Source of the DNA: Gynuella sunshinyii YC6258
GTDB lineage: Bacteria; Pseudomonadota; Gammaproteobacteria; Pseudomonadales; Natronospirillaceae
Assembly (NCBI RefSeq): GCF_000940805.1
Contig: NZ_CP007142.1
Coordinates: 5,370,593 to 5,434,592, forward strand
Reading direction: 5' to 3'
Length of the DNA stretch: 64,000 nt
Shown here: positions 1 to 64,000 of the stretch, piece by piece
How the letters are laid out: each line of letters starts with the position of its first letter
Numbering within the stretch: position 1 is the first letter of the stretch
Notes under the pieces: generated by a model
What the model saw: the letters and a program-made list of their open reading frames with translations, nothing else
The model's database searches: none
What the model was told of the DNA's origin: nothing
Translations under genes and position numbers: made by a program

Positions 1-298
1 GATGCATTTTACCTTCTTCATTAAAGGGTGCGGTTTTGCCTTCTTTGGTCAGAGGATTACGGGTCAGTGCAAAAACCTGATCGCCCCAGGCTTTGGGTTG
101 CTGACTTTTAACCTGATGACTGTGGGCAATCACACAGCAGCGCTTGAGACAGAGATGCTCAAATTGAGATTGCATCATTCGTGATAATGCATGGGTAAAC
201 CCCAAAAAGTGTGTCATCGCCGGAAAACCATAGGTTATGCCAGAAATGGCATTGGCATTTTCAACACTGACTCGACGCAGGATCAATAACGATTTCAT
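1..298 (-). CDS. csy2: Csy2 (Cas5f), N-terminal part, cut by window edge
   Basis: The minus-strand frame from the ATG at 298 runs open to base 1 and gives about 99 residues beginning [20 protein letters not shown]. This is the N-terminus of Csy2, the Cas5f subunit of the type I-F Cascade, which with Csy1 holds the crRNA 5' handle. The start codon overlaps the csy1 stop by four bases (ATGA), so the two are translationally coupled as in other I-F operons. The rest of csy2, and the expected csy3 and csy4, lie outside the window. Identification rests on the N-terminal sequence and its position directly after csy1; there is no realistic alternative. Confidence 0.9.
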
Positions 299-1581
299 TG
301 ACCAAATCCCTCCAGTTCTTTGCGCAATGCGTCTTTGGCTTCTCTTTTCCAGACGCCATGTTCGGGGGCCGCCACATTGAAACCATAGTAACGAAGTTGA
401 CGATTCAACCAATGGGCAAATTGATTAGCCAGATCATCGAGCCATTCGCTTTGCTCACGAGCCTGCTGGAATTCAACATCAGGACAGTCAGGATCAAGCC
501 AGTATTTTTCGGTATCGGAGATATGTGATTCCACACTCCACCCCGGATTTGGCAAGGCTCTGATGCTGGCACCGGTCAGCACAAACATTTCAATGAGTGC
601 ATCAACATAGTTAGCCCGCCGGTTGCGGATCTCCATATTATTAAAGTCTTTTGCACTTCTTAGTAATTTCACCAATCGTTTGACCGTGGGTAGCGCCTGA
701 CGGGTATAACGCCGCCAGAAAGCAAAACGGGTCATCGGTGGTTTAAGCTGGTTCTGCCACGCAGGAGGCTGGGCATTAAACAGAAAGGTTTTACCACCGC
801 GCAGGCTATTGAGCTGAGACACATTCTGCGGCTTGGTCCCTCCAAAACTTTGCACAGCCATACCCGGAAAGTCGATGGTTGGCTGGTTTGCATATAAACC
901 TTTTTTGCGCTGCTCTCGCAGATGCTTGCTTTCTTCTGAAAATCGATGATGAATAATCCGTTCATGAACGGCCTGTACCAGAGACGAGGAAAACAACGCA
1001 CCTAACAAATGATAAGTGTTCCCTTCTACCGGGAAAAACACCTGCTTGGCCAGCCTGTGAGAACTGGGATCGGTCACTTCAAAAACCCGACTGAAGCCCT
1101 GCAACCACTCATTCAGTTGTTCATCACTTTCAGCGAAGGCGGTTAGTGCCGACGCATCTTTGTTAGCCAGGCACTGATACAGAGTCTGGCCACCTGCAGA
1201 TAATTTCAACAGCCCGGCAATATCAAGGGCAGCCGCATTACCGGTAATATCAATGGCACGATCAGGCAAACTGGTGGTGCACAGATATGGCATTCGGGAG
1301 TCGTTTTCGGCATCGCTATAAATGCTGGAGCCTTTGGCATCACCATGGGTATATTTAAGCGCGTGAGTCACGAGCTTGATCTGACCGGCACGGCTGGCGG
1401 CATCCGTCAGCCAGACCGGTGGCGAGAAACGTTCGAGCTCCTGCTGTCTTGCCAGACTCAGTTCGCTGTCGCTCACTCCCGCCTGTTGCTGCTTTTTCTG
1501 TTCTTTATCCAGCTTTTCAAGGCGGGCATCCGCCCTTTGCCGGATATAGGTTTCAATCGCAGCAGTTAAGGGATGCTGCAT
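295..1581 (-). CDS. csy1: Csy1 (Cas8f), large subunit of type I-F Cascade
   Basis: A 428-residue protein, close to the usual Csy1 length of about 430. It begins [20 protein letters not shown], the charged helical N-terminus typical of Csy1. The family-like segments [18 protein letters not shown] and [13 protein letters not shown] are also present. Csy1 pairs with Csy2 at the 5' handle of the crRNA and reads the PAM. The ATG at 1581 has a strong ribosome site (AAGGAGGT about 5 bases upstream). It is separated from cas2-3 by vapBC and about 236 bp that hold a CRISPR-like unit. It therefore probably has its own promoter, although no clear -35/-10 pair could be recognised. Confidence 0.95.
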
Positions 1582-1654
1582 AAAGACCTCCTTTTAGTGA
1601 TTCACCTCACCTTTCCGCTACAGCCTCTGGAGAAGAGAAGTTAACGTTTAATTC

Positions 1655-1670
1655 GCCAATAAATATTGGC
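1655..1670. promoter_or_regulatory. Inverted repeat in the csy1 upstream region
   Basis: GCCAAT-AAAT-ATTGGC is a perfect 6-bp inverted repeat about 75-90 bp upstream of the csy1 start. It lies in the stretch where the promoter for csy1, and for the oppositely oriented CRISPR-like unit, should be. It may be an operator or a small hairpin. The role is inferred only from position. Confidence 0.35.
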
Positions 1671-1677
1671 TTTGCTA

Positions 1678-1759
1678 TCAGCGCTACCGACTGGTAGCTC
1701 AGAAATAAGTAGTTGCGGTTCTTATCGCTAAGTTCACTGCCGCACAGGCAGCCCGCCGC
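1678..1759 (+). CRISPR. Degenerate two-repeat mini-CRISPR (CreR-like) between vapC and csy1
   Basis: The right-hand copy (1732-1759) begins GTTCACTGCC and has the stem CTGCC-GCACA-GGCAG. Over its first 21 bases it differs from the classic I-F repeat at one position as I recall that repeat; its 3' end is unrelated. The left-hand copy (about 1678-1705) keeps a hairpin, GCTACC-GACT-GGTAGC, followed by TCAGAAA, close to the I-F 5' handle CTTAGAAA. Its stem has a G-C to A-T change on both arms, so pairing is preserved. The copies enclose 26 bases (1706-1731), shorter than the normal 32. Cleavage by Cas6f after each stem would yield one RNA with a near-normal handle and a 3' hairpin. It reads toward vapC, opposite to csy1. 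It could instead be a decaying array remnant. Confidence 0.65.
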
Positions 1760-1776
1760 CCCTCTCCTGGGGCGGC
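1755..1776 (+). terminator. GC-rich hairpin just after the second CRISPR-like repeat
   Basis: GCCGCCCC-TCTCCT-GGGGCGGC forms a perfect 8-bp stem overlapping the degenerate 3' end of the right-hand repeat. The following bases (ACTCTGTTCT) are only weakly T-rich. It may end or stabilise the small CRISPR-like transcript, but it is not a textbook intrinsic terminator. Confidence 0.35.
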
Positions 1777-1817
1777 ACTCTGTTCTCACATCACCACCTG
1801 CCGGCATCAGTTCGCCT

Positions 1818-2237
1818 TTAATCATTGGTCCAGTCCTCGACCCGCAAATCAGGCACTCGGTTAAATTCCCGGGTGTTGTTGGTCACCAGCACGCAGCCTG
1901 CTGCGATGGCATTTCCGGCAATGGCTGAGTCATTGGCTCCGATGGGTGTCCCTTGTTCGGCAAGGTGTAGTTTGATTTGCGTGGTTGCGTCGACGGCGGC
2001 TTTGTCCCAGGGCAATACGCCGTCTATGCGCTTGATAAACTCATCAACAATGACGGTGTGCCTGGGAGAGGCTTTCTTGCCAATAGCGCCAAAACGCAGT
2101 TCGGCGTAGGTAATCGCCGATATCACCAGACGATCCTTGTTTTCAACATGGCCCTGTAACACTTTCAGCAGAACTTCCGGACGCTCACGCATGATGAATG
2201 AGCAAATGTTGGTATCGAGCATATAAGTCTTTTTCAC
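1818..2237 (-). CDS. vapC: VapC-type PIN-domain toxin ribonuclease
   Basis: A 139-residue PIN-domain protein of the VapC/MvpA type. VapC toxins are Mg-dependent endoribonucleases, often cutting tRNA or rRNA. The acidic active-site residues are visible: D8 in MLDTN, E46 in TYAELRFGA and D103 in GANDSAIAG, followed by the TNN segment near 119-121. The length is normal and there is no truncation, so the toxin looks functional. Its ATG overlaps the vapB stop by four bases (ATGA at 2234-2237). It is embedded in the CRISPR-Cas locus, co-oriented with cas2-3 and csy1, with the CRISPR-like unit immediately downstream and antisense to its 3' end. Confidence 0.93.
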   Translation of the reverse strand: MKKTYMLDTNICSFIMRERPEVLLKVLQGHVENKDRLVISAITYAELRFGAIGKKASPRHTVIVDEFIKRIDGVLPWDKAAVDATTQIKLHLAEQGTPIGANDSAIAGNAIAAGCVLVTNNTREFNRVPDLRVEDWTND

Positions 2238-2461
2238 AACTCGACCCTGCCCTCTTCAATAACGTCGGTACGTTCACTCAGAAAATCATCATCTGCCTTG
2301 TCGACTTCAACAAAGCTGGTCCAGGTTTTTCGAAGCGGCCTCAGGATAATGGCATCGCCTTCCCGTATGATTTCCACTTCTGAGACACCGGTAAATTCGA
2401 ACTCTTTGGGTAGTCGAACGGCCTGATTTCGACCATTCTTGAACAATGAAGCTGTTTTCAT
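2234..2461 (-). CDS. vapB: VapB-type AbrB/SpoVT antitoxin
   Basis: A 75-residue antitoxin. The N-terminal half (MKTASLFKNGRNQAVRLPKE) is the swapped-hairpin AbrB/MazE DNA-binding fold typical of VapB. The acidic C-terminal half (FVEVDKADDDFLSERTDV) is the expected toxin-wrapping tail. VapB neutralises VapC and, with it, represses the vapBC promoter. The start has a GAGGT ribosome site. Its promoter and a palindromic operator lie directly upstream at 2500-2536, so the pair can be expressed independently of the cas genes. Confidence 0.93.
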   Translation of the reverse strand: MKTASLFKNGRNQAVRLPKEFEFTGVSEVEIIREGDAIILRPLRKTWTSFVEVDKADDDFLSERTDVIEEGRVEL

Positions 2462-2499
2462 TTTTTACCTCGATCCTATTTTTGATATTGACCGTGTTG

Positions 2500-2536
2500 A
2501 GTCTATGCCCAGAAAGGCATATGTCAAGCATATGCC
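2500..2536 (-). promoter_or_regulatory. vapBC promoter with overlapping palindromic operator
   Basis: On the minus strand, TTGACA (2527-2522) and TAGACT (2505-2500) are spaced 16 bp, a good sigma-70 promoter about 40 bp upstream of vapB. The -35 box is covered by a perfect inverted repeat, GGCATATG-TCAAG-CATATGCC (2516-2536). Further half-site-like sequences occur at 2503-2510 and 2553-2562. This is the layout expected for VapB/VapBC autorepression. The outer part reaches to within three bases of the cas2-3 stop codon. Confidence 0.75.
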
Positions 2537-2538
2537 AA

Positions 2539-5500
2539 CTAAAACAACGGACGATATATGCCAAAAACCGGGGAATACACCAATGATCGTTCGCCTGCCT
2601 GATCGACCCCCACAACCCTCATCTCGGTGAACTTATTGCTGGCGTCCTGCCAACCCATATTCGATGTCTCCACGATATCAGCCAGAAGATCCACGACACT
2701 CAGGTTTAGCCAGGGACAGACGCCAGGAGGATAGCTATCGGTATTATCCGGAACGACAGCGACAGGCTTGGGTTCCTGACCTTTACCAAAGTCGATATAG
2801 ATGTCTGGCTCATCCAGCTCATCCTCCAGTTTCAGAAACAGACGATCATCCGCTCGCGATTGGCGAAAGCGGGTATTACGCTGAAGCTCGGCGCTCCAAC
2901 TGACGGGCTGTTGCCACCAACAGGCAGCGGAATAGGTTATTTTGTCTTCATAGCCATGAATAACGGCTCGTAGACATGCATGCTCCAGGTGAATCAGATT
3001 TGAACTGGCATTTAGCTCTTCTGGTGTTTGAATCCGGGGAATGGCGGTAATGCAGTCAAGCACGCCAGTTTGTTGTAGTGGCTGGAGATCTTTATCGGTC
3101 AATTTAAAAAACGGCGTTTCAAAACCAGGCTGAGTATAGGCCAGTGAGTGTCCTGTAAGGGCACGGTAATTCTGGTTGAGAATCAGGATGTTGGGCTCCT
3201 GGCAGATTTTATCCCGATGACGCCATACCCGGCCGGCCAGCTGAATAATGGAGCGCATGGAGCTGGGTTCTACGATAGCCCAGTCATAATCATGATCCCG
3301 ACCCACTTCGGCCACGGCCGTGGCGAACACAACAAAAATATGATGCTGTTCCGGGTATGCAGACAAGGCCTCAGCAATCTCTGGCTGCTGCCAGATAGCG
3401 GACTCATCATTACGTTTCAGCACGGCATCCAGCGCGCGCTCCATACTTGAGCGCACAATTAATGGATGACGGCTGTGGTAGATACAAAAATGCAGGCGAT
3501 AATTCGCGGATGCCGGTTGGCTCAATAACTCTGTGGCCACCGCAACCAGTGGATTAATATTGGCCATACGAACCAGACCAATAGAAATTCGCTTATCCGT
3601 TTGCGGCTGAGTCAGGTGGTAACGTTGATGCAAGGTATATATTCCACGATTAACCGTCGCAGCTACCGCGCTAATGACTTCTTTGGGCCGGGATCCGGAG
3701 ACATCAACCGGCAATAATTGGGCACGTCGTTTAACCGGTTGCTTGGCCAATTCCTGGCAGCGCCCGGTTACAAATTTTTCATGCGCGACCTCAAACCCGG
3801 AAAGCGTTTCAAGGGTCGCCGCCACGGGATCAATGGTTTCATCAAACCAGGCACAACACACATGATCTGATCGAGGCTCACCGCAGGCACGGTTATAGTA
3901 CAAACGCCCTTCTCTGTAGGCTTCAAATAACCCGGATACCTCAACAGGCATCAAGGTCGCGGATGAGATCAATACCCTGGCACCGAGCATGCCTGCCCAG
4001 TTAACCAAACGACACAGCGCGGGAATGTCCGCTTTATCAAAATCATCAGGCTCATCGAGAATCAGGTCGGAGGTTAACAGGCGCAACATGGGCGCAATTT
4101 GCTTGCCACCACGTTCGCCTTCGGTGGCCGGCATGATGTGATCAATCGTACTGACAAGCACCGGTGCACTGAGTAGTTGCTGCAAACGCGGCGAATTTTC
4201 CAGCCATTGTTTCAATCGGCTATCGTACATTTCACCTGCATAACGAATCACCTGATTGCTATCCACCAGGGATTCTGCCGATGCACTGCCCGATGACTCC
4301 CACTGGCTGTTTTCATAATATTCATGGAGTTGTCGTATCGCCTGAGATCCGATCATGGTGGCAATGTCGTCATCACCCAGCCCCAACAGGGACATTAATG
4401 CATCACCGGTTTGTTGCGTCAAAGTACGCAATCCCAAGGCAATAGACACTCGACAACCGATTTTCTGATCGGCCAGGGCATACATGATTTTCATATTGGC
4501 CAGGGTTTTTCCACAGCCAGTCGATGCCATATTGACACCAAAAAATCCGTGTTCGCCAGCATCTTCTTTAATGGTTTTTGCCAGACCGACTGCACTGTTC
4601 TGCCAACGAAAACGGTCCTTTGCGGTGTTTTTCTCCAGACCTTTTACCAATGCCAGTGAAGGCAGGGAGCGTTTCAATGATGACAACTCTTTGGCAAAGA
4701 AATTAGCGTTACAGGCCACCCCTATATTGTGCTCATCAAGTTTCTGCTTGAGCTTGCCACCAGCCAGCCGGTCGGTATTGGCATAACACAAGTACTCAGT
4801 ATCCTGCCATTTTTCGGTTACCGCACTGGCGGAATACACATGATCAGACAGCATCAATACCAGACGGGCCATATGACAGGTAAAACGGTCCTGTAACCAC
4901 TTGGTGCCTCCCGCCAATAACTGATCATGGGTCAAAGCACGTTTAGCCAACTCATGTGCTTTTTGACACCAGCGATGACTGCGAATTGGGGTACCACCAG
5001 GAAATTGCCAGTTCTGTTTTATGTGCAGGGTCTTAACTTTGTCTGATTCTGCGTTACGGGAGTTCCAGTCCCAACGGAAACACTTATCCAGCCAATATTC
5101 TGCGTACTCGACCGGAGGGACACGATCACCAGACATTTTTGAGGGTATATGTTTAGGCAAGCGATGATGAGAAACGATCAGCCATGCCACTGCTTCTGCA
5201 ACAGGAGGAAGACCGGGGAAAGGGCTTTTTTTCCTAAGCTTGGGATCTTTTTGTTCTGCCAGAAAATCATCTTTTTGCAACTGAGCCAGAATATTTTTTT
5301 CGTCGGACGGTTTGATGGAGTGTAATTTGTTGAGCCACTCCTGATCAGTGATACCACTGCTTTTAACCAATGCTTCAAATATCCGCAACGAAACCCATTC
5401 GTGCCGGTAGGGTTCAAACCCGAGCTTATTGTTGCCCTGAAGCTTGTCCTGAAACAACAGCGATGCCTTACCCAGATCATGAAATAATCCAGCGATAGCT

Positions 5501-5847
5501 GACAGTAAGGTAATCACATAAGCGGTATTCCAGCTCACGTCCATCTCCGTTTTAATACTGGTATTCACAGTACGATTGACGGGTACACGCCCTGAAAGAT
5601 CAAACTTGTCACGCCTGCCCACCACCCAAACCAGCTCACTACGCGAGCGGGAACGAATCCAATGACAACTCACAGCGGTATTTTTACTCGCGCTTTTGCG
5701 CAGTAGTTTTTTGACGGCCAGCAATCCTTCGTGGGTGATCACGGTCTGCCAGGTGTTGTCTCCGATGCGGTCGGCAAACGCATCGAGCACTCTGCGGGTG
5801 CGGATGAGGGACTTTTTTTCGCACTGGGAGATAAACGTGACCATCAT
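2539..5847 (-). CDS. cas3: Cas2-3 fusion (type I-F helicase-nuclease)
   Basis: About 1,100 residues with the I-F specific fusion: a Cas2-like N-terminal domain (starting near MMVTFISQCEKKSLIRTRR), then a Cas3 HD nuclease and an SF2 helicase. The HD motif GLFHDLGKA is near residue 124, Walker A STGCGKT near 440 and Walker B LDEPDD near 600. Cas3 degrades DNA unwound at a Cascade-bound target, and the Cas2 part joins Cas1 in spacer acquisition. The start at 5847 gives an ATGA overlap with the cas1 stop; an upstream ATG at 5865 is also possible. Active-site motifs look intact, so the system appears able to interfere. The stop codon is followed at once by the vapBC promoter. Confidence 0.95.
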   Translation of the reverse strand: MMVTFISQCEKKSLIRTRRVLDAFADRIGDNTWQTVITHEGLLAVKKLLRKSASKNTAVSCHWIRSRSRSELVWVVGRRDKFDLSGRVPVNRTVNTSIKTEMDVSWNTAYVITLLSAIAGLFHDLGKASLLFQDKLQGNNKLGFEPYRHEWVSLRIFEALVKSSGITDQEWLNKLHSIKPSDEKNILAQLQKDDFLAEQKDPKLRKKSPFPGLPPVAEAVAWLIVSHHRLPKHIPSKMSGDRVPPVEYAEYWLDKCFRWDWNSRNAESDKVKTLHIKQNWQFPGGTPIRSHRWCQKAHELAKRALTHDQLLAGGTKWLQDRFTCHMARLVLMLSDHVYSASAVTEKWQDTEYLCYANTDRLAGGKLKQKLDEHNIGVACNANFFAKELSSLKRSLPSLALVKGLEKNTAKDRFRWQNSAVGLAKTIKEDAGEHGFFGVNMASTGCGKTLANMKIMYALADQKIGCRVSIALGLRTLTQQTGDALMSLLGLGDDDIATMIGSQAIRQLHEYYENSQWESSGSASAESLVDSNQVIRYAGEMYDSRLKQWLENSPRLQQLLSAPVLVSTIDHIMPATEGERGGKQIAPMLRLLTSDLILDEPDDFDKADIPALCRLVNWAGMLGARVLISSATLMPVEVSGLFEAYREGRLYYNRACGEPRSDHVCCAWFDETIDPVAATLETLSGFEVAHEKFVTGRCQELAKQPVKRRAQLLPVDVSGSRPKEVISAVAATVNRGIYTLHQRYHLTQPQTDKRISIGLVRMANINPLVAVATELLSQPASANYRLHFCIYHSRHPLIVRSSMERALDAVLKRNDESAIWQQPEIAEALSAYPEQHHIFVVFATAVAEVGRDHDYDWAIVEPSSMRSIIQLAGRVWRHRDKICQEPNILILNQNYRALTGHSLAYTQPGFETPFFKLTDKDLQPLQQTGVLDCITAIPRIQTPEELNASSNLIHLEHACLRAVIHGYEDKITYSAACWWQQPVSWSAELQRNTRFRQSRADDRLFLKLEDELDEPDIYIDFGKGQEPKPVAVVPDNTDSYPPGVCPWLNLSVVDLLADIVETSNMGWQDASNKFTEMRVVGVDQAGERSLVYSPVFGIYRPLF

Positions 5848-6803
5848 GATTTTGATTCCTGCCATTCCGTTGTCAGGGCAACGTTTTTGGTTTCGTCAAA
5901 CATGTATTCCAGGGCTTTGTGATCAGTAAAGGCTTGCAAGCATTGTTGCCGGAATTCCTGTTCACTCATGTTTTCTTTGGCGCAGATGAATGCCCAGGGC
6001 AGGATCAGGGCATCTTTGATCAGATCGGCAATATCAAACACCAACGCGCCTCTTCGGGTCTTCCCGTGCATCACCGCAAAACCATGGGGAATGCCGAGCA
6101 CCCAGAGGGCGGTGGCGGCCAGTCCGTAAGCCAGATAGTTACCGTGATTCAGAAAGGTGTTGGCGTTATCCACTGCGTCCCGTTCGCGGGTAAATTCACC
6201 ATAGCCGGTATGGCGGGCGGCAAATTTGTAGAGTTGTTTGGTGAGTTGAGCTTCGGTCTGTAGCAGATCGCCCACTTTGCGGGCGCTGTGAATTTTCTGT
6301 TCGAAAAGGTTGAGCGCCTGTTCTATGTCGCTGTGGGTGCTGTCAAACCCTTCGGCTTTAAGGTCGCGGTCCTTACGCCACACCTGACGCAGAAAACGGA
6401 TTCTGGCGTGTTGGAATTGCCTGGCCGCCTGCAGGCGTTTGTGGTCATCAAACCAGAACTGCATCCAACCCTGCAGGTATTCTGTCGGCCGGTATTCGCT
6501 TTGCGGGGTCAGCCATTCGATCTCGTTGGCCATCAGCAATGGTGTGCCACCACCGCCACAGAATCCGACCAGTACTCCGGCCTGAGCAAGCATTCTCATG
6601 GCCGCCTGGGTGATGGAGGTACCGGTGCCCAGCAACAGGCAGGTGGTGTTGGCGATTGGAATGTTCCAGTATTGATTTTCGTGCCGGGCTTCGGTCAGGT
6701 ACAGCACGCGACCGTCTTTCTGCATCACCCGGCACTTTTCCAGGTAGTAGATATTTGCCCGCTTGGAATGCAGTATGGCTTTCAGGTCTGTCAATTGTTC
6801 CAT
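5844..6803 (-). CDS. cas1: Cas1, type I-F adaptation integrase
   Basis: A 319-residue Cas1 of the I-F type, of normal length. It begins MEQLTDLKAILHSKRANIYYLEKCRV, and the later part carries GFAVMHGKTRRGALVFDIAD, matching the metal-binding His/Asp region of Cas1 integrases. With the Cas2 domain of Cas2-3 it inserts new spacers into the array. The ATG at 6803 has an AGGAAAAAC ribosome site. It is the first gene of the minus-strand cas operon and overlaps cas2-3 at its end. No CRISPR array lies upstream within the window, so the main array is probably beyond csy4, left of base 1. Confidence 0.95.
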   Translation of the reverse strand: MEQLTDLKAILHSKRANIYYLEKCRVMQKDGRVLYLTEARHENQYWNIPIANTTCLLLGTGTSITQAAMRMLAQAGVLVGFCGGGGTPLLMANEIEWLTPQSEYRPTEYLQGWMQFWFDDHKRLQAARQFQHARIRFLRQVWRKDRDLKAEGFDSTHSDIEQALNLFEQKIHSARKVGDLLQTEAQLTKQLYKFAARHTGYGEFTRERDAVDNANTFLNHGNYLAYGLAATALWVLGIPHGFAVMHGKTRRGALVFDIADLIKDALILPWAFICAKENMSEQEFRQQCLQAFTDHKALEYMFDETKNVALTTEWQESKS

Positions 6804-8260
6804 GTTGTTTTTCCTGTTTTTCCTGTTCTGCCTGTTAACGCAATGCGGAGATTGTTTGCAATCTTCCCCAGTCCCTCAAGACTGGTCATATTCACAGGTC
6901 AACTGTATTGACACATCATTCCATATATCCCCCAAAATAGTGGCAAAGCCTGTTCACGTGTGTCATGTCATTTGACACATGTCCGCAAGTATTTGTGGTT
7001 GTGATCTGGTGTCGGGTTCGATAGTTGGGTACGAATAAGCCGTTGGGCGCGAATGACAGGTTGTGTTTTTGGCACCTTAAGTAACGATGAGCAACAACAA
7101 AACGGGTCAGTTCATTACAAAATATCACATAAAAAAGGTATTGTTTTTGCCCTTTTATGTTCAAACAAAGACCTCCTTCAAATGAGCAACTCCTGGCTCT
7201 TTTCATGAAGATCATGGCTAAAAACAGCCTGTCTCATCTAAAAAATACAGAGGTCTTTGAGGGGGATGTTGATCGATGAAGAGTTCGAATGGGATGCTTC
7301 TTGCGTTGATACCGTTTTTTAATGCGTCGGTGATGTTCATCGTGAAAGTCTTCCGTTACAGCGTCGGTCAATGCAAAATTAATCAATTGCTCTGGTATCG
7401 GCAATACGATTATTCTCATTAATTAGTATGACACCAAAATATCGGCTTTTTCCCCGATTTATTTCCAGCAACCCGGGTGTATTCATTTTTCTTAAAAAAC
7501 ACGGAGCGCGTTTATAGCGGATTAAGAAGCCTCTGAATAATCTATTAACCTGACAGGTATTTATGGCGGGTTAATAGTTGTGAGGTTAACAAGAAGAATG
7601 GAAAGCTGTATTTATGATCTGTGATCAACCGCCCCCTGATACCCTGAAAATAATTTTGGAAAACTGCTTATTTTATACTTTTTTTCCGTTATTAAAGATG
7701 ACATTAATATTTATTATTTTTTGGTTATCGTAATAACACAAACCATTAGCAAGCCATTTCATTATCTTCGTACCCAAAACCGAATATGCGTGGATATGCG
7801 ATATGCAGAATATCCAAAGCATTTGGCAAATCGTAAGCTCAATTGACTTCCCTAAAAACACCAGAACACGATGTTCTCCAGGAAAGTTGAGAGAATTTTT
7901 CAGGTCAAATCATGTTGTATCTACACCTTTCGAAGGGAGGCTCATGACCTGAAAGACAACTCATATTGTTAAGCCATGTGCAGATGATTGTTTATGCGAG
8001 ATAGTCACTTCAACCAGCCTGTTGTACTATCTACATAATGCAAATGCGAATTTTTTTTCAGGTTCTGTTAATGCATAGAGGGTTTTTATCATTCTTTAGT
8101 CAGCAATTTAAGGTGAAGCTAATCCAGATCATTTTTTATATAAAAAACCTTTCTACCATTCGTTTATTCATCACCTGATATTAAGGCAAATGCAAACCAT
8201 TTACACTCCGATAACCATTGAGTGCAGTTGTTATATCTGCGAGTACAAAAGGATTCTGAA
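6804..8260. other. 1.45-kb stretch without a convincing gene
   Basis: AT-rich DNA upstream of cas1 and of the hydrolase gene. Short open frames here show no recognisable protein features and no good start context. Two inverted repeats stand out. TGTGTCA/TGACACA is at 6959-6979, with a second TTGACACAT at 6908-6916, inside the likely cas1 promoter zone. TTTCAGGTCA/TGACCTGAAA is at 7898-7954 with a 37-base spacer. No 28-mer repeats of an I-F array were seen. The region may hold regulatory sequence, a small RNA or decayed genes. Confidence 0.5.
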
Positions 8261-9835
8261 ATGCCCAAACCAGTAAGGGTACTCAAGCGATTATGTCGAC
8301 CTTCCTGCTTTAATATTCGTATATTTGCCATGTTTGCCATGGTAGCGGTTACAGCGGTCACCTGTAGTTCGCTCGATACGCACTCAACCATTTCAAGCAG
8401 TTTTGAGAATAACCTGCGGGTGATAGACGCCAGGCCGGAGCAGGATTTTTACTGGCCTTATCTGTTGTATATTCCGGATCATGTCCGTTCCTTCCAGCAG
8501 TCTGCGAATATTCTGGTGTTGCCGAACAATACCGGTTCCAGCTCCGACAATTTCGCGGTTCATTTTGCCGCGGCGGAAAATCAACTGCGTCCGGTGGCCC
8601 AGACGGTAGAGGATCAGAATTTGCCATTCATTCTGCTGACACCGGTATTCCCACGTTTTTCGAATATTCATGGCGGCTGGAAATACTATACCCATGCGCT
8701 GGACCGGGATTCGATGCTGATCAGCAAAACCGATAAAACCGCCATCAGCATTCACTGGCAGGGTAACTGGCTGACACAAAACCACGATAACTACATAAGT
8801 TATTCTCTCGATCATTTGTTTGTTGTGCAGGACAACATGATCTATCGCTGTGAAGCGGCGGACTTCAAACCGCAAAGCCATTTCAAACAGGTTGCGGAAC
8901 TGGATATGACGCTGGTGTTTGAATCGGGTTTCAATGCTGACAGGCCGTTCAATCTGATGGAGTTGCCTCGTGATGACGGCTTTATGTTTAGCGATCTCTA
9001 TAAAGATTCAACGGGCACCATCGTTAATCCGGAAGATGACCGGCATGACGGTTTTCGGGTGACTCAGATCCGTCGCCTGAGTGATATGAAAAGTGATATG
9101 GATATCCCGTTATTGTGGAACAAAGATGGCGAGCATTTTCAAAACAGCACGCTGAAATCGATAAAACGCCTCGACCTGCAATTGATCGCCATGATCAATG
9201 ATGCCAGGCAACAGCTAAACAATGAGCTGGCGATGGTCGTGCCGGAAAAAGTACTCATGGCCGGCTTTTCTGCTTCAGGTATGTTTGTTGATCGTTTCAG
9301 TTTTCTGCACCCTGAACAGGTCAAAGCGGCAGTCATCGGTTCTCCGGGCGGCCTGCCCATGTCACCGGTGCGACAGTGGGATCATCAGGCCCTGCGCTAT
9401 CCTCTGGGTGTCAGCGATTATGCTGAACTGACCGGCCGACCTTTTGATCAGCAGGCGTTTGCACAGGTTCACCGGCTGGTGTTTCTTGGAGCCAGGGACA
9501 ATAACGACTCCGTCACTTACCGGGACAGTTTTGATGTCGAGGATGAGGAAGTGGTGTTTAAAACCTTTGGGCGTTCGATGCAGCAGCGTTTCCGGGTGGT
9601 TGAGGATATTTTTGCCCATGAGGGTATCCGTAATACCCGTTTTGTGCTGTATCCGGATGTCGGTCATGAAATGACCGACGATATCAGGCGCGAGGTTGTG
9701 AGCTTTCTGTTGCAATGGTCTGAACAGTCTGTACCCAATAAATCCGCAACCACAATGAGTAAGGAGCGCGAGGCTCCTCCCAGCCGGATCACTGTTGGAA
9801 ATAATCCGGATACTGCTGTTCCAATTCATCAATAA
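8261..9835 (+). CDS. Exported alpha/beta hydrolase, probable lipoprotein
   Basis: About 524 residues from the ATG at 8261, chosen over an upstream in-frame start because AAAGGA lies about 8 bases before it. The N-terminus has a basic stretch, a hydrophobic core (RIFAMFAMVAVTAVTCSS) and a possible lipobox ending in Cys, though Thr at -1 is unusual, so export is likely but lipidation uncertain. The serine-hydrolase nucleophile motif GFSASG is near residue 335 and a late PDVGHEM near 468 supplies the likely catalytic His. It resembles secreted esterases or depolymerases, but the substrate cannot be named. The 3' end overlaps the convergent GntR gene by 47 bp. Confidence 0.75.
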   Translation: MPKPVRVLKRLCRPSCFNIRIFAMFAMVAVTAVTCSSLDTHSTISSSFENNLRVIDARPEQDFYWPYLLYIPDHVRSFQQSANILVLPNNTGSSSDNFAVHFAAAENQLRPVAQTVEDQNLPFILLTPVFPRFSNIHGGWKYYTHALDRDSMLISKTDKTAISIHWQGNWLTQNHDNYISYSLDHLFVVQDNMIYRCEAADFKPQSHFKQVAELDMTLVFESGFNADRPFNLMELPRDDGFMFSDLYKDSTGTIVNPEDDRHDGFRVTQIRRLSDMKSDMDIPLLWNKDGEHFQNSTLKSIKRLDLQLIAMINDARQQLNNELAMVVPEKVLMAGFSASGMFVDRFSFLHPEQVKAAVIGSPGGLPMSPVRQWDHQALRYPLGVSDYAELTGRPFDQQAFAQVHRLVFLGARDNNDSVTYRDSFDVEDEEVVFKTFGRSMQQRFRVVEDIFAHEGIRNTRFVLYPDVGHEMTDDIRREVVSFLLQWSEQSVPNKSATTMSKEREAPPSRITVGNNPDTAVPIHQ

Positions 9836-10499
9836 CCTGATGAATACTGGACAGATGGGATTGCATGGCCGCCTCGGCCTGCGCCTCTGAACCTGTTTCC
9901 AGTGCCCGCACGATCGCCGTATGCTGTTCGATCAGCTGAGGCACTGGCGAGGCATGCGGCAGACTCAGAAAGCGCACCCGATCCATTTGCGCTTTCTGGG
10001 ATTCAATCACCGACCATGCGCGGATCAGGCCGATGTCTTCGGCAATGGAGTAATGAAACTCTTCATCGAGCAGCAGAAAATCTTCAAAATGATCCCGGTC
10101 ACAGGCATCTTTTTGCTTTTCCAACAGCATGTTCAGGTGAATCAGGCAGGCTTTGGAAATTTTTTGACAGGCTTCCCGTACAATGGCCGCTTCCAGCGCC
10201 CGCCGAATAAAGCTGGATGCCTCTACTTCGGTACGGGATATTTTCACTACAAAGCTGCCTTTCTGGGGTACAACTTTCAGCAAACCAACCTCTGACAACT
10301 TGATCATGGCTTCGCGCACCGGCTGGCGGCTGACTTCGAAGCGTTCTGCAATTTCTTTTTCCGACAGCGTCTGACCCGGCTTCAGATTCAGGGTGACGAT
10401 GTCATGGCGCAGTCGTGCATAGATCTGCTGCGCCTTCGGTAAATGACTTATATCAGAGAACTTACGCAATATTCCTCCCGCAGCCTTGGCGGCGTTCAT
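9789..10499 (-). CDS. GntR/FCD-family regulator, likely hexuronate-responsive
   Basis: A 236-residue regulator. Residues about 20-90 form the winged helix-turn-helix (SEKEIAERFEVSRQPVREAMIKL, wing PQKGSFVV, shown here with recognition residues). The rest is an all-helical FCD ligand domain with metal-site-like histidines in EEFHYSIAE and EQHTAIV. FadR-subfamily regulators of this kind (UxuR, ExuR, and others) usually respond to sugar acids or carboxylates. It is divergent from the dctPQM-manD-uxuB-uxaC operon, so it most likely represses that operon and itself. A perfect 18-bp palindrome sits directly upstream of its start codon. Confidence 0.88.
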   Translation of the reverse strand: MNAAKAAGGILRKFSDISHLPKAQQIYARLRHDIVTLNLKPGQTLSEKEIAERFEVSRQPVREAMIKLSEVGLLKVVPQKGSFVVKISRTEVEASSFIRRALEAAIVREACQKISKACLIHLNMLLEKQKDACDRDHFEDFLLLDEEFHYSIAEDIGLIRAWSVIESQKAQMDRVRFLSLPHASPVPQLIEQHTAIVRALETGSEAQAEAAMQSHLSSIHQVIDELEQQYPDYFQQ

Positions 10500-10503
10500 T
10501 AAC

Positions 10504-10521
10504 TACCATACTAGTATGGTA
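10504..10521. promoter_or_regulatory. Perfect 18-bp palindrome, likely GntR operator
   Basis: TACCATACTAGTATGGTA is an exact palindrome four bases upstream of the regulator's ATG and about 195 bp upstream of dctP. FCD regulators bind short palindromes of this type. Its position over the translation start region of the regulator suits autorepression, and the divergent layout suits control of the uronate operon. No second copy was noticed in the operon. Confidence 0.65.
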
Positions 10522-10715
10522 ATCAAAAATTTAATTCGATAACATACCCGTCAGGTTAAACAGGCAGATATTCATACCTGCCCCGGCTGATGCAATGAGA
10601 TCAGAAAATAGCCTTCAGCCAGCCCTATCGCCTGAGCGAATAAAACAAAAACAACATAGTAACCGCATCCGGTCCGGATCCTTCGATTGGATGCTCAGAC
10701 CTTGGAGACCAAGCC
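10522..10715 (+). promoter_or_regulatory. Leader of the TRAP/uronate operon
   Basis: The operon promoter should lie here, but no confident -35/-10 pair was found. Just before dctP, CTTGG-AGA-CCAAG (10701-10713) forms a small stem that covers the GGAG ribosome site. GCATCC/GGATGC arms bracket the segment around 10665-10695. The 5' leader could fold and hide the dctP start, but this is only a structural observation. Confidence 0.35.
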
Positions 10716-11699
10716 ATGATTAACAAAAAGAAGTGGATTGCAAATTTATCCGTGCTGTTCGGCGGGGCTTTAGTCGCCGTTTCGGCAATGGCAGCCCAGT
10801 ATTCTCTTAATATCAATATCGCCCTGACCCAGGATGACCCGATGTACAAAGGCCTGGAGCGAATGAAACAGCGGGTTGAATCGCGCACCAACGGCAAGGT
10901 GGAACTGCGTCTGTTTACCGGCTCCCAGCTCGGTAAAGACGAGGATGTGCTGGAACAGGCGCGTGCCGGAGCAAACGTTGCAGTACTGGTTGATACCGGT
11001 CGTCTGGGTGTGTTCACGCCGTCACTGGCGGTGCTCGGAGCCCCTTATATCGTGCCCGATATTTCCAAGCTCGATACGCTGGTGACGTCTGATCTGTTCA
11101 ATGGCTGGGCCAGCGATCTGCGCCAGAAAGCCGGACTGGAAATTCTGTCATTCAACTGGTGGCAGGGCAGTCGTCATCTGCTGACCAACAAACCCATCAC
11201 TCAACCGGCTGACCTGAAAGGCATCCGCATGCGCACGCCGGGGGCACCGGTCTGGCTCGAAACCATTAAGGCCATGGGCGCCACTCCGACTCCTCTGGGC
11301 TGGACCGAGGTGTACACCGGTCTGCAACAACATGTGATCGACGGTGCAGAGGCACAAATGCCGGCGGTCTATGGTTCCCGTCTTTATGAAGTGATCAGTC
11401 ATATCACCAAAACCGGACATATCCAGCTGATCTCCGGACTGGTCGGCAGCAGCCAATGGTTTGACACTCTGCCCGCTGAGTATCAGGCCATTGTCAAAGA
11501 GGAAGCTTTGTTAGCCGGCGACTATGCCACGGAGCTGACTCAGGCCAAGCTGACCGACTACGAAAACCTGATGGTTAAAGAAGGTGTGACGATTTCAGAG
11601 GTGGATATCACCCCATTCGTGAACGCCACTGAAAGTGTTTATCAAACTCTGAATCTGCAAACAGAACGCGAGCAGGTGATGCAGGTATTGGGTCAGTAA
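10716..11699 (+). CDS. dctP: TRAP transporter solute-binding protein (DctP family)
   Basis: A 327-residue periplasmic binding protein. The Sec signal peptide (MINKKKWIANLSVLFGGALV) has a likely cut after SAMA. The mature part shows DctP-family hallmarks: early LTQDDPMYKGLERMKQRVE, and the GIRMRTPGAPVWLETIKAMGATPTP region, here reported in parts, that contains the conserved Arg which clamps a carboxylate. It delivers a sugar acid, most likely glucuronate or galacturonate given the downstream enzymes, to the DctQ/DctM membrane pair. It is the first gene of the operon. A stem-loop after its stop may favour a higher level of this subunit. Confidence 0.92.
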   Translation: MINKKKWIANLSVLFGGALVAVSAMAAQYSLNINIALTQDDPMYKGLERMKQRVESRTNGKVELRLFTGSQLGKDEDVLEQARAGANVAVLVDTGRLGVFTPSLAVLGAPYIVPDISKLDTLVTSDLFNGWASDLRQKAGLEILSFNWWQGSRHLLTNKPITQPADLKGIRMRTPGAPVWLETIKAMGATPTPLGWTEVYTGLQQHVIDGAEAQMPAVYGSRLYEVISHITKTGHIQLISGLVGSSQWFDTLPAEYQAIVKEEALLAGDYATELTQAKLTDYENLMVKEGVTISEVDITPFVNATESVYQTLNLQTEREQVMQVLGQ

Positions 11700-11722
11700 G
11701 ACCAACCTCAATATCACTGGTT

Positions 11723-11743
11723 GCCGGACAAATACCGTCCGGC
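11723..11743 (+). other. Stem-loop between dctP and dctQ
   Basis: GCCGGAC-AAATACC-GTCCGGC is a perfect 7-bp stem in the 81-bp gap between dctP and dctQ, with no T-tract after it. Such hairpins after binding-protein genes often protect the upstream mRNA from 3' decay, giving more binding protein than membrane subunits. That role is inferred. Confidence 0.5.
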
Positions 11744-11780
11744 GACGCGCGGGTCGTTCATGTTTCAACAGGTGGCGTTG

Positions 11781-12269
11781 ATGAAGTTTTTGATCAAATT
11801 TGAAGAATATGTCGCGATGAGTTTCCTGGCGCTGATTGTGTTGCTGGTTTTCATTGCGGCAACCATGCGCTGGCTGGGTCATCCGGTGATCTGGTCGGTG
11901 GATATGTCCCAGATTCTGTTTGTCTGGGTGTGTGTACTGGGTGCCAATCAGGCCCTGCGCAACGGCGGTCATGTGGGTGTGGATGTGATCACCCGCCATC
12001 TGCCGGTGCGGGCAAAGGCGGCGTTGGACCTGGTGTTATATCTGCTGGTCATTGCCTTCCTGCTGGTGCTGATTTACAACGGCGCCAAACTGACCTGGCT
12101 GAATGTTGAACGTCGTTTTGGTGACAGTGCCATCAGTTATGCCTGGGTAACAGTCGCGGTTCCGGTGGGATCTGCGCTGATGACACTTTCGTGTCTGGGC
12201 ATCATCGTCCGGAAATTTCTGGTATTGACCGGCCACACAACAGATGCTCCACAGGAGGTGACGCAATGA
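11781..12269 (+). CDS. dctQ: TRAP transporter small membrane subunit (DctQ family)
   Basis: About 162 residues with four hydrophobic segments, the usual DctQ size and topology. Family-like segments include FVWVCVLGANQALRNGGHVGVDV. The start at 11781 (MKFLIKFEEY) is preferred because AGGTGG lies about 9 bases upstream; upstream in-frame ATGs at 11721 and 11760 lack this. DctQ pairs with DctM to form the sodium-coupled sugar-acid symporter. The stop overlaps the dctM start (ATGA). Confidence 0.9.
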   Translation: MKFLIKFEEYVAMSFLALIVLLVFIAATMRWLGHPVIWSVDMSQILFVWVCVLGANQALRNGGHVGVDVITRHLPVRAKAALDLVLYLLVIAFLLVLIYNGAKLTWLNVERRFGDSAISYAWVTVAVPVGSALMTLSCLGIIVRKFLVLTGHTTDAPQEVTQ

Positions 12270-13543
12270 CTCTTGTGGTGATTCTGTTTGTGGTGCTGCT
12301 GTTACTGGAAATGCCACTGGCCTTCAGTATCGGTATTGCCGGTCTGAGTTATTTTTTGATGTCCGATTATCTTCCACTGACCATTTCGGTACAGAAAATT
12401 GCCTCCGCCAGTCAGAGTTTTCCATTACTGGCGGTGCCATTCTTTGTGCTGGCCGGCCATATGATGAACCGCACCGGCATTTCCGATCATCTGATCGGTT
12501 TTTCCAAGACCCTGGTATCGTGGATTTCCGGGGGACTGGCCCATGTCTCTATTGTGCTGAGTACGCTCATGGGCGGGGTATCCGGATCGGCCGTGGCCGA
12601 TGCCTGCATGGAAGCCAGAGTGCTCGGACCCTCAATGATTAAATCCGGGTTATCACCGGGCTATACCGCCGGGGTCATTGCGGTGTCATCACTGATTACC
12701 TCGACGATCCCACCGAGTATCGGCCTGATTCTGTACGGCTACATCGGTAATGTTTCCATCGCCAAACTGTTTATTGCCGGCATATTACCGGGTTTTCTGA
12801 TGATGGCACTGCTGATGCTGGCCGCCTGGGTTATCGCCAAACGTCGCGGCTATCAGCCGGAAGCCAGTCGTCGTCCAACTATTGGAGAAGTCTGGCGGGA
12901 CATGAAAGACGCCAAATGGGCGCTGTTGTTTCCACTGATGCTGGTGGTCACCATCCGCTTCGGCATTTTCACACCTTCAGAGGCTGGCGCATTCGCCGTG
13001 GTGTATTCAGTGCTGGTGGGCTTTTTTGCGTATCGGACCCTGACGGTGAAAAAAATCATCTCAGCGTTGCATGAGAGCATGAATGACATCGGCATGATCA
13101 TGCTGATTATCATGCTATCGGCTTTGGTAGGGTATGCGATTGTGTTTGAACGCCTGCCACAAAGTATTGCTGAAACCATGAACGGAGTGACCTCCAATCC
13201 AGATCTGATGTTGCTGCTGATTCTGGGTTTCCTGGTATTGGTTGGCATGGTAATGGAAGCCACCGTCAGTGTGCTGCTGTTAACCCCTATTTTTGTACCC
13301 ATGATTCAGGTACTCGGTATCGACCCGGTGCACTTCGGCATTTTGATGATGATCGTGGTTACCCTCGGCGGCATGACACCGCCGGTGGGAGTCGCAATGT
13401 ACTCCGTCTGCGGCATTCTCAAGTGCCCGACCGACCGCTACGTGATTGAATCACTGCCCTTTATTCTGACGATACTGGTGATGGTTGCAATACTGGCCAT
13501 GTTTCCACACGTGGTGCTGTTTTTGCCGAATCTGTTGATGTAA
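12266..13543 (+). CDS. dctM: TRAP transporter large permease (DctM family)
   Basis: 425 residues, polytopic (about a dozen hydrophobic helices), with DctM-family motifs such as SGSAVADACMEARVLGPSMIK and TSTIPPSIGLILYGYIG, which contribute to the sodium and substrate sites. The start at 12266 is fixed by an AGGAGGTG ribosome site and the four-base overlap with dctQ. It forms the transport channel and is driven by the sodium gradient, as is common in marine bacteria. Confidence 0.93.
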   Translation: MTLVVILFVVLLLLEMPLAFSIGIAGLSYFLMSDYLPLTISVQKIASASQSFPLLAVPFFVLAGHMMNRTGISDHLIGFSKTLVSWISGGLAHVSIVLSTLMGGVSGSAVADACMEARVLGPSMIKSGLSPGYTAGVIAVSSLITSTIPPSIGLILYGYIGNVSIAKLFIAGILPGFLMMALLMLAAWVIAKRRGYQPEASRRPTIGEVWRDMKDAKWALLFPLMLVVTIRFGIFTPSEAGAFAVVYSVLVGFFAYRTLTVKKIISALHESMNDIGMIMLIIMLSALVGYAIVFERLPQSIAETMNGVTSNPDLMLLLILGFLVLVGMVMEATVSVLLLTPIFVPMIQVLGIDPVHFGILMMIVVTLGGMTPPVGVAMYSVCGILKCPTDRYVIESLPFILTILVMVAILAMFPHVVLFLPNLLM

Positions 13544-13550
13544 CGGTTGC

Positions 13551-13614
13551 CCTGTTAGCCTGGCACAAATGTTTGCCGGGTTAACAATAACACTGAGCGA
13601 CCGTTTGTGGTCGC
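13551..13614 (+). other. Two stem-loops between dctM and manD
   Basis: An imperfect stem (GTTAGCCTGGCA with TTTGCCGGGTTAAC, 13551-13585) is followed by a perfect one, GCGACC-GTTTGT-GGTCGC (13597-13614). There is no T-tract. They separate transporter and enzyme genes in the same operon and may act as mRNA processing or partial termination points. Confidence 0.4.
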
Positions 13615-13635
13615 CTGATAAATCGGAATTAAATT

Positions 13636-14844
13636 ATGAAAATCGTAGATGCCAAAGTGATTGTGAGTTGCCCTGGCCGCAATTTTGTCACCCTTAAACT
13701 GATCACCGATGAAGGGGTTTACGGAATTGGCGATGGCACCTTGAATGGTCGTGAAAAGTCCGTCGTTTCTTACCTCGAAGATTATGTAATTCCCTGTCTG
13801 ATCGATAAGGATCCGCAGCGGATCGAGGATATCTGGCAGTATCTGTATCGTGGCGCTTACTGGCGCGGCGGCCCGGTGACCATGACCGCAATTGCGGCGG
13901 TGGATATGGCGCTTTGGGATATCAAAGCCAAAGTGGCCGGATTGCCGTTGTATCAGTTACTCGGCGGCCGTAGCCGTGATGGCATCATGGTGTACGCCCA
14001 CGCCACCGGAGAGGACATTGCCGCCACCCTCGATGAAGTGGCACGTTACGTGGCGCTCGGCTATAAAGCGGTGCGGGTTCAGTGCGGCATTCCCGGTATT
14101 GCAAGTACTTATGGCGTGCCCAAAGACGGGAAACCCTATGAACCGGCCGATGCGGCACTGCCATCGGAATCCGTCTGGTCTACGGAAAAATACCTGAATT
14201 TTGTTCCCAGATTGTTTCAGGCCGTGCGTGACCGTTTTGGCGACGAGCTGCACGTTCTTCACGACATCCACCATCGCTTGACTCCCATAGAAGCCGCCCG
14301 GCTCGGCAAGGACTGCGAGCCTTATCATCTGTTCTGGCTGGAGGATGCGGTACCGGCAGAAAATCAGAGTTCGTTCCGGTTGATCCGTCAGCACACTACG
14401 ACCCCACTGGCCGTGGGCGAAGTTTTCAACCGCATTTACGACTGCCAGCAATTGATACAGGAACAATTGATCGACTATATCCGCTGCTCTGTCACCCATA
14501 CCGGTGGTATCACTCACATGCGCAGAATTGCGGATCTCGCGGCGCTGAACCATGTCCGTACCGGCAGTCACGGGGCAACCGATATTTCACCGGTGGGCAT
14601 GGGCGCGGCCCTGCATTTTGACTACTGGGTTCCCAACTTTGGCATTCAGGAACATATGGCGCACAATGAGCAGACCATGGAATTATTCTCTGTGGATTAC
14701 TCATTTAAGTCAGGCTTTTTCACTCCGGGAGACAAGCCTGGCCACGGTGTCGATATCGACGAAACGCTGGCAGCCAAACTCCCCTACCAACGGGCCTGCC
14801 TGCCAGTCAACCGCCTGGAAGATGGCACACTCTGGAATTGGTAA
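13636..14844 (+). CDS. manD: D-mannonate dehydratase (ManD/RspA, enolase superfamily)
   Basis: 402 residues, the usual ManD length. The enzyme removes water from D-mannonate to give 2-keto-3-deoxygluconate. The N-terminal capping domain begins [20 protein letters not shown]. The barrel carries the family motifs [13 protein letters not shown], the ligand region [10 protein letters not shown] with metal-ligand Asp and catalytic His, and the metal-ligand glutamates in LEDAVPAE and AVGEVF. It follows the TRAP genes and precedes uxuB by three bases, so it serves the last step of the pathway. Some ManD-like proteins have low activity on other sugar acids, but the uxuB/uxaC context supports mannonate. 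Confidence 0.9.
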
Positions 14845-14847
14845 CTC

Positions 14848-16323
14848 ATGCAACTGACGCATATCCCCAGTACTTATCAGCCCACCAACCCTGCAAAAAC
14901 CATTGTTCACATTGGCCTGGGCGCGTTCATGCGCGCCCATCTGGCGGTATATATTCAGCGTTATCTGAACGAATACGGCGGCTGGCAGATCTGCGCTGCC
15001 AACATCCGCTCCAACCGGACCATTGTTGAACAGCTTGAGCAACAGCACGGCCGCTACCATGTACTCGAATGCGCCAGCAGCGAACAGGCCGTTTTACGGG
15101 AAATCAACGCCATTCAAACCGTTCTCTATGCGGCAGGCGAAGACCACAGCTGGAAACTGGTGGACCGCATCGCTTCAGTGGACACCCACCTTATCACCCT
15201 GACCATTACCGAAAAAGGCTACGGTATTGATCCGGCCACGCTGGCATTTAAGAACACCGATCCCGGCATCGCCCACGACCTTCAAAATCCGGAACGGCCC
15301 ATATCAGCCGCCGGCATTCTGGTTCGTGGTTTGAGTGAGCGACGGCGTCTGGGGTTGCCTGGGCTGACGATTCTGAGCTGCGACAACATGCCTCATAACG
15401 GCCGCTGCGCCGAACAGATGGTCTGCGGACTGGCCGAGCGACTGGATCCATCACTGGCAGAGTGGATACGACAGTCGATCAGCTTCCCCTCCTGCATGGT
15501 CGACCGCATCGTGCCGGCCATGACGGCGGACTCCAGCGCACAACTGGCTGATGCCTGCGGCCAGCAGGATGCTGCCGGCGTGGTATGCGAGGCTTTCAGC
15601 CAATGGGTGATTGAAGATCAATTCTGTCAGGACCGGCCGGACCTCGATAAAGTGGGTGTCCTGTTAACTCAGGATGTGGCGCCGTTTGAGGCCATGAAGC
15701 TGCGGATGCTGAATGGCAGTCACTCGTTACTGGCCTATCTCGGTTATCTGAGTGGTTTCCAGTTGGTCTCTGAAGCCATTACCCATCCACCGTTGCGTAG
15801 TCTGATTCGTCATTACATGCTCGAAGAGGCACAGCCGACCCTTGGGGCCATCAAGGCCGAGGTGGATCTGCCGGGCTATGCCCGTGATCTGATCGCGCGC
15901 TTCGAAAATACCAGCCTGAAACACCGCACCTATCAGATCGCAATGGATGGCAGCCAGAAGATTCCCCAACGCTGGCTGCAAGGTGCCCAGCAGTTGTTTG
16001 ATCAGGGTCAGTTCCCGCATTGTGTCAGTCTGGGGCTAACCGCCTGGCTACTGTATACTCGCGGCCGCAATCTGCAGGGCCAGCCATTTGAACTCCAGGA
16101 TCCAATGGCAGAGACACTGCTGGCGCTGCATCAGCGCAACCTGTCGGTCGCCGCACTGGTCACCGAATTTCTGGCACTGCCGGTATTCGCATCACTGTCG
16201 GCGGCACTCAAACAGGCGCTGAGTCAGAATATGGAAAGACAACTGGAACTCTTCAACCAGCTTGGCCTGAAAGAGCTACTGCAACAGACCCTTACAACCA
16301 TGGAGCAATCAGCGAATGAGTAA
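14848..16323 (+). CDS. uxuB: Fructuronate reductase / mannitol dehydrogenase family
   Basis: 491 residues of the polyol-specific long-chain dehydrogenase family. Features are an N-terminal Rossmann segment ([18 protein letters not shown]), the [10 protein letters not shown] motif near residue 120 and the [13 protein letters not shown] helix with the catalytic region of the C-terminal domain. In this context it reduces D-fructuronate to D-mannonate with NADH. It starts three bases after manD and overlaps uxaC by eight bases, so the three enzymes are translated together. The codons for VDTH at 15178-15189 match the 12-base RAYT-associated repeat core found elsewhere in the window; this may be chance. 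Confidence 0.9.
15178..15189. repeat. Possible intragenic copy of the RAYT-associated repeat
   Basis: GTGGACACCCAC within uxuB, encoding VDTH, is identical to the 12-base core of the hairpin copy at 21480-21495. It has no extended flanking match and lies next to a conserved motif, so coincidence is possible. Confidence 0.35.
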
Positions 16324-17728
16324 TTTCCTAACCGAATCGTTCCTGCTCGACACCGATATTGCCGAATTCCTTTATCATGATGTGGCGAAAGATATGCCAA
16401 TCATTGATTACCACTGCCACCTGCCAGCGCATGAAATTGCCGAAAACATCCGTTTTCGCAATCTGACCGAAATCTGGCTGGGCGGTGATCACTACAAATG
16501 GCGGGCACTGCGCACTAATGGCATCGATGAAGCCCGGATCACTGGTGATGCATCCGACCGGGATAAATTTCAGGCCTTTGCCGAAACCGTTCCTTTTACG
16601 CTGGGCAATCCCATCTATCACTGGACTCACCTGGAAATGCGCCGTCCATTCGGAATTACCGATGTTGAGCTGAACGGTGACACCGCCGAATCCGTCTGGC
16701 AACGGGCTAATGAACTGCTGGCACAGGACAACTTCCGTGCCCGGGGCATTATGGAACAAATGAATGTGCGCATGGTTGGCACCACCGATGATCCTGTTGA
16801 TGATCTGAGCGCTCACCGGAAAATTGCCAAAGACGGCTTTACCATCAAGGTACTGCCAAGCTGGCGCCCGGACCGCTGCTTCCTGATGCAGGCGGAAGAC
16901 TATCCGGCGTACATCGAAAAACTGGCCAACGTCAGCGACACAGATATCGGCAGCTTCCAATCACTCTGCCAGGCGCTCGATCAGCGCCTTGAACATTTTG
17001 CCAGCCATGGCTGCTGTATCGCCGACCATGGTCTCGACAACATGGTGTACGGCGAAGCATCCGAAGCAGAACTTGATCGCATTTTGCAGGCCCGTCTGGC
17101 CGGACAAAAACCCAATGCCGACGCACAGGCCGCCTTCCAGGCAGCGGTACTGGTGTATCTGGGCAAACGCTACCATCAACTGGGTTGGGCGCAGCAATAC
17201 CATATCGGCGCGTTGCGCAACAACAACGGTGCCATGTTTGCGTCTCTGGGTGCCAATACCGGTTTCGATTCCATCAATGACCGCCCTTATGCTGAAGCGT
17301 TGTCGCGCCTGCTGGATGCCCAGGCAATCAGCGGCCAACTGCCAAAAACCATCCTTTATTGCCTGAATCCCAGTGATAACGAAATGCTGGCAACCATGTG
17401 CGGCAACTTCCAGGGCGACAAAATGGTGGGCAAAGTGCAGTTTGGTTCCGGCTGGTGGTTCAATGATCAGAAAGACGGTATGGAGCGACAGCTGCAGCAA
17501 CTCGCCCAACTGGGATTGCTGAGCCGTTTTGTGGGCATGCTGACGGATTCGCGCAGCTTCTTATCCTACACCCGGCACGAATACTTCCGGCGCATACTGT
17601 GCCGCATGCTGGGGCACTGGGTCAGAGACGGCGAAGCACCGAATGATAAAGTCCTGCTATCCAGAATGGTCAGCGATATCTGCTTTCACAACGCCAACCG
17701 TTACTTCAATCTGAATATTTCCATTTGA
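16316..17728 (+). CDS. uxaC: Glucuronate isomerase
   Basis: 470 residues, the typical UxaC length. It belongs to the amidohydrolase superfamily and interconverts D-glucuronate and D-fructuronate (or galacturonate and tagaturonate). The zinc-site motif [14 protein letters not shown] is near the N-terminus, with LPSWRPDR, the [17 protein letters not shown] region and the late [18 protein letters not shown] segment matching the family. It is the last gene of the operon and overlaps uxuB. Together they provide glucuronate to 2-keto-3-deoxygluconate; the kinase and aldolase for the next steps are not in the window. Confidence 0.95.
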
Positions 17729-17761
17729 TGCCTGCGGGCTGTGTGCCTGCATGGCCCCGAT

Positions 17762-18418
17762 TTACACCTGGCTGATCCCGCACCCTTTCAGGACCAGCCG
17801 GGTTAACAGTTCGATACCTGCTTCAAAATCATCATTACTGAGCTCTGCTTTCTCCAACAGAATGCAACTCTGCACACTGAAATCAGCATAGGCCTGGGTG
17901 GACGACCAGAGCATGAACAGCAGATGTTCAGGACTGATCGGGTCCATCCATTGTTTGGCAATCCACTCGCGAAACACCTGACAAGTCTGCTGAAACTGTT
18001 CTTTTAACACCGTTTCCAGCTCTACTTTCAGATAAGGGGCACCGTGCAGGATTTCTGCCGCAAATATGCGCGAAGCATGCGGATGTTCCTTGGATTGACG
18101 GACTTTCTTGAGAATATAGTGCCTGAGCGCTTCACGTGGATGTTGCTCTGCATTCATATCACCCATACTCACCAGCCAGATACTCAGCAGCTTGTTCAAT
18201 ACACCTTTATACAAGGCTTCTTTGCTGCGGAAGTAATACAACACATTGGCTTTAGGCAAACCCGCTTCCTCAGCAATGGCTGAAATCGTGGTACCACTGA
18301 AACCACGTTCACCAAAAATACGTTCGGCAACCTGGAGAATCTGATCGGAATTGTCTTTGCGGATTTTTGCGAGACTTCTGCGTGGGCGTTTGGGTTTTGT
18401 CTGCGTGGTTGAATTCAT
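17762..18418 (-). CDS. TetR-family regulator, RutR/PydR-like
   Basis: About 218 residues. The N-terminal helix-turn-helix reads TTISAIAEEAGLPKANVLYYF, typical of TetR proteins. The C-terminal part (RQSKEHPHASRIFAAEILHGAPYLK) resembles the RutR group, which senses pyrimidines. The start at 18418 (MNSTTQTKPKRPRRS) has an AGGCAGG ribosome site; an upstream in-frame start at 18457 is less likely. It is divergent from preT-preA, so it most likely represses that operon. It converges with uxaC, 33 bp apart. Confidence 0.87.
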   Translation of the reverse strand: MNSTTQTKPKRPRRSLAKIRKDNSDQILQVAERIFGERGFSGTTISAIAEEAGLPKANVLYYFRSKEALYKGVLNKLLSIWLVSMGDMNAEQHPREALRHYILKKVRQSKEHPHASRIFAAEILHGAPYLKVELETVLKEQFQQTCQVFREWIAKQWMDPISPEHLLFMLWSSTQAYADFSVQSCILLEKAELSNDDFEAGIELLTRLVLKGCGISQV

Positions 18419-18717
18419 AGCCTGCCTGAAAAGTAACAGTATCTGCACATGGAGCACTCTATGATGCCTGAAAAGAGTGCAAAGAACTCTGTTTCACAGC
18501 AAAATTTTTCCCTCCAATACCGTATAAATGCAAAAACCTGTCCCATTCTTCAGCAATAGTTTTCCCTTTTATTTCAGACAGTTATCCCATCAACCGAAAC
18601 ACCTGACACACAACTCCTGACCGCATGGTCAAAAGATGGCACATTGAATGCTAATTCCCACCCAGGGCCGGCACTCCGGCCATCCCCCGACATCAAGCAT
18701 CTGGAGACAACCGAGAG
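18419..18717 (+). promoter_or_regulatory. Divergent promoter region of the TetR gene and preT
   Basis: About 300 bp with no gene. It must hold the promoters for the regulator and for preTA and probably the TetR operator, but no clear palindrome or -35/-10 pair could be assigned by eye. The preT start is preceded by a weak GAGAG ribosome site. Confidence 0.4.
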
Positions 18718-20115
18718 ATGACCACTTCCAACATCGCAGTACCAACGGCCGAGACGCCGTCAATGGACACCCACTCGCCTTCATTGGACACCCACTTATC
18801 GCCGTCTTCACTGGACACCCTGTTCAGTGATCTTCAACCACCGCTAACCGACCGTCAGGCCGCCATAGAAAGCGCCCGTTGTCTTTACTGCTACGATGCT
18901 CCCTGCATCAAAGCCTGCCCGACGGGTATTAATATCCCGAGTTTTATCGCCAGCCTCCACGCCGGCAATGTGGAAGGCGCAGCCCGGACCATTCTGGAAA
19001 GCAATATCATGGGCGGTAGCTGCGCCCGCGTGTGTCCAACAGAAATCCTGTGCGAGCAATCCTGTGTGCGTAACAAAGAGGCCGAATGCGCTCCCGTGCT
19101 AATAGGCAGGTTACAACGCTACGCCACCGACCACGCCAGCTTTACTGGACACCCATTTAAACGCGCTGAAGCCAGCGGTAAGACAATCGCCGTCATCGGT
19201 GCCGGCCCTGCCGGACTTAGCTGCGCCCACAGACTGGCCATGCTGGGTCACGAGGTTGAAGTATTTGAAGCCGAAGACAAAGCCGGGGGCCTGAATGAAT
19301 ATGGCATCGCCCGATATAAGCTGACGGACAACTACGCTCAACAGGAGGTGGATTTTATCCTCGGCATCGGCGGTATTACGGTACATAGCGGCAAAGCACT
19401 GGGACGGGATATTCAACTGGATACGCTGGTCACCGAATTTGATGCGGTATTTCTGGCCATTGGCTTACAGGCAACACGGCAACTGCAACTCGACCAAGAA
19501 CACCATTCTGCGGTCATGGATGCGGTCGACTACATCAAAACCTTGCGTCAGGCATCTGATCTCAGCGAGCTGGTAGTACCTCAAAGTGCAGTTGTTATTG
19601 GTGCCGGCAATACTGCTATCGACATTGCCTGTCAGCTGAAACGACTCGGAGCAGAAGAGGTGACTCTGGTGTATCGCCGGGGTGAGCAGGACATGGGTGC
19701 TACACACCATGAACAACAAATCGCCAAACAACATCAAGTCCGCATTCGCACCTGGAGCCGGCCGGAAACGATCCACGTGGATGAAAACGGTCATTTGACC
19801 GGCATGACCTTCCGTCGCACCGAACTGCAACAGAATCACTTAGTGGACACCCACTTAAGTGAACAGATTGCCTGCGAGGCAATCTTCAAAGCCGTTGGGC
19901 AAACACTCTCTCTGCCTGAAGCAGATGATGTCGAATTACCGGTCATACAGAATGGCAAAATCCATGTTGATGAACACTTTAAAACCAGCATGGACAAAGT
20001 ATTCGCCGGAGGAGACTGCACCGGAATCGGGCAGGACCTGACCGTGGAAGCGGTTCAACAAGGTAAATTGGCCGCTCTGGCGATTCATCAATCCCTGTGC
20101 CAGAAAACAGCATAA
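18718..20115 (+). CDS. preT: Dihydropyrimidine dehydrogenase small subunit PreT, carrying repeat insertions
   Basis: 465 residues. PreT is the NAD(P)H- and Fe-S-dependent partner of PreA that feeds electrons for reducing uracil or thymine. Visible are N-terminal cluster motifs (CLYCYDAPCIKACPTG and CARVCPTEILCEQSC), the FAD-binding AVIGAGPAGLSCAHRLAM, the NAD-binding VIGAGNTAIDIACQL and the C-terminal FAGGDCTG. Residues about 15-35 (SMDTHSPSLDTH, SLDTL) are encoded by three copies of the RAYT-associated repeat. Another copy gives LVDTHLSE near 376, and a fifth gives TGHPF near 143. Usual PreT proteins start close to the FSDLQPPL segment, so the N-terminal extension looks repeat-derived. preA follows after 21 bp. 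Confidence 0.92.
   Translation: MTTSNIAVPTAETPSMDTHSPSLDTHLSPSSLDTLFSDLQPPLTDRQAAIESARCLYCYDAPCIKACPTGINIPSFIASLHAGNVEGAARTILESNIMGGSCARVCPTEILCEQSCVRNKEAECAPVLIGRLQRYATDHASFTGHPFKRAEASGKTIAVIGAGPAGLSCAHRLAMLGHEVEVFEAEDKAGGLNEYGIARYKLTDNYAQQEVDFILGIGGITVHSGKALGRDIQLDTLVTEFDAVFLAIGLQATRQLQLDQEHHSAVMDAVDYIKTLRQASDLSELVVPQSAVVIGAGNTAIDIACQLKRLGAEEVTLVYRRGEQDMGATHHEQQIAKQHQVRIRTWSRPETIHVDENGHLTGMTFRRTELQQNHLVDTHLSEQIACEAIFKAVGQTLSLPEADDVELPVIQNGKIHVDEHFKTSMDKVFAGGDCTGIGQDLTVEAVQQGKLAALAIHQSLCQKTA
18764..18822. repeat. Three RAYT-associated repeat copies in the preT 5' end
   Basis: TGGACACCCACT (18764-18775), TTGGACACCCACTTA (from 18784) and CTGGACACCCTG (18811-18822) lie at about 20-27 bp spacing inside the preT coding region. 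All are on the coding strand and in the frame giving (M/L)DT(H/L). Confidence 0.8.
19144..19158. repeat. RAYT-associated repeat copy in preT (linker)
   Basis: ACTGGACACCCATTT inside preT, coding strand, read as TGHPF, just before the FAD-binding domain. It is a weaker candidate than the other preT copies because HPF is plausible native sequence. Confidence 0.5.
19837..19861. repeat. Hairpin-forming repeat copy in preT 3' half
   Basis: The core GTGG-ACAC-CCAC (19843-19854) is flanked by CACTTA on the left and TTAAGTG on the right. The whole folds into a stem of about ten pairs with one bulged base and an ACAC loop. It adds LVDTHLSE to PreT between a surface strand and the conserved CEAIFKAVGQ segment. 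Confidence 0.75.
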
Positions 20116-20136
20116 ACAACATTCAGGAGTATTCTC

Positions 20137-21411
20137 ATGGCCGATTTATCGACAGAATTCGCAGGCATTAAATCCCCTAATCCTTTCTGGCTGGCCTCTG
20201 CCCCGCCCACAGACAAACAATACAACGTCGAGAGGGCATTCGAAGCCGGCTGGGGCGGCGTGGTCTGGAAAACCCTGGGCGAAGACCCGGCAGCCGTCAA
20301 CGTGTCTTCACGTTATTCCGCCACCTATGATGGCTTTGGCAATGTTGCCGGCTTCAACAACATCGAACTCATTACTGATCGCACACTGGAAGTGAATCTG
20401 CGTGAAATAGAAGCAGTTAAAAAGAGCTGGCCGGACCGGGCTCTGGTGGTTTCATTGATGGTACCGTGCGAAGAAGAGTCCTGGAAAAAAATCGTCAAGC
20501 AGGTTGAACAAACTGGTGCCGACGGTCTGGAGCTGAACTTTGGTTGTCCTCACGGAATGCCGGAACGAGGCATGGGCGCGGCTGTCGGACAGGTACCGGA
20601 ATACGTCGAAATGGTCACCCGTTGGTGTAAGCAATACAGCACCTTGCCAGTGATCGTAAAACTGACTCCCAATATTACCGATATTCGGTTTTCCGCTCGG
20701 GCGGCACATCGTGGCAATGCTGATGCCGTATCTTTGATCAACACGATCAATTCCATTACTGGCATCGACCTGGACAACATGGTTGCCCGGCCCATCGTCG
20801 ATGGTAAAAGTACGCATGGCGGCTATTGCGGACCGGCGGTCAAACCCATCGCACTGAACATGGTTAGCGAAATTGCCCGTGATCCGGAAACCAAGGGACT
20901 ACCGATTTCCGGTATCGGTGGTATCAGTAACTGGCGTGATGCCGCTGAATTTATTTCTCTCGGCGCTGGTTGTGTTCAGGTGTGTACGGCGGCAATGATA
21001 TATGGCTTTCGTATCGTCAGCGAAATGAAAGACGGTCTCAGCCGTTGGATGGACAGCAAAGGCTATGAAACACTGACGGATTTTCAAGGCCTGGCCATCG
21101 CCAATACCACCGACTGGAAATACCTGAACATGAACTACAAAGTGGTGGCCAGCATCGACGATGAAAAATGTATCGGTTGTGGCCGCTGCTATATTGGCTG
21201 CGAGGACACCTCTCACCAGGCCATAAAAGCCATTGCCCAGACCGATGGCAGCAATAAATTTGAAGTCATCGAAGCCGAATGTGTGGGCTGTAATTTATGT
21301 CAGATCACCTGTCCGGTAGAAAACTGCATCACCATGGTCAAACAGGACAGCGATAAGCCCTACATGAACTGGACTCAGGATCCTCGCAACCCATACCGCG
21401 ATGCTGGCTGA
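20137..21411 (+). CDS. preA: Dihydropyrimidine dehydrogenase catalytic subunit PreA
   Basis: 424 residues. The N-terminal FMN barrel (starting ADLSTEFAGIKSPNPFWLAS) is homologous to dihydroorotate dehydrogenase. LELNFGCPHGMPERGMG and GIGGISNWRDA are FMN and substrate segments. The C-terminal 4Fe-4S domain has CIGCGRCYIGCEDTSHQ and CVGCNLCQITCPVENC. With PreT it reduces uracil or thymine to the dihydro form. The AGGAGT ribosome site and 21-bp gap show it is co-transcribed with preT. Genes for the next steps (dihydropyrimidinase, beta-ureidopropionase) do not follow; a hairpin and the RAYT locus come instead. Confidence 0.95.
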   Translation: MADLSTEFAGIKSPNPFWLASAPPTDKQYNVERAFEAGWGGVVWKTLGEDPAAVNVSSRYSATYDGFGNVAGFNNIELITDRTLEVNLREIEAVKKSWPDRALVVSLMVPCEEESWKKIVKQVEQTGADGLELNFGCPHGMPERGMGAAVGQVPEYVEMVTRWCKQYSTLPVIVKLTPNITDIRFSARAAHRGNADAVSLINTINSITGIDLDNMVARPIVDGKSTHGGYCGPAVKPIALNMVSEIARDPETKGLPISGIGGISNWRDAAEFISLGAGCVQVCTAAMIYGFRIVSEMKDGLSRWMDSKGYETLTDFQGLAIANTTDWKYLNMNYKVVASIDDEKCIGCGRCYIGCEDTSHQAIKAIAQTDGSNKFEVIEAECVGCNLCQITCPVENCITMVKQDSDKPYMNWTQDPRNPYRDAG

Positions 21412-21428
21412 TCACCACACAAAACAAC

Positions 21429-21452
21429 AGGCAGACCTCGCCAGGCCTGCCT
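21429..21452 (+). terminator. Stem-loop after preA
   Basis: AGGCAGACCT-CGCC-AGGCCTGCCT forms a stem of nine pairs with one mismatch, 18 bp after the preA stop. The bases after it (CTGCCCATAT) are not a strong T-tract, so it is a probable but imperfect terminator of the preTA operon. Confidence 0.5.
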
Positions 21453-21479
21453 CTGCCCATATCAATGATTCAGTTGATT

Positions 21480-21530
21480 CAGTGGACACCCACTGTAATT
21501 AGTTGGATGTAATTAGTTGGACACCCAACT
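21480..21530. repeat. Left-hand RAYT-associated hairpin repeats
   Basis: Two clean hairpins share the loop region GG-ACAC-CC: CAGTGG-ACAC-CCACTG (21480-21495) and AGTTGG-ACAC-CCAACT (21515-21530). The stem bases differ between them but stay paired. A half copy (AGTTGG-ATGT, 21501-21510) lies between. They are about 260 bp beyond the 3' end of the RAYT gene, in inverted orientation to the copies on its other side. Confidence 0.85.
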
Positions 21531-21792
21531 CAAGAGTTTAGAGACTCTTTCAAGGACATATAAAAGAGGTTTAGAAAACGGTATTTAGAAAACACTCAAT
21601 TCCGTCAATTGGATCAACGTTCACCATTTTTTTTATTGGACAACTAAAAAGCGCCCAAACAGAACAGCTAAGATGCTGATAAATTTAAAAATAGGGACTG
21701 AAAAGAGGAAATTGAGATCTATGAGTGAATTAAAAACACACCCAATTCTTTGGAGGGATCAAGTATTCTTTATTTAAGATTGGTTTTAATGA
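21531..21792. other. Non-coding spacer between left repeats and RAYT
   Basis: About 260 bp of AT-rich sequence. AAGAGT-TTAGAG-ACTCTT (21532-21549) is a short stem-loop, and TTTAGAAAAC occurs twice near 21570-21595. No gene is visible. On the RAYT side it may carry the end of the mobile unit. Confidence 0.4.
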
Positions 21793-22758
21793 TCAACCTG
21801 CCAACAAATTGGGCGGCATTCGATTCAGGTTGAAGCAATCTTTGATTCTTTCAAACGATGACTTTTGACCGGCAAAACATTTGAACTGTTTTTCAAAACG
21901 TTGGGTCAAACGATGCCATTGCGCCTCCGAGATATCCAGACGTGTAAGTATCGGTGGTTGTTGGTTATCAATGAACCCCGGTTTGTCTTCCCGCATGGCT
22001 CGTCCGGTCCAATCCACCAGTTCCAGATAATCTTTGAACGGAAAAGGTATGCCTTCCGGCATCTCTTGTTTGATATGACCGATAAATGGCATGAGCTCAC
22101 TCGGTTGTTGACGGTTGTTCTGGATGGATAGGATACGTTTTTGAATCGAAGTGTGATCGGAGGTTTCAGGAGTGGCTGCGATGTTGGCCCGGACGGGATT
22201 GAGGTCGACATAGGCCATGCAGGCCATGAGTGCTTTTTCGTCCAATAATGCCTGGGATTTAAACCGGCCTTCCCAAAAGCGACCGGTGCACTGATCTTCC
22301 TGATTGGCTCGGCGGGCAATTCCTTCGTTTAACACCGCCATGAAACGACTGATGGAGGTTAATGTTTCGCGCCATTGTTCGACCAATGTCATTAATATTT
22401 TCTCCTCAGCCGGAGAGAAACGGTCACCGTTAAGGTAACGATGACTCAAGGGAACGCCTTTGTAGAGGCGATGCCAGCGGGTAATAACCTCTTCCATCGA
22501 CCATTGTTCGCTTTGCCTGAGATTCACATGGAGCACCACATGCACGTGGTTGGTCATGACGGCATAGGCACAGATATCAATGGCGAAAATCTCACCCAAC
22601 CATAACAAGCGGTCTTCGACCCATTGACGGCGATGTTCGTAGCTGATTTGAGTGAGAGGATCGAAACCACAGAGGAAAGCTCGTCGGACACACCGGGAGA
22701 TACAATGATAGTACGGGGTGGCATCGAGTGATATTTGTGACTTCCTTGATCGGGCCAT
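21793..22758 (-). CDS. rayT: REP-associated tyrosine transposase (RAYT), Y1/HUH nuclease
   Basis: 321 residues. It is an IS200-like Y1 transposase of the RAYT type: HUH motif H71-V-H73 in VMTNHVHVVLHV, catalytic Tyr183 in the family signature AYVDLNPVRA, and GRFWEGRFKSQALLDEKAL before it. RAYTs are domesticated-looking, usually single-copy enzymes that bind and cut short hairpin repeats (REPs) in single-stranded DNA. This one is intact. It is bracketed by oppositely oriented copies of the GGACACCC/GGGTGTCC repeat, five of them within 70-180 bp of its start, so these are its likely substrate. The activity on this repeat is inferred. The long C-terminal extension (about 130 residues past Tyr183) has no recognised function. 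Confidence 0.92.
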   Translation of the reverse strand: MARSRKSQISLDATPYYHCISRCVRRAFLCGFDPLTQISYEHRRQWVEDRLLWLGEIFAIDICAYAVMTNHVHVVLHVNLRQSEQWSMEEVITRWHRLYKGVPLSHRYLNGDRFSPAEEKILMTLVEQWRETLTSISRFMAVLNEGIARRANQEDQCTGRFWEGRFKSQALLDEKALMACMAYVDLNPVRANIAATPETSDHTSIQKRILSIQNNRQQPSELMPFIGHIKQEMPEGIPFPFKDYLELVDWTGRAMREDKPGFIDNQQPPILTRLDISEAQWHRLTQRFEKQFKCFAGQKSSFERIKDCFNLNRMPPNLLAG

Positions 22759-22825
22759 AACTCCATCCTGATAAATATACAGTATCGAATAATGCCTGCT
22801 ATCGGAAAATTGATCAAGCCTTAAC

Positions 22826-22939
22826 GTGGGTGTCTCAGAAAACTTTTAACGTGGGTGTCTCAGAAAACTTAGCTTGGGTGTCCCCTAAACTCTGAACGTG
22901 GGTGTCCCCGGAACCGGAACCGTAAAGTGGGTGTCCCAC
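22826..22939. repeat. Right-hand RAYT-associated repeat array (five copies)
   Basis: GTGGGTGTCT at 22826 and 22851 (25 bp apart, with shared flanks TTAAC and CAGAAAACTT), TTGGGTGTCCCC at 22874, GTGGGTGTCCCCG at 22898 and GTGGG-TGT-CCCAC at 22927-22939, the last a perfect 5-bp hairpin. They lie just upstream of the RAYT start. Flanking bases are shared with copies inside NRPS and PKS genes (16 and 13 identical bases), showing common origin. The 133 bp from here to the stop of the outer-membrane protein gene hold nothing else recognisable. Confidence 0.85.
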
Positions 22940-23072
22940 AAACTGCCACATGCTCTACTCTATTAATCAAACCAAAACGCCGAAGGGTCATTTGTGGCTA
23001 TGAAGGCCAGGTGCCAGCTGCTGACTTGTAGAGATAGCTCAGGTATCCGGGAGATTTCTCAAGTACTCTGTT

Positions 23073-24299
23073 CTACCAGTGAAAGCTGATAGCAATATAA
23101 CCGCTGTCTTTGTTTTCCAGTTCAGAATACCGGCTGTTTTCGTCGAAGGTGTGGTAATTCAAAAGGCCTATAGAAATCTTCCAGCCATCCAACCACTCGT
23201 ATTCCGCACTGGTGTTTGTAACCAGTGCATCGTAACTCATCATGTAGGTATTTGATGTTGAGAGTGTCAATGAGTCTCTTAATAATGTGTATTGAGCAGA
23301 AAGGTAAAGTTGCTTACTGATTTCTCCTGCAATTTCGCTACGCATGGCTTCGATCTGAATTTGTGCGTTGCTGATGCCAGTGTAGGTGAGTCCCAGCAGG
23401 ATGTCATTTCCGTCCAGTCCGGCCGCATGTTTTGGCCAGGTGTCGATACCTCGAAACCCACGTCCTTCTGTAAACACTCTGACAGCCCCTCTGGTAAAAC
23501 CCACAGCCGCTCCCAAAAATTGTTCTGTCTGGTTCAACAGATTATTTTCAGCAAATCTTTGAGAAGGGTTGTAGATTTGTCCGCCGGCTACACGCCAGTC
23601 TATTGGCCCGGACTGGTAACCAAGCGCATATAAACCACGATCCCAGTACCACTCTGCATTGGTAGCCGGGTTCGCCATTTGGGCATACGGTCCTTTGAGG
23701 TATATCCGGTCATTTCGCTGTTCCGGAATAACAATCAGTCTATGTGTCCATTGATTGTCATGATAACTGATATCCACCGCAGCAACCGGAAGCTTCAGTT
23801 GCTGCAGGTTTCCATATCCTGAAATACGACTGTCCATCGGCGAAAACGCTTCCAGAACCCGACTGCCCTGTGCATATCCCAAACCGATTTTTTCACGGCC
23901 GGCTTTCACAGTCAGGTTGGTGTTTATTCGCCAATCCAGGTAAAACTCGCCGGTATGTAACTCTGCAGATCTGGATGTGCCTGTGCTGAAAAACTCATGG
24001 TTATCAGCCATACCATCGAGTTCAAACCGACCACTCAACGACTCCGCAAGCTTACCCTGCCAACCAAGGGTCAATGCCGCCTGGATTCGAGCGAGGCTAT
24101 CATCTGCTGCGTCTTTGTCAGTGAGAACAAATGCGTCAATACTCAATGTGCCATACCAGGGCGATGGCTCCTGAACGTCACTCATATCAATATCCGTCAG
24201 GCTTTGCAGCCAGTCCGGCTCTTCTAACGATTCAGCTGGAGCAGTAACTGCGACAGCAATCAGCAGCAACGAATACTGCGTGGTCAAAAACAGTTTCAT
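23073..24299 (-). CDS. Outer-membrane beta-barrel (porin-like) protein
   Basis: 408 residues with a signal peptide (MKLFLTTQYSLLLIAVAVTA, likely cut after PAES or nearby) and then alternating short hydrophobic beta-like stretches ending in the aromatic FHW, as expected for an outer-membrane barrel. The N-terminal part resembles DUF1302/phosphate-porin-like proteins that accompany RND exporters. It is the last gene of the long minus-strand run, 11 bp after the LolA-like gene. It probably forms the outer-membrane part of the export or lipid-placement set. Specific family is uncertain. Confidence 0.7.
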   Translation of the reverse strand: MKLFLTTQYSLLLIAVAVTAPAESLEEPDWLQSLTDIDMSDVQEPSPWYGTLSIDAFVLTDKDAADDSLARIQAALTLGWQGKLAESLSGRFELDGMADNHEFFSTGTSRSAELHTGEFYLDWRINTNLTVKAGREKIGLGYAQGSRVLEAFSPMDSRISGYGNLQQLKLPVAAVDISYHDNQWTHRLIVIPEQRNDRIYLKGPYAQMANPATNAEWYWDRGLYALGYQSGPIDWRVAGGQIYNPSQRFAENNLLNQTEQFLGAAVGFTRGAVRVFTEGRGFRGIDTWPKHAAGLDGNDILLGLTYTGISNAQIQIEAMRSEIAGEISKQLYLSAQYTLLRDSLTLSTSNTYMMSYDALVTNTSAEYEWLDGWKISIGLLNYHTFDENSRYSELENKDSGYIAISFHW

Positions 24300-24310
24300 A
24301 GATATCGCTT

Positions 24311-25117
24311 TTACATCGGCGGGTGACGAAGCTGACCTGAGGTAAACAGGTTATCATCCTCAAGAGTGTTATAGACGACCTCGTTCAGCAGTAGCAGTGA
24401 TGCATGTTCCAAACGCGTGCCTTTATAAGTTTTCATCGTCATGCGATACGGCGTCAGAATACCTTCTATATCACGAATATCCTCGACATTCAGTACTTTG
24501 TTTTTGCTGGAATCTGCAAGGTACAGATGACTTTGCACAGTCATATAGCTGTCTTTGGTTATCCAGTGTTCAACGCGGTCATAGCCTGTTTCGTCGATGA
24601 TTTTTTGTCGAAATGACTCAGCCGGTACTGCTTCTATCCGGTAGCAAGGTTGTCCGTTGATGTCCGCATTTTCATCAATCAAGCGGTACTGCCACTCCTC
24701 AAGTTCAAATCCATTCATATCGGCGAAACTAAAATCCGATCCCATAAATGCATTTTTTTGATCACTGGCTGGCAGTCGGTCAACACGATCAAGCGCAGGC
24801 AGGTACATCCAGCTTTCATCATCCTTGCTGCTATCGCTCCAGTTATGGGACAAAAATGCAGTATTTCTGACTTCAGCGGGTTTCAGCATGTAAATGATGG
24901 ATCTGGTGTCGTCACCGTATTCTTTGGAGAAGCTTTTAAGTTGTCGGGTCTTTTTCTGGTTTTTTGAATTTACCAGAATCAACGTTTGAAGGCTGGTAAT
25001 ACTGTCGCCATCATAACGTTCATCGACTTTTTTCATAATGTCATAGGCACGCTGATCCTGACCGGCAAGGCTCACACCAGTCAATATGACCAGTATGATT
25101 GAGACAATATATTTCAT
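24311..25117 (-). CDS. LolA-like outer membrane lipoprotein-sorting protein
   Basis: About 268 residues from the ATG at 25117, preferred over 25141 because GGAG lies about 12 bases upstream and the result is a clean signal peptide (MKYIVSIILVILTGVSLAGQ). The mature protein has the LolA/LolB-like unclosed-barrel pattern (TLQTLILVNSKNQKKTRQL, SWMYLPALDRVDRLPAS). These proteins typically sit between an RND transporter gene and an outer-membrane protein gene and are thought to carry hydrophobic cargo across the periplasm. It starts four bases after the RND stop, so it is coupled to it. Confidence 0.8.
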   Translation of the reverse strand: MKYIVSIILVILTGVSLAGQDQRAYDIMKKVDERYDGDSITSLQTLILVNSKNQKKTRQLKSFSKEYGDDTRSIIYMLKPAEVRNTAFLSHNWSDSSKDDESWMYLPALDRVDRLPASDQKNAFMGSDFSFADMNGFELEEWQYRLIDENADINGQPCYRIEAVPAESFRQKIIDETGYDRVEHWITKDSYMTVQSHLYLADSSKNKVLNVEDIRDIEGILTPYRMTMKTYKGTRLEHASLLLLNEVVYNTLEDDNLFTSGQLRHPPM

Positions 25118-25121
25118 GTGT

Positions 25122-27446
25122 TCAGCTCTCCAGTATTTCATTGGTCATCTGTTTGGTGTTTTGGCTTTTCTCAGTACCGATCAGAATTGCAGGCAGAAAC
25201 AGCAAGTTTGACACCAGTGCTCCAATGATGATAACCGCAGAAAACACACCAAAGTATACGTTCGGCATAAAGGATGAAAAGCTCATGACGATAAACGCGA
25301 GCAGTAGAATGATGGAGGTTAACATTACAGCAAGACCGGCGTGATCAATGGCTTTTTTTATGGCATCGCGGATTTCCATGCCGCTCTTACGCGCGCTGGT
25401 GTAATCGTTAATAATGTGGATTGTATCGTCGACAGCAATACCGATGGTAATGGCCGCCACAATCATGGTGCCAAAATCGAGGTAAACATTAAAAACCGCC
25501 ATCAAACCCGAAGCAATAATTAACGGTGTCAGGGAAGGAATCAAAGACAGCAGACCGGTTTTAACCGAACGAAACACAATCAGTAGGCAGACGATAATCG
25601 TACCCAGCGCCACACTGAATGACTGCACCAGATTGGCCTGAATATAATATTCTGTTTTGTGTTGCAAATAGAGATCACCACTGACAGTGATATTCAAGTC
25701 TGAGAATTCTCCCTGGCTCAACCCATCAACCTGGTTCAGCAGTTTTTTCATGTCTGAGGCATCGGTATTTTTAACCGGCAGGGATACCCGGAAATATCGT
25801 CCGTCAAAACTGCGCAGATCACTTAAATCCTCAATGGGATCATTAGAGGCATAGAAAAACAGGTATTGGGCCGTCTCCTGTAAACTCTCTGGCAATCCGG
25901 CGTGGCCGGTAAATATCCGCTTCAGGTTCAGCAGATGGTTCAGCAATGACTGTGCATTACCTGCATGGTCCAGGGCACTGATGCGGGTTTGGAACTCATA
26001 GGCACGTTGCAGAAAATCGGGTTCCAGGGTGCCGTCTTCCTTACCACTGTCGAGGGCAAATTCGAGGCTATTGGCGCCTTCAAAGTTTTGGTCAAAAAAG
26101 TGATTCCCGGTTGCCACTGGAGAATTGGCACGGAAAAAATGCAGGTAATTGGCATCTGCCTTCACTTGCGTGGCAAACGATGCAAAGACAGCCACAACCA
26201 AAACAGTAACCACCAACACCATACGATAGTTCTTAATGGCAAACTCAACCACTCGATTGATGAGTCCGGGAAGTTGTCTGGTCACACGATTTGGGTTTGC
26301 CGGCTTGCGAATAAAGCTTAGCCAGGCAATCAATAGCGTGACACTCAATACATACGCGATGAGAATGGCAAATGCCGATGCATAGCCATATTGCTTCACT
26401 GGCAACATATTGCTGACACTCAGGGAAATAAAGCCCAGTATGGTGGTCAGGCTGGTAAACCAGCATGGACGCCAAAGTGCTATACCGGTGTTGATGGCGG
26501 ACTGCCGGGCATCGTTGCCCGCTTTTAGATTGCCATTGAAATGATTGATCAGGTGAACCGCATCCACCACGCTGATGGCAATAATGATCAGCGGCAGCGA
26601 AGCATTCACCATCGTCAGCGGATAACCCATCAGACCGATGAAGCCCAGCGAGATAACCGTTGTCATCAATGCCAGCACCACTGGAATCCAGGTATAGGCC
26701 CAACGGCCAAGAAAGATTCTAAGAAGAATCACCAACAGTACCAGCAATGCTGGTAACAATGTTGACTGATCCTTCATATTATTCAGTGTCGTTTTTGCGG
26801 CTATATACGGAAAGCCCGAGAATTCAAAGTGGATACCCTGTTGCTGATACCCTTTTTCCTTGATAAAGGCTTCCAGATCATTGGTGATCTGTACATGCTG
26901 CATAACGTCGTCTTTGCGATAGGTGATCAATGCCGATATCCGGGCAGTATTTTCATCCTGGTTGATAATCGCCGGTCGACTCAATGGATCGGCTGCAATG
27001 TGGGCATGAATCTCCTCACTGAGTGTCGCAGTATCGCGATGATAATCGTCATCGGTCACCGTATCCCGCAACCATAAAGAACCAGACCCACTTTCCATGT
27101 ACTGATGATTGGAGAGACTGTTGACCTTGACAACCAGTTCGTGGCCATCGAGAAACTGAGTAATCTCTTTAATCGCCGTCAGGGTTTTCGGGTTATAAAC
27201 CGGATGAGCTTCATCCGCAGCCGACATACCGATGATCAGATATTGGTTTGGCCCAAACCATTCCCGGATGTCATTGAACTCCGCCAGGACATTATCAGCA
27301 TCCGGCAGCCACATTTCCTGGGATTGCAATATATACAGATTTTTTAATGGCAACAGACTGGCCAGAAACACCAGCAGCGCACCGACAAGAGTGGCATATC
27401 GAAATCGAACAATGCCGCTGAAAAATGAATTGACTAACTTTGACAC
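25122..27446 (-). CDS. RND-superfamily (MMPL/HpnN-like) transporter
   Basis: About 774 residues with the two-fold RND layout: one helix, a large periplasmic loop and five to six helices, repeated. It resembles predicted exporters of the MMPL/HpnN class, which move lipids or lipid-like products. The helix signature SVVDAVHLINHFN and the equivalent IAVDDTIHIINDYT in the second half contain the likely proton-relay Asp residues. The GTG at 27446 is preferred as start because AGAGGA lies 8 bases before it; a TTG at 27485 would overlap the upstream KS-like gene. Position at the end of the PKS/NRPS run suggests export of the product. Confidence 0.82.
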   Translation of the reverse strand: MSKLVNSFFSGIVRFRYATLVGALLVFLASLLPLKNLYILQSQEMWLPDADNVLAEFNDIREWFGPNQYLIIGMSAADEAHPVYNPKTLTAIKEITQFLDGHELVVKVNSLSNHQYMESGSGSLWLRDTVTDDDYHRDTATLSEEIHAHIAADPLSRPAIINQDENTARISALITYRKDDVMQHVQITNDLEAFIKEKGYQQQGIHFEFSGFPYIAAKTTLNNMKDQSTLLPALLVLLVILLRIFLGRWAYTWIPVVLALMTTVISLGFIGLMGYPLTMVNASLPLIIIAISVVDAVHLINHFNGNLKAGNDARQSAINTGIALWRPCWFTSLTTILGFISLSVSNMLPVKQYGYASAFAILIAYVLSVTLLIAWLSFIRKPANPNRVTRQLPGLINRVVEFAIKNYRMVLVVTVLVVAVFASFATQVKADANYLHFFRANSPVATGNHFFDQNFEGANSLEFALDSGKEDGTLEPDFLQRAYEFQTRISALDHAGNAQSLLNHLLNLKRIFTGHAGLPESLQETAQYLFFYASNDPIEDLSDLRSFDGRYFRVSLPVKNTDASDMKKLLNQVDGLSQGEFSDLNITVSGDLYLQHKTEYYIQANLVQSFSVALGTIIVCLLIVFRSVKTGLLSLIPSLTPLIIASGLMAVFNVYLDFGTMIVAAITIGIAVDDTIHIINDYTSARKSGMEIRDAIKKAIDHAGLAVMLTSIILLLAFIVMSFSSFMPNVYFGVFSAVIIIGALVSNLLFLPAILIGTEKSQNTKQMTNEILES

Positions 27447-27478
27447 GGAGATGTCCTCTTGATGTTCAAACTTGATTC

Positions 27479-28552
27479 TCAACAAAGATCCCGGTTTTTC
27501 CGTAACAATACAGCCGCCCAGGCACCATTCTCATCGCGACAGATATGCAGAACTCTTTCACCAGCAAGAACCTGACGATGACATAGAACCGTCATGACCG
27601 ATGCCGCAGTGGTCGCAGATGCCAGATAGCCAAGCGGTTGTTGGATATCCAGTGTTTTCAGGGCATAACCCAATATCCCATCAACGCCACTGGTCTCACC
27701 CACCAGCCAGGAGATTTCCTGCATTTCCACCGGCCGTTCGGCACACATTCTCGCCAGTAACGCAACCAATGCTTTTTCCGGATCCGGACAAAATAGTGAC
27801 ACCGCACATTCCAACTCCGCCAGCACTGGCATGGCGTTTTGTACGGCCATATCATATTTGACCGCCGCCAGCAGATAAGCACCTTCGGTCATTGCGGGTA
27901 GCGGCTGGCCAGCCTGATAGTTGCTCTGACTACCAATCAGCAACACATGCGCCGGCGTCAACGCTTCAGCTCCGCCGACCCAGACCATATCCGCCCGGTT
28001 ATTTTGCAGTTGCCCGATGGCCGTCTTAAATGCATTAGCCGAAGCCGTTTCGCCATCGTTAAAACTGATGACACTGGCTTTGGCACCGTGACGGATCGAG
28101 GCATAACAGGCAGGTACATTAAACACAATATTGGGGAACAGACCGGAAGAAACGTACTGTGGTTCTTCTATCGCGGCCATATCAAAATCGACCACGCTCT
28201 GTACCGGACCGGTGGTTCCCAAAACGATACTGAGTCGGTCAGCTGCGATTTGAACCGGCCACTGATCCATACCATCGTCCACCAGACTTGCGTGCAACTG
28301 CTGTGCAGCCACACACACATGCCGGGTTAATCGGTCGAGATGATTGATGCCACGGGCATTCAATACTTTTCGGGCATCGTATTCCGGAGTCAGCGCGACC
28401 TGAACAGATGCCTCGCTGATGTACTCGGCCAACTCACTGTTGTTGTCAAACTGAACCGGCCGGCCATTAATGCCTTCAATGAAATCATCGGTCGTCATGC
28501 CATAGGGGGTAAATGCTGACGCTGCAACAATCGCAATATTATTAGACGGCAT
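27479..28552 (-). CDS. KS-beta-like (chain-length-factor-like) ketosynthase homologue
   Basis: About 357 residues with a thiolase-fold ketosynthase layout. It is related to the adjacent KS but lacks the catalytic Cys: where the partner has QACSAGN, this protein reads SFNDGETAS. Such partners (chain-length factors) form heterodimers with an active KS and shape chain length. The start at 28552 (MPSNNIAIVAAS) has AGGAG 8 bases upstream and overlaps the KS gene by 11 bp, supporting a KS/KS-beta complex. A purely structural or inactive paralogue is the alternative. Confidence 0.75.
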   Translation of the reverse strand: MPSNNIAIVAASAFTPYGMTTDDFIEGINGRPVQFDNNSELAEYISEASVQVALTPEYDARKVLNARGINHLDRLTRHVCVAAQQLHASLVDDGMDQWPVQIAADRLSIVLGTTGPVQSVVDFDMAAIEEPQYVSSGLFPNIVFNVPACYASIRHGAKASVISFNDGETASANAFKTAIGQLQNNRADMVWVGGAEALTPAHVLLIGSQSNYQAGQPLPAMTEGAYLLAAVKYDMAVQNAMPVLAELECAVSLFCPDPEKALVALLARMCAERPVEMQEISWLVGETSGVDGILGYALKTLDIQQPLGYLASATTAASVMTVLCHRQVLAGERVLHICRDENGAWAAVLLRKNRDLC

Positions 28553-29753
28553 GAGCGGTCTCCTGATGATTCCATTGACGAAAAATGATGACTGAGTTCT
28601 GCCCCCCAAATGCGGAAGCGGTCTTCATGGCGTATCGAATCTCCGCCGGTCTTGCCTGGTTTGGCACACAGTCCACTGGACACTCAGGATCTGCTTCAAG
28701 AAAACTCATGGTCGGAGGAATGATTTGCTGCTGCATGGCCTGGATGGTGGCGACACATTCAATCGAGGCCGCCGCGCCCATGGTGTGACCGATCATGGAT
28801 TTAACCGACGACAAGGGCGGTATTTTGTCAGGATAGATCCGTTGCAAAACCATTGATTCAGCGCGGTCGCTGGTCAGAGTGCCGGTCCCATGAGCGGAGA
28901 TATAATCGATCAGTTCAGCCTCGATACCGGCGCTGTCGAGCGCCATACGCATGGCCTGTTCGATGCCATCGATACTGGGCTGGGTAATATGGTGTGCATC
29001 AGAACTTTCACCATAACCGACGATTTCAGCAAATATCGTGGCACCGCGTCGCTGGGCTGACGCCAGTGTTTCCACCAGCAGAATACCGGCTCCTTCAGCA
29101 GGCACCATTCCCTGACGATGGGCACTGAATGGCCGTGGGGTATCACCCGCGATTGCACCCAAACGGGAAAATCCGGCATAGCAATAACGGGAAAACGCAT
29201 CGGTACCACCGACCAGCATGGCATCGACTTCGCCGGAACACAGTGCATCAAGGGCCAGTCCGGTACAGAAATTTCCAGCGGAGCAGGCTTGTCCGATGGT
29301 GTAGTTAGGACCATAAATACTTAATTCCCGGGCTACTGTCTGCGCGATCAGTTTGGGTGCATAGTCGCTAAACGATGCCTGTGCCAGCGCTTGTTCACCG
29401 GCTTTGAAATGATCACAAAAACCCTCCAGTGCAGTTGTCTCACCAAGGGTAAAACCTAACGCAATGCCCACCCGGAACGGGTCATGCTGCAACAGCGCCT
29501 GGTTGCCAACCAGGCATTCCCGGGCCGCCGCCAGAGCAAATTGTTTCGCCCGCCCGGTCACATCCTGCTCACTGACATCGAAGTCGTGAATCTCACCGCC
29601 ACGACAACTGCGCATTTGTGAAACATCGAACGCGGTAACATCAGAAATGGATACCGTTCCTTTGATGGCGTTGTCGAAAAATGTTTGAACATTCTGGCCA
29701 ATACTGGTGACAACCCCCATACCGGTAATGACGATGCGTTTCTGGTTGTACAT
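28542..29753 (-). CDS. Beta-ketoacyl-ACP synthase (FabF/KAS II type)
   Basis: 403 residues of the FabF type. The active-site set is complete: Cys in GQACSAGNF, His in SAHGTGTLTSD and His in MIGHTMGAAAS. It condenses malonyl-ACP with an acyl chain. It is flanked by a dehydratase (one base gap) and the Cys-less partner, so it is part of a dedicated acyl-chain set rather than core fatty-acid synthesis. The likely carrier is the ACP at 31006-31260. Confidence 0.9.
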   Translation of the reverse strand: MYNQKRIVITGMGVVTSIGQNVQTFFDNAIKGTVSISDVTAFDVSQMRSCRGGEIHDFDVSEQDVTGRAKQFALAAARECLVGNQALLQHDPFRVGIALGFTLGETTALEGFCDHFKAGEQALAQASFSDYAPKLIAQTVARELSIYGPNYTIGQACSAGNFCTGLALDALCSGEVDAMLVGGTDAFSRYCYAGFSRLGAIAGDTPRPFSAHRQGMVPAEGAGILLVETLASAQRRGATIFAEIVGYGESSDAHHITQPSIDGIEQAMRMALDSAGIEAELIDYISAHGTGTLTSDRAESMVLQRIYPDKIPPLSSVKSMIGHTMGAAASIECVATIQAMQQQIIPPTMSFLEADPECPVDCVPNQARPAEIRYAMKTASAFGGQNSVIIFRQWNHQETAHAV

Positions 29754-29754
29754 T

Positions 29755-30216
29755 TTATGATTCCTTGTCGCTTGAAGCGGGCTGATGAAAAGACACCAGC
29801 AGGTCGGCTGTCGCTATCTGCCGGTTTTGTTTGAAGGACTGACACGAAAAAGAAGCAAACCGTTCATACATACGGGACACCCGCACCGTTGTGGTTAACG
29901 TATCACCGGGCACAACTTTTTCTTTGAAGACGCAGTTTTCGATGCGAACGAGCAAATACTGACAATCGGGATTATTGATGTGGCTGCCCAGACAATAACA
30001 GGCCACCTGGGCCATATGTTCTGTGATCAGTACACCGGGAAACACCGGATTGCCCGGAAAATGTCCGGCTAAATTAGGATTGCCGACGTCGACCCGATAC
30101 GTTGCGGTGGTTTCTTCGGCGGGTAGATTGTCCATCACGGTATCGACAAACAGAAACGGTTCCCGTTGGGGAATCACTGCGGTGATCGCCGGTAAGGCCA
30201 CTGTAGTGTCGGTCAT
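29755..30216 (-). CDS. FabZ/FabA-like 3-hydroxyacyl-ACP dehydratase
   Basis: 153 residues with a single hotdog fold. The FabZ signature [13 protein letters not shown] contains the catalytic His. The product would be a trans-2-enoyl-ACP. Because no enoyl reductase is seen in this set, chains may stay unsaturated or use the core FabI. The ATG overlaps the KR stop by four bases. Confidence 0.87.
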
Positions 30217-30956
30217 GTTGTGAGTCCTCCATCAATGACAAACACCTGACCGGTTATGTACGAAGCTGCGTCAGATAACAAAAACGCCACCAGCGCCGCC
30301 ACTTCAGCGGGCTGACCAAAACGTTTCATGGGAATGCTGTTAACGGCTTCCTGGTATTGCTCCTGCGTCAGTTTTTCAGTCATATCGGTAGCGATAAAAC
30401 CCGGACATACACTGTTGACCCGAATGTTGCGGCCGGCGGTTTCCAGCGCCAGCGCCTTACTGAATCCAATCTGTCCAAACTTGCTGGCACAGTAATTGGT
30501 CTGTCCTGGCACGCCGATGACACCGGCCACAGAAGAGACATTGACGATGGCACCGGAGCGTTGTTGCAGAAAATGCCGGATCAGCGACTTGGTGGTATTA
30601 AAAACGCCATTCAAATTGACGTTCAATACCGTATCCCATTCCTCTTTATCCTGCATCAGCAGCAGATTATCGCGGGTTAGTCCGGCGTTATTGACCAGTG
30701 CATCGATACGCCCGAAGTGTTCAAGAACTTCGCGGGTGGCCGCCTGCACCGAGTCCATACTGGTGTTATCAGCTCTGAGTGCCAATACCTGACCGGCTCC
30801 CAATTCCGCCACCAGCGTCTCGGCTTGCTGATCGTTACTGACATAGGTAAAAGCAACCAGCCAACCTTGTCTGACAAGTTCTTCGACGATGCTCCTGCCA
30901 ATGCCGCGGGATCCGCCGGTAATCATGGCAACTTTGTTATCCTGTTTCACGTTCAT
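30213..30956 (-). CDS. FabG-like 3-ketoacyl-ACP reductase (SDR)
   Basis: About 247 residues, classical SDR. The cofactor motif GGSRGIGRS, the NNAG motif, and the catalytic Ser (VNVSSVAG) with YxxxK (YCASK) are present. It reduces the 3-keto group made by the KS. The start at 30956 ([11 protein letters not shown]) fits FabG lengths; an in-frame start at 30983 would add nine residues. It lies between the ACP and dehydratase genes. Confidence 0.9.
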
Positions 30957-31005
30957 GTCAACCTGTTCACCCGGAAAAACCATTCAGTACACTGTGTCCT
31001 GGAGA

Positions 31006-31260
31006 TCAAGACACCATCGTTTCAGCGGATACATGGCGTTCAACTGCAGCAATAACGCCGTTGATGGTCTCGAATTCGCGCAATATTTTTTCCGGCAGTT
31101 TGATTTGAAAATGACGCTCAATTTCCGTCATCAGATCCAGAGCCTTCAGAGAATCGATGTGAGAAAAAGAACGAAATTCTTCGTCCATACCAATTTCATC
31201 CTCTTCCATCTCAATAACGCGCAAACAAATTTCTTTAATTGCATTCTTATCGAATTCCAT
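31006..31260 (-). CDS. Acyl carrier protein of the small acyl-chain set
   Basis: 84 residues, acidic and helical. The phosphopantetheine Ser is in SHIDSLKALDLM, a DSL motif like type II ACPs. An AGGAGCAAGG ribosome site precedes the ATG. It is the first gene of the ACP-KR-DH-KS-KSbeta group and should carry the chain built by these enzymes, perhaps for transfer to the NRPS loading domain. Confidence 0.88.
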   Translation of the reverse strand: MEFDKNAIKEICLRVIEMEEDEIGMDEEFRSFSHIDSLKALDLMTEIERHFQIKLPEKILREFETINGVIAAVERHVSAETMVS

Positions 31261-31732
31261 AGCCTTGCTCCTGAATTAAAAAAGATTTTCATTCATCGGT
31301 GGCAATCCTCTTGAACCGGAACATACGCCGGCTACGGTTAACAGATCATATAAATGCGCCACCTTCTGGCGCAGCCCATTGACATAGGTTTTTATTCTGT
31401 TGGCCGCAACATCAGATCACTTACCTCAGGGCAAAATGTTAAGCCAAAGCCAATACATGAAATACTGTCTAATGTTACACAAGCGCTCTGGTCAGGCTTG
31501 TACGGCCATCACCGGTTCATCAGGGATCCATGCTGATACGACAATCGAATGCCGGGTAAATAGTGCAATGCCGGAGGCATGAACGTGGGTACAGACGATG
31601 CCAGTCCCGGAACATCACCAGAGTGCTGGGGGCGAGCCGCAAAGAGATCAGGACAAACTCATAAGAAAGACGGCCGGATAGCATGAAAGCGCCATCCAAA
31701 AAAGGATCTGAACGGGCTGTTTGAGTACTTCG
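31261..31732 (-). promoter_or_regulatory. 470-bp gap before the acyl-chain set
   Basis: No gene is visible between the thioesterase and the ACP. GCGCCA-CCTTC-TGGCGC (31356-31372) is a perfect 6-bp stem which, on the minus strand, is followed by ATTTATATGATC and could end the upstream NRPS transcript. A promoter for the ACP-to-porin genes probably lies here, since this is the largest gap in the cluster, but none could be assigned. Confidence 0.45.
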
Positions 31733-32485
31733 TCAACCGTCCAGACATGGTTCCGATAACACCGAAGTCTCCGACAGCGTATCGCGCCATTCACTGATGC
31801 GGGTGGCAATATGAATTTCATTGCCGATATGACAAAAATGACGGCCATCAAGCATTTCACTGCCAGTGTTTGCCTGAACATGAGTGGACTGCTGCCAGTC
31901 TCCCCATTCGCGTTCGACCATCAAGGCATCATCACGTCCATGAAAACTTAAAATAGGCATATTGATTTTTTGTTGCTGCAGATCAAACTGGGCATAACAA
32001 CTCAGATCGGATTTGATGATCGGCAAAAACCAGCTCATCATTTCCTGACTTTGAACGATGCGCTCCGGAATACCACCCAGGGACAACAGGTGTGCTGTCA
32101 GGGACTGATCGGTCTCCAGAAACCGGCTATCCATGGGCTGGCGCAGATGCACGGGAGGTCGGGCACTGACGGTAATCAACCCGTGTACATTAGTGTTACC
32201 GGTTTGCTCAAGCAGACTGGCCAGCTTGAATGCCATCAGACCGCCGAAACTGTAACCCAGAAAAATCCACGGCAATGACGGGTCCGCCGAGTCGAGCAGC
32301 TGTCGGTGCAGATCAATCGTCAGTTCATGAATATTATCAACCAGCGCATCTGCCCAGCGGGTACCATGACCGGGATATTCGAGTGCCGTATAACGCCAAT
32401 GGCAGTCCAGCTGTTTACGCAGATTTTCCAGGGAATAGGCATTGCCGCCCGCGTATGGAAAATAAACCAGATTAAACGTTGTCAT
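31733..32485 (-). CDS. Type II (stand-alone) thioesterase
   Basis: 250 residues of the GrsT/TEII alpha/beta-hydrolase type. Signatures are FPYAGGNAYSL near the N-terminus, the nucleophile FLGYSFGGLMAF and a late GRHFCH with the catalytic His. Type II thioesterases clear wrongly primed or stalled carriers. Because NRPS2 has no terminal TE or reductase domain, this enzyme could also take part in release. A long hairpin separates it from the NRPS gene. Confidence 0.9.
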   Translation of the reverse strand: MTTFNLVYFPYAGGNAYSLENLRKQLDCHWRYTALEYPGHGTRWADALVDNIHELTIDLHRQLLDSADPSLPWIFLGYSFGGLMAFKLASLLEQTGNTNVHGLITVSARPPVHLRQPMDSRFLETDQSLTAHLLSLGGIPERIVQSQEMMSWFLPIIKSDLSCYAQFDLQQQKINMPILSFHGRDDALMVEREWGDWQQSTHVQANTGSEMLDGRHFCHIGNEIHIATRISEWRDTLSETSVLSEPCLDG

Positions 32486-32522
32486 GAAAACCCTGCAAAC
32501 GGAAAAACAAAAATTTGATCCG

Positions 32523-32561
32523 GCAGCGTTTCAATATCACAGACTGATATTGAAACGCTGC
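32523..32561 (-). terminator. Perfect 17-bp stem-loop between NRPS and thioesterase
   Basis: GCAGCGTTTCAATATCA and its exact reverse complement flank a 5-base loop. On the minus strand the stem is followed after about nine bases by TTTTTGTTTTT. This is the strongest intrinsic-terminator-like structure in the window. It lies inside the presumed operon, 38 bp upstream of the thioesterase start, so it probably acts as an attenuator or partial terminator. Confidence 0.65.
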
Positions 32562-32599
32562 AACAAAGACGACCCGGCGACATCACTCGCAGAATTTCT

Positions 32600-35500
32600 T
32601 CAGCCGCCCGTCAGCGCACTGATTCCAGACTGGATTGCTTTTCCGAGTCCTTCGACAGTCGTTGCCTGATACTGTTTGCCAGAATAATGGATCTGGATAT
32701 TCAATCGCCCACCGACCACGAGAATCTCCAGCTCCAGCTCGTGGGTTCTGGGGTTTTCACTGGCGCGATCCTGTCCGGCTGAGCCTCTGACCTGCCAACC
32801 GGAGGGCAACGCCAGGTTGTCGTACATGCCGAGGAAGTTATACAGCACGGCGTTATCCTGATAACCATACAGGGCATGTTTCGGGTCGGCATGCGCCTGA
32901 TTGCAGGCTTCTACAAAATACCGACTGCTCTGCTGGTGCGCCTGCCAGTTCTGACTCACCTGCGTCAATGTTTCATGAATATCATTGCTGATGGAAGCGG
33001 CAAACGGATTATGGGTGGCGAACCAGCCGATGGTTCTGGAAAAGTCTTTGTCACGATGAATATCACGACCATTGGAAATCACATCCAGCGCCACCTGTTG
33101 CTCACCACTCCACTGATGCAAAGCCTGCATCACAGAGGTCAGCGTCACCAGATGCAGATTCACTCCGGCGGCTGAACTGACACAATCGAGGATGCCCCGG
33201 GTCTGATCTTCGCTGAACTGTATAGCGTAGCTGCACAGATCAGCTTCCAGATTACTGCCTTCCAGGTCTTTGGGAAGACGGAATTGTTCCGATTCTGCGA
33301 ATTGATTCCAGTCGGCTGCGTATTGCTGCCGGGCTTCACCGAATCCTTGTTTGACCGTATCAACATAATCGGAAAATGGCGCGGTTGCCGGTAACGGTTG
33401 CTGAGGCTGCTGATAGGCCGCCGCGAGATCCTCCACCAGAATACGCCAGCAATGCGCATCCACGGAAAAATGGTTGACCGACCAGATCAGACGAACATCC
33501 TGATCCGAGAAAATACCCAGCATCATGTCGCCAATGCCTTGTGCCCGGCAACTGCGGTGCGACTGCAATTCCGCGATCAGACGCTGATATTCCGATTCCG
33601 CCACCTCAGGTTCAATTGTGCTCAGGTCATGGACGATTATTGGCCGGGTAACGATATCCGCGACTGCGAGGCGCTCGGTATTGTCCTGATCGATACCGGC
33701 ATGCAGCATCGGATGAGCGGCAATCACCTTGTTCAAAGCCGTGTTCAGGCGTTCGATCTCGGGAACCGCCTGCATCCGCAATTCAATGGACTGATTCCAG
33801 TGATCCCGGTTTACCAGTGGCATGCGGTGAATAAATTTATATTGCATCGGTGACAGCGCGGAATGAGGTTGCTGCTGTGACAATGATGGCGATGGTTGCC
33901 CCTGACCATCTTTAACCCGCTGCAAAATCTCCCGAATGGTCCGGCCTTCCATAATAATGGCGGGCGTCGCCGAATAGCCCATGTTTTTCAGTGCGGAAAT
34001 ATATTGTAAGGCCAATAACGAATCACCGCCGATCAGAAAGAAATCATCCTCGACCCCAATGCGATCAATATTGAGCATGGCCTTCAGGGAATCAGCCAAC
34101 CGATGTTCTTCATCCGTCGACGGGGGCACAAATGTCTGGCTGAGTTCGGTGCGCGAAACCTGCCACTCCATTAATGCTTTGCGGTCCAGTTTGCCGGTTG
34201 TGCCAACGGGCGGATTGGCCAGAAACACAAACTGGCTCGGCACCATGTATTCCGGCAATTTACCTTTCAGCGCCTGCTGCAATTCGCCAGCAGAAAGCTC
34301 ACCGCTGGCCGAGGTGTAAAACGCCACCAGGCGGTTACCGCTCATCGGATCGGGTCGCGCAAGCACCGCCGCCTGATCGATCCCGTGAATACCGGAAAGC
34401 TGGGTTTCCACTTCGCCCAACTCGACTCTGAAACCGCGAACTTTTACCTGATAGTCGGCACGACCAACGATTTCCACCACGCCATCGGCATTCAACACAC
34501 CGAGGTCACCGGTCTTGTAGATCGTCTCACCCATGTCCGATTCCCACGGACACGGGATAAACGCATTGCGGGTTTTCTCTTCATCACCGTAATACCCCTG
34601 AGCCACGCCAAGACCGGCAATGTACAACATACCTTTTTGTCCAATTGCGCAGGGTTTCATCGCCTCATTGAGGACGTAAAAACGTTGATTGGCCAACGGA
34701 AATCCATAGGGAATGCTCTTCCAGTGCGGTGCCACCCGATCCACCGGATAATAGAAAATAGACCAGACCGTCCCTTCTGTGGCACCGCCGAGACTGGAGA
34801 TTTTGCAGTTGGGAAAATAACGATGAATATTGGCCGGCAGACTCAACGGAATGAATTCACCGCTGAGCATGGCCAGCCTCAGTGTTGGATGCGTGCGCTG
34901 ATCGTTGCGGTCAAGTAAGGGGATCAGCATCTGGCTCATGCCGGTAGGCACGGAATCCCAAATGGTAATACGGTGTTGATCGATGATATCGATCAGCCCG
35001 GCCGGATCTTTGATCTGCGCCTTGGTCGGTACAAACACTCTGGCACCGGCCAGAAACGAACCAAAGATATCCCACACGGAAAGATCAAAACTGTAGGACG
35101 AAAAACACATTACCCGGTCAGCGGCATTCACCCGGTATTGGTTGTTCACCCCAATCGCCGTGTTCACGATATTCAGATGACTGATCATGACGCCTTTGGG
35201 TTTGCCGGTACTGCCGGAGGTAAAAATGACATAACACAGATCATCCGGTTGATTCACATCGGCCGGACACTCAGTCGATTGCTGTCGCAGCTGCCGGGCA
35301 TCCAGCACCTGGATTCCCTGCTCTTCAGCGGCGTCATATTCATCCAGACACACAATGGTTTTAACGTGGGTGTCCCCTAAACGCCAGCCGGCCGTTGCGA
35401 GGGTTTGCCGGTCGGTGACGATGACCTCGGCCTGAGTCTGCTGCAGAATGCCTTCAATGCGATCCGCCGGATTATCTGGTTCGAGCGGCACATACGCACC

Positions 35501-36343
35501 GCCGGAATAAACGATGCCCAACAATGCCGCCGGCATCTGCACACTGCGCTGACACAACACTGGAACCAGAGTGTTGGGCTTGACTCCGACTTGGCGCAGC
35601 AGATTGGCCAGTGCACACGCCTGCGTCTGCAACTCATCGTAGCTCAGTGAGGCACCGGACATTTCCACCGCCACTTCAGTGCGGTAGCGCTGAATGGAAG
35701 GCAGCAGCAGGCTGCCCAGGGTGCGCTGTTCCGGCAGGTAGCCATAGGTGCGATTGTAGTTTTCCAGCCGGATCTTATGTGACGGTGGCAACAGGTCCAG
35801 TTGATTCAGCGGCAACTCAGGGTGCGCCTGCATCTGCGGCAGTACAAACTGGAAAAATTCCGGCCATTCTTCAAAACGGGTTTTGCGTCTGGGGTCCTGC
35901 TCCGCCTGAAATTCCACCAGCTCCTGCTTGACCGTGCAGACGGCTTTGGCAATACCGGTATCAACGCGGGAGTCATTCACAAACAGGTATTTGGGATCAT
36001 CATTGCCGGCCTCACCGGGTTGTTGAGTCCCGCTGACCTGCTCAATCAACTCTTGAAAGGTCATATCCTCCTGCACCGAAACCAACAGCGGTTTACGGCT
36101 GTCGCCTTCGATATAACTGACCGATACCGTGCCCTGGTTTTCCAGAATCGAGACAAAGTAACACCACAGTGCCAAACGTTCGGCGGTACTGCCAGGCAAG
36201 GCACATTCAACCACCAGGCGCTCGGGCACCGGCGCTGCGTTGTTCCTGGATAACGCCTTGACCTGACTTAACAATTCGTAGGCTTCACTTTTTTCAAGTT
36301 TGTTGTTTTTGTATAAGGACACAATTGCATCATTCAAACTCAT
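32600..36343 (-). CDS. NRPS: partial C lobe - A - PCP - epimerase-like domain
   Basis: 1,247 residues. The first about 40 residues (LNDAIVSLYKNNKLEKSEAYELL) look like a docking helix. Residues about 40-200 resemble the C-terminal lobe of a condensation domain, without an HHxxxDG half. The A domain has IFTSGSTGKPKG (about 375), FDLSVWD (420) and LGGATEGTVWS (517), a pattern reminiscent of Cys-type A domains; substrate not certain. The PCP Ser is in IGGDSLLAL (767). The last domain (825-1247) resembles epimerases (WRILVEDL, SRTIGWF) but has NHFSVDA instead of HHxxxDG and SNGRD instead of the usual EGHGRE. A repeat copy encodes GDTHV near 325. It has no terminal TE and follows NRPS1 by 15 bp. 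Confidence 0.9.
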   Translation of the reverse strand: MSLNDAIVSLYKNNKLEKSEAYELLSQVKALSRNNAAPVPERLVVECALPGSTAERLALWCYFVSILENQGTVSVSYIEGDSRKPLLVSVQEDMTFQELIEQVSGTQQPGEAGNDDPKYLFVNDSRVDTGIAKAVCTVKQELVEFQAEQDPRRKTRFEEWPEFFQFVLPQMQAHPELPLNQLDLLPPSHKIRLENYNRTYGYLPEQRTLGSLLLPSIQRYRTEVAVEMSGASLSYDELQTQACALANLLRQVGVKPNTLVPVLCQRSVQMPAALLGIVYSGGAYVPLEPDNPADRIEGILQQTQAEVIVTDRQTLATAGWRLGDTHVKTIVCLDEYDAAEEQGIQVLDARQLRQQSTECPADVNQPDDLCYVIFTSGSTGKPKGVMISHLNIVNTAIGVNNQYRVNAADRVMCFSSYSFDLSVWDIFGSFLAGARVFVPTKAQIKDPAGLIDIIDQHRITIWDSVPTGMSQMLIPLLDRNDQRTHPTLRLAMLSGEFIPLSLPANIHRYFPNCKISSLGGATEGTVWSIFYYPVDRVAPHWKSIPYGFPLANQRFYVLNEAMKPCAIGQKGMLYIAGLGVAQGYYGDEEKTRNAFIPCPWESDMGETIYKTGDLGVLNADGVVEIVGRADYQVKVRGFRVELGEVETQLSGIHGIDQAAVLARPDPMSGNRLVAFYTSASGELSAGELQQALKGKLPEYMVPSQFVFLANPPVGTTGKLDRKALMEWQVSRTELSQTFVPPSTDEEHRLADSLKAMLNIDRIGVEDDFFLIGGDSLLALQYISALKNMGYSATPAIIMEGRTIREILQRVKDGQGQPSPSLSQQQPHSALSPMQYKFIHRMPLVNRDHWNQSIELRMQAVPEIERLNTALNKVIAAHPMLHAGIDQDNTERLAVADIVTRPIIVHDLSTIEPEVAESEYQRLIAELQSHRSCRAQGIGDMMLGIFSDQDVRLIWSVNHFSVDAHCWRILVEDLAAAYQQPQQPLPATAPFSDYVDTVKQGFGEARQQYAADWNQFAESEQFRLPKDLEGSNLEADLCSYAIQFSEDQTRGILDCVSSAAGVNLHLVTLTSVMQALHQWSGEQQVALDVISNGRDIHRDKDFSRTIGWFATHNPFAASISNDIHETLTQVSQNWQAHQQSSRYFVEACNQAHADPKHALYGYQDNAVLYNFLGMYDNLALPSGWQVRGSAGQDRASENPRTHELELEILVVGGRLNIQIHYSGKQYQATTVEGLGKAIQSGISALTGG
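35359..35382. repeat. RAYT-associated repeat copy in the NRPS2 A domain
   Basis: TTTTAACGTGGGTGTC (35359-35374) is identical over 16 bases to 22844-22859 beside the RAYT gene. TGGGTGTCCCCTAAAC (35367-35382) is identical over 16 bases to the copy near 22875-22890. It encodes RLGDTHVK on the minus strand, in a surface-loop region of the N-terminal A subdomain. Confidence 0.85.
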
Positions 36344-36358
36344 GACATATTTCCTTGA

Positions 36359-39300
36359 TCAGGATTCCAACAGGGCCATCAGTTCATCATCGATACTGCG
36401 TAAGGAACCAATAGATAATTCTGACATTTCAGCCGTTCTCTCAATCAGGTCAATCACCTGACTCTGAAGTTCATCCACCCATTTTCTGCTGAATCGAGCC
36501 GTCTGGTATTCCACCCGCCATTGCAGGGTATCGGTCATCATGAGCGTCAGGGTCAGGGGAAATTTTGCCGTATAAGTATCGACCCCGATCAACTGCACCG
36601 GGATACCATTCAGACACTGCTGTTCCTGAATGACTTCCTGATTGAACAATACGTTGAACAATGATTTATCTCTGCCCGCCAGCCGCTGAACCTTCACCAG
36701 CGGATAATCCTGATACTGCATCAGTCCCATACTGTTCTGTTGAACGGCCTGGGCGTATTCAGCCACGGTGGCGGAGTCATCGATGTGCATGGTCAATGGC
36801 AGGGTATTCACGAACAGACCGGCAATGCTTTCCTGTTGCAGGCTGCTTCTGCCACTCAAGGTCACGCCAATGGTGAAATTATTCTGTTGCACCGTCTGCC
36901 CCAGTATCACGCTGTAAACAGCCAGAAAAGCCACGAAAGGACTGACTTTGTGGGTGGCGCAAAAAACCTGGAACGCCTGTGACTGAGCCTTATTCAATTG
37001 CACGAAATACTGTTCACCAGCCTGGCTCTGCTGGTCTGGCTGTGCCATCGGCAAGGTCAGTGGTGTGATATCCGCCAACTTTTCCTGCCAGTAGCGCTCA
37101 TGAGCGGCAAAACCGCCCTGCTGAACTTTCTGTTGCAGCCATAGACAGTAGTCACCGTAACCGGGTTGAGTATCGGCCGACAGCGGTGATGGTTGTCTCA
37201 GGAACGAATCCAGATCGGACATGAACAACTCCAGTGTCACACCATCGGCAATGGAATGATGAAAGCTCAGATTGAGCCACTGACGGCCATCTCTGTCACT
37301 CATGACCAGAGTACGCCATAACGGTCCCTGATACAGATCAAACACCTGACGGTGAAACAACCGCGCCTGCTCCAGCATGGATTCCGCCGGTACCGATTGC
37401 AGCAGCGTGAAGTCCAGTGGCAAGGATTGATACTGCTGGGTGATGCCGCCTTCCTCGATCCGGTAACGACAACCCAATATCGGATGCCGGGCTGCCAGCG
37501 ATTCCAGCGCCTGACGAATGCGATCCACAGCGATCGGAGTGGCCGGCTGTAATGTCAGCGGAATATTATTGAGGCTTACAGTCGTGGCACTCAGTTCGTT
37601 GAAAATCATACTCGCCTGAGTTTCCGAAACCGGATATTCCGTCAATTGGTACACCTGAATGGGATCGACAACCGGCATCACTGACAACGGCTCTGAGTCG
37701 CCGGACTCAGCGATCAATGCCGCCATGTCACATAGTGTTGGTACGTTGAAAATATCTGCCAGCGAGATAGATACATGGAATTTTTCCTTGATACCGTACA
37801 ACATCCTGGCCGCCAACAAACTGTTGCCACCGATATCAAAAAAGTTCGCATGACGACTGATACGATCCAGCTTCAGGATATCGCCCCAGATGCTGTAAAG
37901 ATTGTTTTCAATCGGGCCGACAGGCTGTTCATAGGGCACGTTGTCGAAATTGTCACGGCTGATATCCGGCAACTGTTTGTGGTCGATTTTGCCGTTGTGG
38001 GTCAACGGCATGTGATCAATATGGCAGTAAAAGTCCGGCAACATGTATGCCGGCAGTGTCTGACTGAGCATGGCATTGAAAAATGCTTTGTCACGCGCGG
38101 TACCACAATAATAGGCCACCAGACTGACCTGACCGGCAGACAGCTCTTTCGGCACCACTACCACCTGGGTAATGTCGTCACAGTGCTGCAAAGCCTTTTC
38201 AATTTCGCCCAGCTCGATACGAAAGCCACGGATTTTCACCTGATTGTCACTGCGACCGACAAACTCCAGACTGCCGTCGATACTGAGTCTGGCGAGATCA
38301 CCGGTCTTGTAGTAGCGCGTTGACTCAGCGCCATTAATCGTCAGAGTCTGAAATGCCGCAGCGGTTTTTTCTGCATCATTCCAATAGCCCTGACTGAGCC
38401 CTGACCCGGCAATATAAATTTCACCGGTCTGGGTCAACAGCGTCGGCTGCTGCTGTGTGGTTAACAGGCTAAATTCAGTATTGGCAATAGGACGACCCAA
38501 TGGCTGCCACTGCCGGGAATCATCGTGAACATCCGGGACAAAATAGAAACTCGACAACACCGTGGTTTCCGTCGGACCGTACACATTCACCAGCTGGACA
38601 TGAGAAACGATTTCCTTAAAACGACGGACTTCATGGGTTTTCAACGCTTCACCCCCAAGAATGAACAGTCGCATATCCGCCATACACTGCTGTAGTGGTT
38701 CCGGCGTATCCAGAAACTGATAAAAGAATGCCGGCGTAACGGTGGCAACGTTCACATGCTTATCCCGCAGCACCTGCAAATAAGCCTGGGGCGAGGCACG
38801 TTTCTCCGGTGGCAGAATATACAAATGCAGTCCGGCGCACAGGCTTGGCAGGATCTCGGCAATGGAAACATCAAACGAAAACGGTGCAAACTGACACATG
38901 GTCTCGCCGGGCTGATAATGAAAATCATCGGCCACCCAGGCCACCAGATTGGCGAGACTTTTATGATCGTTCACCACCCCTTTCGGACGCCCAGTAGTAC
39001 CGGAAGTGTAAATCAGATAAGCACCATCTCCGGCCAAAACCGAAACCGCTTCAAACGAACGCTGGCGATTCAGAGTGGTGACATCAAACGCAATGACCTT
39101 GTAGTCTTCGCCATATTGGCGACGAATATCGGTATTGTCGGTGGTTAGCAGAAAGGCAGCCTGGCAATCCGCAATGATAAACCGGGTGCGGTCTTCAGGC
39201 AGAGCCGGATCCAGAGGAATAAACAACGCCCCGGTCTGCAAAACCGCCAGCATGGCAACGACATAATGGACACTGCGATCCGTGACAATACAGACACGGT

Positions 39301-42300
39301 CTCCCTTGCTGATTCCCTGCTCGACCAGCTCATGACTGAGCGCATCGACGCAAGCCTGCAACTCCGCATAGCTCAGCTGATACAGGTCATCGCTGATGGC
39401 CAGCTGTTCTGCAAACCGGGTGACGGCATCATTAAAACGTGCAACGACGCTGTATTGCCGGTCAATGGCGGCATCAGTCCGGTGATAGCTGGACAGAATG
39501 GCCTGATGTCCGGGCGTGATCCAGTTTAACGACCTGACCGGCATCGCCGGGTTCACCGCAATCTGTTCGATCAACAGGCGAAACACATCAATGTAATAAT
39601 GAATCTGGGTCGGCTGATACTTCGTGGCATCATATTCCCACACGCACTCCAGATCATGACCCATAAATTCCGAGGTGATATAGATACCGGTTCTGGGCCG
39701 GCTGCGATGAGCCTGTCGTGACATCACCTGAAGCTGCTCACCCGGATCAAACGCTGGAGTGTTTTGATGGACATAAACCACTTCCATCATCGACTCGATA
39801 TTCACCCCTGTCAGCTGACTCAGCCGTGCCAGAGGCAAGGCAGGCGAGGCAATCAGTTTATACGTCTGCGCCGCGACACTGGCGGCGAGATCCGTGACAG
39901 CGGCCTGCTCATCCACCTCAATCACATACGCCTGGGTCTGAGCAAAATACCCCACCCGCCGGGCATCACTGTCGTGATGCCGGTTAGCCACCAGAGTACC
40001 GAGCAGCACCCTGTCATGCCCCGACAATCGTGAAAACAACAAAGACACCGCCGTGGCCAGAAAATTAAAGACCGTCAAATCCCCATGGCCGCAGTAATCC
40101 TGCAAACGCTGCACCGACTGACCATCAAACTTCCACTTAACGACGGCACAGGTTTGAGTGGGTGTCCCATGAACATGAGTGGGTGTCCCATGAATCGCTG
40201 CTTCCTGAACCGGCTGGGTTTGGGTGGGTGTCCCTTGAACAGAAGTGGGTGTCCCATGAACAGCCGCTTCCTGAACCGGCTGGGTTTGGGTGGGTGTCTC
40301 TTGAACAGAAGTGGGTGTCCCATGAACATGAGTGGGTGTCCCATGAACAGAAGCGGGTGTCCCTTGAACATGAGTGGGTGTCCCCTGAACAGAAGTGGGT
40401 GTCCCTTGAACATGAGTGGGTGTCCCATGAACATGAGTGGGTGTCCCATGAACAGCTGCTTGAACAGACGTGGGTGTCCCTTGAACATGCCTCCCTTGAA
40501 CATGAGTGGGTGTCCCATGAACGGCCGCTTCCTGAACCGGCTGGGTTTGGGTGGGTGTCCCATGAGCAAGCATGGGCAGGTCGATGCTGTGGGTGTCTTT
40601 TAGCAGTTGTCGCCAGTATTCGGTTTCACCGTCTGCGGGCTCAGCCGCCTGGGTCTGCCACAGGCCTTGACTCTGTGCTTGTGCCAGCCGGCCGTGGTAG
40701 GCGTTGAAAATATCCTGCAACAGGATGCTGAAGCTCCAGCCATCGGTGACCAGGTGATGGGAGACGATCAGCAGGCTGTAGTTGTCGTTGCCAAGTTCGA
40801 ACAGTTCCACCCGGATCGGGCATTCGGTATAGAGATCGAAGGCACGTTCGGCCCGCTGTTGTAACAGTTCTGGCAGGTTGTCGGGATGTCGCGTCACCCG
40901 CACATCAATCTGGCTGTCAGGTTGCCAGATCAGGGTCGGCTGGCGCTGATCATCGACGATGGTATTGAGCATCGGATGCGCACGTACAGCTTGAACCACC
41001 GCTTCCCGAAACCGGTTCAGGTTGATATGGGCGTTGAAGTTCAGGCTGTAGCTTTCGTTGTAGGTGTTTTTGTGTTCATCGAGCAGGTAGCTGGTCCAGA
41101 TGGCGTACTGGTTTTCTGACAACGGCACTTCTGTCAGTCCCTGCTCAAATTCACCCGGCGCTTCGATAATCAGCGGATCAGGCAGCAGTGCGGCGATGCC
41201 CTGAAGATGTTGTGCAGCCACCAGTTGTGCCAGGGACATCCGGACATTCAGTCGGGCCTCGATCCGGTGACTCAGTTGCAACCAGCTGACGGAATCCATG
41301 CCCATATGTGACAAGGGTTCAAGGACTGCCGGTGCGTCTCCGGTCAGCGCCTGTATGTCGCAGATCTGCTGCCAGACCCATAATTCGCGCTCACCGGTGG
41401 TGGCATCCCGGTGGTGCTGAAATGACACTTCACAGTCGTCATACAGTCCATCAATGATGCCCTGACGCAACTGAAACCGTCGGATCTTGCCGCTGGTGGT
41501 TTTTGGCAGAGCGGACAATTCAAACACCCTTGCCACAGGATAGGACAGCCGGCTTTCGAGTTCGCTGCGCAGCCGTTCTATTTTCTGAACCGGCATATCA
41601 CTGTATTTGCGATAAAACAGTGCCACCTGTTCTTTTTCATCGGCGGAATGCCGGTAGCCGACCACGGCCAGCTGATTGGAAGGCCAGCCGGTTTTGTCAC
41701 ACAGGCTGTTTTCCAGGTCGTTGGAATAGTGATTTTTGCCGTTGATGAACAGCACGTCTTTGGAGCGACCGGAGATAAACAGTTCGCCATTGCAGATAAA
41801 GCCAATATCTCCAGTGCTGCACCATTCGGTCAGCGCTTTACCCCAGTATCCACGGCTGACATTAGCACCGGCAAAGCTGATATGACCGGTTTGCAGTTCA
41901 CCCAGTTGGTTGCCGTCGTCATCACTGATGCGTACCTGCATGCCGGCCATGATCGGCCCCAGAGCCACCATTTCCACCGCATCGTGTTCATGTTCCGGCA
42001 CCGGAATCACAGCGGTACCCACCGCTTGCCCGGAAGTTTTTTTGATCCTCAGAGTCGGTAATCCGCCCCGGCGTTCCAGATCGCTGTGTTGAAACAGGCT
42101 GGCCACCACACAGCATTCGGCAATGCCGTAACCGGGACTGACCACCCAGGGTTTGAGTCCGACCGCTGCGAAGTGATGGTTGAAGCGGCGCACCAGTCTT
42201 GGGTTGATCGGCTCCGCGCCGTTGTAGATCACCCGCAATGACGTCAGATCGAGATTTTCCTGCACAGGATCAGGACACGCACGCAACAAGGTATCAAAAC

Positions 42301-43114
42301 CAAAATTCGGCATACCGATGATGCTGATCCGTTCACGGCCGATCAATTGTAAAAACGCCACCGGCTCACGAACGAATGAGTAAGGCGTCATCTTGTATTG
42401 TTCGAAGCCGGCCAGGGTATGGCACATGTGAAACAGCACCAGTCCCATATCATGGGTCAGGGGCAACCAGCTCAGCGAACGGTCGTCACCGGTCAACTCG
42501 GTTCGCACGGAAATCTGCCATAAATTGGTCAACAGGTTTTTATGGCTCAGACAGGCGCCTTTCGGATCACCGGTACTGCCGGAGCTGAACATCAGCATTG
42601 CCAGATCGTTGGGCTCACAGGCAACCGGGGTAAACGTTTCCGTACCATCAAGCTGTTCGATAAACAGCGTGTTGGCCGGTTCCAGTGTCCGTTGTCCGTC
42701 GGTTAACCGCGCCAGTGAGCCGGCATCAATATCAGTCAGAAAAACACTGTCCTGGCATTGCTCACTGATGGCCAGAATTTTCAGCAGCGCTTCATCGGTG
42801 CTGGCAAAACTCAAGGGTGTTGCCAATGGCACCGCCACCGCACCGGCCAGCAGAATCGACCAGAATCCCTGGATAAACAGTTTTTCGTCATCGCAGCACA
42901 GCAATACTGTCTGACCTTTCTGCACACCCCGGCTCTGCAATGCCGCCGCCGTTCGTTCGACCCGCTGATACAGAGTCTGATAACTCCAGGGCACCAGTCC
43001 ATGACGCTCTACAAATACCAGATGGTTTTGATTGTCGGCCAGTTGCTCTTTAAACACCGTCGACAAATCTTTCTGCTGTGCCAGCGCCCTGGCGAAAATA
43101 TTGGCAGTGGACAT
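36359..43114 (-). CDS. NRPS: FAAL - ACP - C - A - PCP - C, with in-frame minisatellite
   Basis: 2,251 residues. Residues about 1-560 are a fatty-acyl-AMP ligase-like domain (MFSSGSTGDPKGACLSHKN), which would load a fatty acid on the ACP (Ser in MGMDSVSWL, about 615). C1 (665-1155) has an intact HHLVTDG near 787. The A domain has LIYTSGTTGRPKG (1372), FSFDVSIAE and YGPTETT; substrate not predicted. The PCP Ser is in IGGNSLLAA (1758). A second C (about 1825-2240) has HHSIADG (1955). Residues about 839-987, in the linker between the two lobes of C1, are a GTPTHV-type tandem repeat made of sixteen RAYT-repeat copies. The C-terminal C domain should accept from this PCP and donate to the A-PCP of NRPS2 15 bp downstream. 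Confidence 0.93.
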   Translation of the reverse strand: MSTANIFARALAQQKDLSTVFKEQLADNQNHLVFVERHGLVPWSYQTLYQRVERTAAALQSRGVQKGQTVLLCCDDEKLFIQGFWSILLAGAVAVPLATPLSFASTDEALLKILAISEQCQDSVFLTDIDAGSLARLTDGQRTLEPANTLFIEQLDGTETFTPVACEPNDLAMLMFSSGSTGDPKGACLSHKNLLTNLWQISVRTELTGDDRSLSWLPLTHDMGLVLFHMCHTLAGFEQYKMTPYSFVREPVAFLQLIGRERISIIGMPNFGFDTLLRACPDPVQENLDLTSLRVIYNGAEPINPRLVRRFNHHFAAVGLKPWVVSPGYGIAECCVVASLFQHSDLERRGGLPTLRIKKTSGQAVGTAVIPVPEHEHDAVEMVALGPIMAGMQVRISDDDGNQLGELQTGHISFAGANVSRGYWGKALTEWCSTGDIGFICNGELFISGRSKDVLFINGKNHYSNDLENSLCDKTGWPSNQLAVVGYRHSADEKEQVALFYRKYSDMPVQKIERLRSELESRLSYPVARVFELSALPKTTSGKIRRFQLRQGIIDGLYDDCEVSFQHHRDATTGERELWVWQQICDIQALTGDAPAVLEPLSHMGMDSVSWLQLSHRIEARLNVRMSLAQLVAAQHLQGIAALLPDPLIIEAPGEFEQGLTEVPLSENQYAIWTSYLLDEHKNTYNESYSLNFNAHINLNRFREAVVQAVRAHPMLNTIVDDQRQPTLIWQPDSQIDVRVTRHPDNLPELLQQRAERAFDLYTECPIRVELFELGNDNYSLLIVSHHLVTDGWSFSILLQDIFNAYHGRLAQAQSQGLWQTQAAEPADGETEYWRQLLKDTHSIDLPMLAHGTPTQTQPVQEAAVHGTPTHVQGRHVQGTPTSVQAAVHGTPTHVHGTPTHVQGTPTSVQGTPTHVQGTPASVHGTPTHVHGTPTSVQETPTQTQPVQEAAVHGTPTSVQGTPTQTQPVQEAAIHGTPTHVHGTPTQTCAVVKWKFDGQSVQRLQDYCGHGDLTVFNFLATAVSLLFSRLSGHDRVLLGTLVANRHHDSDARRVGYFAQTQAYVIEVDEQAAVTDLAASVAAQTYKLIASPALPLARLSQLTGVNIESMMEVVYVHQNTPAFDPGEQLQVMSRQAHRSRPRTGIYITSEFMGHDLECVWEYDATKYQPTQIHYYIDVFRLLIEQIAVNPAMPVRSLNWITPGHQAILSSYHRTDAAIDRQYSVVARFNDAVTRFAEQLAISDDLYQLSYAELQACVDALSHELVEQGISKGDRVCIVTDRSVHYVVAMLAVLQTGALFIPLDPALPEDRTRFIIADCQAAFLLTTDNTDIRRQYGEDYKVIAFDVTTLNRQRSFEAVSVLAGDGAYLIYTSGTTGRPKGVVNDHKSLANLVAWVADDFHYQPGETMCQFAPFSFDVSIAEILPSLCAGLHLYILPPEKRASPQAYLQVLRDKHVNVATVTPAFFYQFLDTPEPLQQCMADMRLFILGGEALKTHEVRRFKEIVSHVQLVNVYGPTETTVLSSFYFVPDVHDDSRQWQPLGRPIANTEFSLLTTQQQPTLLTQTGEIYIAGSGLSQGYWNDAEKTAAAFQTLTINGAESTRYYKTGDLARLSIDGSLEFVGRSDNQVKIRGFRIELGEIEKALQHCDDITQVVVVPKELSAGQVSLVAYYCGTARDKAFFNAMLSQTLPAYMLPDFYCHIDHMPLTHNGKIDHKQLPDISRDNFDNVPYEQPVGPIENNLYSIWGDILKLDRISRHANFFDIGGNSLLAARMLYGIKEKFHVSISLADIFNVPTLCDMAALIAESGDSEPLSVMPVVDPIQVYQLTEYPVSETQASMIFNELSATTVSLNNIPLTLQPATPIAVDRIRQALESLAARHPILGCRYRIEEGGITQQYQSLPLDFTLLQSVPAESMLEQARLFHRQVFDLYQGPLWRTLVMSDRDGRQWLNLSFHHSIADGVTLELFMSDLDSFLRQPSPLSADTQPGYGDYCLWLQQKVQQGGFAAHERYWQEKLADITPLTLPMAQPDQQSQAGEQYFVQLNKAQSQAFQVFCATHKVSPFVAFLAVYSVILGQTVQQNNFTIGVTLSGRSSLQQESIAGLFVNTLPLTMHIDDSATVAEYAQAVQQNSMGLMQYQDYPLVKVQRLAGRDKSLFNVLFNQEVIQEQQCLNGIPVQLIGVDTYTAKFPLTLTLMMTDTLQWRVEYQTARFSRKWVDELQSQVIDLIERTAEMSELSIGSLRSIDDELMALLES
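40158..40599. repeat. In-frame minisatellite of sixteen RAYT-repeat copies in NRPS1
   Basis: Cores of GTGGGTGTCC type start at 40158, 40179, 40224, 40245, 40290, 40311, 40332, 40353, 40374, 40395, 40416, 40437, 40470, 40506, 40551 and a weaker 40589. Most steps are 21 bp; others are 33, 36 or 45 (38 to the last). The 21-bp unit encodes (H/Q)GTPT(H/S)V. The 45-bp unit adds QTQPVQEAA and recurs. Spacing among the first fifteen is always a multiple of three, so the frame is kept. Units differ by few bases, pointing to recent duplication. Confidence 0.93.
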
Positions 43115-43128
43115 AGGTTTCTCTCTTG

Positions 43129-44553
43129 TTATTGAACGAATGCCTTGGGTACAAATACCGATGGATGACCAAATGCATCAGGACTGAATGTCTGATCGGT
43201 GAGATAACGGGAGATCACCTGCCCGGCCCGTTCTTTTTCACGATAGAGCGGATCGGCATGACCAAAATTTTTCACGATGATCAACTGTTCTGATGGCAAC
43301 GAAGGCGGCAGTCGTTCCAGTGGCGTGCTGATATCGAACTCACCGGCCACTACCAGCGTACGGGAGAAATCCAATATTATCGGCCGCGGACGACACTCTC
43401 CATAAACGTCAAGAAATTCGCGATACCCACCAAACAGAATCGATGACGGGCTCTGAAACACGGCATCGCGGCCCTGGCGATCAGCTTCTTCCACCCATTC
43501 GGGGTTGCAGTCTTCGAGGTAGGCTTTGAGAAACAGGTCGGGCCAGTTAAAGCCGACACGAATAAAAATTCCGTAGGTTCTGGCCAATAGAAACCAATGG
43601 AAACTGCCGCCATCCTGGGCATCGAGCAGAGCTTTATAGGCATAACCGGCGGTGTGGCGGTTATAGCTCATCATAAATGATGTAAAGAGCGTTTTGGCCG
43701 GATCGGTCGGTATGCCCAGCCAGCGTTTTGGCCAGGGCTTCGGTTGCTGCAACATGGCCTCAAACGCCTGGCTGTCAGCAGAACCGACTGAGGCAATGGA
43801 TTGCTGATAACGCTGTAAAACCGCCTGGGTCTGTTGCGGATACCAGATAAAACCGCCGGGCGTGTTCAAAGCAAACAATACCGACGCATCGATCACCTGC
43901 GGATGCAGGTATTTATATTTCAGTGCCACGCGGGTACCGAAGCTGTGCGCTACCAGATTCACGGTTTGATAACCAAGCCGGGTTCGCAGCAGCTCAAGAT
44001 CAGCCACGATTTCCTCGATGGCAAAGTCGTCAAACACAAAGCCTCTGGCTTTCAGATCTTCAAATCCGCGCCGGTACAACGGTCTCATTTTTTCGACCGC
44101 TTCCAGGCTCAGGCTGCCTTTCAGCCGCGTCATTGCCTTACGAAAATACGGGCTCTCCAGTTTGACCGACGATTTGCCGACACCGCGATACTCAAGCATG
44201 ACCACATCGTAATGCTGTAACAGACTGGCCGGTGGCTGATAACTGAGATTGGTGATACCAGGACCACCGCCCAGAAAAAACACCAGTGGCCGGTCAGCCC
44301 CGCTGCTGTATCGTTTATATGGCAACAGAATTTTGCCATCCCTGGATTTGATATTGCGGCTGAGCATGCCCTCATAACGGGAAATGCCGTCGTCGGTGGC
44401 CCGTAACTGCTCGTAACACAGCGCATCATCGGCACGTTCGCGGCACTGTTTATTCAGAGTCATGGTGCTGCAGCCATTCAGTAAAGTCATAAAGATTCCT
44501 GCCAGTAAAAGCCGTCGCGGTAACCGGATTGTGTTGAATATTGGGTGAACCAA
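43129..44553 (-). CDS. Secreted lipoprotein alpha/beta hydrolase, TAP-like peptidase
   Basis: About 475 residues. The start at 44553 (TTG, with AGGAG upstream) gives a classic lipoprotein signal (RLPRRLLLAGIFMTLLNGCS); an ATG at 44607 would add 18 residues. The hydrolase core has the oxyanion loop FFLGGGPG, nucleophile AHSFGTR, a C-terminal VVAGEFDISTP with the likely Asp and KNFGHADP with the His, as in proline iminopeptidase/tripeptidyl aminopeptidase-like enzymes. Between AT and NRPS genes, it might trim a prodrug peptide during export or act in self-protection. The substrate is unknown. Confidence 0.75.
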   Translation of the reverse strand: MVHPIFNTIRLPRRLLLAGIFMTLLNGCSTMTLNKQCRERADDALCYEQLRATDDGISRYEGMLSRNIKSRDGKILLPYKRYSSGADRPLVFFLGGGPGITNLSYQPPASLLQHYDVVMLEYRGVGKSSVKLESPYFRKAMTRLKGSLSLEAVEKMRPLYRRGFEDLKARGFVFDDFAIEEIVADLELLRTRLGYQTVNLVAHSFGTRVALKYKYLHPQVIDASVLFALNTPGGFIWYPQQTQAVLQRYQQSIASVGSADSQAFEAMLQQPKPWPKRWLGIPTDPAKTLFTSFMMSYNRHTAGYAYKALLDAQDGGSFHWFLLARTYGIFIRVGFNWPDLFLKAYLEDCNPEWVEEADRQGRDAVFQSPSSILFGGYREFLDVYGECRPRPIILDFSRTLVVAGEFDISTPLERLPPSLPSEQLIIVKNFGHADPLYREKERAGQVISRYLTDQTFSPDAFGHPSVFVPKAFVQ

Positions 44554-44693
44554 GGGATCGTGATCTCCTGAGTATGGTGACTGTCGAAACGGCACCTTAA
44601 AGTACATGGTAGCCGGCGCTGATCACTCAGATAACTGTTAAATGTTACACCCGCCAATACCACAAACCGTGCAGTCAATCGGTCATACAATGG

Positions 44694-46562
44694 TTAACCA
44701 TTTACCTCGGCAACCAGCCGCTGCAATGGGTCGAATTCGTCGCCATAGGGAGTCATGGCACCATGCGGTTCCAACTCGCTGAATCCGTGCCGGATATATG
44801 CCGTCAGAGATGCTGTTGGACTGAGATCGATATAACGCCATTGATCCTGCTGACTGAGCAGTCTCATAAGCTCATAAAACCGTACCGGTGCACGACTGAT
44901 CTGCCAGAAATAGTCGGTATCGGGTTTGTCCACCAAATCAGCCGATGCTGCGGAATACCATGGAATGCGCGCCGCTCGTGGCGTCAGTGTCTTCAGGCTG
45001 TCGCGCCAGTCAGGTTCAAACGGCTGCATCAGGCTGGAGTGAAACGCCACTGCAACCGGCAACATCATGGAGGCAATACCCTGGGCAGATAAGCCGGCCC
45101 GTAGATTGTCCAGTTCACGGCGGGCGCCACTGAGCACAAAGTGATGCTGATAGTTGACTCCCGCCAGCTCCACTGACGCATATAACTGCGGATGTTCACT
45201 GACGTGCGCGACATCCGTCAGCACCGCCAGCATGCCCTGATCGTCATGAGTGCCGCGAATCAGGATATCTCCCTGAACCATAATCACTCCAAGGCCCTGC
45301 GACAGTGTCAGCACCCCGGCAATGACCGCGGCGACATATTCACCGACTCCACAGCCGAGTACGGCATCGGCCCGTATTCCTCTGGCTTCCATGGTGCGGG
45401 TCAGACTGTAGGCCACACTGAAAATGGCAGCCTGGGTCCATCGAACATCGGTAAATTCTGCGGTCTTTGCATGCTGGTGATACAGCTCATCCAGCAGCGA
45501 GTGTCCGCTGGCCTGCCGTATGATCACATCACAGGCCTGCATTGCTTCGCGAAAAACGGCATCCTGTTGCAGCAGCGCCTTGCCCATCTGGTAATACTGC
45601 GATCCCAGATCTGCATACATGAAAAGATTTTTCTTAGGTTTGGCATTTGTGTCCGGCTGCACGGCCTGACACTCCGCCTGCCAGGCAGCGGACAGATTCG
45701 CCACGACCACCGGCTGGGGATGGCGGACGATTTTTTCGGCCAGCCGGGTCAGCACATTGCCGGGTCCGAGTTCGGTGAATGTCATTTCACCACAGGCCAG
45801 CAGCCGCGACATGGACTGATACCATTTAACCGGGCTGTTCAGCTGGCCGGCAATGTGATCAAGGTAGTTCTCCGTTGGATAAAAATCCGCCGACCAGTTG
45901 GAAATGACTTTGCCGCTGAGTGGTGCAAACGTGAACTGCGACAGTATGTCCGCAAACGCCCGCTGACTGGCATCCATGTAACGCGAGTGAAAAGCGGCAC
46001 TCACGTTCAGAGGGATATACCGGCAGTCGCTGCTATCACTCAACAGGGATTGCAGGGTGTCCAGCTCTGACAGGGCACCGGATACGATGATCTGATCGCT
46101 GCTGTTGTAGTTGGCGATGTCGATACCGGTTAACGCATGATCCTGCAAAAACTGTTCAACACGATCAGCATCGAGACCGATCAACGCCGCCATACCGCCA
46201 CCTTCTGCCGCCGCCATAAGACGGCCGCGTTCTCTGACGATGGTCAGCCCGGTGGCAAAATCATAAGCGCCGGCCGCCAGTAACGCATTGAACTCACCCA
46301 GACTGTGACCCGCCAGATAGTCGGCCGAACCTTCATGTTGGCAGTGTTCGTAATAGCTGAGGGCGTTGACGACGAACAGCGCCGGCTGGGTGAAACGGGT
46401 CTGGTTCAACTGTTGAGCCGGATCGTTGAGGCACAGTTCAACGATGGAATATCCAAGAATGTCATCCGCCTGACTGACCAGCTGCGGATACTTCGGAAAT
46501 AACTCCGCGCCCATACCTTTGTGTTGAGATCCCTGTCCGGGAAACAGAAATACCTTCGGCAT
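44694..46562 (-). CDS. Tandem acyltransferase for trans-AT PKS
   Basis: About 622 residues from the ATG at 46562 (GGAG upstream, MPKVFLFPGQGSQ). The first half is a normal malonyl-CoA:ACP transacylase: GQGSQ, nucleophile AGHSLGE near 88, VSAAFHSRYM. Because the PKS modules here carry no AT, this domain should supply malonyl units to all of them. The second half (from about 315) is also AT-like (LGSQYYQMGKALL, VAVAFHSSLM) but the GHSxG motif reads GCGVGE (about 405), so Ser is replaced by Gly. Tandem AT/acyl-hydrolase proteins are known from trans-AT clusters; here the second unit seems non-catalytic. Confidence 0.9.
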   Translation of the reverse strand: MPKVFLFPGQGSQHKGMGAELFPKYPQLVSQADDILGYSIVELCLNDPAQQLNQTRFTQPALFVVNALSYYEHCQHEGSADYLAGHSLGEFNALLAAGAYDFATGLTIVRERGRLMAAAEGGGMAALIGLDADRVEQFLQDHALTGIDIANYNSSDQIIVSGALSELDTLQSLLSDSSDCRYIPLNVSAAFHSRYMDASQRAFADILSQFTFAPLSGKVISNWSADFYPTENYLDHIAGQLNSPVKWYQSMSRLLACGEMTFTELGPGNVLTRLAEKIVRHPQPVVVANLSAAWQAECQAVQPDTNAKPKKNLFMYADLGSQYYQMGKALLQQDAVFREAMQACDVIIRQASGHSLLDELYHQHAKTAEFTDVRWTQAAIFSVAYSLTRTMEARGIRADAVLGCGVGEYVAAVIAGVLTLSQGLGVIMVQGDILIRGTHDDQGMLAVLTDVAHVSEHPQLYASVELAGVNYQHHFVLSGARRELDNLRAGLSAQGIASMMLPVAVAFHSSLMQPFEPDWRDSLKTLTPRAARIPWYSAASADLVDKPDTDYFWQISRAPVRFYELMRLLSQQDQWRYIDLSPTASLTAYIRHGFSELEPHGAMTPYGDEFDPLQRLVAEVNG

Positions 46563-46621
46563 ATTCAACTCCATCACCCGCCGATCCGTTCATCGGCACG
46601 ATTCAATCATTCGCTGATCAA

Positions 46622-46646
46622 CAGACCGATCGTTCCGATGGGTCTG
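46622..46646. other. Stem-loop between ACP and AT genes
   Basis: CAGACC-G-ATCG-TTC-CGAT-G-GGTCTG forms ten base pairs with one G-G mismatch in the gap between the ACP stop and the AT gene. No T-tract follows on the minus strand. It may tune the ratio of ACP to AT mRNA. Confidence 0.45.
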
Positions 46647-46668
46647 ACGATCACCACTCCAACACGGT

Positions 46669-46938
46669 TCAGCCGATAGCTTCCGCCGGGGCTTCCAGTT
46701 TCGAGGTCACCTTTTCCAGCACATGACCGAGGGTATACAAATCGCGTTTTTCGTGGTCCTCCACTTTGATGTTGAGAGCCTTTTCGATGTCGTACCAGAT
46801 TTCCAGCATTTCCACCGAGTCGATGCCCAGATCACCGCCGAGATAGTCATCCAGCTCAACGGTATCGGGACTGAAAGCGGTAAATTTGATGTCATTGATC
46901 ACGTTGAGAATTTCCGCCAGAACAGTTTGATCAGCCAT
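46669..46938 (-). CDS. Stand-alone acyl carrier protein paired with the oxoamine synthase
   Basis: 89 residues. The phosphopantetheine Ser is in DLGIDSVEMLEIW. An AGAGGAAG ribosome site precedes the ATG. It starts 11 bp after the alpha-oxoamine synthase stop, and this pairing suggests it presents the acyl thioester to that enzyme. It differs from the ACP of the small acyl-chain set. Confidence 0.9.
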   Translation of the reverse strand: MADQTVLAEILNVINDIKFTAFSPDTVELDDYLGGDLGIDSVEMLEIWYDIEKALNIKVEDHEKRDLYTLGHVLEKVTSKLEAPAEAIG

Positions 46939-46949
46939 ATTACTTCCTC

Positions 46950-48194
46950 TTATTTAATGCCCATTTCAATCGCTATTTCATCAATCAGATCGATACAACG
47001 ATCCATTTCCTGGGTGGTGTGTGTCGACATCACCGACAGGCGTAAACGCTCCATTCCGGGAGGAACCATCGGATACTCCATGATGTTGGCAAACACGCCA
47101 CGACGGTACAGCTCGCGGTTCAGTTCATTCACCACGCCATCGCCTTTGAAAAACACCGGGATAATGCCGGTTTCACCACGAATTATGCGGTAGCCCAGTG
47201 ATTCCAGACGGTCCTGCATGTAGGCGACGTTTTCGTGCAATCGCTGCACTCGTTCCGGCTGCTGTTCCAGCAAATCCAGCGCCGCATTGATTGCCGCCAG
47301 CGTCGGCTGAGCAAGTGCAGAGGTAAACAGATAAGGAAACGAAAAATTACGCAGCATGAAAATCAGCTTCTGACTGCCGGACACAAACGCACCCTGCGCG
47401 CCAAGTGATTTACTACAGGTGGACATGCGCAGATCGACCTGCCCCTGCAGATCCAGATGTTCCAGAGTCCCCTTGCCGGTTTTACCCACGGTGCCCAGGC
47501 CATGGGCATCATCGAGAATGGTGATGACATCGTGCTGTCTGCAAATTTCAATGTAACGTTTCAAATCGATGATTCTGCCATCGATGGAACGCACTCCCTC
47601 CACAGTCGAAAAAATCTGCGTGCCGGGTTTGGCCCGCGTTTTGATATCGGCAAACAAACGATCCAGACTGTCCAGATCTTCAGGATCAAAGGTATAAAAC
47701 GGCACATTGGTCATCTTGATGGCGTTGATGACACTGGCATGACTGTTCTTGTCGTAGACGATGATGTCGTTACGATTCATCAGTCCGTTAACCCAACACA
47801 GGTTTGCCATATAACCACTGGGCAGCAATATGGCGTCTTCGTGTCCGGCCAGAGTGGCCAGTCGCTGCTCCAGATCGCGATGTTGTTTGGTATAGCCGGA
47901 AAATGCCGGTGAACCGCCGGTGCCAATGCCATACTCATCAACCGCTTCAATCACCCTGGCTTTGACATAGGGGTCGTTGGACATGCCGAGATAGCTGTTC
48001 GAACCAAATACCAGCACCTCGTTGAAGGTGTCTGACAGCGTATCTTTGTATTTCATGGTCCGGTCCACCGGACCAAAGCCCTGGCGTCCGGACATATACC
48101 CTTTTTCAACTTCAACCTGATAAAACGCATACTGCTTTTCCATACGTTGTGGAAACGGCAGACGCGCCAGTTCTATCATCGCTCTTGAGTCCAT
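46950..48194 (-). CDS. Alpha-oxoamine synthase (AONS/BioF-like, PLP)
   Basis: 414 residues of the fold-type I PLP family that includes BioF, Kbl and serine palmitoyltransferase. These condense an amino acid with an acyl thioester with loss of CO2 to give an alpha-aminoketone. Visible: SNSYLGMSNDP, the DDAHGLGTVGKTG motif and the PLP Lys in STCSKSLGAQGAF. An ACP gene follows immediately, so the acyl donor is probably ACP- or PKS-bound. It may terminate or start a chain in this pathway. Role as a core BioF is unlikely given the setting. Confidence 0.9.
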   Translation of the reverse strand: MDSRAMIELARLPFPQRMEKQYAFYQVEVEKGYMSGRQGFGPVDRTMKYKDTLSDTFNEVLVFGSNSYLGMSNDPYVKARVIEAVDEYGIGTGGSPAFSGYTKQHRDLEQRLATLAGHEDAILLPSGYMANLCWVNGLMNRNDIIVYDKNSHASVINAIKMTNVPFYTFDPEDLDSLDRLFADIKTRAKPGTQIFSTVEGVRSIDGRIIDLKRYIEICRQHDVITILDDAHGLGTVGKTGKGTLEHLDLQGQVDLRMSTCSKSLGAQGAFVSGSQKLIFMLRNFSFPYLFTSALAQPTLAAINAALDLLEQQPERVQRLHENVAYMQDRLESLGYRIIRGETGIIPVFFKGDGVVNELNRELYRRGVFANIMEYPMVPPGMERLRLSVMSTHTTQEMDRCIDLIDEIAIEMGIK

Positions 48195-48238
48195 AAATAG
48201 TCCTTGCTATCTGTTCACAATAATCATCCGGAAACCAT

Positions 48239-49237
48239 TCAAACCGGACCTGTCAAAAAACCGTTCTGCCGATACCAGTCAATACATTCTTTGACCATGA
48301 CTTGCAGAGACGAATGTTGATACGCCAGCTCCCGCCGGGCCTTGCCGGCATCGAAATAATGCTCACCGCCAAACACCCGGATGCGATATGACTCCACCAG
48401 TGGCGGATCGCGAAATATACCGGGTAGCAGCTCGTGGCCTCTGGCCTGAAGCCAGAGCAATACGCAGTTCGCTTGTGGTAGCGGATCTGTCCGCTTGAGT
48501 TGTCGCCTGATTTCCTCGATGAATTCAGCAAAACGGTGATCAGCCCCGGAAATGATGTAACGGGAACCGCTGCGGCCCCTGGTCAGCGCATTGACATGGG
48601 CCATGGCAGCATCACTGGCGCTGCAAAAACTGCCTCCGCCTGGCGGCACAAACGGCACCTGATTGAAGTTCACCGCCAGCACCATGCGACCCCATTGCAG
48701 GTTGTGATCATAGCCACCGATGACTTCGGCCAGATTCAATATCACCACTTCCAATCCCTGAGACTGTGCTGCCAGGACAATATTCTCAGCCTGCTGTTTG
48801 GTCAGGGCATACGGACTGCGGGCACGAAAGCCACGCAACCGGGTCTGTTCATCAGCGCCCCGGTCGCGGTGACGGCGACTGCCGATGGTGGAGGTGGTGC
48901 TGGTATAGACCAGTCGCCGCACGCCGGCATGCACAGCGGCGTCGACCACTGCCCGGGTGCCATCGACATTGACGGCGGTCAGCGCCGGCAGGTCGCTGTT
49001 GCGGCAACTGGTATTGCCGGCGGTATGAATCACGTATTCGCACCCGGTCATGGCGTCCTGCAACGCCGCTTGATCAGGGAATTCGCCACGACGAATCTCC
49101 ACCGCCATCGACTCCAGATATTGAGTGTTGGAGGACGGCCGCACCCAGGCCCGTACCTCGTAACCCTGTTGCAGCAATGCCTGGGCGATATTCAGGCCGA
49201 CAAAACCGTTGGCCCCGGTCAGTAATACCCGTTTCAT
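48239..49237 (-). CDS. Extended SDR (NAD-dependent epimerase/dehydratase-like)
   Basis: 332 residues. The cofactor motif TGANGFVGLNIAQAL and the catalytic YALTK are intact, with a Ser/Thr-rich YTSTTSTIG before it. It resembles dihydroflavonol-reductase/3-beta-HSD-like reductases, which reduce a ketone to an alcohol. Here it could act on the aminoketone made by the neighbouring synthase or on a polyketide carbonyl. It overlaps the PKS gene by four bases (ATGA). Confidence 0.88.
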   Translation of the reverse strand: MKRVLLTGANGFVGLNIAQALLQQGYEVRAWVRPSSNTQYLESMAVEIRRGEFPDQAALQDAMTGCEYVIHTAGNTSCRNSDLPALTAVNVDGTRAVVDAAVHAGVRRLVYTSTTSTIGSRRHRDRGADEQTRLRGFRARSPYALTKQQAENIVLAAQSQGLEVVILNLAEVIGGYDHNLQWGRMVLAVNFNQVPFVPPGGGSFCSASDAAMAHVNALTRGRSGSRYIISGADHRFAEFIEEIRRQLKRTDPLPQANCVLLWLQARGHELLPGIFRDPPLVESYRIRVFGGEHYFDAGKARRELAYQHSSLQVMVKECIDWYRQNGFLTGPV

Positions 49238-52200
49238 TCGGAAACCTCTTCAAGATGTCGCATCGCCTGACGTGTGCGGCGTGGATTTTTGGCCAGGGGA
49301 ATGGCATTGACCTGACGATCCGGATTGACGGCCATCGCCTGCATGATCGAGCAGACATTGGTCAACAGGTTGCCGGCGGCGTCTTCGTCGACCATCGGCG
49401 CGCACAGCAATCTCGCTATCAACTGCTGCTCATGGAATCCCACCTGAACGGCAATATTGACACCTTCCGGCAGCTCTGATGTGGCCATCTGATGATCGGC
49501 TCCAATCAGTACGGCGGTATCGTCAAAGGTTTTCTGAACCAGTATACGGTCGATATCCTGCTGCCCCAGGCCCGCAGAATGCAGGTCGGAATGGGTTTTA
49601 CAGGAATCCAGAATCGCCTGTAGATCCTGCAGCCACTGACTCACCGGACAGCGGCCGGTAAAGGTCATGGCAACCGGGAAACGTCCACCTTCGGCGCCGG
49701 TATCGGTCAGGGGTAACAGAGCAAACAAAGGCGCGGTTGTACGGGTATAGCGGTTGAGGACAATGGCCCAGGCGGCAATGACGAGGGTCTGCAATTCAAG
49801 CTGATGACCCTCTGACAACGCCATCAGAGCCTGCACCTGCGGCGCGGAAAATGTCTGGGTCAGCATTCTGGGAGTCTGCTCCGGTAATGGCTCGGATGGG
49901 GCATCCCCGGACAGTTTGCCAAGCACCTCAGCCAGGGCTATCGATTCGCCTTTCGGTTCCACCACACTGGCCCAGAACTCCAGTATCTGAGTGTCATTTT
50001 TGCCCGAAATCGACAACCATTCTGATGCCACCTGATACCAGCCGGTGGCAGTTTGCTCACTGCGTTCCAGCTGCTGAAGGGATTTACGGTAATCGCTGTG
50101 CTTGTTCTCTATCTGAGTCCGCAGCTCATCCAACACCTTGGTCAGAGAACAGTCGACGGTCTGAAAGGCATACTCATGCAGGCGGACACGTCCGACTCTG
50201 GTATCGGCATATAACACCGGCCAGTTGATGGCCATACCGTTGACCCACAAACGCGCCAGATCATGCAGCTTGCGCGATGTCTCCAGCCCCCGGATAAAGT
50301 CACTGCCATGCTGCTGCGACAACAACGCAACCATATCACTGTGCTGATCACCGCGACCCAGATAACAACCACTGACTGCACTCTCGCCGTCCATCCATGC
50401 CGCCAGCGTCTGCTGTAACGCAGCAACCGTACGACAAACGATGGCCAATCGCCGGCTCTGACTGATGCGACCGACCTGACTGGTCCAGGCAATATCTGCC
50501 AAAGTGGCGTGTTCCGGCAAATCCGACACCGCTGCCAGCAGTGACCGGGCATGCTGCCGCAACTGCTCGTCGGTCGATGCTGACAACACGACCAGTTCAT
50601 CCTGTTCAGAGCTGCTATGCGTTAGCACCGATGGCACAGGCGATTCGACGACGGCAAAGGCGTGACTGCCTCCCATACCAAAGGAATTGATGCCGGCAAC
50701 CCGGGTCTGGCGGCTGCCAGCCGGCCATGGCTGGGCGGAATTTGGTAACGCCAGACAACTGCTGTGGGGATCGATGGCGCTGTTGATATCGGTGAGATTG
50801 GCACACGGTGCCAGGGTCTGATGGCGCATGCTGAGAATGACCTTGATCAGCGCGCAGATACCGGAAGCACTTTCCATATGTCCGAGATTGGCTTTGCTGC
50901 CGATCACTTTGCTGTGAGCCGCAGCACCGGCAAACACGTTCTCCAGTGCTTTCAATTCAATCGGATCGCCCAGGGCCGTGGCAGTGCCGTGGCTTTCGAC
51001 ATAGTTAAGATCATCCAGGTCTATGCCGGATGACTCTATGGCACTGCGAATGGTGGCTTCCATGACCTTCAGGTTCGGCAGGTACTGACCAGTGCTTCTG
51101 CCGGCATGGCTGACGGCCGTGGCCCGGATGACCGCATGCACCGTATCGTTGGCCTGGCGGGCGGCTGCTTCACGCGTTAACAGCACAACACCGATGCCTT
51201 CGCTCGGAATCAGACCATCGGCCATCGCGTCAAAGGTGCGCTCAACCGGCTGCAACGACAGCACTTTCATATCCTGCAACATGCGGTATTTGTGTGGGTG
51301 CAGACTGAGATTGACGCCGGCCACGATGGCACTGTCGCAATCACCGGCACGAATCGCCTGACAGCCGAGATGCAACGCTGTCAGTGATGAGGCACAGGCG
51401 GATTTGATGGTAAAACTCGGACCGTGAAAATTCAGAAAGAACGATAACTGGTTTGCCAGTTCACTATCGAACGAACCGGCACCGGCGTATAGACCCTGCT
51501 GACGATAAAAATCCGACACCACATGGCTGTAATCATTGTTCATCGCTCCGACGAACACGCCGACGCGCTGCTGCTCCAGCGAGGCCGGGGTGTAACCGGC
51601 ATCTTCGAGCGCATGCCAGGTGGTCTGTAACAACAGTCGCAGTTGCGGATCACAACGGGCTGCCTCGACCCGGCTCATCTGGAAAAATGTGTGATCAAAC
51701 TGCTCCACATCGGTGACGAAACCACCCCAGCGGGAGAACAATCGTGAAGGATGATCGTCGGCCATTTCCGCCTCCTGATCCCAACGTTGTGCCGGAATCG
51801 GATCGATACAGTTGCGGCCATTACAGATGTTCTGCCAGAACGTATCGAGATTGTCCGCATGGGGAAAACGGCCGGCCATGCCAATTACGGCAATACCACT
51901 GTTGTTGCCCGCATCCACGCTCTGCTGGCGATTGGATGACGGCTGCGCCGATGCAAACAAATGGGCAATGGACACCGTCGCCCGGCTTTCACCCGTGGCC
52001 GGTAGCGCCATATCAGTGAACCGTGGCGCGGTCGCTTCCTTGGCTGGTGGTTTCGAATCAACCGCCGTTTCAGCCACAACACCGGCCTGTTCCGGATACT
52101 GCGCGGTGAGATACTGCACCAGACTGCTGACGGTGTTGTACTCGAACAAAATGGTTTTCGGCAACGCGGCAAAATCCACCGCCAGTTTGCTTTGCAGTTC

Positions 52201-52320
52201 CATCAACTGCACCGAATCCATGCCAAAACTTTCGAACGTGGCATCATTACTGATATCGTCCGGCCCCATACGCGTCACGGCAGAAATCGCCTGAATGACG
52301 ATGCTGTTTATCGGACTCAT
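49234..52320 (-). CDS. Trans-AT PKS: ACP - KS - orphan C-terminal C lobe
   Basis: 1,028 residues. It opens with an ACP (Ser in FGMDSVQLM, about 33), which completes the KS-DH-KR module ending the upstream protein. The KS (about 140-580) has IAVIGMAGRFPHADN, active Cys in KSACASSL, HGTATALGDPIE and NLGHMESASG, so it looks active, and no AT follows. The last about 280 residues resemble only the acceptor-side lobe of a condensation domain (FWASVV, LQTLVIAAWAIVLNRYT, FDDTAVL) and lack any HHxxxDG. It starts within the four-base overlap with the upstream PKS gene. Confidence 0.9.
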   Translation of the reverse strand: MSPINSIVIQAISAVTRMGPDDISNDATFESFGMDSVQLMELQSKLAVDFAALPKTILFEYNTVSSLVQYLTAQYPEQAGVVAETAVDSKPPAKEATAPRFTDMALPATGESRATVSIAHLFASAQPSSNRQQSVDAGNNSGIAVIGMAGRFPHADNLDTFWQNICNGRNCIDPIPAQRWDQEAEMADDHPSRLFSRWGGFVTDVEQFDHTFFQMSRVEAARCDPQLRLLLQTTWHALEDAGYTPASLEQQRVGVFVGAMNNDYSHVVSDFYRQQGLYAGAGSFDSELANQLSFFLNFHGPSFTIKSACASSLTALHLGCQAIRAGDCDSAIVAGVNLSLHPHKYRMLQDMKVLSLQPVERTFDAMADGLIPSEGIGVVLLTREAAARQANDTVHAVIRATAVSHAGRSTGQYLPNLKVMEATIRSAIESSGIDLDDLNYVESHGTATALGDPIELKALENVFAGAAAHSKVIGSKANLGHMESASGICALIKVILSMRHQTLAPCANLTDINSAIDPHSSCLALPNSAQPWPAGSRQTRVAGINSFGMGGSHAFAVVESPVPSVLTHSSSEQDELVVLSASTDEQLRQHARSLLAAVSDLPEHATLADIAWTSQVGRISQSRRLAIVCRTVAALQQTLAAWMDGESAVSGCYLGRGDQHSDMVALLSQQHGSDFIRGLETSRKLHDLARLWVNGMAINWPVLYADTRVGRVRLHEYAFQTVDCSLTKVLDELRTQIENKHSDYRKSLQQLERSEQTATGWYQVASEWLSISGKNDTQILEFWASVVEPKGESIALAEVLGKLSGDAPSEPLPEQTPRMLTQTFSAPQVQALMALSEGHQLELQTLVIAAWAIVLNRYTRTTAPLFALLPLTDTGAEGGRFPVAMTFTGRCPVSQWLQDLQAILDSCKTHSDLHSAGLGQQDIDRILVQKTFDDTAVLIGADHQMATSELPEGVNIAVQVGFHEQQLIARLLCAPMVDEDAAGNLLTNVCSIMQAMAVNPDRQVNAIPLAKNPRRTRQAMRHLEEVSE

Positions 52321-55300
52321 AACACATTTTCCTTTTCGGTTGCTGCAGATGGCTGAACAGTGGGCCCGGTACTCACGCCCAATACCTGTTCGATGCGGTG
52401 GGTGTCCCCGTAAGCCACAAACAGTTGATGCAGACCACTGTTAAGGGCACGGTTGAAGATATCCAGGCCGACACGTTCGGGCATGGCGGTCATGCCGGAA
52501 AAATTGAGCATGCCGGCATCAGAGTCCGAAATGGCGAGACCGCCCTCGGCCCACAATGGCCAGTTGATCGACAACATGTTTGGCCGATGGATACTGTAGG
52601 CATCCATAAAGCGGTTACCCGCGCCATAGCTGCCTGACCCCAGATCCCCAACGTGAGCGGAGATGGAGGAAAAGTTCACAAACCAGGCCAGGGCATCGTT
52701 GCGGGTGGCGTGATCCAGATACACCAGACCATGAATTTTGGCACTCAGGCTGGCGTCAAACTGACGTTGATTCAGGTCCAGTACCGATGTGTCACTGGCA
52801 GAACCGGCGGCGTGAATGACCGCATGAAGAGCACCAAACTGCTGCCGGCACTGGTCAATCATTGCTTCAACAGATTCGCGCTCGGCCATATCCGCAACCA
52901 TATGCACGACACTGGAATCACTGCCGTATCCGGCCAGTTCATGATTCATCTCTGCCAGTTGCTGCTGTTGTTCAGCCGTCAGAGAATGACGCGAGACCAA
53001 CACCAGATTTGGCTGGCAGTTGGCAATCAGATAATGGGCCATGATCAGCCCCAGCTTGCCGACGCCCCCGGTGATCAGACAGGTGCTGCGTGGCGGCAAC
53101 AAGGGCTTGTCAGTATCTTGCAGGGTCGCCGGTACCAAAGCTCTGTATTCAAACCGGCCCTGTTCATTGAGACGATATTGCCGGGCGTTGATTTTGTCCG
53201 TGGTTGTCAGCAGCGCTTCCAGCGGCAGGTTTTTGATGTCACTGCTCTGGGCCGTTAGCGTGGCAATCTGAATGCGGTGATTGACAGCCGTCATGGAAGC
53301 GGCAAATCCGGACAGGGCGTCATGATAACTGCCGGACAGCTGCTCCGAACGGGCATTCACATCCATGATTCTTACCGCCCGTTCAGGATCATGCCGGTGC
53401 AATGCGATAAACCAGCGATACAACAGATGCACCGAAAGCTGCAAATGCTGCGGCACATTCAGGACATCGATATCGTCATGGCTGACATCGAGCAGATTGA
53501 TAATCGCGTCGGGCAATCGATCACTGGCGGCCAGCTCTGACAGTAATTGTGCGAGCTGATCAGGCTGACCGAAATCAAGCTCATAGGCGTGTTGCGATAC
53601 GGATCGAAAGGTCTCACCCTGACTGATTTCCACAACCTGCCAACGATCACTGAACACTGGCTTCGGGGTGTCATCAGCAGCACTACGCAACAACAGCACT
53701 GTGCCGTTTTTGTCCGCCTGTTGTGACAACGACAGCGGTTGCCAGCAGTATTGATAAACACTCGCCCGAGGCAGCTGAGCGATAGCTCGATCGGCATTGG
53801 CAGCTGGTGTCTGGTTATGAAAATGCCGTGCCGAAACATGTTGTATTTTGACCAGGATTTTGCCGTCTTTATCGGTGATCACCAGGTTATATTTATTGAT
53901 ATCTCTGGACGACTCTCCGGACAGCATGACGTAGACATAGCACTCTGTCGTCAGCGGATGCCGCAGTTCGATTTCCTCCAGCGAAAACGGCACCATCGGG
54001 CTAGTGTAATGAGCATCGCCAAGCCCCAGACAACTGCGCAAGGCGGCATCCATTAATGACGGATGCAGGAAATAAGCTCCGGCGCTGTCAGCCAGATCTT
54101 CCGGCAATTGCAGTTTGACCAGTGCACTGTTCTGATGGCGAATACGCCACTGGGTGCATTGATAGGCCGGTCCATAATAAAAGCCCATCTGCTCGAAAAT
54201 ACTGTATATCTCGGCTTTTTCTTCCCGCAGTCCACCGCTGTTCTGCAAGGCCTTGATATCCAGCCATTGATCTTCGGCCGTCACCGTCTGGTGAGAAAAG
54301 AGCACGTCTCCGGTGGAGCATTGGGCCTGTTCATGATTACAGACGCTGAAGGCCATGTTGTCGCCATTGCGACTCAGGTCAATACGGATATGTTCCGGCT
54401 TACCGGTGAACTGAATCGGTCGCAACCACATGACATGACGCAGACGGCTGACGACATATTCTTCCGGTACTGACAACTGCGCCGCCGCCCGTGCCATTTC
54501 CAGATAAGCGACCCCGGGCAGAATCGGCTGCGGCCCCTGATTTTCAACCTGATGATCACGCAGATAAAACTCATCGCCGGTCAGATATTTTTCAAACCGT
54601 TGATTGACGATGGTGGAGATGTTTCGATCCAGCAATGGATGCAGCCCCATCATCACCGGCTGCGAATCCGCTTGTGCCTGCTGTACCCAGTAACGCTGCC
54701 GCTGCAATGGCTGCGATGGGAAACTGATACGGCGCAGCAGCGCAGACCCGGACACGCCCAACACCGCCGGATAACAGGCCGGCCAATCGATATTCAGGCT
54801 GGCAACCCAGGTTTTGGCAAGGGTGTGAATTTCCCGCCGCTGCAACAGTGATGTCAACAACGCCGACCGGGTGGTGGCATCGAGAATATGGTTGAGCTGC
54901 TGTTCTTTGCCACGGCTGCTGCCGTGATAAACCTGTTCCGCCTGCCCATGGGTTAGCCAGCTATCAAGTTTGCCGGCGAGATCTTTATGGTCGCGGGCGA
55001 TGACGGCCAGGCGCTCATCCCGCTGTTCACGACCAACCATGGCGCTATAACACAGGTTGATGAAATGAGTTCTGGCCGCTGCACCGCTGGTTTTTTCAAC
55101 CTGCGAGTGCAGCCATGGGCTGAGCGTTTCGACATAGCCCTGCAAACGTTCATGGGAATCCGCCGATAAAACGAACAGCTGATCACCGGCCACTGTCGAT
55201 ACCATTAGTTCCGGATCAGAATAGTGTTCCAGCAGTATATGGGCATTGGCACCACCGGCACCGAATGAACTGATCCCGGCCCGCAGCGTCGTGGCGGAGG

Positions 55301-58300
55301 GTGCCGGTAGCCATGACTGCGGCTGCTGCGGCACATAAAAGCGACTGTCGGTCAACGGCAGATTGGGGTTCAGTGCACTCGAATGCAGCGAAGGCACAAT
55401 CATACCGTGCTGCATTTGCAGCAGTATTTTGGTGATACCGGCAATGCCAGCCGCCGATTCCAGATGACCGATATTACTTTTTACCGACCCCAGAGCACAG
55501 CCGGGACCGCTTCCGTCATTCAGGCCATAGGCTTTGTTCAGTCCCGAGAGTTCAATCGGGTCACCCAGTGCGGTACCGGTGCCATGGGCTTCGACATAAC
55601 TGATACTGCCAGGCTGCCAGCCACTGCGAGCCAGAGCCTGAGCGATCACATTGGCCTGCTGGCGTTGATTCGGCACGGTAAAGCCACTGGTTTTACCACC
55701 ATGATTCAAGGCCGAGGCTTTGATGATGGCATAGATATGATCACCCTCGGCAATGGCCTGAGCAGCGGATTTCAACAATACCGCCCCAACCCCTTCGCCG
55801 GGGACATAACCGTTACCGCCTTCACCAAAGGCCCGACAACGGCCGTCGTCTGACAAAAACTGCTGCTGACACAACTGCTGATATTTGGTTGGATGTGGCG
55901 CGACATTCACACCACCGGCCAATGCATAGTCACAATCGCCACTGCGAATACTCTGGCAGGCGAGATGAATCGCTGACAGCGACGACGAACACATGCTGTC
56001 GAGGGCCATACTGGGCCCATGAAAATCAAAGCAATAGGACACCCGATTGGCAATCGAGGAAAACGACGCCGTGGGTTTGCCGAGCTGCTGCTGGGCTTCA
56101 CTGACCTGCAATAATTCATAATGGCCCCACATCACGCCAACGAAAACGCCGACGGTGTGGTGCAGTAGTGTGTCGCGGGTATAGGCGGAATCCTCCAGAC
56201 ATTGCCAGGCGGTTTCCAGAAACAGCCGTTCCTGGGGATCAATGATTTCAGACTCCCGCCGGGTCATACCGAAAAACTGCGCATCAAACTGATCCACCTG
56301 ATCCATGAAGCCGCCCCATTTGCTGTACACCGATCCCTTATGATGACGGTCAGCATGATAATAAAGCGCATGATTCCAACGTTCTGTCGGCACTTCACGA
56401 ATACAGTCCCGGCCCTGATAAAGGTTGCTCCAGAACTGCTCCAGATTATCAGCCAGAGGATAACGGCCGCTCAGACCGATGATGGCAATATCATCGTCTG
56501 CATATTGATTCCGGGCAGCTCTCCTGACCGGTTCAACCAGTGCGGCGGCCAATTTGCGGTGAGGATGCACGGCCATTTCCGACATGGTTTTGGATGTCGC
56601 CGGGACAGGTGCATTAATGACCGTTTGTGGTTGTCCGGCCTTGAGATCCAGCAAAGCCTGAACCAGATCGGCCAGGGTGTGACATTCATAAAACCACAGG
56701 CGTGCCGTCAGTCCGTGATCGTCCTGAATCCGGCTGGTCATGCGCTGCAGTTGAATCTCATCCAGCGCCAGCGCCGACAGTAAAGTTTCGCGCTGCACCT
56801 CATGACCGCTCACTTCAGCGATGAGCGCAGCCAGATACTGGAACAGCTCGTCTGCCGGGTTGAGGTCAGTATGCGACGATACAGCATCAGAAATGTCCGG
56901 CTCTTCGATTGTTGCCGCTGACTCATTCGTGCCAACCGCCGTCGTGCTTTCGATAAGAGGGCCTTGCGTCAGCAGTCGGACCTGGACATCGTCAGCATGA
57001 TACTCAACCAGATATTCCGCCAGGGCGGCAATGCTCGGATATTCATAGAACAGGGTTTTGGAAACGTCTTCGCCGAACACAGTTACCAGTTTTTCATTCA
57101 GCGCCAGTACCATGACCGAGTTGACACCATACTGTTCCAGCGAGGCGTCGAAATCGATATCCGCCCGGGTCACTTTGGTGACTCCGGCAACCTGATCACG
57201 CAGGTAAGATCTCGCCGCCGTATTGAGACGATCTGAAGATGCCGGCCCGCCAGAGACTTCTGGTTCCATAGTTTCCAGCGGTGTCGCCGAGGATGAAGCG
57301 GTCAGAGTTGAACCGGCCAGTTGTGCCGCTGCCTGGGGAAAATTCTCCAGCAGATATTCCGTCACTTCCCTGATGGTCTGATGCTCATAAAACAGGGTTT
57401 TTGGCACCTCGTCGCCAAAGACTTCGGCAATCTGTGCATGAATCGCAAGCACCATTACCGAATTGATGCCGAACGATTCCAGGGCATCATCGGGTTGCAG
57501 ATCCGCACGCGGGATGCGGGTCTGGGCGGCGATGAGTTCACTGAGAAAGTTTTCTGTTGCCGGCAGCACGGTGGTTGCAGGGCTGGTCGCAGGGCCTGCT
57601 TCCGTCGGTGCCGGTGCAGTTTGAATGACCGGCTTGGATGGTAACGGTTTTGCCGTCGTCGCTTTGGCGGCGGCAAACAGTCCTGCCACCGCCTGAGTGA
57701 CAAACTCTTCAATAAACGCGACCCGATTGCCATCAACATCACAGATATGAATGTCATAAGACTGTTGAATATCTTTTCGGTCTTCACTGCGCGCAGTCAC
57801 CCACACCAGCAGCTGTGCCGGTAGCGGTGCTAACAGTTGCAGCCGGCCCATACTGACGGGGACCGGAATGCCGGCCGGCTGGTACGCATCACCACCGATC
57901 AACAGCGAGGTCCGCAGTACTGCATCCATAATGGCCGGATGCAGTTGGTAATCTTCCCGAGTGTCTGCCACGGCGGCCGGAAGCGTCAGTTCCGCCAGTG
58001 CCCCGGTGGCATTGAAATGTAATTGCCGGAATGGTTTGAAACGTTCACCCAACTGAAAACCAAGGGCAGCGAAATAATCGTTGACCCGGGTTAACGACAG
58101 GCTCTGCATCTCATTACGGAGACTCGCTACCGGCACGGATTCTGCGCTCAGAACAGCCAGATCCAGCTGCGCCTGCAATCGCTCCCGCGCTTCTGATGCG
58201 ACCGGCATAAAACCATAACCCCCCCGACAGCAGAGCAATGACTGCTCGCCCTGCTGGCTGAAGATTTCAAATCCCAGTCCGTACTCGTCGGCCGTCACAA

Positions 58301-61300
58301 CGATCCGCACATCGACCGGCTCGGCGGCAACCACCACCGGCCGCAGCCACTGGATATCATACAGCGCGTGCAGGGGTTGATCCGGCAACGCCCGCTGACC
58401 TGCCTGGTTGGCCATTTCCAGCAGTACCACACCGGGCAGCACCGGGTTTTCCGCGATGACATGATCCTGTAGATAAAATTCATGACCATGCAAGGTTTTT
58501 TGAAACCGGACTTCCGCGAAACTGGAACAGTTGTTGTCCAGCACGGCATGCAACCCGGTTGGACGTGAGTCTGTGACAGGTTTTTCGATCCAGTAACGCT
58601 GGCGCTGATAGGCGTATCCCGGTGCCGATACTTTTCGTCTTGGCAGGTCATACAGCGTTTTCCACGGAATATGACCGCCTTTAAGCCAGAATTCTGCCAG
58701 TGACCGGTTTTGCTGACCGGGCAACCGCAGCTGGGGATCAGGTTGAAATGCATCGCGATGGTTTTTATCAATGCGGCCAAACCAGATACCATCAGTCACA
58801 CTTTGCGGTTGCTCAACAAATCGCTCCAGCCGGTTCATCAGCATGGTAACGGATTCAGCTTCCACCGCTAACCGCCAGTCATGTTCCAGTCGGCCGGTTT
58901 GTAAGGTATAGGCAAGATCGTGCAGATTGATATCGGGGTTACGTTGCAGGAAGTTTTTCAACTGCGCCGCCATCTCCAGCAGAGCTTCCTGTTTGCGGGC
59001 AGACTGGACGATCAATGCCGGGGCGCTGACGGGTGTTGCCGGAACTGCTGAGGCGTATTCCTCGATAATCACGTGACCATTGGCACCACCGGCCCCAAAA
59101 GAACTGATACCCGCCAGTCGCAACTGTTGCTGACCGTCAATCACCGGACGTTCCCAGGGCTGCAACTGCTGCTGGACGACAAATGGCGTGGCCGCCATAT
59201 CGATGTGGGGGTTGGGCTGCTGACTGTGCAACGACGGCACCAGCATCTGATGCTGCATCTGCAACAGGACTTTGGTGATACCGGCTACCCCGGCGGCGGC
59301 TTCGGCATGACCGATATTGGATTTAACTGAACCGATGGCACAGAACTGTTTCTCAGTACTGCCGAACGCTCTGACCAGACCGTTGATTTCAATAGGATCG
59401 CCCAGACTGGTGCCGGTACCATGGGCTTCCAGATAACTGATATGGCGTGGATCGATACCGCCACGTTCAAACGCTTCCTGCATCAGGGCAGCCTGACGTT
59501 TTGGATTTGGCACGGTAAAACCGGATGTCCGGCCACCGTGGTTCACTGCGGTACTGCGAATCACACCGTAGATATGGTCACCATCGCGCTCGGCGTCTGC
59601 CAATGGTTTCAGGATGACAGCACCGACGCCTTCGGCCGGAACATACCCATCACCGCCCTCGCCAAAACTGCGACAACGGCCATCGGATGACAGGAAGTGC
59701 ATGTCTGACAGCAGGTTGTATTTATTGGCGTGCAGCGACAGATTGACACCGCCGGCGATGGCCACGCGGATATCTCCCGCCGCCAATGCCGAGCAGGCCA
59801 GATGCACGGCAGTCAGAGATGACGAACAGGCGGTATCAAGAGTGATACTGGGACCGGAAAGATTAAAGAAGTAGGAAATGCGGTTGGCTACTGACCAGTA
59901 AAAAGAATGAGGCGTGACCCAGTCTTGCGGACGGTCACTTTCGACACCGTGCAACTGGTAGTCTCCCCACATGCAACCGGCATAGACGCCAACCGGATTG
60001 TCTTTTACATCCCCGGCTTTCTCGTCACTGCCGGCACAGAGCTGATCAGGATGATAACCGGCGTCTTCCACCGCGTGCGCCACAACTTCCAGGAACAGGC
60101 GTTCCTGGGGGTCCATTTTTTCCGCTTCTGAGGGGGAAATATTGAAGTACAGCGGATCAAACTGATCCACCTGAGTCAGAAAACCACCCCACTTGCTGTA
60201 GCTTTTTCCCTGAACCGGTTCCCCAGGACGAAACACCTGAGTGAGATCCCAGCGCTGGGCGGGGATTTCCTCAATGCAGTCTTTGCCGGCTACAAGGTTC
60301 TGCCAGAAAGTCTCAAGTGTGTCCGCCTGCGGATAACGACCGGCCAGGCCAATAATGGCAATGGGAATATGTTTGGGCGGCGCTCCAACAACGCCAGAGA
60401 GTTTCGCCCGACGTTTGCGCTCACTGATTCTGGCGACAGAATGATTGACCGCATGAGCGACAGGTTTGTTCGCGTCGGGTGATTCTCCAATGTTCAGCTG
60501 ATCGAGGCTGTCACGGTAATTTTCCAGCAAAAACTCAACCAGTTCGGCCATGGTCTGACATTCAAAGAACAGGGTTTTCGGCAGCCCCGCAAAGGTTTTT
60601 TCCATCAGATTGACAAGATTGAGCATGACCACCGAATCAAAGCCGTAATCCTGAAAGGTGCCGTTAGCACGAAAACGATCAGCATCGACATTCAGCGCTC
60701 CGGTAAACAGCTGCGCCAGATAATCAGGCAGCTCGTCGGCGCTGATACCACGCTGGTCAGCAGTCGCTGGCAGCTTAGCGGATAGAGTTGTCTGTTCGGT
60801 CACACAGCCGAGTACCGACCGTACTTTGTCGCTGTCTCCCGGTAGCACACCCACTTGATACACCGGCAATCGCAATGCGGTTTCAAGGGCAGCAATACCA
60901 TCATGCGTCAGTAACGGAATAATGCCGAAGCTTTTTCGCAGCATTGCTTCCTCTTCATCCGACAGGGTCATGCCACCGTCTTTCCAGTACGGCCAGTTGA
61001 CCGACAGTGTTCTGCCGGATCGTTCTCCACGCTGGTGCTGAAGGTTGCGAGACAGGCTGAAGTAATCCTCGAAACTGTTGCCATAGCCATAATCACACTG
61101 GCCGATATTGCCGAGGACACCGGTGACCGAGGAAAACAGAATAAAGCAGTCCAGTTCGTCTTCAGCACTGGCCTGATCAAGATTGGCAGTACCGTATACT
61201 TTCGGACCAATCACCCGGTCAAAGGCATCCTGTTGCTTGCGAATGATAAAGCTGTCTTCGATGACTCCGGCTGCATGCAAAATTCCGTGAATAGCACCGT

Positions 61301-64000
61301 GATCGGTACGAATCTGTGCCATTACCTGCTCAACATCATCCAGCCGGTTAACATCACATTGCAGGTATATGGCCTGTCCACCGCTGGCGCTGATATCGTT
61401 CAGCTGTTGTTGTTTGTCAGCATCGAGGGGGGCCCGGCCGGTCAGACAGACAGTGGCCTGATAGTGTTGCGCCAGATGACGGCCAAAAATAATCCCCAAC
61501 GCACCCATTCCACCGGTGATCAGGTATACCCCTTTATGCCGGAAATCAGTTCGCGCAGATCCAGATGGAATCGGTAGTCCTGATAACTGTTGGGTGGCGT
61601 TGGCGGTTAAACCACTGCGCAGGTCGTTGAATGCGCGCCCCCATCGTTGCCCCTGTTGATAGACGATATCGGTCTGCCGGTCCTGGCTGGCGAGTTCTAC
61701 CATCAAGTCATCGACATCAATGGATGCTGCCTGTACCACGACCCCGGAATAGCCCGGTTTTTCAATACTCAGGGTTTTATAAAAGCCACTCAATCCCTGT
61801 AGTGCCGGTTGCATAAATGGCGTTTCACTGGCGACCCATGATACCAACCGCAACTTTCGACTGAGTGGTATTAATGCCTGGACCAGTACAAAAATGCTTC
61901 GTATGCCATGGTCCACTGTCTGCGTGAGAACGACGTTGTTTGGGTTGGCAGGTAGATGAATGACAAATTCGGGTTTGATACCTTGGGCTTTCAGCTGCTG
62001 AATCAGCGCTTTGGCATCGTCCGTGCTAGCCGCGCCGAGACGATACTCCGTGGTTGAGATTGCTTCATAGCCATCTGCAAAGGTTACGGTCAAACAGTTC
62101 AGCCCGGCCTGTGTCAGTGTGGCAATCAGATGCGGGTGATCGGAAGCTGCGCCGTCCACCAGAAGCAACGCATGTTTACCGTTCAGATCCGCTCGGTTGG
62201 CCGTAGTATCAGCGGGTACCCATTGCGGTACGTAATAGCCTTCGCGGTTATCACTGCTGATGTCGGCCAGTCGCTCCAGTTGGACATCAACATCTGAGTC
62301 TTGTACCACCTCGTGATCCCGCTGGACGTTAACGGTTTTCATACCGCCATTGAGTGTCATGCCAAGCAGTTCAACCGCGAGTCCGGCAGTGCCATCCGGC
62401 TGATGGTTGAACATGCGGATATCAAATGTTTTCAACGCGCCGGAGCGCTCCACCTGGTTTACCGATACGCTTGCGTGTCTGGCCAGAGGTTCATGGATCT
62501 TCAGGGTATTCAGCAGAAACGGCAACGCAACCGTCAGCTCAATGGGTTGCACTAATGCCTGCTGCAAGGTCTCCACACCGTAATCGTTCAACTGCGCCAG
62601 CAGTACGGCAACCTGTAGCGCGCAATCCAACATCCCCGGATGCAGATAGTAAGGATCCACCGCCAGATGATCTGGCAATACCACCGTGGCCAGGGCCGAA
62701 GATTGCGACAGCGTGACCGATTCAATGGCCCGGTGACCGGGACCATAATTCAGTCCACTCTGGGTCAGTAACTGATAAGTCTGTTGAGCATCGAATGTCG
62801 CCTGTTCGTCGGCTATCTGCGCTATCGGGGTAATGGTTGTTTCCGTACGCGCAACCGGCAAGGCGATACCACGGCAGTACAGATTGCCGTCACCGCCGGT
62901 GACTTCAAATTCAAGTTCAACCACATTGGTCCGGGTTTCCAGTGGATACAGATGCAGGCGCAGTACTGACACCGATGCGCTGTCAAACGGACGCAACCAG
63001 TTGATATCTCTGAGTTCGATGCGGCTTGTTGCCGGTAAATTCCCACCCAGAGACTGTTCCAGCCCGGCACGGACCAATTCCATATACGCGGCCGCCGGCA
63101 GAATTTTCCGCCCGGCTACCTGATGGTGATCCAAAAAAAATTCTGTGCCGGTAAACACCGACTGAAATGCCTGACAGTCAAAATCTGAAATGTTCTCATG
63201 CAGCAACGGATGCAGGGTTCGTTGTTCATCTGCCGGAACCAGAGCCTGCTGTTTCAACCACACGCGGGTTCTGGCAAAACGGTAACCTGGCAAACTGATT
63301 CGTCGTGCCGGGGTTTTGGCAAAGACCGGCTGCCAGTCCAGTGTGCTTCCTTGCAAATACCGGGTCACCAGTTTGTTCAGGGCTTGTAGCAATTGAGGAT
63401 CTGATGGTTTTTTTCTGGCACTGAACACACCAGGTAATTGATCGGTTACCGATGCATCCGCCGATTCAACGTTCGGTTGTTCAATCGGTTGCTGCAAAAA
63501 TGCCAACAATTCTTCGACGGAACGGACAACTGCCGCATCACGATATTCAAAATGGTCACGGCCCACCGTCAGGGTGTAACTGACATCCGCCAGCGAACAT
63601 TGGTCCTGCTGTTGTTCGATCCATCGGTACAGTGTTTGTTTTAGAGCGCTCAGGGCAGTCTCGGTTTTGGCAGAAAGACAGACAGGCCAACCCGGTAGCA
63701 TGCGAACCGCCTGGCGGCGACCCGAGGCTCGCGGCGCGAGATATTGCTCCAGTACCACGTGAGCATTGGTACCTCCAAAACCAAAGGAGCTGACTCCGGC
63801 CCGTAATGGCAATGGGGTACCGTGTTCATCGTTTATCGGCAACCAGGGTTGATTCTGGGCCAGCATGGCAAAGGGCGTCTGCGCCAGACTGATACGCTGG
63901 TTTAATTGTTGAAAATGCACCAGCGCCGGCAGCATCTGGTGACGCATGGCCATGAGGACTTTAATGACACCGGCAATACCCGCCGCGGCTTCAAGGTGAC
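52317..64000 (-). CDS. Large trans-AT PKS, 5' end beyond window
   Basis: Open through the window edge; at least 3,890 residues. In order (nt, descending): end of KS1 (GHLEAAAGIAGV at about 64000, SFGFGGTNAHV); DH1 (DHHQVAGRKILP, about 63120); KR1 (LITGGMGALG, 61530); ACP1 (YGFDSVVML, 60640). Then KS2 (Cys in DTACSSSL, 59830), DH2 (DHVIAENPVLPG, 58460), ACP2 (FGINSVMVL), ACP3 (YGVNSVMVL) and an ACP-like domain with Glu in place of Ser (LALDEIQL, 56770). Then KS3 (DSMCSSSL, 56000), DH3 (DHQVENQGPQPILPG, 54540) and KR3 (LITGGVGKLG, 53080). No AT is present. The final ACP is on the next protein. A repeat copy encodes GDTHR near the C-terminus. Confidence 0.93.
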   Translation of the reverse strand, partial: HLEAAAGIAGVIKVLMAMRHQMLPALVHFQQLNQRISLAQTPFAMLAQNQPWLPINDEHGTPLPLRAGVSSFGFGGTNAHVVLEQYLAPRASGRRQAVRMLPGWPVCLSAKTETALSALKQTLYRWIEQQQDQCSLADVSYTLTVGRDHFEYRDAAVVRSVEELLAFLQQPIEQPNVESADASVTDQLPGVFSARKKPSDPQLLQALNKLVTRYLQGSTLDWQPVFAKTPARRISLPGYRFARTRVWLKQQALVPADEQRTLHPLLHENISDFDCQAFQSVFTGTEFFLDHHQVAGRKILPAAAYMELVRAGLEQSLGGNLPATSRIELRDINWLRPFDSASVSVLRLHLYPLETRTNVVELEFEVTGGDGNLYCRGIALPVARTETTITPIAQIADEQATFDAQQTYQLLTQSGLNYGPGHRAIESVTLSQSSALATVVLPDHLAVDPYYLHPGMLDCALQVAVLLAQLNDYGVETLQQALVQPIELTVALPFLLNTLKIHEPLARHASVSVNQVERSGALKTFDIRMFNHQPDGTAGLAVELLGMTLNGGMKTVNVQRDHEVVQDSDVDVQLERLADISSDNREGYYVPQWVPADTTANRADLNGKHALLLVDGAASDHPHLIATLTQAGLNCLTVTFADGYEAISTTEYRLGAASTDDAKALIQQLKAQGIKPEFVIHLPANPNNVVLTQTVDHGIRSIFVLVQALIPLSRKLRLVSWVASETPFMQPALQGLSGFYKTLSIEKPGYSGVVVQAASIDVDDLMVELASQDRQTDIVYQQGQRWGRAFNDLRSGLTANATQQLSGLPIPSGSARTDFRHKGVYLITGGMGALGIIFGRHLAQHYQATVCLTGRAPLDADKQQQLNDISASGGQAIYLQCDVNRLDDVEQVMAQIRTDHGAIHGILHAAGVIEDSFIIRKQQDAFDRVIGPKVYGTANLDQASAEDELDCFILFSSVTGVLGNIGQCDYGYGNSFEDYFSLSRNLQHQRGERSGRTLSVNWPYWKDGGMTLSDEEEAMLRKSFGIIPLLTHDGIAALETALRLPVYQVGVLPGDSDKVRSVLGCVTEQTTLSAKLPATADQRGISADELPDYLAQLFTGALNVDADRFRANGTFQDYGFDSVVMLNLVNLMEKTFAGLPKTLFFECQTMAELVEFLLENYRDSLDQLNIGESPDANKPVAHAVNHSVARISERKRRAKLSGVVGAPPKHIPIAIIGLAGRYPQADTLETFWQNLVAGKDCIEEIPAQRWDLTQVFRPGEPVQGKSYSKWGGFLTQVDQFDPLYFNISPSEAEKMDPQERLFLEVVAHAVEDAGYHPDQLCAGSDEKAGDVKDNPVGVYAGCMWGDYQLHGVESDRPQDWVTPHSFYWSVANRISYFFNLSGPSITLDTACSSSLTAVHLACSALAAGDIRVAIAGGVNLSLHANKYNLLSDMHFLSSDGRCRSFGEGGDGYVPAEGVGAVILKPLADAERDGDHIYGVIRSTAVNHGGRTSGFTVPNPKRQAALMQEAFERGGIDPRHISYLEAHGTGTSLGDPIEINGLVRAFGSTEKQFCAIGSVKSNIGHAEAAAGVAGITKVLLQMQHQMLVPSLHSQQPNPHIDMAATPFVVQQQLQPWERPVIDGQQQLRLAGISSFGAGGANGHVIIEEYASAVPATPVSAPALIVQSARKQEALLEMAAQLKNFLQRNPDINLHDLAYTLQTGRLEHDWRLAVEAESVTMLMNRLERFVEQPQSVTDGIWFGRIDKNHRDAFQPDPQLRLPGQQNRSLAEFWLKGGHIPWKTLYDLPRRKVSAPGYAYQRQRYWIEKPVTDSRPTGLHAVLDNNCSSFAEVRFQKTLHGHEFYLQDHVIAENPVLPGVVLLEMANQAGQRALPDQPLHALYDIQWLRPVVVAAEPVDVRIVVTADEYGLGFEIFSQQGEQSLLCCRGGYGFMPVASEARERLQAQLDLAVLSAESVPVASLRNEMQSLSLTRVNDYFAALGFQLGERFKPFRQLHFNATGALAELTLPAAVADTREDYQLHPAIMDAVLRTSLLIGGDAYQPAGIPVPVSMGRLQLLAPLPAQLLVWVTARSEDRKDIQQSYDIHICDVDGNRVAFIEEFVTQAVAGLFAAAKATTAKPLPSKPVIQTAPAPTEAGPATSPATTVLPATENFLSELIAAQTRIPRADLQPDDALESFGINSVMVLAIHAQIAEVFGDEVPKTLFYEHQTIREVTEYLLENFPQAAAQLAGSTLTASSSATPLETMEPEVSGGPASSDRLNTAARSYLRDQVAGVTKVTRADIDFDASLEQYGVNSVMVLALNEKLVTVFGEDVSKTLFYEYPSIAALAEYLVEYHADDVQVRLLTQGPLIESTTAVGTNESAATIEEPDISDAVSSHTDLNPADELFQYLAALIAEVSGHEVQRETLLSALALDEIQLQRMTSRIQDDHGLTARLWFYECHTLADLVQALLDLKAGQPQTVINAPVPATSKTMSEMAVHPHRKLAAALVEPVRRAARNQYADDDIAIIGLSGRYPLADNLEQFWSNLYQGRDCIREVPTERWNHALYYHADRHHKGSVYSKWGGFMDQVDQFDAQFFGMTRRESEIIDPQERLFLETAWQCLEDSAYTRDTLLHHTVGVFVGVMWGHYELLQVSEAQQQLGKPTASFSSIANRVSYCFDFHGPSMALDSMCSSSLSAIHLACQSIRSGDCDYALAGGVNVAPHPTKYQQLCQQQFLSDDGRCRAFGEGGNGYVPGEGVGAVLLKSAAQAIAEGDHIYAIIKASALNHGGKTSGFTVPNQRQQANVIAQALARSGWQPGSISYVEAHGTGTALGDPIELSGLNKAYGLNDGSGPGCALGSVKSNIGHLESAAGIAGITKILLQMQHGMIVPSLHSSALNPNLPLTDSRFYVPQQPQSWLPAPSATTLRAGISSFGAGGANAHILLEHYSDPELMVSTVAGDQLFVLSADSHERLQGYVETLSPWLHSQVEKTSGAAARTHFINLCYSAMVGREQRDERLAVIARDHKDLAGKLDSWLTHGQAEQVYHGSSRGKEQQLNHILDATTRSALLTSLLQRREIHTLAKTWVASLNIDWPACYPAVLGVSGSALLRRISFPSQPLQRQRYWVQQAQADSQPVMMGLHPLLDRNISTIVNQRFEKYLTGDEFYLRDHQVENQGPQPILPGVAYLEMARAAAQLSVPEEYVVSRLRHVMWLRPIQFTGKPEHIRIDLSRNGDNMAFSVCNHEQAQCSTGDVLFSHQTVTAEDQWLDIKALQNSGGLREEKAEIYSIFEQMGFYYGPAYQCTQWRIRHQNSALVKLQLPEDLADSAGAYFLHPSLMDAALRSCLGLGDAHYTSPMVPFSLEEIELRHPLTTECYVYVMLSGESSRDINKYNLVITDKDGKILVKIQHVSARHFHNQTPAANADRAIAQLPRASVYQYCWQPLSLSQQADKNGTVLLLRSAADDTPKPVFSDRWQVVEISQGETFRSVSQHAYELDFGQPDQLAQLLSELAASDRLPDAIINLLDVSHDDIDVLNVPQHLQLSVHLLYRWFIALHRHDPERAVRIMDVNARSEQLSGSYHDALSGFAASMTAVNHRIQIATLTAQSSDIKNLPLEALLTTTDKINARQYRLNEQGRFEYRALVPATLQDTDKPLLPPRSTCLITGGVGKLGLIMAHYLIANCQPNLVLVSRHSLTAEQQQQLAEMNHELAGYGSDSSVVHMVADMAERESVEAMIDQCRQQFGALHAVIHAAGSASDTSVLDLNQRQFDASLSAKIHGLVYLDHATRNDALAWFVNFSSISAHVGDLGSGSYGAGNRFMDAYSIHRPNMLSINWPLWAEGGLAISDSDAGMLNFSGMTAMPERVGLDIFNRALNSGLHQLFVAYGDTHRIEQVLGVSTGPTVQPSAATEKENVL
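52398..52410. repeat. RAYT-associated repeat copy near the PKS C-terminus
   Basis: GTGGGTGTCCCCG is identical over 13 bases to the copy at 22898-22910 beside the RAYT gene. On the minus strand it encodes GDTH in AYGDTHRIEQVL, about 25 residues from the end of the large PKS. Confidence 0.7.

Follow-up and report, generated by a model that had tools for sequence, protein, structure and literature searches.

The window studied here, a stretch of 64,000 nucleotides from Gynuella sunshinyii YC6258, carries a gene for a putative RAYT-type transposase enclosed by copies of a short repeat that also occurs inside other genes of the window. This raises the question of whether the repeat is the DNA partner of the transposase, and whether the copies within genes derive from its activity. 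The features at the locus are as follows.

21793..22758, minus strand: gene for a RAYT-type HuH-Tyr transposase of 321 aa (open reading frame, family scores, alignment, structural model and fold match).
22821..22936, minus strand: upstream (left-end) array of five GGACACCC/GAGACACCC copies pointing at the RAYT gene, a tandem repeat of period 24-25 (sequence).
21484..21492, plus strand: downstream inverted copy 1, GGACACCCA, which can form a 6-bp hairpin with an ACAC loop (sequence and folding).
21519..21527, plus strand: downstream inverted copy 2, GGACACCCA, which can form a 6-bp hairpin with an ACAC loop (sequence and folding).

Family scores for the 321-aa protein were weak (20 bits with Pfam and 41 bits with NCBIfam, both below the curated cut-offs), and a profile search of PDB sequences with the RAYT gave no match. 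The link to a solved structure came from a fold search: the AlphaFold model (pLDDT 84.9, pTM 0.87) had 4er8, the Escherichia coli TnpAREP-REP complex, as its best Foldseek match (E 7.5e-4), and VIA-align superposed 157 residues of the two at 3.2 Å with a Z of 11.9, the runner-up row standing at Z 7.0. Thg1 (Z about 7) and the other rows of the fold search were read as sharing a common fold only. Judged by the predicted fold, with TnpAREP 4er8 as best match, the gene encodes a RAYT. In an alignment of 44 sequences the HuH motif (H71-x-H73) is invariant, and Y183, located within YVDLNP, is nearly so, 110 residues from the HuH (73 to 183). The protein thus combines a Y---NP motif with a HuH motif in a Y1 fold, the combination that marks class 2 Y1 transposases (RAYT / TnpAREP). 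Subclass 2.3 of this family comprises proteins of ~325 aa with a HuH-Tyr spacing of ~110, present in several copies per genome in Alteromonadales and Chromatiales (Quentin et al. 2018, PMC6006769). The genome of G. sunshinyii has at least six full-length RAYT copies of two types (A, the type in the window, and B), plus C copies and fragments, and similarity matches to the RAYT protein were found in Alteromonas, Colwellia, Pseudoalteromonas and Ectothiorhodospiraceae. The window RAYT fits subclass 2.3 in length, HuH-Tyr spacing, copy number and host range, an assignment made by comparing measurable traits with the published subclass values and not by placement in a tree.

The RAYT gene is indeed bracketed by inverted repeat copies, two downstream on the plus strand and five upstream on the minus strand. 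All five of the upstream copies originally predicted were found, but only three are exact, the other two being GAGACACCC variants. The original prediction had also counted about 31 core copies in the window. The excess is real, with 32 exact occurrences of GGACACCC (2.2 expected) and 27 of GGACACCCA (0.7 expected), but does not amount to as many separate events: a single NRPS minisatellite with a 21-bp period (40151-40565) holds 14 of the 32 exact GGACACCC, so a plain count of copies in the window gives too high a figure for independent sites. Across the 6.48-Mb single-contig genome, GGACACCCA occurs 275 times and its reversed control 46 times; the genome copies were studied through sequence stretches around nearly all of those listed.

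The repeat had been described as a hairpin family. The two hairpins downstream of the gene are present as described, with differing stems around the ACAC loop, and fold at -5.7 (21484) and -4.8 kcal/mol (21519), with z of -1.9 and -2.2. Together with a longer mean stem among intergenic copies taken alone (0.90 vs 0.54), they would suit a REP-type hairpin family resembling the known REP-RAYT pairs and differing from them in the foot. This reading is very improbable in the light of the remaining copies. Folding was no better than for shuffles in the upstream copies, in the unit of the coding arrays and in the B and C element ends; stem length across array copies showed no excess over shuffling (p=0.15); and excess pairing was likewise absent from ends at 44 (p=0.95) and 29 (p=0.09) further loci. 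The linear consensus is roughly TTCANKGGACACCCACTTNAAT in arrays and ATAACAGGACACCCANYTTAA at B ends, and the GT[AG]G foot is absent from it, in line with the original remark that the core lacks the usual GTAG-type REP head. Genome copies, the 44 and 29 foreign ends and folding rule out the hairpin as a general feature; the conserved signal is linear, and the name "hairpin repeat family" does not hold.

Evidence for the pairing of repeat and transposase came from other genomes, in which 80 loci were gathered by protein similarity to the RAYT. In an unbiased k-mer test, GACACCCA was the commonest upstream 8-mer, found at 44 of the 80 loci against 0.77 expected, and the inverted TGGGTGTC was the commonest downstream 8-mer (28/80, 1.4 expected). 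Using a list of end variants drawn up after the upstream regions had been viewed, 70 of the 80 loci had a variant within 160 bp upstream of the RAYT (background 2.5%), and 68 an inverted variant within 450 bp downstream (background 10%). Both ends carried the same variant in 38 of 61 loci, compared with 19.8 when partners were permuted. The upstream copy closest to the gene is concentrated at 77-78 bp from the point where the protein match begins (range 73-145), and this fixed distance from signal to gene is seen in many genera.

Co-occurrence was examined in 294 genomes of the order, with genomes called RAYT-positive on a match at E 1e-20. Raw 9-mer density separated RAYT-positive from RAYT-negative genomes weakly (p=0.03) and depended on composition, and tandem GACACCCA pairs were therefore chosen for the comparison. 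Of the 85 RAYT-positive genomes, 27 had at least two such pairs, compared with 3 of the 209 RAYT-negative ones (Fisher 1.9e-13, with kinship ignored). Equal repeat density in relatives lacking the gene had been named as an outcome that would speak against the pairing; the tandem pairs are thus far from equally distributed, and the pairing withstood this check as it did the k-mer test at the 80 foreign loci. In the 23 genomes for which RAYT coordinates were listed, 112 tandem pairs were listed and 63 of them lay away from listed RAYT matches, so these pairs are not merely the element's own ends. Two genomes in which no RAYT match reached E 1e-20 (G104 and G196) had 10 and 6 tandem pairs. In another genome (G201), the reversed control pattern occurred 65 times as tandem pairs, which is an unrelated tandem repeat with a mirrored core. 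Convergent pairs were found among the listed sites of two genomes (seven in G007 and nine in G038) and were not found among the listed sites of the home genome; order-wide, they occurred in 14 of 85 RAYT-positive and 6 of 209 RAYT-negative genomes.

One could suppose instead that GGACACCC serves the host, for instance in binding or uptake, and that the transposase merely inserts beside it. Copies do lie on both strands, within and between genes, and one genome without a RAYT match (G006) has 65 copies against 31 of the control. Yet in that genome none of 61 compared sites had a neighbor within 100 bp, the distance from signal to gene is constant in many genera, the two ends of a locus co-vary, and the B unit described below has the GGACACCC signal at either end. 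We consider a host site improbable.

The element copies of the home genome indicate what moves. B elements, whose protein is 75% identical to that of the window, lie in three unrelated surroundings and share 95-97% identity across about 1.27 kb, the match running from about ACAGGACACCC to GGGTGTCCTGTTATATT; by this sequence comparison, the B element is a 1.27-kb mobile unit with terminal inverted repeats. The resemblance among the three A copies begins at -69 or -38 and ends at about +968 relative to the ATG; this shared stretch stops short of the repeats, which are not part of a unit common to these siblings. C-type copies have the left repeat only. Between 2046500 and 2061500 of the genome, copies of the C-type left end (AAAATAGGACACCCAAAAACTTGAATT) lie between open reading frames, all in the same direction, ending at a C-type RAYT, in surroundings that include an Rhs/YD-repeat-like gene and small variable open reading frames; these left ends may mark cassette exchange. 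At 804000-822500, near-copies of an open reading frame that ends in LTWQKGYPSTSECQDHEGELIPEMHDPLLNDPDVLK recur, each followed by a pair of GAACACCC/GGACACCC signals 44 bp apart. A further family of ends, GTTAATGGGACACCCACTCYAATAATAGRTCGGCC, is also present in the genome (e.g., at 2341126, 2843453 and 6324808).

In E. coli, TnpAREP nicks and rejoins single-stranded DNA at REPs. The reading that we favor, to which we give a probability of roughly 70%, is that a subclass 2.3-type RAYT uses a linear terminal repeat as its signal and that its elements move, leaving behind solo ends, pairs and arrays. The recognition signal would be GGACACCCA, represented in relatives by GACACCCA and by variants such as GACAGCCA or GACATCCA, placed as a rule 77-78 bp ahead of the gene start, with a second, inverted copy some 270 bp beyond the gene. 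By analogy with TnpAREP at REPs, the transposase would most likely bind GACACCCA ends and nick and rejoin single-stranded DNA there. Whole elements move, as the sequence of the sibling B element with its terminal inverted repeats shows, and transfers of an end only would leave solo copies, convergent pairs such as those of G007 and G038, and tandem arrays. These arrays could grow by repeated end transfer or by replication slippage.

Copies within genes are represented in the window by the following features, in addition to the single copies in UxuB and PreT discussed below.

40151..40565, minus strand: in-frame array of HGTPTHV / QGTPTSV units, lying within the condensation domain of an NRPS and lengthening it by ~110 residues (gap relative to solved condensation domains).
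18755..18820, plus strand: three copies in the DTH frame, in an N-terminal extension of a PreT-like gene (extension absent or different in homologues).
35367..35375, minus strand: single copy in a loop of an NRPS adenylation domain that is ~11 residues longer than solved domains (sequence and domain comparison).

Eleven long open reading frames of the home genome hold at least two sense copies close together. Two PKS genes carry them in linkers, and NRPS genes other than that of the window in a PCP-C linker and in an A-domain loop; further sites include the NRPS of the window, the C-terminal tail of FliH, a position between the domains of CobB, and the N-termini of PreT and of one amidohydrolase gene; in a second amidohydrolase gene, the copies may precede the true start. 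Where an array reaches 10-14 copies, the protein gains about 110 aa or more, and such arrays are centered on megasynthase linkers. Array spacing was divisible by 3 in 63 of 65 coding cases compared with 14 of 43 elsewhere (p 8e-28). The reading frame varies from gene to gene (DTH, GTPT or GHP), so what the genes share is DNA rather than a peptide. The flank profiles of coding arrays correlated with those of intergenic arrays at r=0.73, a value reached in none of 5000 position permutations, which points to a relationship as DNA extending beyond the core. We propose that arrays in genes would survive only in loops, linkers and tails and in multiples of three bases, giving rise to in-frame low-complexity segments.

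Coding arrays might also be ordinary minisatellites grown by replication slippage, with the RAYT having at most seeded one copy. The units within one array are close copies in the same orientation, higher-order periods of 42, 51 or 66 bp are compatible with slippage, and growth of this kind needs no RAYT step. Against this, the 11 separate long genes share core and flanks in different frames, tandem arrays track the presence of RAYT across the order, and the relative G007 has its own arrays in other proteins, in GTPT and GHP frames. Growth by slippage from at most one seeded copy thus seems unlikely, though worth keeping in mind. The boldest form of the favored reading, in which a RAYT type thought to be repeat-less acts on a linear end signal and itself writes in-frame arrays by repeated end transfer, is put forward as a tentative and rather doubtful extension.

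The claim that the genic copies are related elements stands for the arrays, which share DNA beyond the core, but not every genic copy is an inserted relative. The repeat had been described as having spread into nearby genes. In alignments, the single copies in UxuB (15180 and 15653) and PreT (19147 and 19845) were associated with no length change relative to homologues, and the residues encoded at 15180 and 19147 (DTH and GHPF) occur in homologues too. These single copies are length-neutral and consist partly of native codons, which rules them out as insertions. Over the genome, flank scores of single copies in long open reading frames were better than chance (10 of 56 at p<0.01). The UxuB copy at 15653 (region 15640-15670) lies in 19 nt that match the right end of the B element (AAAGTGGGTGTCCTGTTA and neighbors) with protein length unchanged, and this match hints that the RAYT may be able to overwrite short stretches without a change in length.

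The system resembles several known ones. It is like TnpA-Y1 / RAYT subclass 2.3 in length, spacing, Y---NP motif, multicopy state and hosts. For subclasses 2.1 and 2.3, neither automatic nor manual search had found REP-like sequences (Quentin et al. 2018, PMC6006769), whereas here a linear terminal repeat is present at most members tested. In TIRtrons (TIRYT), inverted terminal repeats enclose a RAYT-like gene, and some of these recur across the genome, paired or in clusters, according to the accessible part of their description (Di Nocera et al. 2013, PMC3733652). Inverted terminal repeats are likewise found in the B elements and at most of the 80 loci, whereas the A copy of the window has inverted copies but no unit in common with its siblings. 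TIRtrons differ in their shared GGGGWSAS motif and in their hosts, and GGACACCC is not mentioned in that part of their description (PMC3733652). As in the REP / REPtron and REPIN systems of E. coli and Pseudomonas, the transposase gene is flanked by inverted, genome-dispersed repeats, and convergent pairs occur in G007 and G038, but here a GT[AG]G foot and a conserved hairpin are lacking and each genome has several near-identical transposase copies. IS200/IS605 elements share the HuH-Tyr fold, and the B units likewise move whole, by the sequence evidence above; the repeats here are symmetric, linear and terminal rather than subterminal hairpins (as judged from the core repeats), and the protein is longer, with extra domains. 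Intragenic REPs and Rickettsia palindromic elements also place repeat DNA in frame inside unrelated proteins; these are palindromic, with clusters of at most 43-82 aa (Di Nocera et al. 2013, PMC3733652), whereas the arrays seen here have 10-14 copies, reach ~110 aa or more and lie in megasynthase linkers. Terminal inverted repeats at tyrosine transposases, and REP insertions that stay in frame and reach 82 aa, were thus already known (Di Nocera et al. 2013, PMC3733652). An earlier record of GGACACCC as a transposase repeat was not found in the literature searched, which covered few subscription journals; within that literature, what appears to be new is the partner signal of a subclass 2.3-type RAYT, its linearity, and how large the coding arrays are and where they lie.

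These results provide a likely DNA partner for a RAYT type common in marine gammaproteobacteria, and its activity is thereby directly testable. They also offer a candidate mobile-element origin for some of the low-complexity linkers in PKS and NRPS megasynthases. If true, repeated end transfer by RAYT would supply multidomain enzymes with new linkers.
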